From positions 1 to 41,557 of the IMG/VR virus record IMGVR_UViG_3300032331_002119: a DNA stretch of 41,557 nucleotides; one strand, 5' to 3'. The notes below the pieces were generated by a model. That model had not been told where the DNA came from. It did no database searches and saw nothing but the letters and a program-made list of their open reading frames with translations. Source of the DNA: a virus. The position numbers and the translations under genes are program-made. This document shows, one piece after another, positions 1 to 41,557 of the stretch. The first letter of the stretch is position 1. Each line of letters starts with the position of its first letter.

Positions 1-1
1 A

Positions 2-259
2 AAGATTTGTGACTGTGGGGATTTTGAAGATGCAAGAATGATTATGTATATGGATGCACCAAATCGTGAAATTGTAAAAAACAAAACACTCATGAGTTCA
101 GTTATTGATATTGAAATGCCCAAAGCACTTCCAACTAATGAAATTGCCATTAATCCTAAACCTTATCAAGAGCATCAAGATGAGTGGATAATTGAAAAAA
201 TCAATCAATTGCCACAAATCAAACTACCAGAAGGCCAACAAGAACCTTTTGTTCTATGA
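2..259 (+). CDS. C-terminal part of an unknown phage protein (5' truncated)
   Basis: The frame is open from the first complete codon of the window to the TGA at 257-259, so the gene begins upstream. The methionines near position 38 are internal. The visible 85 residues begin with a Cys-Asp-Cys-Gly stretch (residues 3-6 of the fragment) and end in a Pro/Gln-rich tail. There is no membrane segment and no motif I recognise. Its stop overlaps the next start (ATGA at 256-259), so the two are probably translationally coupled. The function cannot be named from this fragment. Confidence 0.75.
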   Translation, partial: KICDCGDFEDARMIMYMDAPNREIVKNKTLMSSVIDIEMPKALPTNEIAINPKPYQEHQDEWIIEKINQLPQIKLPEGQQEPFVL

Positions 260-465
260 ATCATCAAAAACATAAACAGGCAGAAAATCTTAAGAAGAAA
301 AAGATGTATACACCTGAAGGATATTTAAAAGATCCTCCAGATGAAAAATGTCCTTATTGTGGAAAGTCTGGTAGATCTTGTTCTTATGTAAATAGTTTAT
401 CGAGAGCATGGGCACGAGATGCCTGTAAGAAAAAATATGATATTGGAAACAATTCCAATACATAG
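256..465 (+). CDS. Small basic protein with a Cys-rich knuckle, unknown function
   Basis: A 69-aa product with a Lys-rich N-terminus. A CPYCGKSGRSC segment (residues about 33-43) and another Cys near residue 57 could form a small zinc-binding knuckle. The start overlaps the stop of the upstream gene by ATGA and has no clear Shine-Dalgarno, which fits translational coupling. No family is recognised. The protein is too short for an HNH nuclease, and the His and Asn residues of that fold are absent. A small nucleic-acid-binding accessory protein is possible but is only inference. Confidence 0.6.
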   Translation: MNHQKHKQAENLKKKKMYTPEGYLKDPPDEKCPYCGKSGRSCSYVNSLSRAWARDACKKKYDIGNNSNT

Positions 466-486
466 TAGAAAAATATAATTTAATTT

Positions 487-2199
487 ATGAAATCGTCAAT
501 ATCAATAGTATTTTTTGGAAGAACTGATAGATATACTTCTGGAGGATCATCTACGGAAGTGGTTGAATATGATTTTATTTTGAATGAACTATTACCAAAA
601 GATAGAGATAGATTTATTAGATTTATTCCTCATACAGATTTGGGAAATATTTCTAATGTAGATATTTTTATCTACCGATGCCGAAGTCGTACTTTTTGTT
701 GGGATTCAAACCCAGATAATTATCCTTGGGGATTTATTCCAACTTTTGATGAAGTTTTAGAAGCAATTGATAAGGTAAAACCAAAAATTATTATTCAATT
801 GTCGGATGAATATGTTGAAGAAAATAATGATGAGCATAATCAAATAGCAGATAAATATGAATTATTTTTGAGACAATATAGTCATTATACTCACAATTAT
901 CTTGACAATACCTATCAAATTCCTCTTAGGGATGGTGTAGTAACTGATCCAAATAAAATTAAACCAGTATTAGAAAGAAATTATAACTGGATTTTTGTTG
1001 GGGCAATGAAGAGTGATCGTGAGGAAATGCTTCGATCTTTTGAATCAATACCGAAAGAATTTGTTGCTACTGAAGGTATCAGTAAAGATGCTGTGATTGA
1101 TATGTATACTGATAGTATTTTTATTCCTTCCGGAAGAGGACATTCTAGTTTAGATTGCTTTAGATTATATGAAGGAACGATGTGTGGAGCAATACCTGTG
1201 GTTGTTGGTTCTCCTGGAGAAATCAATTCTTCATTTAGATATACTGAACTTCCTCCATGGGTATTTGCAGAATCATGGAATGATGCAGTTCTTCAATGTG
1301 AAGAACTTTTAAATAATTCTGATGCACTTCAGAAAAAACAAGAAGATGTTTTAAATTGGTGGAATAATACTTTATCGAATATTAAAAATGAGGTAAACAA
1401 GGTTCTTGCAAAGGAAAAAACAATTTCAGAAAAACTTCAAAATTTTCCCCCAGTTCATTTTATCAGTACTGAAGATTCTGAAGAAAGAAGAAAACTTTTA
1501 TATGAAAAGTTTGCCGAATATAATATTACAAATGTGACTCCTCATATTTTCAAAAGATATGAAGAAGGAGATTATGTTTTTCATGGTCAATACATTGATA
1601 AGATGATTGGGCCAGGAAGAGGTCCATTAACTTCTCATCTTAAAACAATTAAAGAGTGGTATTTAAATACTGATGAACCATATGCATTTTTCTGTGAAGA
1701 TGATTTAAGTTTTGAAACAGTAGAATATTGGAATTTTACTTGGGAAGAATTTTTTGAATCACTACCAAAAAATTGGGAATGTGTTCAATTGTGTTGGGTT
1801 CGAGAAGAATTTTATACCTTTCTGATAGAATTTAGAAATCGTTGCTGGTGTGATTGGTCTGGATGTGCATATCTTATTTCTAGAGAGTATGCTAGAAAGG
1901 TAATTGAAAATTATCATTATGATGATGAGTTTCATTTAGACCTTAAAGGTGATGATATTGAAATTAGACCTGAATGGTTTAAAATTCCTGTAATTGAAAC
2001 CATAATATTCTCTTCAATCGGTAAGGTTTATGGTATGCCACTTTTTGTTGAAGATGTGAATAATTGTCTTACAACTTGGAGATGGGGATCTGGTAATGAA
2101 GTTAATTATTGGTCATATAAAAGTTCAATAGAATGGTGGGAAAATACTGGACAGTATTTGACTTTGAATGATCACTTTAGGAATATTAGAAGTCAATAA
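487..2199 (+). CDS. Two-domain glycosyltransferase: exostosin-like + GT25-like
   Basis: A 570-aa cytoplasmic enzyme without signal peptide or membrane helix. Residues 1 to about 310 look exostosin-like. The clearest part is near residues 213-242, where IPSGRGHSSLDCFRLYEG leads into a hydrophobic GAIPVVV strand, the usual nucleotide-sugar region of that GT-B family. From about residue 322 a second domain resembles GT25 (LPS and procollagen galactosyltransferase family): a VHFIST strand, a SHLKTIKEWY helix and the acidic FCEDD motif at 402-406, a candidate metal/nucleotide-sugar site. The same domain recurs in the 1064-aa protein at 31601-34795. The protein probably transfers two sugars in succession to a glycan. 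Donor and acceptor are unknown. It lies apart from the main glycan island, on the other side of the fibre genes. Confidence 0.8.
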   Translation: MKSSISIVFFGRTDRYTSGGSSTEVVEYDFILNELLPKDRDRFIRFIPHTDLGNISNVDIFIYRCRSRTFCWDSNPDNYPWGFIPTFDEVLEAIDKVKPKIIIQLSDEYVEENNDEHNQIADKYELFLRQYSHYTHNYLDNTYQIPLRDGVVTDPNKIKPVLERNYNWIFVGAMKSDREEMLRSFESIPKEFVATEGISKDAVIDMYTDSIFIPSGRGHSSLDCFRLYEGTMCGAIPVVVGSPGEINSSFRYTELPPWVFAESWNDAVLQCEELLNNSDALQKKQEDVLNWWNNTLSNIKNEVNKVLAKEKTISEKLQNFPPVHFISTEDSEERRKLLYEKFAEYNITNVTPHIFKRYEEGDYVFHGQYIDKMIGPGRGPLTSHLKTIKEWYLNTDEPYAFFCEDDLSFETVEYWNFTWEEFFESLPKNWECVQLCWVREEFYTFLIEFRNRCWCDWSGCAYLISREYARKVIENYHYDDEFHLDLKGDDIEIRPEWFKIPVIETIIFSSIGKVYGMPLFVEDVNNCLTTWRWGSGNEVNYWSYKSSIEWWENTGQYLTLNDHFRNIRSQ

Positions 2200-2201
2200 A
2201 A

Positions 2202-2324
2202 ATGATTAAAAAATTAAAATATTTTTTTGAAAGAGATTCTGATGTTACTTATGGTGATGAGTTTCGTTATATCTACATTACTCTCAAAGAACTGATAGAA
2301 GTGATTAAAACTAAGAATAAATAA
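2202..2324 (+). CDS. 40-aa hypothetical protein
   Basis: A short ORF starting two bases after the upstream stop. It encodes a basic N-terminus (MIKKLKYFFERD), a central Tyr-rich part and an amphipathic helix ending in KTKNK. Support for it being real is the tight spacing, the lack of any other gene in this strip and base composition like its neighbours. There is no obvious Shine-Dalgarno, so expression would depend on coupling to the upstream gene. Function unknown. Confidence 0.45.
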   Translation: MIKKLKYFFERDSDVTYGDEFRYIYITLKELIEVIKTKNK

Positions 2325-2343
2325 TCATAAGTTGCAAATACTT

Positions 2344-2715
2344 ATGGTTCCTCTACATTCGTTTAAGGACTATCTGTTTAATCTTGAAACAACCAGTAAG
2401 GCAGAAGCAAAACGAATGTGGAGGAAAAATATAAAAGAACAATGGGAACATAAGTGTGCCTATTGTGAGTCTGAAGAAAATATCACACTAGACCACATTA
2501 CTCCTCAGTGTAAGGGTGGTTTGGATATTAAGACGAATGTAGTTGCCTGCTGCCATTCTTGTAATCAATCTAAAGGACATACTCCATGGGAAGAATGGTA
2601 TTATAATCAGTGTTTCTTTTCTTCTGAGAACTGTGAAAAAATTAAGAATTGGATGAAACCAGAGGCACCTACAAATCTTTATACCTATCGTCCAAGAAGA
2701 AATAATGCCAGTTAA
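2344..2715 (+). CDS. HNH endonuclease
   Basis: The product is 123 aa from the ATG at 2344. A TTG twelve bases earlier is in frame but less likely. The HNH fold is clear: CxxC at residues 38-41, the catalytic Asp-His pair at 50-51, the conserved Asn at 65, and C70, C73, N74 and K77 closing the zinc-stabilised motif. Free-standing HNH nucleases of this size are common in T4-like phages, usually as homing endonucleases that cut at or near their own insertion site. It sits directly upstream of the late promoter for the tail-fibre module, a place where cutting could promote exchange of fibre genes. Target unknown. Confidence 0.85.
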   Translation: MVPLHSFKDYLFNLETTSKAEAKRMWRKNIKEQWEHKCAYCESEENITLDHITPQCKGGLDIKTNVVACCHSCNQSKGHTPWEEWYYNQCFFSSENCEKIKNWMKPEAPTNLYTYRPRRNNAS

Positions 2716-2723
2716 ATCTGGTT

Positions 2724-2731
2724 TATAAATA
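2724..2731 (+). promoter_or_regulatory. T4-type late promoter for the fibre module
   Basis: Exact TATAAATA, the late promoter element read by phage gp55-type sigma with host RNA polymerase. It lies 89 bases upstream of the collagen-like fibre start in an otherwise empty 104-base gap, so it should drive the fibre and probably the genes after it at the late stage. Confidence 0.7.
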
Positions 2732-2744
2732 ATAGAAATCGTAT

Positions 2745-2768
2745 ATTTGCCATTTTTATGGGGCAAAT
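2745..2768 (+). promoter_or_regulatory. Hairpin in the fibre mRNA leader
   Basis: ATTTGCC (2745-2751) pairs perfectly with GGCAAAT (2762-2768) around a 10-base loop. It lies just after the expected start of the late transcript. It is not followed by a T-run long enough for a terminator, so an mRNA-stabilising or neutral role is more likely. Confidence 0.35.
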
Positions 2769-2819
2769 AAAATTAATATTAAGTTAAAAATTTTACTCCA
2801 TATGTAAAAAATCGGTATA

Positions 2820-5800
2820 ATGGCAGATATAAAAGTTATAGTTGGGCAGCAGAATTCTATAAGATCTGTGGTTGGCCAGCAGGATTCTATAAAAGTTATA
2901 TCTGCTATTTCTTCTCAGGGAGAACCAGGGATTCAGGGCCCTCAAGGAACTCAAGGTATTCAATCTGCTCAGGGTACTCAAGGACTTCAAGGAACTCCTG
3001 GACTATTTGCTGGGCAAGGTACTCAGGGTCTTCAAGGAACGCAAAGTTCTCAAGGTCTTCAAGGTTCTCAAGGTACGCAAGGTTCTCAGGGTATACAAAA
3101 TACTCAAGGTACTCAAGGACTTCAAGGTACTCAAGGTTTTACTGGTGGATTGGGTGGTCCTGGATCTCAAGGTACTCAAGGTACTCAAGGTCTTCAGGGT
3201 TCTCAAGGTCTTCAAGGACTTCAAGGAACTCCAGGATTATTTGCTGGCCAGGGTTTACAAGGTTTACAAGGTACTGCTGGATATGTCGGTGCCGATGGAG
3301 CACAGGGAAATCAAGGAACTCAAGGTCTTCAAGGAATTCAAGGTTTAAGTAATCAAGGTACACAGGGAGTTTTAAGTAATTTCCAAGGTGTTCAGGGTGG
3401 AAGAGGATCACTGGGTATTCAAGGAAATCAAGGTACTCAAGCAACTCAAGGACTTCAAGGTAACCAGGGCACTCAAGGAGTTCAAGGTCTGCAGGGTAAT
3501 CAAGGTACTCAAGCAACCCAAGGTCTTCAAGGCACTCAAGGTACTCAAGGTATTCAGGCAACACAAGGTCTTCAAGGTTCTCAAGGTATTCAAGGAAACC
3601 AAAGTACTCAAGGACTTCAAGGATCACAAGGATCACAAGGACTTCAAGGTTATCAGGGTACTCAAGGAACTCAAGGTCTTCAAGCAACCCAAGGACTTCA
3701 AGGAACTCAAGGTCTTCAAGGTTCTCAAGGTCTTCAAGCAAATCAAGGGACACAGGGAGTTCAGGCAACTCAAGGACTTCAAGGATCACAAGGCCTTCAA
3801 GCAACTCAAGGACTTCAGGGATCTCAAGGTATACAAAATACACAAGGTCTTCAAGGATCACAAGGTCTTCAAGCAACTCAAGGTCTTCAGGGTTCTCAGG
3901 GTACACAAAATACTCAAGGTGTTCAGGGTAATCAGGGGATTCAAGCAGCACAAGGTAATCAAGGTCTTCAAGCAAATCAAGGAACTCAAGGCATTCAGGC
4001 AGTCCAAGGTCTTCAAGGTTCTCAAGGTCTTCAAGCAAATCAAGGAACACAAGGTCTTCAGGGATCTCAAGGTACACAAAATGCACAAGGTCTCCAAGGA
4101 ACACAAGGATCTCAGGGAACACAAGGTCTCCAAGGATCTCAGGGAACACAAGGTCTCCAAGGATCTCAGGGAACACAAGGTCTCCAAGGATCTCAGGGAA
4201 CACAAGGTCTCCAAGCAACCCAAGGTCTTCAGGGATCACAAGGTACTCAAGGAACCCAAAGTCTTCAGGGATCACAAGGTACTCAAGGACTTCAGGCAAC
4301 ACAAGGACTCCAAGGTTCTCAAGGTCTTCAAGGAACTCAAGGAACACAGGGAAGACAAGGACTTCAAGGCCTTCAAGGACGAGATGGATTATATGCCGGT
4401 CAAGGTACTCAAGGATCTTTAAGCAATTTCCAAGGTACTCAAGGTCGTCAAGGTCTTTCTGGATTATTTGCTGGACAAGGTGCTCAAGGACTTCAAGGTA
4501 TTGTCGGACCTGCTGGAAATTCTGTTACGGTCAGTACTAGAGATGGTCTTTCTGGAATTAATAGTACCGATGCGATAAGTAATGTAACTGCAATAAGATT
4601 TGATAGAAATACTGGATTTAGTGTAACTGATTTGGGTGGTAGCGAAGCTTTTGTCCAAATGGGCAGTAGTTTCAAAACTTGGAATGTTGCTGGACAAGAT
4701 TCTTTAGTCGCAGTTGCCGAAGATACTGTTGATATCATTGCTGGTACTGGAATTGCATTAACGACTCGTGCAACAGCACCAAAATCCCTAACAATTACTG
4801 CAACTGGTGTGGGTGGTGGATATTGGGAAAAAACTTCTGCTGGTATTAATACAGTTTCGAATGTTGGCATAGGAACCACAAATCCTCCATATAAACTCTC
4901 CGTCGCAAATAATACTTCTTCTACTTCTGGACTGGCAAATGCACTTGCAGATTTTAGTTCAAATGTAAATTCTTATGCTCAAGTTAACATCAGAAATGCT
5001 TCTTCTGGATCTAATGCATCTTCTGACCTTATTTTAACTGCAGATAATGGAAGTGATACACTAAATTTCTTAGATCTTGGCATTAATAATACTGGATTTA
5101 ATACTAATACTTGGACTATTAATGGTCCAACCGATGGTTACTTGTATTCGTCTGATGGTAATCTATCCTTAGGTGTCGGAAAAAGCACTTCATACCTTTC
5201 ATTGTTCTCTGGTGGAACCCTAGCATCTAATGAAAAGGTTAGATTTACGAATAATGGTGTTGGTATTGGAACAACACTTACTCCAGCATTCCTTAATGTT
5301 TCTGGTGATGTTATTTTTGAAGGAAGTTCAACTACAGAACTTCTTCGTGTAACACAACTTGGAACTGGACCTGCTTTCCTTGTTGAACATGGATCTCGTA
5401 ATGATACCAATGCATTTACTGTTCTTAATTCTGGACAAGTTGGTATTGGTGTACTTACTCCAGCAGAGCAATATGTCTTAGAAGTTGATGGTGGAAATAT
5501 AAGATTTGTAAGTGGTGGACAAGGTGATGTTGTTATTTCTCATTCCAATTTAGTATCAAATATTCGTGCCGAAGGATCTGTTCAACTTGGTTTAGGTGCG
5601 AATGGGCAGAATGATGCTATAAGGATTGATTTAAATCGAAATGTTGGTATAGGTTCTACTCTACCAAAAACAAAATTAGATGTTACTGGAAATGCAAGAA
5701 TTTCTGGTATTTTAACTGTTGGATCCTCTAGTATTACTCTTAATGGTACAACAAATGTTTTAAATGTTGGTACTGGTGTTACGATTTATGGTAATACTGG

Positions 5801-8800
5801 AATTGTAAGTGCTACAGCATATTATGGTGATGGTAGTAAGTTATCAAATATTGTTTCTACTGCTGGAATTGGAATTAATACATCTGGTGGAAATGTTGGA
5901 TATGGTGCAACATTGATAGATTTTAGAGGATCTGGGATTTCTACTGTAACTGTTGCTTCTGGTATTGCAACAATTTATGTTGAAGGGGGAGTTTCTCAAG
6001 GATCTGGTGCTCAAGGAACCCAAGGAACTCAAGGTCTACAAGGTATACAAGGTTTCAGTGGAGGTACAGGTGCTCAAGGAACACAGGGTACTCAAGGACT
6101 TCAATCTGCACAAGGTCTTCAAGGTTCTCAAGGAACGCAAGGTACACAAAATTCCCAAGGCACTCAAGGACTTCAAGGAACACAAGCATCTCAGGGAACT
6201 CAAGGTCTTCAGGGTTCTCAGGGTGTACAGAATGCTCAAGGTACTCAGGGTGTTGGATTCCAAGGTACTCAAGGAATTAAAGGTCAGGATGGAACCTCTG
6301 TTACTCTTGTAGGTTCTTTAGCATTAACACCAGGAAATGAACAAACTCAATTAAATGATTCTGGCAATTCTTGGTATCCTGCATCTGCTGGAGATGGTGT
6401 AATTGATTCCAATACTGGCAGTCTTTGGGTTTATGATGGTGCAACATGGATTAATGTTGGATCAGTTAGAGGACCTCAAGGTGTTCAGGGTACTTTAGGT
6501 CTTCAAGGTGTTCAGGGTACACAAAATGCCCAAGGTACTCAAGGACTTCAGGCAAATCAAGGACTCCAAGGTACTCAAGGAGCACAAAATGCTCAAGGTA
6601 CTCAAGGACTTCAAGCAACCCAAGGACTTCAAGGATCACAGGCAACTCAAGGTCTTCAAGGATCACAGGGTACTCAAGGTATTCAGGCAAATCAAGGAAC
6701 ACAGGGTAATCAAGGTCTTCAGGCAACTCAAGGTACTCAAGGACTTCAATCTGCACAAGGTCTTCAAGGTTCTCAGGGAACACAAAATGCTCAAGGTACT
6801 CAAGGACTTCAAGCAACCCAAGGTACTCAAGGACTTCAGGCAACCCAAGGTCTTCAAGGTTCTCAGGGTGTACAGGGTACTCAAGGACTTCAATCTGCAC
6901 AAGGTCTTCAAGGATCACAAGGTCTTCAATCTTCTCAAGGAACACAGGGTAATCAAGGTCTTCAGGCAACCCAAGGTACTCAAGGTCTTCAGGCAACTCA
7001 AGGTACTCAAGGTCTCCAAGGTTCTCAAGGAAGGCAGGGAACTCAAGGACTTCAAGGCGAAATTGGAACACAAGGTTTAATCGGACCTTTACCAGAAACT
7101 ACAGTTTATATTCCAACAGCAATTTCCATGGAACCTGGATTTGGTTCCTATAGTTCTGGAACATTGTCAGGTATTCAAACATATGGTGACTATACTAACT
7201 CTAGTGGATATTATGCTCTGTATGATACTGCTACTACTCCAGGTTTTATTGTCAATGTTGGATTTACGAGTGTTACCCAATTTAATAAAATTTCATTAGA
7301 TATTAATTATGCTGGTTCTTCCAGTCATACTATTGATGTTGATCTATACAACTGGAATACTAGTTCCTGGGAAACAGTTCAAACTTATAGTGGATTGGGA
7401 ACCTTCACTACTTTCCAACCTGGAGTTATTGATAGCGTTCCATTTATTAATGCTGGTATTGTATCTGCAAGACTTTACCATTTATCTGCAGGTTTTCCTT
7501 CACATTATACTCAAATTGATTACTTTGCTCTTGAAGATTCAATTGCTGGTGGTCAAGGACCTCGTGGTACTCAAGGTACTCAAGGAAGGCAGGGAACTCA
7601 AGGTGTTCAAGGTGTTCAAGGTATTGCTGGTCCAGTAGCAGGTTCTGCAAATCAAGTTGTCTATAAAGATGCTTCCAATAATCCTACAGGTTCTAATAAT
7701 TTAACTTTTGATGGGTCTAATCTTTTTGTTGGTGGAAATATTACCATTGGTGGCACTACAGCATTCCTTGCTGTTAATGAACTTAAGGTAAAGGATAAGG
7801 ATATTGTACTTGGCATCACCACAGATGCTTTTGGTAATGATGTTTCGACTGATACTACGGCAAATCATGGTGGTATTGCGATTGCTAGTACTACAGGAAA
7901 TTATCTAGTTCCACTTCAAAAAATTGGGATCAATTCGCTCCCAGAAACATATAAGCAATTTATGTGGGTGAGTGCTGGTACTTTTGGTGTTGGTACTACT
8001 GATGCTTGGTTATCTAATCAGCCAATAGGTATTGGTAGCACTCAAGTTCCAACTGGTGTTGTATTGTCTGTTGGCGGTCCAATTAAACTTGATAGCAGTT
8101 TGCGTGATATTTACAATAGTTCTGGAAATTCTGGATCAATTCTTATTTCTACTGGTGCTGGAGTTAGTTGGACAACTCCTTATGCCGCTGGTTTGCAAGG
8201 AACTCAAGGTGCTCAAGGTACTCAAGGAACCCAGGGTACTCAAGGTGTCCAGAATGCTCAAGGAACACAAGGACTTCAGGGTAATCAAGGTATTCAAGGT
8301 GCTCAGGGATTACAAGGATCTCAAGGACTTCAAGCAACCCAAGGTGTTCAGGGATTACAAGGATCTCAAGGACTTCAAGCAACTCAAGGTCTTCAAGGTA
8401 CTCAAGGAACACAGGGATCGCAAGGACTTCAATCTGCACAAGGTCTTCAAGGTGTTCAAGGTCTTCAATCTACGCAAGGTCTTCAAGGTGCTTCTGTTCA
8501 AGGTGCTGCAGGATCTGGTGGCGGTGGAGGTGGGGGATCAATTGCTATTCTCGATGATACCTCCACAAATAACACTTTCTATGTTGGTATTGCATCAACT
8601 ACGACTGGAAATCTTGCAACCTTAAATGTATCTTCATCAAAACTTACATTCAATCCATCAACAGGAAATCTTGTTGCGGGTGGTACGGTTACTGCAAACT
8701 CTGATGAAAGACTCAAGACAAATGTTAAGACGATTCCAAATGCTCTTGAAAAAGTATTATCATTGCGCGGTGTAGAATATGATCGTATAGATAATGGAGA

Positions 8801-8969
8801 CCATCAGATTGGTGTGATTGCTCAAGAAGTCGAACAGATTATTCCCGAAGTTGTATATCCAAAATCACCAAGTCCAGATTATGAAACAAAATCTGTAGCG
8901 TATGCAAACTTAGTTGGTCTTTTAATTGAAGCAGTTAAAGAATTGAATAAAAAGATAGAGGAGAAATAA
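2820..8969 (+). CDS. Giant collagen-like tail fibre with C-terminal S74 chaperone domain
   Basis: A 2049-aa late structural protein. Residues 34 to about 565 are Gly-X-Gln triplets. A beta-structured region with repeated VGIGTT-type motifs follows to about 1058. Three more collagen-like stretches (nt about 5996-6295, 6471-7085 and 8191-8500, plus a short one near 7557) alternate with globular inserts: a GDGVIDSNTGSLWVYDGATW type segment near 6390-6460 and a probable carbohydrate-binding beta-sandwich near 7100-7550. The last 89 residues are a Peptidase_S74 intramolecular chaperone. The Ser-Asp dyad of NSDERLK (S1961-D1962) marks the usual self-cleavage site, and a coiled coil (IEAVKELNKKIEE) ends the protein. 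S74 domains trimerise fibres and then release themselves. It occupies the position that gp37 has before gp38 in T4-like phages. Which end faces the baseplate is inferred. Confidence 0.9.
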   Translation: MADIKVIVGQQNSIRSVVGQQDSIKVISAISSQGEPGIQGPQGTQGIQSAQGTQGLQGTPGLFAGQGTQGLQGTQSSQGLQGSQGTQGSQGIQNTQGTQGLQGTQGFTGGLGGPGSQGTQGTQGLQGSQGLQGLQGTPGLFAGQGLQGLQGTAGYVGADGAQGNQGTQGLQGIQGLSNQGTQGVLSNFQGVQGGRGSLGIQGNQGTQATQGLQGNQGTQGVQGLQGNQGTQATQGLQGTQGTQGIQATQGLQGSQGIQGNQSTQGLQGSQGSQGLQGYQGTQGTQGLQATQGLQGTQGLQGSQGLQANQGTQGVQATQGLQGSQGLQATQGLQGSQGIQNTQGLQGSQGLQATQGLQGSQGTQNTQGVQGNQGIQAAQGNQGLQANQGTQGIQAVQGLQGSQGLQANQGTQGLQGSQGTQNAQGLQGTQGSQGTQGLQGSQGTQGLQGSQGTQGLQGSQGTQGLQATQGLQGSQGTQGTQSLQGSQGTQGLQATQGLQGSQGLQGTQGTQGRQGLQGLQGRDGLYAGQGTQGSLSNFQGTQGRQGLSGLFAGQGAQGLQGIVGPAGNSVTVSTRDGLSGINSTDAISNVTAIRFDRNTGFSVTDLGGSEAFVQMGSSFKTWNVAGQDSLVAVAEDTVDIIAGTGIALTTRATAPKSLTITATGVGGGYWEKTSAGINTVSNVGIGTTNPPYKLSVANNTSSTSGLANALADFSSNVNSYAQVNIRNASSGSNASSDLILTADNGSDTLNFLDLGINNTGFNTNTWTINGPTDGYLYSSDGNLSLGVGKSTSYLSLFSGGTLASNEKVRFTNNGVGIGTTLTPAFLNVSGDVIFEGSSTTELLRVTQLGTGPAFLVEHGSRNDTNAFTVLNSGQVGIGVLTPAEQYVLEVDGGNIRFVSGGQGDVVISHSNLVSNIRAEGSVQLGLGANGQNDAIRIDLNRNVGIGSTLPKTKLDVTGNARISGILTVGSSSITLNGTTNVLNVGTGVTIYGNTGIVSATAYYGDGSKLSNIVSTAGIGINTSGGNVGYGATLIDFRGSGISTVTVASGIATIYVEGGVSQGSGAQGTQGTQGLQGIQGFSGGTGAQGTQGTQGLQSAQGLQGSQGTQGTQNSQGTQGLQGTQASQGTQGLQGSQGVQNAQGTQGVGFQGTQGIKGQDGTSVTLVGSLALTPGNEQTQLNDSGNSWYPASAGDGVIDSNTGSLWVYDGATWINVGSVRGPQGVQGTLGLQGVQGTQNAQGTQGLQANQGLQGTQGAQNAQGTQGLQATQGLQGSQATQGLQGSQGTQGIQANQGTQGNQGLQATQGTQGLQSAQGLQGSQGTQNAQGTQGLQATQGTQGLQATQGLQGSQGVQGTQGLQSAQGLQGSQGLQSSQGTQGNQGLQATQGTQGLQATQGTQGLQGSQGRQGTQGLQGEIGTQGLIGPLPETTVYIPTAISMEPGFGSYSSGTLSGIQTYGDYTNSSGYYALYDTATTPGFIVNVGFTSVTQFNKISLDINYAGSSSHTIDVDLYNWNTSSWETVQTYSGLGTFTTFQPGVIDSVPFINAGIVSARLYHLSAGFPSHYTQIDYFALEDSIAGGQGPRGTQGTQGRQGTQGVQGVQGIAGPVAGSANQVVYKDASNNPTGSNNLTFDGSNLFVGGNITIGGTTAFLAVNELKVKDKDIVLGITTDAFGNDVSTDTTANHGGIAIASTTGNYLVPLQKIGINSLPETYKQFMWVSAGTFGVGTTDAWLSNQPIGIGSTQVPTGVVLSVGGPIKLDSSLRDIYNSSGNSGSILISTGAGVSWTTPYAAGLQGTQGAQGTQGTQGTQGVQNAQGTQGLQGNQGIQGAQGLQGSQGLQATQGVQGLQGSQGLQATQGLQGTQGTQGSQGLQSAQGLQGVQGLQSTQGLQGASVQGAAGSGGGGGGGSIAILDDTSTNNTFYVGIASTTTGNLATLNVSSSKLTFNPSTGNLVAGGTVTANSDERLKTNVKTIPNALEKVLSLRGVEYDRIDNGDHQIGVIAQEVEQIIPEVVYPKSPSPDYETKSVAYANLVGLLIEAVKELNKKIEEK
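2919..8500 (+). repeat. Collagen-like Gly-X-Gln triplet blocks (discontinuous)
   Basis: Blocks at about 2919-4515, 5996-6295, 6471-7085, 7557-7628 and 8191-8500 encode triplets with Gln almost invariant in the third place and Thr, Leu, Ser, Ile or Val in the second. The first position is usually Gly but is often Ala, Asn or Ser (ATQ, NTQ, SAQ, ANQ), unlike strict collagen. Codons are mainly CAA plus GGT/GGA, giving an imperfect 9-base DNA periodicity that keeps other frames open on both strands. Confidence 0.9.
4107..4214 (+). repeat. Perfect 27-bp tandem repeat, four copies
   Basis: Four back-to-back identical units starting at 4107, 4134, 4161 and 4188. Each encodes GSQGTQGLQ. The surrounding triplets encode similar peptides but differ at synonymous positions, so this stretch was probably expanded recently by slippage or unequal recombination. 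Confidence 0.9.
8697..8966 (+). other. S74 intramolecular chaperone domain with self-cleavage site
   Basis: Encodes residues 1960-2049 of the fibre. The Ser of NSDERLK is the expected nucleophile (Ser-Asp/Lys arrangement), and the GVIAQEVEQIIPE segment and the final helix are typical of the family. Cleavage before S1961 would release an 89-aa chaperone. Confidence 0.85.
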
Positions 8970-8970
8970 A

Positions 8971-11748
8971 ATGCCAGTTGGAATTGGATCAACTCAGATT
9001 ACTGGTATTAGTGTAGTTGCTAATCCAACAGACGCTGCTTCAAAAAGTTATGTAGATTCTGCTAGTAGTGGTGGTGGATTACCATCTATTATTAGTAATG
9101 AAAATGAGTTTTTATTTACGGATGGTTCGAGTGCATCTTGGGAACCAATAGGAGCATATCAAGAATATACAACGCCTGGAAATTATACATTTACTGTGCC
9201 GATACAAGCAAAAGAACTATTCATAGAAGCAACAGGTGCTGGAGGAGGCGGAGCATCTGGAACGACTAATACTAGTTCTTATGCAAATCAAGGTGTATTT
9301 TGGTTTTTAAGAACTTCTGGAACAGGAAATGCTTTTGGGGGAGTTCAAAATACTTTTCCTGCAGCAGTATATGATGGAACTAATTATATTTTTGTTGGCA
9401 GCACTGGGACTGTTTTAACTTCTACCGATACAATCACCTGGGTTTTGAGAACTTCTGGATTTGGAACATCAGTAATATACTCAATTGCATATGCCTCAAA
9501 TTTAACTGAAAAATATTTCATTGGATCTCAAACTGGATCTTGCAGAACTTCAACAGATTTAATCACTTGGACTTTAAGAACTTTAGGAATCAGTGCTGGA
9601 GGTGCCATAAACACTGTAATGTATGGAAATGGATTTTATGTTCTTGCTGAAGATACTGGTTCTACAACTAGGGCATCTACTGATGGTATTAGTTGGCAAC
9701 TTAGAACTACTACATCTTTAGGTATTTTTCCATATTCTTCCACTTATGCTGCTGGATATTATGTTATTGGTGGATCAGGTGGTCGTTTAATAACTTCTAC
9801 TGATACTATCTCTTGGGCTGTAAGGACAGTTCCATTTGCTGCGACTGCCACAAATGGTTTAACATATGGAAATGGAATATATCTTGCTGTAAATGCTAAT
9901 TCTCAGGTTGCAACTTCTACAGATACAATCACTTGGATTGCAAGAACAACTGGAAATGCATCTGCAATTTGTTATTCCGTTCATTATGGTGCAAACCTAT
10001 ATGTTTTGGGTATTAGTGGTGGCATTGTTAGAACATCTACAGATGGAATTACCTGGTTTTTAAGAACTTCAAAGGTTGCAGCAGTTGGTGCCACAATGTA
10101 TGGAAATAATATTCATGTTTATTCAAATACCAGTGGAGCAATATCTGTATCACCATATCCTTCTGGACTTGCTGGTAGCGGCGGTGGGGGAGGAGCATCG
10201 GTATCATGGAATATTTCAAAGGCATATATCAGCAGTTCATCTCTTACTGTGAATGTTGGATCTGGTGGAACTCCTGGAACTGCAGGTGCGGCAACCACAG
10301 TATCATGGACTGGACCTGGAGGATCTTTTTCCTTAACCGCAAATGGTGGAAGTGGTGGATCAAACACTTATAGTTCTTTATCTGCCGTGACTCTAGGAGG
10401 ATCTGGAGGAACAATCACATCAGTGTCAAACTATTTACATGCAACTGCTGGAACTGCTGGTGGTAATGGTGGAGTTTTTGATAATAGTATTGGTGCAAGT
10501 ACTAGTGAGCAAGGTACTAGTGCTACTGCAGGAACAACTGCAACTTTACCTTTTCAAACAACAGGAGGAGGTGGTGGAGTATCTAGTTATCTTTATGGAA
10601 CGGCAAATACTTCTGGTGGAACGATTAACTATTATGGAAATACTGCTGTAACTTCCGAATCTACTGCTGGTATTGTAACCACATCCAGTTCAACTGCAAT
10701 AACTGGTCTTTCTTATGGTGCTGGTGGTTCTGGTGGTGGAGCGCAATATGGACCTGTTGCCTGGAGATTAAGAACTTCTGGATTTGGTGTAACTTCTTAT
10801 GCAGTAACTTATGGTGCTGGACTATACATTAATACTGGTTCTACTGGAAGATTATCCACATCTACTGATACAATCACTTGGATTCAAAGAACTTCTGGAT
10901 TTGGTACAACTAACATTTTTGGAGTCGCATATGGGGGAAATCTTTATGTTGCAACAGGAGGTTTGGGAACCATAACTGCATCTACAAATGCTATTGTGTG
11001 GAGTTTAAGAACTTCTGGAACAACAAACTTGATTGGAACTAATATTAATATGGGACCTACAACGATCTATGCAAATGGACAATACATGTCTGGTGGAGCA
11101 TCTGGATTGTTTATTTTTTCGACTGATTCAATTGCTTGGACTTTAAGAACAACTGGATTTGGTACAACTGATACTTGGTCAGTTGCTTATGGTGATTTAC
11201 CAAGTTCCACATATGTAATTAGTAGTGGTTCTGGATTGCTCAGAACTTCTACTGATACGATCAACTGGACATTGAGAACGAGTGGACTTGGTACAAATGC
11301 TCTTAACTCTATTCTTTATCAAAATGGGATTTATTGTATTGCTGGTAATGCTGGTACTGTTGCATCATCGACGGATGCTATTTCATGGACACCCAGGGTA
11401 TTTTCGCCAGTATTTGCTGTTTATTCGGGTGCAGTTGGTGATGGTAAATTTGTTTTTGGCACACAAACTGGATCACTTTTTAGTTCAGTTGATGGTACTC
11501 GATGGATTTTAAGAACTGCTGGAGTTGGTTCTATAAATGCATTTGCATTTGGATATGGTAATGGACTATTTTTTGGAACTTATGGTGCAGCGTCTTCTTT
11601 ATCAGTTGCATCTTCAGTTCTTGCCGCAAATGGTGGTAATGGTGTTCGCGGAGGTGGTGGTGGAGGAGGAGGTTTTGAGAATACCACAGCAACTGCTGGA
11701 ACTGGTGGAACTGGTGGTGATGGTTATGTTCGTATTAGTTGGCAATAA
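8971..11748 (+). CDS. Tail adhesin paralogue 1: glycine-rich scaffold with two seven-blade Asp-box propellers
   Basis: A 925-aa product. A GAGGAG Shine-Dalgarno (8958-8963) lies 7 bases before ATG. The N-terminus contains NPTDAASKSYVDS, a motif common at attachment ends of phage fibre proteins and shared by the next two genes. A glycine-rich domain begins near residue 64 (YTFTVP strand, then GAGGGG) and is interrupted twice by blades of the form W-[TV]-LRTSGFG ... Y-GxxYVxxG-xxG-x-L-x-STDxIT-W. Residues about 111-393 hold seven blades and about 598-880 hold seven more. The end is GVRGGGGGGGG then GGDGYVRISWQ. The STDxxTW strand-turn resembles the Asp-box of BNR/Ycf48-type propellers. It follows the S74 fibre as gp38-type adhesins follow gp37. 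Receptor recognition is inferred. Confidence 0.75.
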   Translation: MPVGIGSTQITGISVVANPTDAASKSYVDSASSGGGLPSIISNENEFLFTDGSSASWEPIGAYQEYTTPGNYTFTVPIQAKELFIEATGAGGGGASGTTNTSSYANQGVFWFLRTSGTGNAFGGVQNTFPAAVYDGTNYIFVGSTGTVLTSTDTITWVLRTSGFGTSVIYSIAYASNLTEKYFIGSQTGSCRTSTDLITWTLRTLGISAGGAINTVMYGNGFYVLAEDTGSTTRASTDGISWQLRTTTSLGIFPYSSTYAAGYYVIGGSGGRLITSTDTISWAVRTVPFAATATNGLTYGNGIYLAVNANSQVATSTDTITWIARTTGNASAICYSVHYGANLYVLGISGGIVRTSTDGITWFLRTSKVAAVGATMYGNNIHVYSNTSGAISVSPYPSGLAGSGGGGGASVSWNISKAYISSSSLTVNVGSGGTPGTAGAATTVSWTGPGGSFSLTANGGSGGSNTYSSLSAVTLGGSGGTITSVSNYLHATAGTAGGNGGVFDNSIGASTSEQGTSATAGTTATLPFQTTGGGGGVSSYLYGTANTSGGTINYYGNTAVTSESTAGIVTTSSSTAITGLSYGAGGSGGGAQYGPVAWRLRTSGFGVTSYAVTYGAGLYINTGSTGRLSTSTDTITWIQRTSGFGTTNIFGVAYGGNLYVATGGLGTITASTNAIVWSLRTSGTTNLIGTNINMGPTTIYANGQYMSGGASGLFIFSTDSIAWTLRTTGFGTTDTWSVAYGDLPSSTYVISSGSGLLRTSTDTINWTLRTSGLGTNALNSILYQNGIYCIAGNAGTVASSTDAISWTPRVFSPVFAVYSGAVGDGKFVFGTQTGSLFSSVDGTRWILRTAGVGSINAFAFGYGNGLFFGTYGAASSLSVASSVLAANGGNGVRGGGGGGGGFENTTATAGTGGTGGDGYVRISWQ
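9301..10149 (+). repeat. Propeller block 1a: 7 blades
   Basis: Seven imperfect repeats of about 40 aa, counted by the blade-opening Trp-x-x-Arg-Thr. The block is inserted after the first GAGGGG of the glycine-rich domain (loop site B in the findings). Confidence 0.75.
10762..11610 (+). repeat. Propeller block 1b: 7 blades
   Basis: Seven further blades, inserted just before the terminal poly-Gly segment (loop site D). The seventh opens with SVDGTRW in place of STDxxTW. Confidence 0.75.
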
Positions 11749-11761
11749 GGAGGAACTATAA

Positions 11762-14506
11762 ATGACAACCGCAGGACCTAATTATATTTCTGGTATCACT
11801 ACTGCAACATTTGAAAATACTGATGTAGTGAATAAGTCTTATGTAGATGGACTTTCTGGTTCTTTGCCATCACAGACGGGAAATGCTGGAGAGTTTTTAA
11901 CTACAACTGATGGTACAAGTGTTTCATGGGATTATGTTTCAAACTATCAAGAGTTTACGACCACAGGATCTCCACAAACATTTACAGTTCCGACTCAAGC
12001 GAATATTTTATATGTTGAGGCAGTTGGTGCTGGAGGTGGTGGAAGTACGGGAACCACTGGATCTACTTTTGCAAGGAATGGTCTTACTTGGTCATTAAGA
12101 ACTTCTGGATTTGGTTCATCCTTGATTTCAAATATCACAACAAGTGGATCAACTTATGTTGTTTCTGGAGAATCTGGAACTTTATTATCTTCAACTGATA
12201 CCATTACTTGGGTATTAAGAACATCAGGATTTGGAACAACTAATATTAATCGTGCGACTTATTCTAATAATGAATATCTGATTGGTGGTAGAGTAGAAAC
12301 GATCACTTGGATTTTAAGAACTTCTGGATTTGGTGTAACTTTTACAACAACTCTTTACGCAAATAATCTTTACATTATTGGTGGAAGTTCTGGAAGAATA
12401 TCAGTTTCAACAGATACTATCAGTTGGGTTTTAAGAACAACAGGAACTGCAACTCAAATTGGGGTTCTTGGTGGAGGTAATGGTCTTGCTTATTCTGGAT
12501 CACTTTATGTTGCTACAGGTTTAAGTCCTCTTTTAATGACATCTACAGATACTATTGCTTGGACTTTAAGAACAACAGGATCTGCGATTGATATAAGGTG
12601 TGTTGCATATGGAACACAACCAACAGGTACTTACATTACTGCTGGAACTTCTGGTATCATTAGATCTTCAACTGATGCCATTGCTTGGACTTTAAGAACT
12701 TCTGGAACTGCAACTACTCTTACTGCTTGTGTTTATAATGATACAACTACAGAAAAATATATTGTTGGTGGTAGCGGTATTTTAAGATCTTCAACTGATG
12801 CAGTCGCATGGGTTACAAGAACCACTGGATTTGGTAGTTCTACAATACAAGGAATAGTATATGGAAATGGTATTTTTGTTGCTGTAGCATCATCTACTTC
12901 ATCAAATTGTTATGCGGTTAATACTTCTACTGATGCTATTTCTTGGGTTGTAAGAACCTCAGGTTTTACTGTTAATAATAATAATACTGATCCTTATGGT
13001 ATTGCTTATAATAGTGGAATATATGTAGTTGCTGCTCGACAAGGGATTGCTACTCAGGCAACATTTACATCTACAGATGCAATCACATGGATTTCAAGAA
13101 CTTCTCCGTCAGGACCAGTAACTATGAATCTTGGTGTTGGAAATGATATTTGGGTCTATGGCACAAATGGTGGAAATATTTTTACTTCAACTCAAAGAAT
13201 CTTATCTTCTTACGGATCTGGAGCATTATTGAGAGCATCAACTGATGGACTTACATGGGTTACAAGAACTACAGCACTTAATGCACAAACGATAACACTA
13301 TTGGATTATGAAGGTTCTTATGCTCTTGCTCATGGAACCAACTACATGGGCGAAGTTGGATTCTTAAATGTATCAACAGATAATATTAACTGGGAACTAA
13401 GAACATCAGGATTTGGTTCTACGGCGATCAATGCTTTTGGTTATGGTACTGTTTATGTTGCTGCTGGTAACAATGGAATCTTAACTACTTCAACTGATAC
13501 GATTACTTGGACATTAAGAACTTCTGGATTTGGTACTTCTGCGATTAATACACTCACTTATGGGTCTGTTTATGTGTCTGCAGGATCTGATGGAGTTTTA
13601 TTATCTTCAACTGATGCTATTACTTGGATATCAAGAACCACAGGATTTTATGCAGATTCAATCAATACACTTTCATATTCTTCCACATCTTTAAGTTATC
13701 TTCTGGCAGGTGATGGTGGAAGACTTTATACCTCAACAGATGCCATAGTTTGGAAAGTCAATACTTCCAATACAACACAATCACTAAGGTCATCAACATC
13801 TTTGAATAATAACTATTATGTTGCTGGAGAATCTGGAACTTTATCACAAGCGGTTACTCAACTTTCTGGAACTGGTGGTTCTGGTGGATCTTATACCTCT
13901 TGGTATATTCCAAAACCGATTGTGACTTCTAATATGACTGTAAATATTGGTGTTGGTGGACCTGGAGCAACAACTGAAAGTACTTCTGGATCTGCAGGTG
14001 CAGGAACAACAATATCATGGACTGGGCCTGGAGGAACTTATAGTTTAGTTGCAAATGGTGGAGGTGCTGGAGGGGTTGCTGGAATAGCCCAAACAAATAT
14101 TACAAGTTATTATTATACAACTGTTGGAGGTTCTGGTGGTATTGCTACCACTGGAATTGGGGTGACTGCCACAGCACAGGCAAACTCATACCAATCAACG
14201 GGTGGTGGAAGTGGAGCAGGAACACCATCTTCTTTTGGTGGTGCTGGTGGTTCAATTACTTTCTATGGAAATACTATTTTCTCTGCTGGTGGTGATAATA
14301 CTGGAACAAATGGTGCTGTCGGCATTGCGATTACATCACTACCTTATGGTTTTGGTGGAGGTGGCGGTGGTGCTGGTATAACAGGTGTTGGTGCAGGTGG
14401 TAATGGAACTCGTGGAGGTGGTGGAGGTGGTGGTGCTGCTATTGGATCCACTTTTGGGAACGGTGGAAATGGTGGTGATGGATTTGTAAGGATCACATGG
14501 TGGTAA
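11762..14506 (+). CDS. Tail adhesin paralogue 2: glycine-rich scaffold with 14 Asp-box blades
   Basis: A 914-aa product. Its start has the best Shine-Dalgarno of the module (AAGGAGG at 11747-11753, 8 bases before ATG). The N-terminus again has an attachment-type motif (TDVVNKSYVDG). The glycine-rich domain starts near residue 60 (TFTVPTQANILYVEAVGAGGGG read in two parts), is interrupted at residue 110 by fourteen uninterrupted blades to about 695, then resumes (TISWTGPGGTYSL, several Gly runs) and ends RGGGGGGG ... GGDGFVRITWW. The second loop used in paralogue 1 has no insert here (GFGGGGGGAG runs straight through), giving a natural empty-site comparison. It is strongly Ser/Thr-rich with almost no Lys. 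Likely a distal adhesin; alternatively a decoration protein. Confidence 0.75.
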   Translation: MTTAGPNYISGITTATFENTDVVNKSYVDGLSGSLPSQTGNAGEFLTTTDGTSVSWDYVSNYQEFTTTGSPQTFTVPTQANILYVEAVGAGGGGSTGTTGSTFARNGLTWSLRTSGFGSSLISNITTSGSTYVVSGESGTLLSSTDTITWVLRTSGFGTTNINRATYSNNEYLIGGRVETITWILRTSGFGVTFTTTLYANNLYIIGGSSGRISVSTDTISWVLRTTGTATQIGVLGGGNGLAYSGSLYVATGLSPLLMTSTDTIAWTLRTTGSAIDIRCVAYGTQPTGTYITAGTSGIIRSSTDAIAWTLRTSGTATTLTACVYNDTTTEKYIVGGSGILRSSTDAVAWVTRTTGFGSSTIQGIVYGNGIFVAVASSTSSNCYAVNTSTDAISWVVRTSGFTVNNNNTDPYGIAYNSGIYVVAARQGIATQATFTSTDAITWISRTSPSGPVTMNLGVGNDIWVYGTNGGNIFTSTQRILSSYGSGALLRASTDGLTWVTRTTALNAQTITLLDYEGSYALAHGTNYMGEVGFLNVSTDNINWELRTSGFGSTAINAFGYGTVYVAAGNNGILTTSTDTITWTLRTSGFGTSAINTLTYGSVYVSAGSDGVLLSSTDAITWISRTTGFYADSINTLSYSSTSLSYLLAGDGGRLYTSTDAIVWKVNTSNTTQSLRSSTSLNNNYYVAGESGTLSQAVTQLSGTGGSGGSYTSWYIPKPIVTSNMTVNIGVGGPGATTESTSGSAGAGTTISWTGPGGTYSLVANGGGAGGVAGIAQTNITSYYYTTVGGSGGIATTGIGVTATAQANSYQSTGGGSGAGTPSSFGGAGGSITFYGNTIFSAGGDNTGTNGAVGIAITSLPYGFGGGGGGAGITGVGAGGNGTRGGGGGGGAAIGSTFGNGGNGGDGFVRITWW
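12089..13846 (+). repeat. Propeller block 2: 14 blades
   Basis: Fourteen repeats of about 42 aa. The third blade opens with ETITW and lacks the Ser-Thr-Asp triplet. The ninth ends with an extended STQ-type linker (STQRILSSYGSGALL) that recurs in the third paralogue. Confidence 0.75.
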
Positions 14507-14512
14507 TAAATA
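14505..14512 (+). promoter_or_regulatory. Possible late promoter before the third adhesin
   Basis: AATAAATA overlaps the stop of the upstream gene, 22 bases before the next ATG. It matches the looser cyanophage late consensus NATAAATA, but the gap is short, so chance is a real alternative in AT-rich DNA. Confidence 0.35.
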
Positions 14513-14534
14513 ACCTTATATAAATGTCGAATAA

Positions 14535-17500
14535 ATGGCAATATTAGACAGCAATCGAGTTACTGGTGTTAGTACAGTAGTTAATGCGACTGATGCAGCG
14601 AACAAGTCGTATGCCGATTCTGTTTTTTCTGGCGGTGGAGGATCTGCATATCCAAGTACAACGGGAAATAATGGCGAGTTCTTAAGTGTTTATCCTGGAT
14701 CTTCAGGTCAGTATTGGACCTTAAGAACTTCTGGATTTGGTTCAACTAATATAAATGCAGTTTCTTATGGAAGTGTTTATGTTGCGTCTGGAGATTCGGG
14801 AACATTAGTATCTTCCACTGATACCGTTTCCTGGACCTTAAGAACTTCAGGATTTGGTACAAGTAATATTACAAGAACAGTTTATGGAAATGCTTATGTT
14901 GCCTCTGGTGTTTCTGGAACTCTAACTGCTTCGACGGATGCAGTTTCTTGGGTCTTAAGGACTTCGGGATTTGGTACAACAGCGATTGGAGGATTAACTT
15001 ATTCTAATAATGAATATTTGATTGGTGGTAGATCGGAAACGATTACTTGGACCTTAAGAACTTCAGGATTTGGTACTTCTTCAATAACAGGATTGATTTA
15101 TGGAAATGGTCTTTATGTTGCTGCAGTAACACTCAATGGATTGTTGAGAGCATCAACAGATGGTGTGTCCTGGACCGCAAGAACATCTCCTGCTATAGCA
15201 CCTTATAGTGATGGAAATAGTGGAATTTATGATGGGACCAATTATTTTATTGTTGGAGGTGATGTAACTCCTGGAGCACTTCTTACTTCTACAGATACTA
15301 TTAATTGGTTTTTAAGAACTTCTGGATTCGGAACATCTTATATTAGTGCTATTTCTTATGGGTTTGATAAAACTGAAAAATACATTATCGGTGGTAATGG
15401 TGGTCGATTAAGTTCTTCTACCAATTCTATTGCCTGGACAATCAGAACTTCTGGATTTGGAACATCTTATATTACATCTGGTGTTTATGATGGATCTAAT
15501 TATTATGTTGGAGGAGCAGGACCACTTTTGAGAGCATCCACGGATGGAATTGCTTGGACGACAAGAACATCACCCATGAGTAGTGCATATTATGTAAATA
15601 TAGTTTATGCATTAGGTACTTATACTGCTACTGGTACTTCTGGTCCAATAGTCACTTCAACAAATGGTGTTGAGTGGGTGTTAAGAACTTCTGGATTTGG
15701 TACAAGTGTAATATATGGTTTAGCATATAATAGTAATCTTTATGTTGCTGTAGCTAGTGGAGGTAGAACCGCAACTTCTACTGATACTATTACTTGGATC
15801 ACAAGAACTTCTGGCACAGCATCTAACATTAATAAAATAGTATCTGACGGAACAAACTATGTTGCTGTTGGTAATTCTGGGTATGTATCAACATCAACTC
15901 AAACAATCCTATCTTCATTTGGTACTGGAGCACTTTTACAGGCATCCACAGACACCATAACTTGGATCACAAGAACTACAACACTCAATACGCAAACAAT
16001 AACTACTTTAGATTATGAAGGTTCTTATGCTTTTGCTCATGGAACTAATTACATGGGTGAAGTTGGATTCTTAAATGTTTCTACGGATAATATTAACTGG
16101 GTTTTAAGAACTTCTGGATTTGGTTCAACCGCGATTAATACTTTTTCCTATGGAACTGTTTATGTTGCTGGTGGAAATAACGGAATCTTAAATACTTCGA
16201 CTGATACTATTACCTGGACTTTAAGAACTTCTGGATTTGGTACTTCTGCAATCAATACTCTTGTTTATGGTAATAATGTTTATTTTGCCTTAGGTGCATC
16301 AGGAACGATTACTTATTCTACAGATGCGATTACATGGACTTTAAGAACATCAAATACTACAAATACAGTTAATGCTTCTCTCTATGTAACAAATAATCAG
16401 TTTCTTTATGGAACATCTTCTGGATTTATTGGACTATCTCTGATCAATCAAAAGATTTGGCAACCAATTAATTCGACAGTAACATCATATACCCCAGTAA
16501 CATATAAAGGATATCAAGAATTTACAACTGCAACGGCACAATCTTTTTCTGTTCCTCCAACAGCATCACAGATTTATATTGAAGCAATTGGTGGTGGTGG
16601 GGGTGGAGCATCTGGAAGAGTACTTTCACCTGGATCTGGTGGCGGCGGAGCATCTGGTGCTTATAACTCTTGGTTGATTCGTCGTCCAGAACTTGGAAAT
16701 GCTCCATCTATTACAGTAACTCCAGGTGCTGGTGGGCAAGGTGGCAATAATCGTGGAATGTCTATAAGTACTGATGGCATTACTTGGACTGCACAAGACT
16801 CTGGATTTAGTTTAGTATCTGTTAATGCAAGTGTTCAAGGTCTTACTTATGGAAATGGTGTTTATGTTGCTGGTGGTGGATGGTTTAATAATACTGCAGT
16901 ATTAACTACATCTGTAGATGATGGAAACAGTTGGACTTTGAGAACCTCTGGATTTGCATCAACAATCATGTATGATCTGATTTATGCAAATGGTGGTTAT
17001 GTTGCTACTGGCACTGCTGGAGCATTATCCACTTCAACAAATGCTATTCAATGGACTCAAAGAGTTTCTGCATTTGGATCGACCAACATTTACAGTGTAG
17101 TTTATGGAACTGTTTATGTTGCTTCAGGGGAGGGTGGAACTTTAAATACCTCAACAAATGCCATTCAATGGACTCAAAGAACTACTGGATTTGGTACTAC
17201 TATTCAACTTAGTGCTGGTATATATGGAAATGGAATATATGTTTTTGGTGGAGCCAACTTAACAACTGGAAATACAACAGTACGATCCTCAACAGATGCA
17301 ATCAACTGGGTTTCAAGAACTATTCCATTTATTACTGTAGGTGCATTTGGAAGTGGATTAAATGGGGGTACTTATGCAAATAGTACTTATATAGTTGTTG
17401 GTAGTAATGGATGCTTAGCATCATCAACTGATAGTATTACTTGGACTTTAAGAACTTCTGGATTTGGGAGCAGTTATATTAGTGCTCTTACATATGGAAA

Positions 17501-20500
17501 TGGTGTCTATATTGCTAGTGGTGAATCTGGAACAATATCATTTTCAACTGATGCTATTACTTGGACACTAAGAACTTCATTATTTAAAACTCAACAAATT
17601 ATATCACTTACTTATGGAACTAAGTTCATTGCTGGTGGTAATCTTAGTTCACCTATACCAACAGCAGGTGGAAATACGACCGTAACTTGGACTGGTAATA
17701 CTCCAACGGGGACAGCAACTTATACATTAACATCTTCTGGAGGAACTGCAGCATCCGATACTGCAGTGACTGCTGGTACTGCAGGTGCCGCTGCTGCTGT
17801 GACTTTAAATCCACTTTATACAACTGCTGGTCTTGCTGGTGGTACTGGATTATCATCTTGGACAACCGCAAACGATATAGTACAAGCAAATACATATCAA
17901 GTTACTGGTGGTGCTGGAGGTGCATATAACACAAGAGCAGGTGGAAACTCTCTCACATATTATTATGGAAATGCCTATAATACTGCAGGAAGTGCTTCTG
18001 GCGGTAATGGTTCTGATGGTATTCCTGGATCTTATACTGGAAACATTGGATCTGGAGGTGGTGGAGGCGGAGCACTTTCGACTGGAATCAACAGTTGGTA
18101 TTTAAGAACTTCTGGATTTGGTACAACCGCGATTAATGCTCTTACATATGGTAATGGTTTTCATGTTGCTGGAGGATTTACACCAACGATTACTTGGGTC
18201 TTAAGAACTTCTGGTCAAGTATCTGCCAATATTGCCCCTGGTGGATTTACCACTGGTGGATATCCGATTACTTATGATGGATCTTCATTATATCTTTATT
18301 GTGGAGGATCTGGAGTTCTTGCGTCTTCGACAGATACTATCACTTGGACTTTAAGAACCTCTGGATTTGGTACAAGCGCGATTGGATCTGTTGCTTATGG
18401 TGTTGGAAGATATGTTGCTTGTGGCAATGGTCAGTGGATTACTGCTTCGACTGATGCAATCACTTGGACTGTAAGAACTGCTGGATTTACTGCGGCACAA
18501 TATTCAAGTATGCTTTATGTGGATGGTAGATTTTCTATTTTGAGTTCAAACACAAATCCACCAATCTTTATTAACTCTACGGATTCTATTATTTGGACTC
18601 AAAGTGCAACTTTACCAACAGCGGTAACGAGTTATTCTGCTGCATTTACCTATGCAACTGGCGCTTCAAATCCTTATGTTGTTTCACCAAGTTCTTCTCC
18701 AGCACAGATTCTCGTATCCACTAATGCGACTGTTTGGATATTGAGAACATCTGGAACGACGCAAAACATCTATACATTTGCTTATAATGGATCTAATCTT
18801 TATGTTGGTGGTGGAACATCTGGATATCTTTCAACATCCACCGATACCATTTCTTGGACTTTAAGAACTGCTGGATTTGGTTCTAATATAATCTATACCA
18901 TCGCTTATAATGGTGGTATTTTTACTGCTGGCGGAGCAGGACCAACCAATACAACTTCAACTGATGGTATTACTTGGATTTTGAGAACTTCAAACTTAAA
19001 TAGTAATGTGTTAAGTATTTTTTATAATAACAATACTTATATTGCTAGTGGTAATATAGGAACTTTAGCAGTTTCAACTCAAAGTACTTTAAGTTCTCTT
19101 GGAAATGGTGGATTATTAACTGCTTCGACTGATGGAGTAACCTGGAACTTAAGAACCAACTCTAATATTCAAACAATCACAGGACTATCTGCAAGTAATA
19201 GTTATTATGTTGCGGTAGGATCAAACTATATCTCAGAGACTTCATTAATCTCTTCTACAAATAATATAACCTGGTTTGCACGAACCACTGGATTTGGAAC
19301 AACTGCTATTAGTGCAGTTACTTATTCTAATAATGAGTTTCTGATTGGTGGTACTGCAGATAATGTCACTTGGACTTTAAGAACTTCTGGATTTGGTACA
19401 TCTGCTATTTTTAATGCGATTTATGGTGGGAGTTCTTTTTTGATTGGCGGTTCTAGTGCAATTGTTGGTGGATTTATAAGAGCATCGACCGATGGTCTAT
19501 CGTGGGAAACAAGGACTTCTGGATTTGGATCTACTGGAATCAATTTTTACTCTTATTTTAATGGTGAATATTTAATTGGAGGAAATTCCGTAAGTATTTC
19601 TTGGACTTTAAGAACTTCTGGATTTGGTTCAACTGCGATTAATACACTTACTTACGGAACTTTTTTTGTTGCTGCTGGTGCTTCTGGAACCTTATTATCT
19701 TCAACCGATGCAGTTTCTTGGACTTTAAGAACTTCTGGATTTGGTACTTCTGCGATTAATACACTCTCTTATGGTAATAATACTTATATTTCTGGTGGCG
19801 CTTCTGCAACTCTAACTGCTTCGACTAATGCAGTTTCTTGGACTTTAAGAACTTCTGGATTTGGAACAACTGATATTGCTAGTTCTACTTATTTTAATGG
19901 TGAATATTTGATCAATAGTCGAGGGCAAACGGTAGTATGGACTCAGAGAACAGTTGTTGGAACTTCAACGGGTCTTGGTGCTCTTACATTTGGTAATGGA
20001 TTCTATCTTGCTGGTGGTTATGGAACAAATGCTTCTGTTCAAGTTTCTACAAATGCTATTCAATGGGTTTTAAGAACTTCTGCAAACGCGGCCCCAGCAT
20101 CAATTATGCAAACGATGGTCTTCGGTGGCGGTATCTATGTTGTTGGAGATTCTTGGCCACAGATAAGAACTTCAACAGATACAATTAACTGGACTTTAAG
20201 AACTGGTGGATTTCTTGGTGGTGGAGTGGTTGCTACTCTCGCATATAGTGTAACACCAACAGAAAAATATGTTGGCGGTAGAGCTGGTGGAATAGCAGGA
20301 TTAATATCTTCTACAAATGCTATTCAATGGACTTTGAGAACAACAGGGTTTGGTACATCTTCAATTAGTGCTGTTGTTTATGGAAGCAATGCTTACATTG
20401 CTGCAACTGCTGGTGGTGCAATATCGGTATCAACGGATGCGATTGCTTGGACTATGAGAACCTCTGGGTTTGGTACTTCCAATATTCTTACACTTGCTTA

Positions 20501-22694
20501 TAATGGATCAAATCTTTATGTTGTTGGGGGTGCTTCTGGAACCTTATTATCTTCAACAGATACAATTGCTTGGACTTTAAGAACTTCTGGATTTGGTACT
20601 TCTCAGATTAATACACTTTCTTATGGTAATAATACCTATATTGCTGGTGGCGCTTCTGGAACTAATTCATCTTCTACAGATGGTATTACTTGGACTCTAA
20701 GAGGTTCTGGTTTCGGTACTACAGTAATTTTTGCATCTACTTTTGGGAATAATCTATTTTTAATAGCATCTAACGCAACAAACACTCTATCAACTGCCTC
20801 TTCTTTTGATCCTATCTATTCACTTTTGAGTGCTTCTACAGATTCAATATCTTGGTCTTTGAGAACTTATTCTCAAATTATAGACGTTGTTACATTAGGT
20901 TCAGGTGGTTCTTATTCTTTTGCTTCTGGTGTAAGTTCAGGAAATGTTAGTGGTAATTTAATTGTTTCTACAGATAATATCAACTGGGTTTTAAGAACTT
21001 CTGGATTTGGTTCAACTGCGATTAATACGTTTTCTTATGGAACTGTTTATGTTGCTGGTGGGGACAATGGAATATTAAATACTTCAACAGATACTATTAA
21101 TTGGACTTTAAGGACAGCAGGATTCGGTACTTCTGCGATTAATGTTCTTGCTTATAATAGTAATGTTTATGTTGCCGGAGGACAAGGTGGAAGTAATCGA
21201 ATTTCTACTGATGCTATCACTTGGACTTTGAGAACATCAGGATTTGGTACTTCTACGATTAATACGATCTCTTATGGTAATAACACTTATCTCATAGGTA
21301 CTGTTAATGGTATTTTAGCATCTTCTACACAAGAGATTCTAAGTTCTTATGGTAATGGTGCATTCTTAAGAGCATCAACTGATACTATATCTTGGGTCAC
21401 AAGAACTGCAGCATTGGGGACTGAAAGATTTGGTACAAATGGTGGGTTTTCTTCTGCTGGTTCTTATACAATAGCATGGGGAACTGATTATATTTCCAAT
21501 TATTTCTTGACAGTATCTACTAACAATATTAATTGGCAATTGAGAACTGCAATATTCCCTACTAATATTTACACCTTTACTTATGGGAATGGTATTTACT
21601 TATATACAACTCAAGGAAATGGTGGTGTTGCAACTTCTACTGATACGATTGTTTGGACCTTAAGAACTTCTGGATCAGCAACTGTGGCATTATTTTCTTC
21701 AGTATATGGTTCTTTACCGACTAATACATTTATAGTTGCTGGATCATTTGGATATTTTGCAACTTCTACTGATACTATTAACTGGACATCAAGGACAACT
21801 GGATTTGGATCGACCAGCATTAATAGTTGGGGACTAACTTATAATAGTGGTCTTTATACTGCAACGACAACTACACAGCAAAGAACATCAACCGATGCTA
21901 TTACTTGGGTTTTAAGAACATCGGGATTTGGATCAACATCAATTTATTCTGGCGCTTATGGTAATAACATTTATGTGATTGCTGGTCAAGGTGGAACTAT
22001 TGCAACTTCCACGCAATCTCTTTTAACTTCTTATGGTGCTGGTGCGTTATTGCAAGCATCTACAGATACAATAACATGGACAACTAGAACATTTGCAAAT
22101 AATACTATATCAATCACTGCTTTAGATACTGAGAGTTCTTATTCAGTAGCATCATCAACAAACATTTTAAATGAATATAATATTATAGTTTCTACGGATA
22201 ATATCAATTGGATCATAAGAACTTCTGGATTTGGTCTGACTGCGATTAATGCCTTTACCTATGGTGGTGCTTATGTTGCTGCTGGTGGAAATGGAATCAT
22301 TTTCTCTTCAACTGATACGATTGCTTGGACTCTGAGAACTTCTGGATTCGGTACTTCTGCGATCAATGCTCTTGCATACAATAATAACATTTATGTTGCT
22401 GGCAGTGTTGGTGGAGCAATCAGATCTTCAACCGATGCAATCACCTGGATTGTGAGATCTTCTGGATTTGGTACAACTAATGTTACAGCGTTAATCTATG
22501 GATCCACATTTGTTGCTGCTGGTCCTTCAGGAACTCTTGCTACTGCATCATCCACAACACAATCTGTGGCGGGAAGTGGTGGTGCTGGAACTCGTGGAGG
22601 TGGTGGAGGTGGAGGAGGATACTCCCAGGAACAAAACAAGTTCGGAGTTGGTGGCGATGGTGCAAATGGATATGTTAAAATTTCATGGTGGTAA
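14535..22694 (+). CDS. Tail adhesin paralogue 3: giant glycine-rich scaffold with 56 Asp-box blades
   Basis: A 2719-aa product, by far the longest here. The N-terminus has the shared NATDAANKSYADS motif. Three blade blocks interrupt the scaffold: residues about 61-642 (14 blades, before the glycine-rich domain, between two Trp-containing segments), 742-1036 (7 blades, inside the VTPGAGGQGG loop) and 1188-2670 (35 blades, before the terminal poly-Gly). The scaffold between them follows paralogues 1 and 2 (SFSVPPTASQIYIEAIGGGG; TTVTWTG; GSGGGGGGA) and the end is TRGGGGGGGG ... GANGYVKISWW. Each blade is about 42 aa with an STDxIxW Asp-box-like turn. The product would be a string of eight seven-bladed propellers if blades close in sevens. 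An alternative is an open solenoid of blades. Function in host binding is inferred from position and composition. Confidence 0.75.
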   Translation: MAILDSNRVTGVSTVVNATDAANKSYADSVFSGGGGSAYPSTTGNNGEFLSVYPGSSGQYWTLRTSGFGSTNINAVSYGSVYVASGDSGTLVSSTDTVSWTLRTSGFGTSNITRTVYGNAYVASGVSGTLTASTDAVSWVLRTSGFGTTAIGGLTYSNNEYLIGGRSETITWTLRTSGFGTSSITGLIYGNGLYVAAVTLNGLLRASTDGVSWTARTSPAIAPYSDGNSGIYDGTNYFIVGGDVTPGALLTSTDTINWFLRTSGFGTSYISAISYGFDKTEKYIIGGNGGRLSSSTNSIAWTIRTSGFGTSYITSGVYDGSNYYVGGAGPLLRASTDGIAWTTRTSPMSSAYYVNIVYALGTYTATGTSGPIVTSTNGVEWVLRTSGFGTSVIYGLAYNSNLYVAVASGGRTATSTDTITWITRTSGTASNINKIVSDGTNYVAVGNSGYVSTSTQTILSSFGTGALLQASTDTITWITRTTTLNTQTITTLDYEGSYAFAHGTNYMGEVGFLNVSTDNINWVLRTSGFGSTAINTFSYGTVYVAGGNNGILNTSTDTITWTLRTSGFGTSAINTLVYGNNVYFALGASGTITYSTDAITWTLRTSNTTNTVNASLYVTNNQFLYGTSSGFIGLSLINQKIWQPINSTVTSYTPVTYKGYQEFTTATAQSFSVPPTASQIYIEAIGGGGGGASGRVLSPGSGGGGASGAYNSWLIRRPELGNAPSITVTPGAGGQGGNNRGMSISTDGITWTAQDSGFSLVSVNASVQGLTYGNGVYVAGGGWFNNTAVLTTSVDDGNSWTLRTSGFASTIMYDLIYANGGYVATGTAGALSTSTNAIQWTQRVSAFGSTNIYSVVYGTVYVASGEGGTLNTSTNAIQWTQRTTGFGTTIQLSAGIYGNGIYVFGGANLTTGNTTVRSSTDAINWVSRTIPFITVGAFGSGLNGGTYANSTYIVVGSNGCLASSTDSITWTLRTSGFGSSYISALTYGNGVYIASGESGTISFSTDAITWTLRTSLFKTQQIISLTYGTKFIAGGNLSSPIPTAGGNTTVTWTGNTPTGTATYTLTSSGGTAASDTAVTAGTAGAAAAVTLNPLYTTAGLAGGTGLSSWTTANDIVQANTYQVTGGAGGAYNTRAGGNSLTYYYGNAYNTAGSASGGNGSDGIPGSYTGNIGSGGGGGGALSTGINSWYLRTSGFGTTAINALTYGNGFHVAGGFTPTITWVLRTSGQVSANIAPGGFTTGGYPITYDGSSLYLYCGGSGVLASSTDTITWTLRTSGFGTSAIGSVAYGVGRYVACGNGQWITASTDAITWTVRTAGFTAAQYSSMLYVDGRFSILSSNTNPPIFINSTDSIIWTQSATLPTAVTSYSAAFTYATGASNPYVVSPSSSPAQILVSTNATVWILRTSGTTQNIYTFAYNGSNLYVGGGTSGYLSTSTDTISWTLRTAGFGSNIIYTIAYNGGIFTAGGAGPTNTTSTDGITWILRTSNLNSNVLSIFYNNNTYIASGNIGTLAVSTQSTLSSLGNGGLLTASTDGVTWNLRTNSNIQTITGLSASNSYYVAVGSNYISETSLISSTNNITWFARTTGFGTTAISAVTYSNNEFLIGGTADNVTWTLRTSGFGTSAIFNAIYGGSSFLIGGSSAIVGGFIRASTDGLSWETRTSGFGSTGINFYSYFNGEYLIGGNSVSISWTLRTSGFGSTAINTLTYGTFFVAAGASGTLLSSTDAVSWTLRTSGFGTSAINTLSYGNNTYISGGASATLTASTNAVSWTLRTSGFGTTDIASSTYFNGEYLINSRGQTVVWTQRTVVGTSTGLGALTFGNGFYLAGGYGTNASVQVSTNAIQWVLRTSANAAPASIMQTMVFGGGIYVVGDSWPQIRTSTDTINWTLRTGGFLGGGVVATLAYSVTPTEKYVGGRAGGIAGLISSTNAIQWTLRTTGFGTSSISAVVYGSNAYIAATAGGAISVSTDAIAWTMRTSGFGTSNILTLAYNGSNLYVVGGASGTLLSSTDTIAWTLRTSGFGTSQINTLSYGNNTYIAGGASGTNSSSTDGITWTLRGSGFGTTVIFASTFGNNLFLIASNATNTLSTASSFDPIYSLLSASTDSISWSLRTYSQIIDVVTLGSGGSYSFASGVSSGNVSGNLIVSTDNINWVLRTSGFGSTAINTFSYGTVYVAGGDNGILNTSTDTINWTLRTAGFGTSAINVLAYNSNVYVAGGQGGSNRISTDAITWTLRTSGFGTSTINTISYGNNTYLIGTVNGILASSTQEILSSYGNGAFLRASTDTISWVTRTAALGTERFGTNGGFSSAGSYTIAWGTDYISNYFLTVSTNNINWQLRTAIFPTNIYTFTYGNGIYLYTTQGNGGVATSTDTIVWTLRTSGSATVALFSSVYGSLPTNTFIVAGSFGYFATSTDTINWTSRTTGFGSTSINSWGLTYNSGLYTATTTTQQRTSTDAITWVLRTSGFGSTSIYSGAYGNNIYVIAGQGGTIATSTQSLLTSYGAGALLQASTDTITWTTRTFANNTISITALDTESSYSVASSTNILNEYNIIVSTDNINWIIRTSGFGLTAINAFTYGGAYVAAGGNGIIFSSTDTIAWTLRTSGFGTSAINALAYNNNIYVAGSVGGAIRSSTDAITWIVRSSGFGTTNVTALIYGSTFVAAGPSGTLATASSTTQSVAGSGGAGTRGGGGGGGGYSQEQNKFGVGGDGANGYVKISWW
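14715..16460 (+). repeat. Propeller block 3a: 14 blades
   Basis: Fourteen repeats between the N-terminal attachment segment and the glycine-rich domain (site A). The tenth ends in the STQ-type linker, and blades 11-13 closely match blades 10-12 of block 2 at protein and DNA level. Confidence 0.75.
16758..17642 (+). repeat. Propeller block 3b: 7 blades
   Basis: Seven repeats inside the VTPGAGGQGG loop (site C). They are more divergent than the others: blade 2 opens VDDGNSW, and blades 3 and 4 use STNAIQW. Confidence 0.75.
18096..22541 (+). repeat. Propeller block 3c: 35 blades
   Basis: Thirty-five repeats averaging 42 aa, in the same loop as block 1b (site D). Several blades (numbers 2, 11, 13 and 16) lack the STD triplet and follow shortened blades. 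STQ-type linkers end blades 8, 26 and 31, and a variant ends blade 22. Confidence 0.75.
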
Positions 22695-22708
22695 AACTTG
22701 CCTAGATA

Positions 22709-22717
22709 TGTTATAAT
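22709..22717 (+). promoter_or_regulatory. Sigma70-type extended -10 promoter for the glycan island
   Basis: TGTTATAAT combines the extended TGn element with a perfect TATAAT, 23 bases upstream of the first island gene. No good -35 lies 16-18 bases upstream, which extended -10 promoters tolerate. It would allow transcription by host polymerase early in infection, separate from the late fibre transcript. Confidence 0.5.
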
Positions 22718-22739
22718 CATTAGTATCTGACTTTAGTTT

Positions 22740-23456
22740 ATGCTAAATTATTCCAATCAACCGAAGAATGATTTTAAGGGAAAAACAATCGCATTCTGTC
22801 TTCCTGGATTTTCATATTCAGGAACCTTCATGACTCAAATGATCCGCCTTTTATTTGATCTAAATCAAATGGGGATCAACTTTTACATTTCGCAAAAATA
22901 CAGTTCGATGGTCAACTTTGCCAGAACTGATTGTTTGCAGGCAGATAACTTTGCAGGAACCATGCTGACTCCTTGGAGGGGACAAGTTCCTTATGATTAT
23001 ATTATGTGGATTGATAGTGACATTATCTTTAAAACAGAAGATCTTCTAGAACTTCTGCAGATGGATAAGGACATTTCAACTGGATGGTATGTTCAGTCGA
23101 ATGGAACTCCAGTGTCAAATCAATCCACGGTCGTTGTGGATATGGATAAGAAACTTCTTTTGGAGAAGGGTGCTTATTATTTTGAAACCGTAGAAGATAT
23201 GCAACGCCGTTCAGAACCATTTAAGATTGAGTATTGTGGATTTGGTTGGGTTCTGATGAAGAAAGGTATTTTTGAAAAGATTCCTTATCCTTGGTTTGCA
23301 CCAAAGAAAGTTCAACTCATTCGTGAGGACGGAATCGTTCTGGAAGATATGTGTTCTGAGGATGTGGCAATGTGTGAAGATATTCGTGAGCACGGATTTG
23401 ACATCTGGTGCAATCCAAAAGTTCGTGTCGGTCATCAAAAAATGGTAATCCTATGA
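22740..23456 (+). CDS. GT-A type glycosyltransferase (paralogue a)
   Basis: A 238-aa soluble protein. A Rossmann-like start (KTIAFCLPGFSYSG) is followed by a strand ending in WIDSDI with D92-S93-D94, the DxD signature that binds metal and nucleotide sugar in GT-A enzymes. Later come a CGFGWVLMKKGIFE segment and the CSEDVAMCEDIREHG acidic region, likely acceptor-side residues, and a final HQK. It is the first gene of the glycan island and overlaps the next gene (ATGA), which encodes a paralogue. It probably adds one sugar of a phage-specified glycan. Donor and acceptor unknown. It has no Shine-Dalgarno despite being first. Confidence 0.8.
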   Translation: MLNYSNQPKNDFKGKTIAFCLPGFSYSGTFMTQMIRLLFDLNQMGINFYISQKYSSMVNFARTDCLQADNFAGTMLTPWRGQVPYDYIMWIDSDIIFKTEDLLELLQMDKDISTGWYVQSNGTPVSNQSTVVVDMDKKLLLEKGAYYFETVEDMQRRSEPFKIEYCGFGWVLMKKGIFEKIPYPWFAPKKVQLIREDGIVLEDMCSEDVAMCEDIREHGFDIWCNPKVRVGHQKMVIL

Positions 23457-24112
23457 TGCATTTTAATGTGGTAATCATGACACCAGGAAAATCTCTGGTG
23501 TCTGAATATGTAAAATCACTGCTTGGAACGATTCAAGTTCTTCAGGCAAATAATATTACTTGGCATTTTCAAAACGAGTATGCTTCTCTGGTTACTAATG
23601 CACGAGAAGCAACGATTACTGGAAGTCGCCAACTGGAAGTTTTTAATCGAGCACCTGGAAAGGGGCAATATACTTATGATAAAATCTTTTGTATTGATAG
23701 TGATATTGTTTGGAATCCTGATCATTTTATAAAACTACTTCAATCTGATAAGGACATTATCTCTGGAGTTTATTATGAAGCACAGGGTGCCGATGCCATG
23801 ATTCATCGCAACAAAGATGATTATCGTCCGATGAGTCGTGAAGAAATCACAGCACTTCAACAAATTGGAGATTCATTTCCTGCATATGGTGTTGGACTTG
23901 GATTCATGTGCGTTAATCAAGGAGTTTTTGAATCCTTGAAGCGTCCTTGGTATGGTCTTGGTAAAGTTACTCAGGAAGTTGATGGTGAGATTTATGATCT
24001 TCCATTGGGTGAAGATCTCTATTGGTGTGAAAGAGTTGCAGATCTTGGATATCAAGTTCATGTAGATCCCACAGTAGTTGTAGGACATGTGAAATCGAAC
24101 ATTGTTGTATGA
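23453..24112 (+). CDS. GT-A type glycosyltransferase (paralogue b)
   Basis: The product is 219 aa from the ATG at 23453, which overlaps the upstream stop. A GTG 45 bases earlier is in frame but would give a long overlap. It is a tandem paralogue of the preceding protein: YDKIFCIDSDI with D82-S83-D84, an LLQSDKDIISG helix, then a YGVGLGFMCVNQGVFE segment and the LGEDLYWCERVADLGY acidic region near the end. The shared order of motifs supports descent by duplication with divergence to a different sugar or linkage. The stop overlaps the next ATG by four bases. Specificity unknown. Confidence 0.8.
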   Translation: MMHFNVVIMTPGKSLVSEYVKSLLGTIQVLQANNITWHFQNEYASLVTNAREATITGSRQLEVFNRAPGKGQYTYDKIFCIDSDIVWNPDHFIKLLQSDKDIISGVYYEAQGADAMIHRNKDDYRPMSREEITALQQIGDSFPAYGVGLGFMCVNQGVFESLKRPWYGLGKVTQEVDGEIYDLPLGEDLYWCERVADLGYQVHVDPTVVVGHVKSNIVV

Positions 24113-24822
24113 AAAAACTTGCAGTTTTTTATCATCTGGGGGCAATCAATAGTCTCTGGGATAAGTTTTTGGATGAACAACTTGGTCTGGTTAAATCATC
24201 TGGTCTTGCAGATGTGGCAACCGTAAATATGTGCTATGCTGCTCCAGATCATGCTGTGAATGAAATCAAGATCTATGTTCGTCAAAAGTATCCTTTTGTG
24301 AATATTCTTTCTTCTAGAATCCTTGAAGGAAAGGGGGAACAAGAGAACTTATTTGAAGGGCAAACACTCAAAGAACTTCAAACATATTCAAAAACAAATG
24401 ATGGATATGTTCTTTATATTCATTCCAAAGGAATGCTTCATGCCATAAACTCATATCAAACCATTCCAACAAGAGATTGGCGTCATTATATGAACTACTG
24501 GTGCATCGAAAGATGGAAAGACTGCATTCAAAAACTAGAAGATGATCAGGTGGATGCAGTTTCGACAAACTGGACTCGTGATCCTTATCCACATTTTGCA
24601 GGAAACTTCTGGTGGGCAACCACAGATTATATTAAAACTCTTCCAAATGTTCTGGACAGAAGTTTATATTATGATGAGAAGTTTACGGAAAAGTTTGAGG
24701 GTCATCGATTCTGTTATGAAGTATGGATGGCAACCAATAGTCCAAAGGTAAGATCGATTCATTATAGTGCGATTGATCATTACTATGCACCTTACCCAAG
24801 AGAGCGTTATGTTACAGTATAG
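24109..24822 (+). CDS. HSKG-type transferase-like protein (paralogue c)
   Basis: A 237-aa protein starting in an ATGA overlap. It has an initial FYHLG strand, a YIHSKG motif (HSKG at 105-108), then RDWRHYMNYW and AGNFWWA (164-170). This pattern occurs in bacterial polysaccharide-synthesis proteins of uncertain fold that are generally regarded as glycosyltransferase-like. There is no DxD as clear as in the two genes before. The next protein begins with a paralogous domain, so the pair arose by tandem duplication. I infer a sugar-transfer role from the motifs and the context. The exact family is uncertain. Confidence 0.65.
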   Translation: MKKLAVFYHLGAINSLWDKFLDEQLGLVKSSGLADVATVNMCYAAPDHAVNEIKIYVRQKYPFVNILSSRILEGKGEQENLFEGQTLKELQTYSKTNDGYVLYIHSKGMLHAINSYQTIPTRDWRHYMNYWCIERWKDCIQKLEDDQVDAVSTNWTRDPYPHFAGNFWWATTDYIKTLPNVLDRSLYYDEKFTEKFEGHRFCYEVWMATNSPKVRSIHYSAIDHYYAPYPRERYVTV

Positions 24823-26242
24823 AAATCAAATCGAAAAACCAAAATCAATCACAGTTTTTTATCATCTATTCATTCCCGATACCAATAACATGTGGGTATG
24901 GTGGATTGATGAGCAGATGGGTTTGCTGAAATCCTCAGGACTTGCTGATAAGGCAAAAATCAATATGTGTGTGACTCTTCCTCTTGGATTGTATAACTCC
25001 AAGACAGGGCATTCTTATGATGAGATGGTGTTTGGTTATATTAAAGATCGCTATCCATTTGTGAATATTATTGATATTCGTCCTCTAGGAGAACAACCAA
25101 ATCTTTATGAGGGGCAAACTCTTGCTAAGATTTATGAGCACTGCCAAGAAGATGATGGGTTCGTTTTCTACTTTCATAACAAAGGAATGAGTTCTTATTC
25201 AACTCATATTCCTGGTGCCATTAAAGATTGGCGACACTATATGCAGTATTATAATATTGAAAAGTGGGAAGATTGTGTTGCTAAACTTGAAGAAGGATAT
25301 CAGTGCTGTGGTGTTGATTGGGTTGAACGCCATGATATTAAACTTGATTTCGTGGTTCAGCACTATGCAGGAAACTTCTGGTGGGCACGAAACGATTACA
25401 TCCGTACTTTAAAGCATCCAATCAAGATCGAAGAGTACATGGATGTGGAAGCAATGATGCGAGAACTACAAAACTATCGTTATTGCTTTGAACTTTGGAT
25501 GGCAACTGGTAATCCAAAGCAACACTGTTTTCATTATCGTCGCCATCATCAGTATGATAATCAGGGACTGGAAAGATACTTTACATATTTCCCACCTGAA
25601 ATGTATCGTGAAGATGTTGAAACTGATGAAACCAAATACACAAGAAATAAACTTGATGTATTAATGGAAGTTGGTAGTAAGAATCTATTTAATTGGAGAG
25701 ATCATCGTCGGTTTGCTGATTGGATTGTTCGCCGTAAGCAACCAGAAACGATTGTGGATCTGGGAGTTGATTATGGTTATTCGACCTTCTGTTTTGCGAT
25801 TCCTGAGATTGGACATGTTTATGGTATTGATAGTTTTGAGGGAGATATTTGTGCAGGAGAAAGAGATACTTATGAATATGTGATTGATAAACAAAAGGAA
25901 CTTGATCTAAACAACATCACAATCATTAAAGGATTCTTTGATGATATTGTGAAAACTTGGAATAAGCAGATTGATGTTCTTCATATTGATGGTCTTCATA
26001 CCTATGAGGCAGTCAAAAATGATTTTGAGAAGTGGTCGCCATTTGTGAAAGAAAATGGTATAATATTAATGCATGATACGATGGTTGAAGATCCCAAGTT
26101 TGGTGTTGGTAGATTCTTTAAAGAAATCAATCTTCCTAAAACTAACTTTGGACATTGTAATGGACTGGGTGTTGTGAGTAAAGATATAAATCTTATTAAC
26201 GAAATCAAAAAGAATTTTGGAGAGTTTATTCGTGAAATTTAA
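24809..26242 (+). CDS. HSKG-type transferase domain fused to SAM methyltransferase
   Basis: The product is 477 aa from the ATG at 24809, overlapping the upstream gene by 14 bases. Earlier in-frame ATGs would overlap more and lie before the paralogous start. Residues 1 to about 280 repeat the preceding protein (FYHLF, YFHNKG, KDWRHYMQYY, AGNFWWAR). Residues about 315-477 are a class I methyltransferase of the Methyltransf_24/FkbM type: motif I IVDLGVDYGYST, acidic YGIDSFEGD, then LHIDGLHTYEA and GIILMHD. The fusion suggests that a sugar is transferred and then capped or modified by O-methylation. Acceptor unknown. Confidence 0.75.
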   Translation: MLQYRNQIEKPKSITVFYHLFIPDTNNMWVWWIDEQMGLLKSSGLADKAKINMCVTLPLGLYNSKTGHSYDEMVFGYIKDRYPFVNIIDIRPLGEQPNLYEGQTLAKIYEHCQEDDGFVFYFHNKGMSSYSTHIPGAIKDWRHYMQYYNIEKWEDCVAKLEEGYQCCGVDWVERHDIKLDFVVQHYAGNFWWARNDYIRTLKHPIKIEEYMDVEAMMRELQNYRYCFELWMATGNPKQHCFHYRRHHQYDNQGLERYFTYFPPEMYREDVETDETKYTRNKLDVLMEVGSKNLFNWRDHRRFADWIVRRKQPETIVDLGVDYGYSTFCFAIPEIGHVYGIDSFEGDICAGERDTYEYVIDKQKELDLNNITIIKGFFDDIVKTWNKQIDVLHIDGLHTYEAVKNDFEKWSPFVKENGIILMHDTMVEDPKFGVGRFFKEINLPKTNFGHCNGLGVVSKDINLINEIKKNFGEFIREI

Positions 26243-27074
26243 TCTGTGTCGTATTGTACCTGATAATGGGTTTTATGTTCATTCTCAAGTTTTTCATGAG
26301 ATTGAAGCATCTATGTTTTTCACCCTTCAGAAAATGGGATATGAAGTTACGAATAGTGTAAATGAGTTTAAAACTGATGCACGAAATATTGTGTTTGGGA
26401 TGCATCATTGTCCAGTGGATGTGGTCCGTCATGATATTCCAAAGGATACGATCATTTATTCTTTGGAACAAATGAGAGATTCTCCTGAATGTTTGCGCTG
26501 GTGTCGAAAATATCGTGGTCTTGAAGTATGGGATTACTCAATGAGGAATACTGAAGTGCTTCGTAAGGCAGGAGTTGAGAACATTAAGCACTGTAAGATT
26601 GGTTATGTTCCTGAAATTACTTACTTTGAAAGGAACAAACCTGAAGAAAGGGACATTGATATTCTTGCATATATGAATCCTTCTCCTAGAAGAACTGCAG
26701 TTATGGATATTTTTGAAAAGGATCCAAACATTAATTTTGTATCTATTAATAGTGTTTATGGTGATGAAAGAGATGATTATATTAAGAGAGCAAAGTTAGT
26801 GATTAATCTGCATAACAATGATAATAAGATCTTTGAAATGGTTCGTGTGACCCATTTGATTCAAAATAAAGTTCCTGTTCTTTGTGAAAGAAATCCAGAT
26901 ACGGATTTTCCATCATATATGGAAGGAACAGTTTATACCGCACCTTATCATGAGTTTGTGAAAACTGCATATGAACTTCTTAAAGATCCAGTGAAAATGG
27001 ATAAAGGTGCCGAAAATGCATTAGAAGTATTCAAAAAATCTCCTATGGAAAACTTTCTGAAGGAGGTATTGTGA
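26232..27074 (+). CDS. GT-B-like glycosyltransferase
   Basis: A 280-aa product. The GTG at 26232 is chosen because GGAGA at 26219-26223 is well spaced before it. A TTG at 26217 is in frame but lies at the Shine-Dalgarno itself. The start overlaps the upstream stop. The C-terminal half resembles the nucleotide-sugar domain of CgeB/GT4-type enzymes: DIDILAYMNPSPRR, a KRAKLVINLHNND strand, then FEMVRVTHLIQNKVPVLCE and a final Glu-rich helix. The N-terminal half includes a HHCPVD segment and YSLEQMRDS. It probably transfers a hexose within the island. Length is at the short end for GT-B, so the N-terminal domain may be reduced. Confidence 0.65.
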   Translation: MKFNLCRIVPDNGFYVHSQVFHEIEASMFFTLQKMGYEVTNSVNEFKTDARNIVFGMHHCPVDVVRHDIPKDTIIYSLEQMRDSPECLRWCRKYRGLEVWDYSMRNTEVLRKAGVENIKHCKIGYVPEITYFERNKPEERDIDILAYMNPSPRRTAVMDIFEKDPNINFVSINSVYGDERDDYIKRAKLVINLHNNDNKIFEMVRVTHLIQNKVPVLCERNPDTDFPSYMEGTVYTAPYHEFVKTAYELLKDPVKMDKGAENALEVFKKSPMENFLKEVL

Positions 27075-28927
27075 TGAAAGTTATTGATGGATTTTCATTT
27101 TTTAATGAGTTTGATATTCTTAAATTGAGATTAGAATATCTCCGTGATGTTGTAGATTACTTTGTCATTTCTGAATGCAATTATACACACTCTGGGAAAC
27201 CAAAACCTTATTATTTGGATAGTATCATTGATACTTTTGATGAGGAACTTCAGAATAAAATTGTCAGATTGAAATATGAACCAGACATTAGTAAGTATGA
27301 TTTTAGTAATAAAGAAGAATGTGATTTCGAATCTGGATTTTGGAAACTAGAACAAGGTCAAAGAGATCATATTAGTAAAGGTCTATTTCAGTTTGCTTTT
27401 GAAGATCTTTTCATGTTAAGTGATGCCGATGAGATTCCTAAAAAAGAATTTATTCTTTATATGAGGGATAATATTTCCAAAGAACCATTTGCAACTGCAA
27501 TCTGTGAGAACTTCTATTATAATTTCAATACCTATGAAAATGATACATGGGCAGGAACTGTATTCACTACGGTTGGTAATGCTTTAGAAAAAGGATGTAA
27601 CTATCTGAGGGCAAATTGTTTTTCGTTTCCTTTTGCCGAAAAGTCTGGATGGCATCTTACATTCTTTGGTGGAATTGAACAGATCAAAACAAAGATAGAA
27701 TCTTATGCTCATCAAGAGTTTAATAAAGATGAAATTAAAAACGAACAGCACATTCTTGAAGCAATTAAAACTGGAACTGATCTTCTAGATCGTAAGCATG
27801 AGAACAAACAGTTTATTAAATATGATTTTTCAAACTTTCCAGAAGACTTTAAAAGTGCTATAATTAAAACATTCGCAGAAGAATACTATAAAATGCCAGA
27901 ACCAGAAGTTATAACAAGACCAGAGTTTCTTCATAATAATATGCCACCACTTCTTGAGGCATCATTGAATCCTGATGGAACTGGTGGTACAGAGATTATG
28001 GGTCGTGCATGGCAGGATTTAGTTCTTCCTGCTGCTCCTGACCTTGCTGACTGGCACTGGTGTGTAATTCCTGGGGATAATATTATTGCACCAGACAACT
28101 CTAACATTGTTTGGTTGCATCCTCATCATAATGAGGTTGGTCTTGAACAGTTGATGGACAAGCAGTTCCAGAAACATTTCAAGGCATATGTATTTGTCTC
28201 TGATTGGCAGTATGAAAGATTTGGTGAGAAGTTTAATCTTCCCATGGAGAAATGTTTTGTTCTTAAGAATGCTATTCATCCTTTTGAACCTCATAAGAAA
28301 CCGGAAGGAAAACTTCAACTGATGTTCCATCCTAATCCTATTCGTGGATTAGATCTTCTTCTAGAAGGTATTAAACTGATTCCAGAAGAAGACTTTGAAC
28401 TTCATATTTTCCATGAACTTGATCCTGATGAGCGTAAAAAACAATATGCCCAAGGACTTCAGACTTATGAATATTCTCATGTTTGTGAGCAAGAAGAGAA
28501 GTTTCTTCGCTATTGCTTAGCACTTGCAAACGCTGATAAGAGAGTTGTTCGTCACACGCGGACAAACAACTCTAAGATTCGTGAGCAACTGATGAAGACT
28601 CATATCTTTGCTTATCCATCATATTTCCAGGAGACATCTTGTATTTGTTTGATTGAAGCACTTGCTGCTGGATGTTCTGTAGTAGCATCTAATCTTGCAG
28701 CACTTCCTGAAACTGGAATGGGATTTGCTCGTCTTTATGGGTATATTCCCGACCGTCAAAAACACATTGAGCGTTTTGCAGGAGAACTCAAACAAACTAT
28801 TACGGAATACCGAAATGGGCAATTTGATAGCGCAAATCAAGTGCAAGTAATAAATAACTACTACAGTTGGGATACTAGAATCCAAGACTGGGTTAAATTT
28901 TCAAAAGAACTTTGGAGGAAATTTTAA
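27074..28927 (+). CDS. Bifunctional glycosyltransferase: GT17-like + GT4
   Basis: A 617-aa product. The ATG at 27074 follows AGGAGG (27061-27066) by 7 bases and is preferred to the GTG codon before it. Residues 1 to about 275 resemble GT17 (beta-1,4-N-acetylglucosaminyltransferase family): IDGFSFFNEFDILKLRLEYL, YFVISECNYTHSGKPKP, and DADE at 117-120 as the metal-binding acid motif. From about 285 a GT4-type GT-B domain follows: GGTEIMGRAWQD, LMFHPNPIRGLDLL with the donor-binding Arg-Gly, and the family hallmark CICLIEALAAGCSVVASNLA with its Glu. One chain may add two consecutive sugars. The GT17 domain recurs in the 1064-aa protein downstream. Confidence 0.85.
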   Translation: MKVIDGFSFFNEFDILKLRLEYLRDVVDYFVISECNYTHSGKPKPYYLDSIIDTFDEELQNKIVRLKYEPDISKYDFSNKEECDFESGFWKLEQGQRDHISKGLFQFAFEDLFMLSDADEIPKKEFILYMRDNISKEPFATAICENFYYNFNTYENDTWAGTVFTTVGNALEKGCNYLRANCFSFPFAEKSGWHLTFFGGIEQIKTKIESYAHQEFNKDEIKNEQHILEAIKTGTDLLDRKHENKQFIKYDFSNFPEDFKSAIIKTFAEEYYKMPEPEVITRPEFLHNNMPPLLEASLNPDGTGGTEIMGRAWQDLVLPAAPDLADWHWCVIPGDNIIAPDNSNIVWLHPHHNEVGLEQLMDKQFQKHFKAYVFVSDWQYERFGEKFNLPMEKCFVLKNAIHPFEPHKKPEGKLQLMFHPNPIRGLDLLLEGIKLIPEEDFELHIFHELDPDERKKQYAQGLQTYEYSHVCEQEEKFLRYCLALANADKRVVRHTRTNNSKIREQLMKTHIFAYPSYFQETSCICLIEALAAGCSVVASNLAALPETGMGFARLYGYIPDRQKHIERFAGELKQTITEYRNGQFDSANQVQVINNYYSWDTRIQDWVKFSKELWRKF

Positions 28928-29143
28928 ATGGCTACTAAAACTGAAACTCTTACAATGCCTTTGATGCATGTATATCACTTGACTGCGGATCCAGCAAATA
29001 CTACTGGTTATACTGTTGAGGAAGTAGCAGCATTGATTGAAGAGCATGGTGCAGATCACCAGATTGAAATCACCATTACTACACCAGTTCCCGAACCACA
29101 ACCTGAAGTTGTAGAAACGACTGCTGAAGAAGTACCCGAATAA
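28928..29143 (+). CDS. Small acidic hypothetical protein
   Basis: A 71-aa product with a good Shine-Dalgarno (GGAGGAA at 28914-28920) and an ATG immediately after the upstream stop. The N-terminal half is compact (YHLTADPANTTGYTVEEVAAL), followed by a beta-like EITITT strand and a Pro/Glu/Val-rich tail ending EEVPE. The low-complexity acidic tail suggests an exposed or binding segment. No family is recognised. Its place among transferases hints at an accessory role, but nothing in the sequence shows one. Confidence 0.65.
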   Translation: MATKTETLTMPLMHVYHLTADPANTTGYTVEEVAALIEEHGADHQIEITITTPVPEPQPEVVETTAEEVPE

Positions 29144-29160
29144 TAAATTTTTTAATCATT

Positions 29161-30798
29161 ATGAATTTTGTAAAACTTGCTTTGGAAAGGGGTGGAAGTA
29201 TTCACCCCCTTATAACGCCATCGACATATTTAAACGGACCTGCTCTCACAAATCCATCAGTTTATAATGATAATGGAAAAATTCTTGTAAATCTTAGGAA
29301 TATTAATTATACTCTTTATCATTCTGAAAAAAGTAAATTTGAGCATCACTGGGGACCATTAGTTTATATTCATCCTGAAAACGATCAACATCTTCGCACA
29401 AATAATATTATGTGTGAAATGGATGATGATATGAATATTAAGTGGTATCATCGTGTGGATACTTCTTCATTTGATACTTATAGACCTATGTGGGAGTTTG
29501 TGGGTCTTGAGGATGCTCGTATCATTCGTTGGGATGGTAAACTCTATATCTGTGGTGTTAGGAGAGATCTTGACACTATTGGTACTGGTAGGATGGAGTT
29601 GTCTGAGATTGAAATTACTAATAATGGTGTAAAAGAAATTTCAAGGCATCGTATTCCTTGTCCTGGTGATGACAAGGAATATTGTAATAAAAATTGGATG
29701 CCTATTTTAGATATGCCATTTCATTTTGTGAAATGGACTAATGGCACCGAAATTGTAAAATACAATATTGAAACTGGAGTTTGTGAAACTGTTGTTAATA
29801 CGGATTGGAAAGATCTTGGATGCATTGATTTGAGAGGTGGGTCTCAAGTAATTCCATTTGGTGAATATCGTTTGGGATTAAATCATGAGACCTTTCTCTA
29901 TCAAAGTCCTGCAGGAAGAAAAGATGGAACTTATCGCCATCGTTTTATTGTGTGGGATAAAAATTGGAATATTGTAAAAGTATCTGAAAGATTTTCATTC
30001 TTAAATGCAAATATTGAATTTGCAGTTGGAATGTGTGAATATAAAAATGATTATTTGATTACTTTTGGATTCCAAGATAATGCTGCATATCTTATTAGAG
30101 TATCTCAAGAATTTGTCAAAGACTTTATTTTTGGAAACTTAGATAAAAAAGTTGTAAAAATAAATCCAACAGATATCATCAATAAAAGTTGGTTTAATTA
30201 TGGTTCATCTGAAAATAAAGAAGAACTGAATTGGACAGATGTTCCTGGTTGGTTCTCTCATTCCAATACTTATAAAAGTTTTGTAGATATGGCACCTAAT
30301 GATGCAACTTTTGTTGAAATTGGAACCTTTATGGGAAGGTCTACTTGTTGTATGGGAGAATTGATTAAAAATTCTAGAAAGAATATTAAATTCTATACTA
30401 TAGATACTTTTGCTGGTAGTATTGGTGAAGAATGGCATACTGATATTGTTAATCAACTTTCTGAAAATGATTCGGATCTATATCAGCAGTTTTTATATTA
30501 TGCAAAGCAATGTAAAGTTGATGACTTTATTGTTCCAATTCGTTCTTCCAGTTTAGATGCCGTTGATCAGTTTGATGATGAAAGTTTGGACATGATCTAT
30601 GTCGATGGTGGGCATACTTACGAAGAAGTTTTTGATGATATTACTGCTTGGTATCCAAAACTTAAGAGTGGTGGAATTATTGCTGGTGATGATTATGGTT
30701 CTTGGCCTGGTGTAAATAAAGCAGTAAACGAATATTTTAAAGATCAAAATCTAACCATTCTTGAAAATGGAAATGTTTGGGAGCACCAAAAACCATGA
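29161..30798 (+). CDS. GH130-like propeller fused to SAM methyltransferase
   Basis: A 545-aa product. Residues 1 to about 345 look like a five-bladed propeller of the GH130/GH43-like superfamily: NPSVYNDNGKILVNLR, the hallmark GLEDARI at 115-121, and later a RGGSQVIPF and NHETFLY region. GH130 enzymes phosphorolyse or hydrolyse mannosides. Here the domain may instead bind a glycan. Residues about 375-545 are a class I methyltransferase (motif I FVEIGTFMGRS at 384-394, acidic YTIDTF, YVDGGHTYEE, GGIIAGDDYG), the second such domain in the island. The stop overlaps the next start by ATGA. Catalytic activity of the propeller is uncertain because the catalytic acid cannot be assigned without an alignment. 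Confidence 0.7.
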   Translation: MNFVKLALERGGSIHPLITPSTYLNGPALTNPSVYNDNGKILVNLRNINYTLYHSEKSKFEHHWGPLVYIHPENDQHLRTNNIMCEMDDDMNIKWYHRVDTSSFDTYRPMWEFVGLEDARIIRWDGKLYICGVRRDLDTIGTGRMELSEIEITNNGVKEISRHRIPCPGDDKEYCNKNWMPILDMPFHFVKWTNGTEIVKYNIETGVCETVVNTDWKDLGCIDLRGGSQVIPFGEYRLGLNHETFLYQSPAGRKDGTYRHRFIVWDKNWNIVKVSERFSFLNANIEFAVGMCEYKNDYLITFGFQDNAAYLIRVSQEFVKDFIFGNLDKKVVKINPTDIINKSWFNYGSSENKEELNWTDVPGWFSHSNTYKSFVDMAPNDATFVEIGTFMGRSTCCMGELIKNSRKNIKFYTIDTFAGSIGEEWHTDIVNQLSENDSDLYQQFLYYAKQCKVDDFIVPIRSSSLDAVDQFDDESLDMIYVDGGHTYEEVFDDITAWYPKLKSGGIIAGDDYGSWPGVNKAVNEYFKDQNLTILENGNVWEHQKP

Positions 30799-31604
30799 AT
30801 GTATCATTAATTTGTGCATGTAAAAATAGATATAAACCATTGATGATTTCTTTATCTTCATGGTTATTAGTTGAAGAGATTAAAGAAATTATTGTTGTTG
30901 ATTGGAGTTCTGATGATTCAATCAAACATATTACAAGCATTGATCCTAAAATCAAAGTAATTACTGTTCCGAATGAGCAGTTCTTTAATCAACCTCAACC
31001 TTTGAATCTTGCATTGAAATTATGTACTCAAGAGTCTGTTGTTAAAGTGGATACTGATTATATTTTCAATCCTTATTGGAATTTTTTTCAGACTTATAGT
31101 ATTGATGATACTTGTTTTGTTTCTGGAGATACTGATGTAGATTTGAATCATAATATTAATTCTCCATACTTTAAACATTTGCGTGGACTTTTATATGTTC
31201 ATAGGAAGTTTCTAGACAAAGTTGGTGGCTACAATGAAGATATGGGGGAATATTATGCTGGAGAAGATACTGAATTGGAAAATAGATTAAAACTTTACGG
31301 ATTAAATCATAAGAAAATAAATTTTGATCACACTGTAATCCATATTCCACATTCCGATAAAAAAAGATTAGAAAATTTTAAAGCATATACTTACGATTCA
31401 ATTAATAATCCAATCAAAGAAAATATTTCTGGATGTTCAAGTGAAGATGAATTAGATTGGCAAGCAGATTATACGATTGCTCAAACTCATATTCAGCAAA
31501 ATTTAATTGCATATTGTTCTCCATCACATTATTATATTGAACCAAAAACAAAGTGGAATATTACCCAAGTAGATAATCAAAATTACACTGCTGAAAAGGT
31601 ATGA
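30795..31604 (+). CDS. GT2/GT7C-type glycosyltransferase (paralogue d)
   Basis: The product is 269 aa from the ATG at 30795 (ATGA overlap). An upstream in-frame TTG is rejected because the next gene begins with the same NVSLICACKNR start. GT-A features are clear: EIIVVDWSSD, KVDTDYI with D86-T-D88 as the DxD, and a GT7 C-terminal-type segment GGYNEDMGEYYAGEDTELE. The protein is a close tandem paralogue of the first domain of the next gene; the first 33 or so bases of both genes are virtually identical, pointing to recent duplication. It overlaps the next gene by four bases. Confidence 0.85.
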   Translation: MNVSLICACKNRYKPLMISLSSWLLVEEIKEIIVVDWSSDDSIKHITSIDPKIKVITVPNEQFFNQPQPLNLALKLCTQESVVKVDTDYIFNPYWNFFQTYSIDDTCFVSGDTDVDLNHNINSPYFKHLRGLLYVHRKFLDKVGGYNEDMGEYYAGEDTELENRLKLYGLNHKKINFDHTVIHIPHSDKKRLENFKAYTYDSINNPIKENISGCSSEDELDWQADYTIAQTHIQQNLIAYCSPSHYYIEPKTKWNITQVDNQNYTAEKV

Positions 31605-34600
31605 ATGTATCATTAATTTGTGCATGTAAAAATCGTTACAATGCTCTTAAAATTGCTTTGAATTCTTGGACATCATTTGAAGAAATCAAAGAAATTATTA
31701 TTGTAGATTGGAGTTCTGATAAACCGATTGACCATCTTGTAAATGTAGATCCTAGAATAAAAATTCTAAGAGTGAATGGTAAAAAGTATTTCAATCTGGC
31801 GCAACCATTAAATCTTGCGGCAAGTTGTGCTACAGGTGATTATATAATTAAAGTTGATTGTGATTATATTATTAATCCATATTATAATTTTTTTGAAAAA
31901 TATAAAATTGATAGCACTTCATTTGTCTCTGGAAATGTTGCTTTACAAAAAAGTTATGAATACCTAGATCAAAATGGAAATTATTCTATTAATTTTAAAA
32001 ATTTAAGTATAGAAGAAATTGCAGAGTATTGTAATTCTTATAATCATTTTTTTAAATTTTTGAAAGGAATGTTATATGTTTCTAGAGATAATTTCTTAAA
32101 GGTTGGTGGATATGATGAAGACATCTCAGATTATGGGTGGGAAGATACTGATATTGTTTCAAGACTAGAACTTCTAAACTTAGAACATAAAAAAATTATC
32201 TATGATCACAATCTAATTCATATACCTCATCCAGATAGAAATCGATTTGAAAATTCTCCAAATTATGGATTAGAATTGGAAAATTCTATCAGATATAATC
32301 TTTCAGAAGTTTATCCAGAAGATGAAGTTCAGGGACAAATCGATTATGTCATTACTCAAAAGTTGATTAATGATAATAAATTTATAAGTAAAAGTGATCC
32401 CTATGTTAAACCAAAAACAGAGTGGAATATTGAACCTATCAATGATAGATCTTTTTTGTGTGATGAAATTGTAAATTCAAAATTAAACGGATTCCCAACT
32501 GTTTATTATTTGAGTCTTGAAGAAAGCGTGGATAGACAAAAGAATATTGAAACGCAATTCTTAAAATATGGAGTAACTCCAAGATCAATAATTTCAAAAA
32601 GATTTAAAGATTCTAATGATGTAGTTACTGGAAAATATATAAACGAATTACTTCCTGGAACAATAGGATGTGCAGTATCTCATTTAAAGGCAATAAAAGA
32701 ATGGTATAATACTACAAATGAAAGTTATGGATTTTTCTGTGAGGACGACTTAAGTTTAGAAACAGTTAAACATTGGAACTTTACTTGGTCCGAATTTATC
32801 AATACTTTACCAAATGATTGGGAATGTATTCAACTATTATATTTAAAAAATGATGGTAACATATCATCATTAAATCTTAAAGAAAGGGAATGGGACGATT
32901 GGGCGGTTACTGCATATATTATAACTAGAGATTATGCAAAAAAAATAATTGATAGTTACTGCATTGAAGATACTTATAACTTAGAATTAAAAAATTCTGA
33001 AGTAATGCCTTTAGTTGAAACTTTATTCTATAGTTTGGGTAAGGTATATTCAATTCCTCTATTTGTCGAAGATTGTAAATTCAATTCTACATTTAGTCAA
33101 AACGAAGAACATGATCAGGATTTGCATAGTAACACACATAAAAAATCCTATGATAGAATTATTCAATTATGGAAAGATATAAAAATGAATTCATCTAAAA
33201 AAATTGTAGATTACTTCCCATTCTTTGCTCCGACAGGTAGAGAAATGTTGGAATTGAGAGTTCAAATGCTTAAGGATTATGTTGATGAGTTTATTATTTG
33301 TGAATCAAATAAAACTCAAAGTGGCATTCCTATTGAATATGAACTTGAAGGTATCATTGAAGAACTGGAATTGCCAAAGGATAAAATTAGAATTCTTAAA
33401 TTGAATATTCCTGATGATGAAAATCTTGAAGTACAAGAAATTGATCATTATAATTGTTATGATGGCAATAGTTCGAATACAAATTCTCTTCGTGCAAGAG
33501 CAAGAGAAAGAATGCAAAAAGATGCATTACTTTCTGTTTTAAATGATTATGATGATGATACAGTCTTTATTCATAGTGATATTGACGAAATCATTAAACA
33601 AGATTGTATTAATTATGTCTCTAGTGTTGTGAGATCAAATCTGGACATTGTAATTCGTATTCCTTTGATTCATTTAGAAGGAAGAGCGGATCTTAGAGTA
33701 TACATGAAAGATACTGATCAACCAAAAGAATGGACTGGAATGTTTCTTGCAACTAAAAACCATTTGCAAAAAGCAACACCAACACAAATCAGATCGAATG
33801 TATTCAATCCATTTCCAATAAATTTCCTCACAGAAAATGGACAAATGCTTCAAGATTTGGGATGGCATTTTTCTTGGATGGGATCTGCCGAAGTTAGAAA
33901 AACCAAGTGTAAAGCATTTACACATTATGATGATAAGTTTAGTTATTTGACTACTTCAAAATATGCGAATGAAGATACTGAAGAATTTCAAGATACTTTA
34001 GATATTGGAGTAGGTTCAATTTCTCCTTCTGGAGATAAAAATACAATACTAAAAGAGTATTATAGGGATCAATTGCCAGATGAAGTTTTCAATTTACCAA
34101 GAGTTAGAAAATTTCTTTTTCCAGAAATTGTTAAAGACAAGAAAGTTAAAGTAAAATCATTTATTGTACAATCAAAATCTAAACCTAAATTACAAACAAT
34201 AGAAATTATTGAAAAATCTCAAACTAATTCCGAAATAGAAATAAACCAGTTATTGGCAAAGTATTCTTTAGATACAGAGAATGCTGAACATAATTTTAAT
34301 CTTGGAGTTTGGTATGAACAAGAGGGACATACTGCACCAGCACTTTCCTATTACTTAAGATGTGCTGAAAGATCAGAAGATAAAGATCTTGCTTATGAAG
34401 CATTGATTCGTGGTTCTTACTGCTATGATAAACAGGGAACCAGAGATGGTAGTTCTAAATCCCTTCTTCAACAAGCACTTGCTTTTTATCCACAAAGACC
34501 AGAGGCATATTTTCTTTTGAGTCGTTTTTCTGAAAAGAGAGAATGGTGGCAAGATTGTTATCTTTATGCTCATCAAGCACTAATATTTGCAAATTTTGAT

Positions 34601-34795
34601 TGCAACCCTCTAAGAACAGATGTTGAATATCCTGGAAAATATGGACTTATTTTTGCAAAAGTAGTATCTGGATGGTGTTGGGGAAAGGTTGAAGAATGTA
34701 AAGAGTTGCTCTTTGATTTAAAAAATAATTACAATCTTTCCGAAAAATACAAAACTCTGGTAGATGAAAACATACAAAAAATGGGATTCTCCTAA
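31601..34795 (+). CDS. Four-module glycosyltransferase: GT2/GT7C + GT25-like + GT17-like + TPR
   Basis: A 1064-aa product. Residues 1 to about 290 are a GT2/GT7C domain (DxD at 86-88; GWEDTD at 179-184). Residues 298 to about 520 are a GT25-like domain (YYLSLEESVDRQ, AVSHLKAIKEWY, FCEDD ending at 383) paralogous to the second half of the protein at 487-2199. Residues about 533-850 are GT17-like (VDYFPFFAPTGREMLELR, FIICESNKTQSG, HSDIDE), paralogous to the first half of the protein at 27074-28927. Residues about 885-1060 look like TPR helices (NLGVWYEQEGHTAPALSYYL; SLLQQALAFYPQRPEAYFLL), probably for binding a protein partner. The chain looks like an assembly-line enzyme built from domains found elsewhere in the window. 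An internal ATG at 33185 could also start the GT17 part. Confidence 0.85.
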   Translation: MNVSLICACKNRYNALKIALNSWTSFEEIKEIIIVDWSSDKPIDHLVNVDPRIKILRVNGKKYFNLAQPLNLAASCATGDYIIKVDCDYIINPYYNFFEKYKIDSTSFVSGNVALQKSYEYLDQNGNYSINFKNLSIEEIAEYCNSYNHFFKFLKGMLYVSRDNFLKVGGYDEDISDYGWEDTDIVSRLELLNLEHKKIIYDHNLIHIPHPDRNRFENSPNYGLELENSIRYNLSEVYPEDEVQGQIDYVITQKLINDNKFISKSDPYVKPKTEWNIEPINDRSFLCDEIVNSKLNGFPTVYYLSLEESVDRQKNIETQFLKYGVTPRSIISKRFKDSNDVVTGKYINELLPGTIGCAVSHLKAIKEWYNTTNESYGFFCEDDLSLETVKHWNFTWSEFINTLPNDWECIQLLYLKNDGNISSLNLKEREWDDWAVTAYIITRDYAKKIIDSYCIEDTYNLELKNSEVMPLVETLFYSLGKVYSIPLFVEDCKFNSTFSQNEEHDQDLHSNTHKKSYDRIIQLWKDIKMNSSKKIVDYFPFFAPTGREMLELRVQMLKDYVDEFIICESNKTQSGIPIEYELEGIIEELELPKDKIRILKLNIPDDENLEVQEIDHYNCYDGNSSNTNSLRARARERMQKDALLSVLNDYDDDTVFIHSDIDEIIKQDCINYVSSVVRSNLDIVIRIPLIHLEGRADLRVYMKDTDQPKEWTGMFLATKNHLQKATPTQIRSNVFNPFPINFLTENGQMLQDLGWHFSWMGSAEVRKTKCKAFTHYDDKFSYLTTSKYANEDTEEFQDTLDIGVGSISPSGDKNTILKEYYRDQLPDEVFNLPRVRKFLFPEIVKDKKVKVKSFIVQSKSKPKLQTIEIIEKSQTNSEIEINQLLAKYSLDTENAEHNFNLGVWYEQEGHTAPALSYYLRCAERSEDKDLAYEALIRGSYCYDKQGTRDGSSKSLLQQALAFYPQRPEAYFLLSRFSEKREWWQDCYLYAHQALIFANFDCNPLRTDVEYPGKYGLIFAKVVSGWCWGKVEECKELLFDLKNNYNLSEKYKTLVDENIQKMGFS

Positions 34796-34807
34796 ACTCA
34801 TATAAAT

Positions 34808-34813
34808 TATAAT
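34808..34813 (+). promoter_or_regulatory. Possible -10 element before the glutaredoxin gene
   Basis: TATAAT lies 16 bases before the glutaredoxin ATG, in a short gap after the glycan island. No convincing -35 or TGn extension accompanies it, and the strip is very AT-rich, so support is weak. Confidence 0.25.
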
Positions 34814-34828
34814 AAATTAACAACAATT

Positions 34829-35065
34829 ATGAATTTTACAGTTTACTCAAAAGAAGACTGCCCATATTGCTACAAAGTTAAACAAGTACTGGAATTGACA
34901 GGAAATAACTTTGTAGTGTATAATTTGGGAGAAGACTTTACTAAAGAAGAATTTTATTCTGAATTTGGCGAAGGTTCTACATTTCCTCAAGTTCTTTGTG
35001 ATGATAAAAAACTTGGTGGATGTACTGATACCGTTAAATTTTTAAAAGAAAAACAAATTGTTTGA
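34829..35065 (+). CDS. grx: Glutaredoxin
   Basis: A 78-aa product of standard phage glutaredoxin length. It has the thioredoxin-fold start FTVYSKEDCPYC with redox-active C11-P-Y-C14, the cis-proline of TFPQV at residue 53, and the glutathione-binding GG at 63-64 followed by CTD. In T4-like phages such proteins (NrdC-like) reduce ribonucleotide reductase and so support deoxynucleotide supply, consistent with thyX further downstream. It sits 33 bases after the glycan island, probably as part of a different functional group. The active site is intact. Confidence 0.92.
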   Translation: MNFTVYSKEDCPYCYKVKQVLELTGNNFVVYNLGEDFTKEEFYSEFGEGSTFPQVLCDDKKLGGCTDTVKFLKEKQIV

Positions 35066-35096
35066 TAATAACCTAAATAAAAATGACAATCATGGT

Positions 35097-35279
35097 ATGA
35101 ACCGTGGTGTCGAACTGATTCTCTCAGGAGGAAAAAGAAAGCAGACCTATCCATTTCATATCATTTTTGAAAAGATGATTTGCTTTCTAAATCGGGAAGT
35201 AACCATCTATTTTGAATTTTCCTTTAAATCGAGGAAAAAGATCAGTAATTTCCCGGAGAAAAGAAATGTTAGCAATTAG
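35097..35279 (+). CDS. Small basic hypothetical protein
   Basis: A 60-aa ORF from the ATG at 35097, overlapping the next gene's start by 14 bases. The residues alternate in a way that looks protein-like (RKQTYPFHIIFEKMICFLN then VTIYFEFSFKSRKK, possible beta-strand, helix, strand), but there is no clear Shine-Dalgarno. It fills a strip that would otherwise be empty and ends in the ribosome-binding region of the next gene. It could also be untranslated leader. The TTG further upstream in the same frame overlaps the glutaredoxin gene and is less likely as a start. Confidence 0.45.
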   Translation: MNRGVELILSGGKRKQTYPFHIIFEKMICFLNREVTIYFEFSFKSRKKISNFPEKRNVSN

Positions 35280-35493
35280 TCTAGTATTCGGTTCATTTTT
35301 AACCGTATTATTTCTTATAGTGGGACTTATAGGTGGTTGGGTAGCAAGAGAATATATGATGAACTATCGGGAGATTCCAAGACCTCATCCTGAAATGTTC
35401 GATAATCAAGGAAACTTGATTCCAGATGAAGTAATCGCATTTAATTTTGAAAACTATCATGACTACGACGACACAGAAGACGACGAAGACTGA
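35266..35493 (+). CDS. Single-span membrane protein with acidic cytoplasmic tail
   Basis: The product is 75 aa from the ATG at 35266, chosen because GGAG precedes it by about 8 bases and because the hydrophobic segment then begins at residue 2. Residues about 2-25 (AISLVFGSFLTVLFLIVGLI and on) form one transmembrane helix. The rest is PHPEMFDNQGNLIPDEV followed by a very acidic Asp/Glu tail. Similar short membrane proteins are conserved hypotheticals in T4-like cyanophages. Which membrane it enters and its role are unknown. The gene overlaps the next one by 35 bases. Confidence 0.75.
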   Translation: MLAISLVFGSFLTVLFLIVGLIGGWVAREYMMNYREIPRPHPEMFDNQGNLIPDEVIAFNFENYHDYDDTEDDED

Positions 35494-36061
35494 CGCATTT
35501 ACTGTAAAAGTAAAGGTGCCAGCAACAATTCAAGAACTTCCATCAAACCCATTTATTTTTGAGATTTTGAATCTTGCATCAAAGCAGCGTTCAAATGCAA
35601 AAAAAGTTGAAGTTCTTAAAAAATATGAGCATCTTTCTTTAAAAACTTTGTTTATTTGGAACTTTGATGAGACTGTAATCTCAGCTCTTCCTCCTGGAGA
35701 TGTTCCATACTCTGCAGTAAATGAAATGGATTCATTCAAAGGAACTTTGAGTGAAAAAATTCAAGATGCGGTTGAAAAAATGGAAGAACTTGGTTCTAAT
35801 TCACTTGGTTCTCAGGATCAGGGAAGATCTTCAATTCGTAAAGAGTATCAAAGATTTTATAATTTTGTAAAAGGTGGAAATGATTCTTTGAGTTCTCTTC
35901 GCAGAGAAACTATGTTCATTAATGTTCTTCAGGGTCTTCATCCATTGGAAGCAGAGATTCTAGTTCTTGTAAAGGACAAGAAACTTGATACTAAGTATAA
36001 AATTACTAAACAAATTGTTTCGGAAGCATATCCTGATATTCAATGGGGAAATCGAGGATAA
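35459..36061 (+). CDS. Conserved phage hypothetical protein (DUF6433-like)
   Basis: The product is 200 aa from the ATG at 35459, which lies inside the previous gene in another frame. An earlier TTG is in frame. After a Thr/Lys-rich N-terminus it is mainly helical: FIFEILNLASKQRSNAKKVEV, WNFDETVISALPPG, a Ser/Gly linker near 115-125, then RRETMFINVLQGLHPLEAEI and VKDKKLDTKYKIT, ending in a QWGNRG tail. These segments recall a family widespread in T4-like phages that I believe is named DUF6433; the name is from memory. No catalytic motif is visible. The family has no function known to me. Confidence 0.8.
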   Translation: MTTTTQKTTKTDAFTVKVKVPATIQELPSNPFIFEILNLASKQRSNAKKVEVLKKYEHLSLKTLFIWNFDETVISALPPGDVPYSAVNEMDSFKGTLSEKIQDAVEKMEELGSNSLGSQDQGRSSIRKEYQRFYNFVKGGNDSLSSLRRETMFINVLQGLHPLEAEILVLVKDKKLDTKYKITKQIVSEAYPDIQWGNRG

Positions 36062-36076
36062 ATTTAATCTTTAATT

Positions 36077-36466
36077 ATGGGGGAAATGAATTTGGAAAAT
36101 ACAACTAAAGATGATACAATGTCGGCAGAACAAGAAAAAACATCTACTAAAGAAACTTTAAAGGAAGTTTGGTCCAATCATGAAAAGGAAACTTCCAAGT
36201 CTCGCTATGGATGTGAAATTCTACAAGAAAGATGTAACAAACAAGATGCAAAGAATAGACAACTACCTCTTGATTCTTATCTAGTTACTTATGTAATTGA
36301 TGAAAATATTTTTTATGATATTGTGAAAACAAGTAAGAGAGTAAGTGTTTTTGATATGTATTATGATAAATTTGGCAATTGTCTTAAATCAATTGAATGG
36401 ACTGATGGTAGAGTAAGTCCTAAACTTTGGGGATATAAACCGCCTCAAACCAAAAAGAGAAAGTGA
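36077..36466 (+). CDS. Hypothetical protein, conserved phage type
   Basis: A 129-aa product. The first 45 residues are polar, charged and probably disordered. The rest is more compact (LPLDSYLVTYVIDENIFYDIV, VSVFDMYYDKFGNCLKSIEW, then a basic PQTKKRK tail). Starts at 36077, 36086 and 36119 are all possible. The first is kept, although the Met at 36119 would remove only disordered residues. It lies 15 bases after the previous gene and directly before a strong terminator, so it ends this operon. No family with known function is recognised. Confidence 0.7.
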   Translation: MGEMNLENTTKDDTMSAEQEKTSTKETLKEVWSNHEKETSKSRYGCEILQERCNKQDAKNRQLPLDSYLVTYVIDENIFYDIVKTSKRVSVFDMYYDKFGNCLKSIEWTDGRVSPKLWGYKPPQTKKRK

Positions 36467-36471
36467 TTTCA

Positions 36472-36504
36472 AAAATACTGGGAAAAATTTTCCAGTATTT
36501 TTTT
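36472..36504 (+). terminator. Rho-independent terminator
   Basis: AAAATACTGG (36472-36481) pairs with CCAGTATTTT (36492-36501) around a short A/T loop that can extend the stem, followed by a T-run. It separates the glutaredoxin-to-36466 group from the late gene after it. Confidence 0.85.
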
Positions 36505-36519
36505 GTTTCTGTAGGATTT

Positions 36520-36527
36520 TATAAATA
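36520..36527 (+). promoter_or_regulatory. T4-type late promoter
   Basis: Exact TATAAATA, 19 bases before the ATG of the probable internal head protein and directly after the terminator. The layout (terminator, late promoter, structural gene) makes it convincing. Confidence 0.75.
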
Positions 36528-36545
36528 ACTAAAAAGACGAAAAAG

Positions 36546-37883
36546 ATGAAATCGTTCAAACAGTTTTTAAGTGAAGAAGAAGCAAGACAGGGAAAATTGC
36601 TTACAAATAAAGGAACTGCTCAGAATTTCAAAAATCCTAAGAAAGTTCCATTTATTGGAACTGATCCTACGCCAACTTCAGGGTCTTCTGGATCTTCTGA
36701 AGCACCAAAACCACAAAAAGTATCTCCTGGACAAATGGAGATTCCTTCTGGAAAATCTCCAACAGGTACAACAACTAAAGTATCTGGTTCTAAAGTAAGG
36801 GGAGCAGCTGCTGATCCTTGGAAGCAGTTTCCTAAAAAACCACAACAACAACTTGGAATGCCTAAAACTGGTCCATCCAGCACTCTTCCAGGAAGAACAC
36901 TGGAGCCTGCAGGTGGAACATCTGCAAAACCTGCTTTACCTGCTGTGGGACAAACTCAAAAAGGTGGCACATTAGCAAAAACACTAAAAGGTGGAGCACC
37001 TGCAACAAATCCACCAATTCAAGCAGTAAAAGTATCTGATGTCACTAAACCTAAAGGTAAATTACCTTCAGGTACAAAAGGTGGAGCATTAGCACTTCGT
37101 CCACAAGGTTCATCTAGTATTGTTTCATCCGGTGCATCTTCTGCTGCTAAACAATTAGAAAAATCTGCTGCGAAGGAAGCAGAAAAAACTGCCGCTAAAA
37201 CTGTAGCAAAAACTGCAGGAAAAGGTATTCTTAAGGGACTTGGAAAAATTGCAGGTCCTGCTGCTGCCGCTCTTGATGTTGCTGACGAAAAATCAAAAGG
37301 ATCTGGATGGGCTAGATCTTTGGCGAAAGGTGCTGTAGTCGCTGCTGGTGGTGCTCTTGGCGGAACTGCTGGAAGCGTTGCTGGTCCAGTTGGAACAGTT
37401 GGTGGTGCTGTAGGTGGATCTATGGCAGCATCTAAGGCATTTGATGTTGCCGCTGGTGCAAACGCCAAGGAAAGAAAGGCAATTGCAACTGCTAATCGTC
37501 AAGGTCAGTCAGGTGGGGCAATCAAAGGTATTGGTGGCAAGACTACTTTCGATACCAAAAAGAATACGATCACAACTGGTACAGGAGCACAAAGAAAAAC
37601 CGCTCAGTTAGGTAAGACTTCTGTTGTTACTAATCCTAAAACTGGTAAACAAGAAGTTGGCAATCTTGCTTATAAAAATGGTCAAGCAGTTTATAAGAGA
37701 TCAGATACTAAGAGTCTGGCGCAGACATCCTCCAATCCATTAGAAAGAATTGGTAGATCTTTATTTGCTGGTGCTTATAAGCAATCCGATGCTGCAAATG
37801 CCGCTAAGAAACTTGCTACGGCAAGACAGTCTGATACTGCTCGCAACAAAGCACTTGGAGTCAAGTTCGGTCCTGGTAAATAG
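36546..37883 (+). CDS. Probable internal head protein with capsid-targeting sequence
   Basis: A 445-aa late protein. Its start, MKSFKQFLSEEE, resembles the capsid-targeting sequence of T4 internal proteins and Alt (of the MKTYQEFIAE type). It contains L8-S9-E10, matching the L/I-x-E cleavage site of the gp21 prohead protease. Residues about 15-200 are Pro/Gly/Ser/Lys-rich and probably disordered. Residues about 200-310 are Ala/Gly-rich helices (AAKEAEKTAAKTVAKTAGKG; KGAVVAAGGALGGTAG) able to insert in or cross a membrane. The rest is basic. It is probably packaged with DNA and ejected into the host, with a possible role in DNA delivery or early takeover. The role is inference; no enzymatic motif is visible. 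Confidence 0.7.
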   Translation: MKSFKQFLSEEEARQGKLLTNKGTAQNFKNPKKVPFIGTDPTPTSGSSGSSEAPKPQKVSPGQMEIPSGKSPTGTTTKVSGSKVRGAAADPWKQFPKKPQQQLGMPKTGPSSTLPGRTLEPAGGTSAKPALPAVGQTQKGGTLAKTLKGGAPATNPPIQAVKVSDVTKPKGKLPSGTKGGALALRPQGSSSIVSSGASSAAKQLEKSAAKEAEKTAAKTVAKTAGKGILKGLGKIAGPAAAALDVADEKSKGSGWARSLAKGAVVAAGGALGGTAGSVAGPVGTVGGAVGGSMAASKAFDVAAGANAKERKAIATANRQGQSGGAIKGIGGKTTFDTKKNTITTGTGAQRKTAQLGKTSVVTNPKTGKQEVGNLAYKNGQAVYKRSDTKSLAQTSSNPLERIGRSLFAGAYKQSDAANAAKKLATARQSDTARNKALGVKFGPGK

Positions 37884-37888
37884 ACTAA

Positions 37889-37917
37889 TTGACTAAATAT
37901 CCAAGATGAGGTATAAT
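37889..37917 (+). promoter_or_regulatory. Near-consensus sigma70 promoter
   Basis: TTGACT (-35, 37889-37894), a 17-base spacer and TATAAT (-10, 37912-37917). The -10 sits in a small palindrome (GAGGTATAATACCTC, 37909-37923). Transcription should begin at about 37924, giving a 54-base leader before the next ORF. This is the strongest host-type promoter in the window and suggests early expression. Confidence 0.85.
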
Positions 37918-37923
37918 ACCTCC

Positions 37924-37977
37924 ACGTTCAACCCGTAAGGGTCGGAAGTAAGCCGACGCGGAACGGATCGTTCATCT
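37924..37977 (+). promoter_or_regulatory. Structured mRNA leader with competing hairpins
   Basis: ACCC-GTAA-GGGT (37931-37942, GNRA-type loop) overlaps GTCGG/CCGAC (37941-37957). GAACG (37961-37965) can pair either with CGTTC just before the start codon (37969-37973) or with an identical CGTTC at the 5' end (37925-37929). No open frame covers the leader. The arrangement looks switch-like; the ligand, if any, is unknown. Confidence 0.55.
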
Positions 37978-38130
37978 ATGGAAACGCTCTTACTTAGTTG
38001 TTTACAAGCAAAGTTAATTCTTGGAAGAGTTATGAAGGCAAATATGCCTCCACAAACTCGCAACGACTTAATTTGGGAAATCAAACAGATTACTCCCAAA
38101 GAGTGCAAAATAGACGCAACCGCCGACTGA
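37978..38130 (+). CDS. 50-aa leader-type or small regulatory peptide
   Basis: The ORF runs from the ATG at 37978 to TGA at 38128-38130. The product begins METLLLSCLQAKLILGRVM, a hydrophobic, possibly amphipathic helix, and continues PPQTRNDLIWEIKQITPKEC with an acidic end. It is the first ORF after the sigma70 promoter and the structured leader. It has no classical Shine-Dalgarno, and its start lies right after a hairpin arm. Part of its coding sequence (37993-38004) is complementary to the ribosome-binding site of the next gene, so its translation may control that gene. No family is recognised. Short ORFs of this kind are common in phage early regions. Confidence 0.6.
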   Translation: METLLLSCLQAKLILGRVMKANMPPQTRNDLIWEIKQITPKECKIDATAD

Positions 38131-38159
38131 AGGAACGCTCTTTAACCTAAACAACTAAG
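37993..38159 (+). promoter_or_regulatory. Long-range inverted repeat covering the next gene's ribosome-binding site
   Basis: CTTAGTTGTTTA (37993-38004) is the exact reverse complement of TAAACAACTAAG (38148-38159). The right arm overlaps AAGGAG at 38157-38162, so pairing would hide part of the Shine-Dalgarno. A related stretch, GGAACGCTCTT, also recurs near both arms. Confidence 0.55.
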
Positions 38160-38170
38160 GAGAAAACCTA

Positions 38171-38275
38171 ATGTCAAAAGTAAAACCATCTATTAATGTA
38201 CTTCAACTCATTAAAGAGAAGAAGCAAAAAGAAGACCGCAAACATCAAGCAAAACTAGCAATGGCGATGCGCTGA
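38171..38275 (+). CDS. 34-aa basic peptide
   Basis: The ORF runs from the ATG at 38171, 8 bases after AAGGAG (38157-38162), to TGA at 38273-38275. The product MSKVKPSINVLQLIKEKKQK and on is Lys-rich, with an amphipathic helix and a Met/Ala end. It is followed at once by a strong terminator, so it is the last gene of the short early unit that starts at 37889. The good ribosome-binding site and the terminator placement support a real gene. A small host-takeover or nucleic-acid-binding peptide is possible; the sequence does not show which. Confidence 0.65.
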   Translation: MSKVKPSINVLQLIKEKKQKEDRKHQAKLAMAMR

Positions 38276-38281
38276 TATTCT

Positions 38282-38307
38282 GGAGGGATTGATTCCCTCC
38301 TTTTTTT
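38282..38307 (+). terminator. Rho-independent terminator
   Basis: GGAGGGA (38282-38288) and TCCCTCC (38294-38300) form a perfect 7-bp stem around TTGAT, followed by seven T. It closes the early unit. Confidence 0.92.
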
Positions 38308-38308
38308 A

Positions 38309-38317
38309 TGCTAAAAT
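38309..38317 (+). promoter_or_regulatory. Extended -10 promoter for the thyX group
   Basis: TGCTAAAAT (TGn plus TAAAAT) directly follows the terminator and lies 21 bases before the next ATG. No clear -35 is seen. The position after a strong terminator makes a promoter here likely. Confidence 0.45.
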
Positions 38318-38338
38318 GAATTGAAAGAATTTTAACTT

Positions 38339-38497
38339 ATGGATAAGGAAAAAGTAAAACTTATCGTTCGTAATTTGGAACTCCTTGTGGATTCTTTGAA
38401 AGCAGAAATTTATTCTGATGTATCATCATACCGATTTGATGATATTAAACCAAGAGAAGTAGATTATGACGAAATCTTTGAGGATGACGATGACTAA
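38339..38497 (+). CDS. 52-aa acidic hypothetical protein
   Basis: The ORF runs from the ATG at 38339 to TAA at 38495-38497. A basic N-terminal helix (KEKVKLIVRNLELLVDSLKA) is followed by a Tyr/Asp segment and a very acidic end (DEIFEDDDD). It is the first gene after the extended -10 and overlaps the next gene by 8 bases, suggesting coupled translation towards thyX. No known family. The separation of a basic helix and an acidic tail suggests a binding protein, but that is a guess. Confidence 0.65.
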   Translation: MDKEKVKLIVRNLELLVDSLKAEIYSDVSSYRFDDIKPREVDYDEIFEDDDD

Positions 38498-38657
38498 AAG
38501 AGCAAAAGAATTGGTAAAGTTGCTTGAAAAACTTACGAAACAGGATCATTTGTATTCTGGTGAGAAAATTAAAGAAATGAAAGCACAATTGCGAGTTGTC
38601 AAAGAAGAACTGGCACAAATTGAAGCAAAATACTCAAAAGGATTTGGAAAAAAATGA
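38490..38657 (+). CDS. Short coiled-coil protein
   Basis: A 55-aa product. The ATG at 38490 is chosen because GAGG at 38480-38483 is 6 bases before it. Earlier in-frame ATGs at 38466 and 38484 lack this spacing. Almost the whole chain is a charged helix with heptad-like Leu/Ile/Val spacing (AKELVKLLEKLTKQ; AQLRVVKEELAQIEAKY), so a dimeric coiled coil is likely. It overlaps thyX by four bases (ATGA). Function unknown. Confidence 0.75.
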   Translation: MTKRAKELVKLLEKLTKQDHLYSGEKIKEMKAQLRVVKEELAQIEAKYSKGFGKK

Positions 38658-39304
38658 CTGTAAAACTTATTAGCGTAACTCCAGATGCAGAAAAAACAAT
38701 GGCATTTATTGCACGAGTTTCTAATCCTGCAAATCAAGACAACGAAAACTATTCCAAGTTGCTTGCCTATTGTATTAAGCATAATCATTGGTCTGTGTTT
38801 GAGCAGTCTTCTATGACACTTGAGATTGAAACGAATCGTGGTATTGCCGCTCAGATTTTGAGGCACCGTAGTTTTACATTTCAAGAGTTTTCGCAAAGAT
38901 ATGCGGACACAAATCTGATTGCTGAGGACATTCCTCTTCCCGAACTTCGTAGGCAGGATACAAAGAACCGCCAGAACTCCACAGACGACCTTCCAGCAGA
39001 CCTTAAGATCGAACTCTACTCCAAGATCCAAGATCACTTTGATGCTGCTCAGAACCTCTACAAGGAACTCCTAGAGGCAGATGTGGCAAAAGAGTGTGCT
39101 AGGTTTGTATTGCCACTTGCAGTTCCCACTAGAATTTATATGACCGGTTCTTGCAGGTCGTGGATAACCTACATTGCTCTCAGAGAAAAATCGGGAACTC
39201 AGAAAGAACATATGGATATTGCCAAATCCTGTAAAGCAGTATTTGGAGAACAATTTCCTACTTGCTATGAGGCACTTGGTGGTTCTGATGAGTGGAACAT
39301 ATAG
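38654..39304 (+). CDS. thyX: Flavin-dependent thymidylate synthase ThyX
   Basis: A 216-aa product, normal length for the family. ThyX makes dTMP from dUMP using methylene-tetrahydrofolate, FAD and NADPH, needed for phage DNA synthesis. The signature motif RHRSFTFQEFSQRY (residues 70-83) matches the RHRxxS/TxxxxSxRY pattern that binds FAD and dUMP. The C-terminal LPLAVPTRIYMTGSCRSW segment carries the conserved Arg region that contacts substrate. The start overlaps the coiled-coil gene by ATGA. Together with glutaredoxin it indicates phage-encoded support of nucleotide supply. No truncation is seen. Confidence 0.95.
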   Translation: MTVKLISVTPDAEKTMAFIARVSNPANQDNENYSKLLAYCIKHNHWSVFEQSSMTLEIETNRGIAAQILRHRSFTFQEFSQRYADTNLIAEDIPLPELRRQDTKNRQNSTDDLPADLKIELYSKIQDHFDAAQNLYKELLEADVAKECARFVLPLAVPTRIYMTGSCRSWITYIALREKSGTQKEHMDIAKSCKAVFGEQFPTCYEALGGSDEWNI

Positions 39305-39343
39305 TGTATCCAATTTATAAATAGTAATAGTTAGATACACTAT
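39301..39343 (+). repeat. 10-bp inverted repeat around a late-promoter-like box
   Basis: ATAGTGTATC (39301-39310) and GATACACTAT (39334-39343) are exact reverse complements with a 23-base spacer. The left arm includes the thyX stop and the right arm ends just before the next ATG. Confidence 0.6.
39316..39323 (+). promoter_or_regulatory. T4-type late promoter box
   Basis: TATAAATA, 22 bases before the HNH start and in the loop of the inverted repeat. Late promoters before homing endonuclease genes are known in T4-like phages, usually combined with hairpins that block early translation. Confidence 0.55.
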
Positions 39344-39344
39344 T

Positions 39345-39923
39345 ATGGGAAGACGATCTTCTATTAATGTTGGAGATGTGATAGGAAATTTTACCATTTT
39401 AGAAGTCATACCATCAGAGAAACCTGGAAAACACTCTAGGGGAAAGGTAAAATGTGCTATATGTGATGGTATTAAAGAAATGTATAGCTTTAATATAAGG
39501 CGCAGATATTCTTGTGGATGTTCTCAAAGAGATATATCTACTTGGAAATCAAAGGGCCCTAAAAATATGCCCTGGAGACTTCCTCACGGGGAAGCGTCAA
39601 AAAATGATCTTTATTCTTCATATAGATCTTCTGCTAAAAAAAGAGGATTAAATTTTGACATTGATTTAGAATATTTTTCAGAAAATGTGATAAAATCTTG
39701 TCATTATTGTGGAGATTTCCTAACTTCAGTAAAAAAATCACAATCAAAAACGGGCGGAGATTTCTATTACACTGGCATTGATAGAGTTGATAGTAGTAAA
39801 GGATATAGTGAAGATAATTGTGTTCCTTGTTGCAAAACTTGTAATATTATGAAATGGGAATTATCTACTGAAAATTTTACTACTCACATCTTAAAAATAT
39901 CTTCACATTTAAACTCTAAATAA
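39345..39923 (+). CDS. HNH homing-type endonuclease with zinc-finger N-terminus
   Basis: A 192-aa product. The N-terminal part contains VKCAIC and SCGC (Cys at 37, 40, 57 and 59), probably a small zinc-binding DNA-recognition unit. The C-terminal HNH nuclease has C119-H-Y-C122, YTGIDRVDSSKGY with D146-R-x-D149, N158, C162-C163, C166-N167 and K170, the typical pattern of phage intron or free-standing HNH enzymes. It lies between thyX and the 39945 gene, which elsewhere are likely to be neighbours, so it may have inserted there. It is more AT-rich than thyX. A GATACA-ATTAT-like sequence occurs on both sides. Active-site residues appear intact. Confidence 0.88.
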   Translation: MGRRSSINVGDVIGNFTILEVIPSEKPGKHSRGKVKCAICDGIKEMYSFNIRRRYSCGCSQRDISTWKSKGPKNMPWRLPHGEASKNDLYSSYRSSAKKRGLNFDIDLEYFSENVIKSCHYCGDFLTSVKKSQSKTGGDFYYTGIDRVDSSKGYSEDNCVPCCKTCNIMKWELSTENFTTHILKISSHLNSK

Positions 39924-39944
39924 CGATACATATTATTTTAACAC

Positions 39945-40187
39945 ATGGCAATTTATCCGATTATTCATAAAGAAACTGGTGAGACGAAAGTGATTGAAAT
40001 GAGTGTCCATGACATCACACAATGGTACAAGGACCATCCTGAATGGCAGAGGGATTGGTCACAAGGATGTGCCACACCAGGAGAAGTTGGCGAGTGGAAA
40101 GATAAACTCGTCGCAAAAAATCCTGGATGGAACGAAGTACTTGAAAAATCAAGCAGGGCTCCTGGATCAAGAGTAAAGAAAATCTAA
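39945..40187 (+). CDS. Conserved small phage protein (FmdB-like start, no zinc cysteines)
   Basis: An 80-aa product. The opening YPIIHKETGETKVIEMSV has the shape of the beta-hairpin in FmdB-like phage proteins, but the zinc-binding Cys pairs are absent. The middle (ITQWYKDHPEWQRDW) is helical, and the end is basic (SSRAPGSRVKKI). It sits 9 bases before phoH. Such small proteins recur in T4-like cyanophages next to phoH, as far as I recall. No function can be assigned. The FmdB resemblance is weak and could be coincidental. Confidence 0.7.
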   Translation: MAIYPIIHKETGETKVIEMSVHDITQWYKDHPEWQRDWSQGCATPGEVGEWKDKLVAKNPGWNEVLEKSSRAPGSRVKKI

Positions 40188-40196
40188 ACAACTAAT

Positions 40197-40955
40197 ATGG
40201 CAAGAAGAAAAAGAACGACGAATGACCAACCAATCGGTGTTGGTCTTACAACTCGTCAGATGAAAAGAAAGAAAGCACTTGGGAGTGAATATCTATTAGA
40301 TATTGATCCCCTTACAGACAATCAAAGAAAACTTTTTGATGCATATGCTGAAGGTAAACATCTTGTTGCATATGGATGTGCAGGAACTGGTAAGACTTTC
40401 ATCACTCTTTATAATGCTCTTCGTGAAGTTCTGGATGAAAGAACTCCTTACGAGAAAATCTATCTGGTTCGTTCTTTAGTTGCTACAAGGGAGATTGGTT
40501 TTCTTCCTGGTTCCTATGAGGATAAGTCAGACATCTACCAAATTCCTTATAAGAATATGGTAAAATACATGTTCCAGATGCCTTCTGATGCTGAGTTTGA
40601 GATGCTTTATGGCAATCTCAAGTCTCAGGAAACCATTAAGTTCTGGAGTACCTCATTCTTAAGGGGCACAACGCTTGATAATTCAATTGTGATCGTAGAT
40701 GAATTCCAAAACTGTACGGCACATGAACTTGATTCCATCATTACTCGTGTTGGTGAGAACTCTAAGATTATGTTCTGTGGAGATGCTACTCAGTCCGATC
40801 TACAGAAGACTAATGACCGTAATGGAATTGTTGATTTTATGAATGTCTTGCGTAAAATGCCATCTATTGATATAATAGAATTTGGTGTTGATGATATTGT
40901 TCGTTCTGGACTTGTCAAAGAATATATCCTTGCGAAATTAGAAGTAGGTCTTTAA
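40197..40955 (+). CDS. phoH: PhoH-like ATPase
   Basis: A 252-aa product. After a basic N-terminus come a Walker A motif GCAGTGKT (residues 60-67) and a Walker B SIVIVDEF (163-170), then MFCGDATQSDL, the typical order of PhoH P-loop NTPases related to superfamily 1 helicases. PhoH is one of the most widespread genes in marine phages. Its role, once linked to phosphate stress, is unproven and may concern RNA handling. The stop overlaps the next start by one base (TAATG). Length is normal for phage PhoH proteins. Confidence 0.93.
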   Translation: MARRKRTTNDQPIGVGLTTRQMKRKKALGSEYLLDIDPLTDNQRKLFDAYAEGKHLVAYGCAGTGKTFITLYNALREVLDERTPYEKIYLVRSLVATREIGFLPGSYEDKSDIYQIPYKNMVKYMFQMPSDAEFEMLYGNLKSQETIKFWSTSFLRGTTLDNSIVIVDEFQNCTAHELDSIITRVGENSKIMFCGDATQSDLQKTNDRNGIVDFMNVLRKMPSIDIIEFGVDDIVRSGLVKEYILAKLEVGL

Positions 40956-41557
40956 TGTTCAATCATGTTGATTTGATTCTCCCAAAACTTGAACGGGAGA
41001 CCATAGATGGTATTCGTTATTATAAAGTACCTGATGAAGAAGAACTACTTAAATTAGTTTCAATTACTTCTGTTACAAGTCATTTTAATCGTGAAATTTT
41101 TGTTAAGTGGCGTAAGAAAGTTGGTGATGAGGAAGCAGACCGTATCACAAAACTTGCAACAAGTCGTGGTACGGATATGCATACTCTCACAGAGTATTTT
41201 CTGAAAAATCAAGACCTTCCTAGAGATATTCTTCCAATCTCAGAATTTCTGTTTAATATTTCCAAATCAACTCTTAAGAATATAAATAATATTCACACTC
41301 TTGAAGGTTCCCTATATAGTAAGCAATTAGGTATTGCGGGAACCGTTGATTGTATTGCAGAATACAACGGTGAATTAGCGATAATTGACTTTAAGACTTC
41401 GAAGAAACCAAAACCACGCGAGTGGATTGAACATTATTTTGTTCAGTGTATGGCATATGGTTGTATGTTATACGAAATTACTGGTATAATGGTAAAGAAA
41501 TTAGTCATTATCATGGCATGTGAAAATGGAGAATGTGTTGTTTATGAAGAATACGAC
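40955..41557 (+). CDS. PD-(D/E)XK exonuclease, N-terminal part (3' truncated by window)
   Basis: The frame opens at the ATG overlapping the phoH stop and stays open to the window end (201 codons visible). The fold is of the RecB/MGME1-type PD-(D/E)XK nucleases: RGTDMHTLTE (71-80), GTVD with D132, IDFKTSK with D145 and K147, and the QCMAY helix (Q164) of motif QxxxY. These residues bind metal and cleave DNA. A nuclease of this sort directly after phoH is a usual arrangement in T4-like cyanophages. It likely acts in DNA replication, repair or host DNA breakdown. The C-terminus is outside the window. Confidence 0.85.
   Translation, partial: MFNHVDLILPKLERETIDGIRYYKVPDEEELLKLVSITSVTSHFNREIFVKWRKKVGDEEADRITKLATSRGTDMHTLTEYFLKNQDLPRDILPISEFLFNISKSTLKNINNIHTLEGSLYSKQLGIAGTVDCIAEYNGELAIIDFKTSKKPKPREWIEHYFVQCMAYGCMLYEITGIMVKKLVIIMACENGECVVYEEYD

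Follow-up and report, generated by a model that had tools for sequence, protein, structure and literature searches.

The window analysed here (a 41,557-nt stretch of viral DNA; all window features given below lie on the + strand) carries, in front of a 50-codon gene, a short leader with repeated complementary segments, and the question it raises is which of these segments pair and what kind of RNA they build. An earlier note had placed a candidate switch at 37889-37980, in which one GAACG would pair with either of two CGTTC segments and thereby hide or expose the start codon. Its starting points hold. Sequence and promoter scan agree on a near-consensus sigma70-type promoter (TTGACT-17-TATAAT, 37889-37917, 11 of 12 consensus matches), with the -35 box TTGACT at 37889, a 17-nt spacer and the -10 box TATAAT at 37912-37917, and on a 54-base leader that runs from a transcript start predicted near 37924 to the ATG at 37978; the repeated segments are indeed present, CGTTC at 37925-37929 and 37969-37973, GAACG at 37961-37965.

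That this is a regulatory RNA was also borne out, the kind being a riboswitch: positions 37923-37969 match the Rfam glutamine riboswitch RF01739 at 32.6 bits (E = 2.9e-5, 491 nt searched). The Rfam search thus identifies the family while remaining under its cut-off of 35, so that a whole-window scan at the gathering score is silent at the leader, because the 3' half of the motif lies behind the gene. Since gene-less relatives (L045, L008 and L026) exceed the cut-off with 41-44 bits across both halves, the window's element is best termed a variant rather than a plain member. The folding energy of the isolated leader is ordinary (z = -0.42). As for the two inner hairpins described previously, both exist in the window sequence, but only ACCC GTAA GGGT at 37931-37942 is kept, as helix P2 of the aptamer; GTCGG...CCGAC at 37941-37956, which overlaps it, is not conserved, its bases corresponding in relatives to the aptamer junction strand CG(G/C)AAGUAA. 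Judged from sequence comparison, the element is likely to be a glutamine-I (glnA) riboswitch of a T4-like cyanophage, whose aptamer consists of two interleaved units and encloses a whole small gene in one hairpin.

Relatives were collected by blastn against phage records (222 matches, mostly cyanophages, nine of which were read in detail) and by five IMG/VR pattern scans, which together with the phage records gave at least 325 unique elements. Megablast of the first 20 kb of the window against phage records found no close relative, and a scan of bacterial genomes with the pattern CGGAACGN{2,6}CGTTCAT was discarded, the pattern being so short that chance matches came from all phyla. In the nine relatives read, the element starts with CGUUCA-P2-CG(G/C)AAGUAAG-P3-CGGAACG and, after a short spacer, continues with CGUUCA-P2'-GACGCAAA-P3-CUGAAGGAACG. 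P2' is a small hairpin in L004, L007 and L008, and its loop holds a gene in other phages including the window. The sequenced phages P-SSM2 and P-SSM4 are among the carriers. Among the matches listed, a gene-size loop is confined to P2' in 162 of the 325 elements and to P2 in 24; 54 elements have such loops in both hairpins, and 85 have none. The gene-in-aptamer arrangement is common, occurring in hundreds of viral contigs.

In the window, the proposed element extends from 37925 to about 38162, so that the interval 37889-37980 was too short. Its 5' half would precede the gene and comprises the P1 5' strand CGUUC (37925-37929, aptamer bases 1-5), the P2 hairpin ACCC-GUAA-GGGU (37931-37942), the junction strand CGGAAGUAA (37943-37951) and the P3 5' strand GCCGACG (37952-37958). 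Between the halves lie the P4 hairpin GAACG-GAU-CGUUC (37961-37973), with a loop able to serve as a Shine-Dalgarno sequence, and P2', which would take up the start codon: its 5' strand UCUAU (37975-37979), the last two bases of which are the AU of that codon, is complementary to AUAGA at 38110-38114, on the other side of the gene. The inner junction strand CGCAAC follows (38115-38120). The 3' half, i.e. the P3 3' strand CGCCGAC (38121-38127), the junction UGAAG (38128-38132), the P1 3' strand GAACG (38133-38137, the predicted partner of 37925-37929) and base 60 (C38138), would overlap the last codons of the gene, its stop codon and the bases behind it. The switch therefore extends past the leader, since the 5' CGTTC finds its partner in a second GAACG beyond the 50-codon gene. 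P1 is ended by a long-range pair that we take to be number 23:60, which in the window is G37945:C38138; its inner equivalent is C38117 with G37966.

Compensatory changes in homologues, the test that the earlier note had itself put forward, are present. Covariation was scored, without a tree, on 80 columns and 177 distinct rows (3160 column pairs, among the matches listed), the effective sequence number on the structural columns being about 12 at 90% identity. Twelve of the 13 top scores fell on proposed pairs (among the matches listed), namely those of P2, P2', P3, the outer 23:60 pair and its inner equivalent, with P2 columns among the top covarying pairs of the 3160. The 19 natural gene-less relatives among the matches listed had 95.3% of paired cells paired, 10 pairs changed on both sides (including all three counted P2 pairs), and a covariation score of 0.250, as against 0.073 when shuffled and at most 0.070 when the partners were slid. 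The outer 23:60 pair is CG in 223 elements, GC in 101 and broken in one (325 among the matches listed); in the 127 distinct gene-carrying rows among these matches it is CG in 113 and GC in 14, so that every row has it intact although a gene of about 150 nt lies in between. Indeed, P2, P2', P3 and P4 covary, mostly across the gene. Whole P2' stem sequences are swapped around it, as with GAUUAUG/CAUAAUC in L269; a reading of this gene-flanking stem as part of a mobile element was rejected, as its sequence differs between phages and covaries. P3 occurs between the units as CU/AG, CA/UG, CG/CG, UCG/CGA and UCA/UGA, with A.C mismatches in the window's class. The P1 strands are invariant (325 elements among the matches listed), which is consistent with a three-way junction and gives no covariation signal of its own; the search patterns, which fix parts of P1, contribute to this invariance. 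P1 rests on the 23:60 pair, P3 and homology, and is consistent with the data rather than independently proven.

The features expected of a glutamine aptamer lie at the corresponding places. Alignment, rather than structure, maps the glutamine-site bases C1, G2, G22, C58 and G59 to 37925, 37926, 37944, 38136 and 38137, and a loop E motif is recognized by sequence in AGUA (37948-37951) and GAA (38129-38131), the latter within UGAAG and with its G replaced by A in relatives whose stop codon is UAA. The same contact bases recur in the inner junction, which also has a 23:60-type pair of its own (CG in 311 and GC in 3 of the 325 elements among the matches listed). In the solved aptamer (PMC6698751), the glutamine site includes bases 1 and 2, and a long-range pair ends P1.

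The nested gene (37978-38130, 50 codons, METLLLSCLQA...ECKIDATAD) stops at a UGA inside the aptamer strand CUGAAGG. This position is typical: among the matches listed, all 216 gene-size P2' loops have an ATG at most 10 nt from the helix, and in 205 of the 216 the frame ends inside CUGAAGG, directly before AGGAAC (canonical cases have UGA or UAA as the stop, with AGGAAC next to it). The body of the gene shows protein-like evolution, with 4026 synonymous and 2283 non-synonymous single-base codon differences among the matches listed, whereas the last five codons evolve as RNA (7 synonymous versus 133 non-synonymous, among the same matches). Likewise, Asp is GAC in nearly all tail codons and GAT in 312 of 415 body codons (among the matches listed). 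The near absence of synonymous change means that the RNA dictates the C-terminus of the protein. The same follows from members of the nested protein family, phrog_504, that lie elsewhere in phage genomes (L451, L452) and do not have the DAND/DAKAD end, which the RNA thus imposes. PHROG assigns no function to this family, which the window copy matches weakly (E = 0.022), and Pfam has no family for the nested protein. The nested proteins have two conserved cysteines, and AlphaFold2 predicts a plain two-helix hairpin (pLDDT 81, pTM 0.58). At the level of sequence, covariation and codon statistics establish the architecture, the nesting and the RNA constraint on the end of the gene. To our knowledge, genes inside riboswitch aptamers have not been described. 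In the element, two codes plainly act on a single stretch of RNA, the aptamer writing the C-terminus of a protein.

Of 172 elements that carry a nested gene, 102 have GGAG in the P4 loop; of 71 that carry none, not one has it (among the matches listed). In the UCG class, the figures are 101 of 104 with the gene and 0 of 20 without (same matches), and because GGAG occurs there only with the nested gene, the loop is probably the gene's Shine-Dalgarno sequence in that class. The window's loop, GGAU, is a poor one.

Small genes of other families are found in P2, encoding HWTMTCQEW... proteins and phrog_6471 (L006 2301-2501, L010, L028, L039, L067 and others), and some P2-nested genes end at the UAA in CGCAAGUAAG of the junction strand. 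One protein type occurs both in P2 of L053 and in P2' of L017, which indicates that the genes behave like cassettes. A further insert between the units, in the P4 loop region, is flanked by complementary ATTAG/CTAAT in L286 (about 2400-2500) and L327 (about 9172-9290, minus strand). L339 (minus strand, from 612) has no second unit; its first unit is directly followed by a longer ORF that includes a YIGSR segment. This ORF is possibly GIY-YIG endonuclease-like, and the case may be a homing insertion.

Behind the aptamer, CUCUUUA (38138-38144) pairs with UAAGGAG (38156-38162), a candidate expression platform (38138-38162) that covers the Shine-Dalgarno sequence of the next gene. The first base of this helix is aptamer base 60, and base 60 can therefore sit either in the 23:60 pair or in the Shine-Dalgarno helix. 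A 7-9 bp helix starting at base 60 over the downstream Shine-Dalgarno sequence was found in 51 of 57 distinct leaders of the window's class (among the matches listed). Over all classes, the accessibility of this Shine-Dalgarno sequence did not differ from that with shuffled upstream sequence (0.39 versus 0.37), and the claim is accordingly limited to the window's class. With its 34 codons, the downstream gene (38171-38275) is similar to the C-terminal portion of small YRG (DUF4278-like) phage proteins. It matches phrog_545 weakly (E = 0.041), while its relative in L008 matches at 1.2e-36 and also hits DUF4278 at 9.4e-5. It would thus encode a small YRG/DUF4278-like protein to which no function is assigned, and the same kind of gene stands behind some cyanobacterial aptamers. 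An intrinsic terminator followed by a run of T closes the unit (38282-38300).

These elements suggest a mechanism. Bound glutamine would hold base 60 in the 23:60 pair and weaken the helix over the downstream Shine-Dalgarno sequence, turning the downstream gene on, as proposed by analogy with the cyanobacterial hosts. The same fold would turn the nested gene off, because its start codon and Shine-Dalgarno sequence lie in P2' and P4. Conversely, ribosomes on the nested gene would traverse the 3' half and end on a stop codon inside the aptamer, so that inner-gene translation and sensing would exclude each other. In its full form, this model has two predicted glutamine sites in oppositely oriented junctions that share one helix, and a toggle in which the inner gene is off when the downstream gene is on, and inner translation destroys the sensor. 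We put it forward tentatively, as a possibility that is itself somewhat doubtful; if true, it would make the element a riboswitch controlled by the gene it contains. One RNA stretch must here both fold as a sensor and be read by ribosomes, and the system allows the competition between translation and ligand sensing to be studied.

The element might instead be a structured RNA that descends from a glutamine riboswitch and senses no glutamine, with a role, for example, in stabilizing or processing the RNA or in coupling the translation of the two genes; the nested gene would then be a passenger. The gene does interrupt the sensor, which ribosomes would disturb, and the calculated energies are unfavourable to the fold: -53.7 kcal/mol for the full transcript with the proposed fold enforced, compared with -64.2 when folded freely and -61.1 with the 5' pairing of the earlier note. 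The proposed fold would hence depend on the ligand, on tertiary contacts or on the order of co-transcriptional folding; thermodynamic predictions, made for the leader as well as for the whole transcript, were set aside as a guide, being uninformative with energies against that fold. However, the outer junction retains C1, G2, G22, C58, G59 and the 23:60 pair, and the Shine-Dalgarno helix starting at base 60 is retained as well; a passive scaffold need not keep these features, and we regard this explanation as unlikely.

Two ordinary tandem aptamers, each folding on itself (37925-37965 and 37969-38137), are much harder to sustain. In their favour, the two units nearly repeat each other, single units can be aligned by Rfam, and glnA RNAs in tandem have been described (PMC2864571). 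Yet the first unit has no GAAG and base-60 context, the second no AGUAA and P3, and the P3 and 23:60 pairs covary between units, not within them. The P4 helix bears on the same point: among the 109 listed matches found by their 3' half only, eight show a double change to CAACG/CGUUG and none a single change, and these double changes break the within-unit P1 helices. Given them and the inter-unit covariation, the repeats do not form two complete aptamers that each fold within their own sequence.

The same eight relatives make a switch confined to the leader at least as hard to maintain. In that switch, the start of the first gene would be exposed or hidden depending on which partner the GAACG at 37961 takes, the 5' CGTTC or the one just ahead of the ATG. 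The sequence permits either pairing, and the two repeats are conserved, but the 5'-most CGTTC is unchanged wherever read correctly (109 elements found by their 3' half only, among the matches listed), so that the first pairing is broken in the relatives with CAACG/CGTTG. Moreover, the aptamer geometry of the 5' segment is closed by bases behind the gene. Because GAACG and the second CGTTC change jointly while the 5' CGTTC stays, the nested hairpin P4 is the kept pairing, and the 5' CGTTC goes with the GAACG behind the gene. A GAACG that chooses between two CGTTC partners is therefore, given the P4 double changes and the 23:60 pair, not what evolution has kept.

A glutamine-II (Downstream-peptide, RF01704) riboswitch before a small peptide gene has next to no chance of being the right reading: that family too precedes small ORFs (PMC2864571) and matches weakly in the window (14.0 bits), and L005 narrowly passes the cut-off (33.1 bits), but the window scores 32.6 bits for glutamine-I and stays below the RF01704 gathering score of 33 bits, its AGUA/GAA junction and its 3' half, CUGAAGGAACGC, are characteristic of glutamine-I, and no covarying downstream pseudoknot arm was seen in these elements. 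The two families share a ligand environment in solved structures (PMC6698751), and glutamine-II is likewise cyanobacterial and next to small ORFs; it differs in its pseudoknot architecture and in having its ORF behind the aptamer, not inside.

With glutamine-I proper (RF01739), the preferred reading shares the P1-P2-P3 junction, the glutamine-contact bases, the long-range pair closing P1, the AGUA/GAA motif, the Shine-Dalgarno helix right behind P1 and, as in some cyanobacteria, a small YRG (DUF4278-like) gene downstream. By contrast, the phage P3 forms no hairpin; it leads into a second junction (P4, P2') of reversed orientation, which is built by repeating the same sequence. The phage element has one or two hairpins holding whole genes, and a stop codon is part of the aptamer. 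Like tandem glnA aptamers (PMC2864571) and other tandem riboswitches, it has two near-repeats in one leader, but these are interleaved, the first 5' strand with the second 3' strand and one shared P3, rather than side by side.

Glutamine is the main nitrogen signal of cyanobacteria, and the element suggests that phages read host glutamine during infection. Glutamine riboswitches in cyanophages are known (PMC9964418, PMC9602691, PMC10665884) and, in the excerpts available, those of cyanophages and marine phages are described as ordinary (PMC9964418, PMC9004378); the S-CREM1 glnA RNA (99 nt, 44 bits; same two sources) is the gene-less form of the present element (L004). No description of the interleaved double junction and its inner genes was found in the accessible excerpts of the open-licence literature on glutamine riboswitches; by these excerpts, they are what is new here beside the known cyanophage riboswitches and tandem glnA RNAs.

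Rfam misses most cases of the arrangement, as the gene divides the motif. At the gathering score, three of 12 gene-carrying loci barely reach glutamine-I via the wrong 3' half, one is called glutamine-II and eight have no glutamine match. Similarly, a covariance model of the gene-less form found the site in the window (9.2e-7) and aligned the wrong 3' half, leaving the gene unbridged. In hosts, 14 of 386 sampled cyanobacterial genomes matched the model, a count obtained with stricter filters and a model blind to the gene-split form. Those host sites that were read hold one ordinary aptamer each, 52-65 nt long and in most cases with P3 as a hairpin, in the layout GAACG-CGCCUC...GAGGCG-AUG, where CGCCUC pairs with the GAGGCG before the ATG; some precede YRG-type genes, as in phages. 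One cyanobacterium (G171, contig 2, near 1066803-1067464; L439/L443) has three successive glutamine-I riboswitches about 300 nt apart, at least two of which stand before genes that start with MTLRYRGA (YRG type). Note also that manA RNAs (RF01745) occur in the same phage contigs as the glutamine element (L005 2957-3142, L035 2033-2229, L049 1640-1839), the distance being about 600 nt or less in L005 and L035.

Finally, the -10 box of the window lies within an inverted repeat, GAGGTAT A ATACCTC (37909-37923), to which no function is assigned. A perfect inverted repeat of at least 6 bp is found in 64% of 217 distinct upstream regions and in 6% of shuffles, and one with arms of at least 5 bp in 81%, against 19% at other sigma70-like sites in the same contigs (both among the matches listed). 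The arms differ between phages yet stay complementary, with at least 59 distinct arm sequences, and the predicted transcript start falls just behind the repeat.
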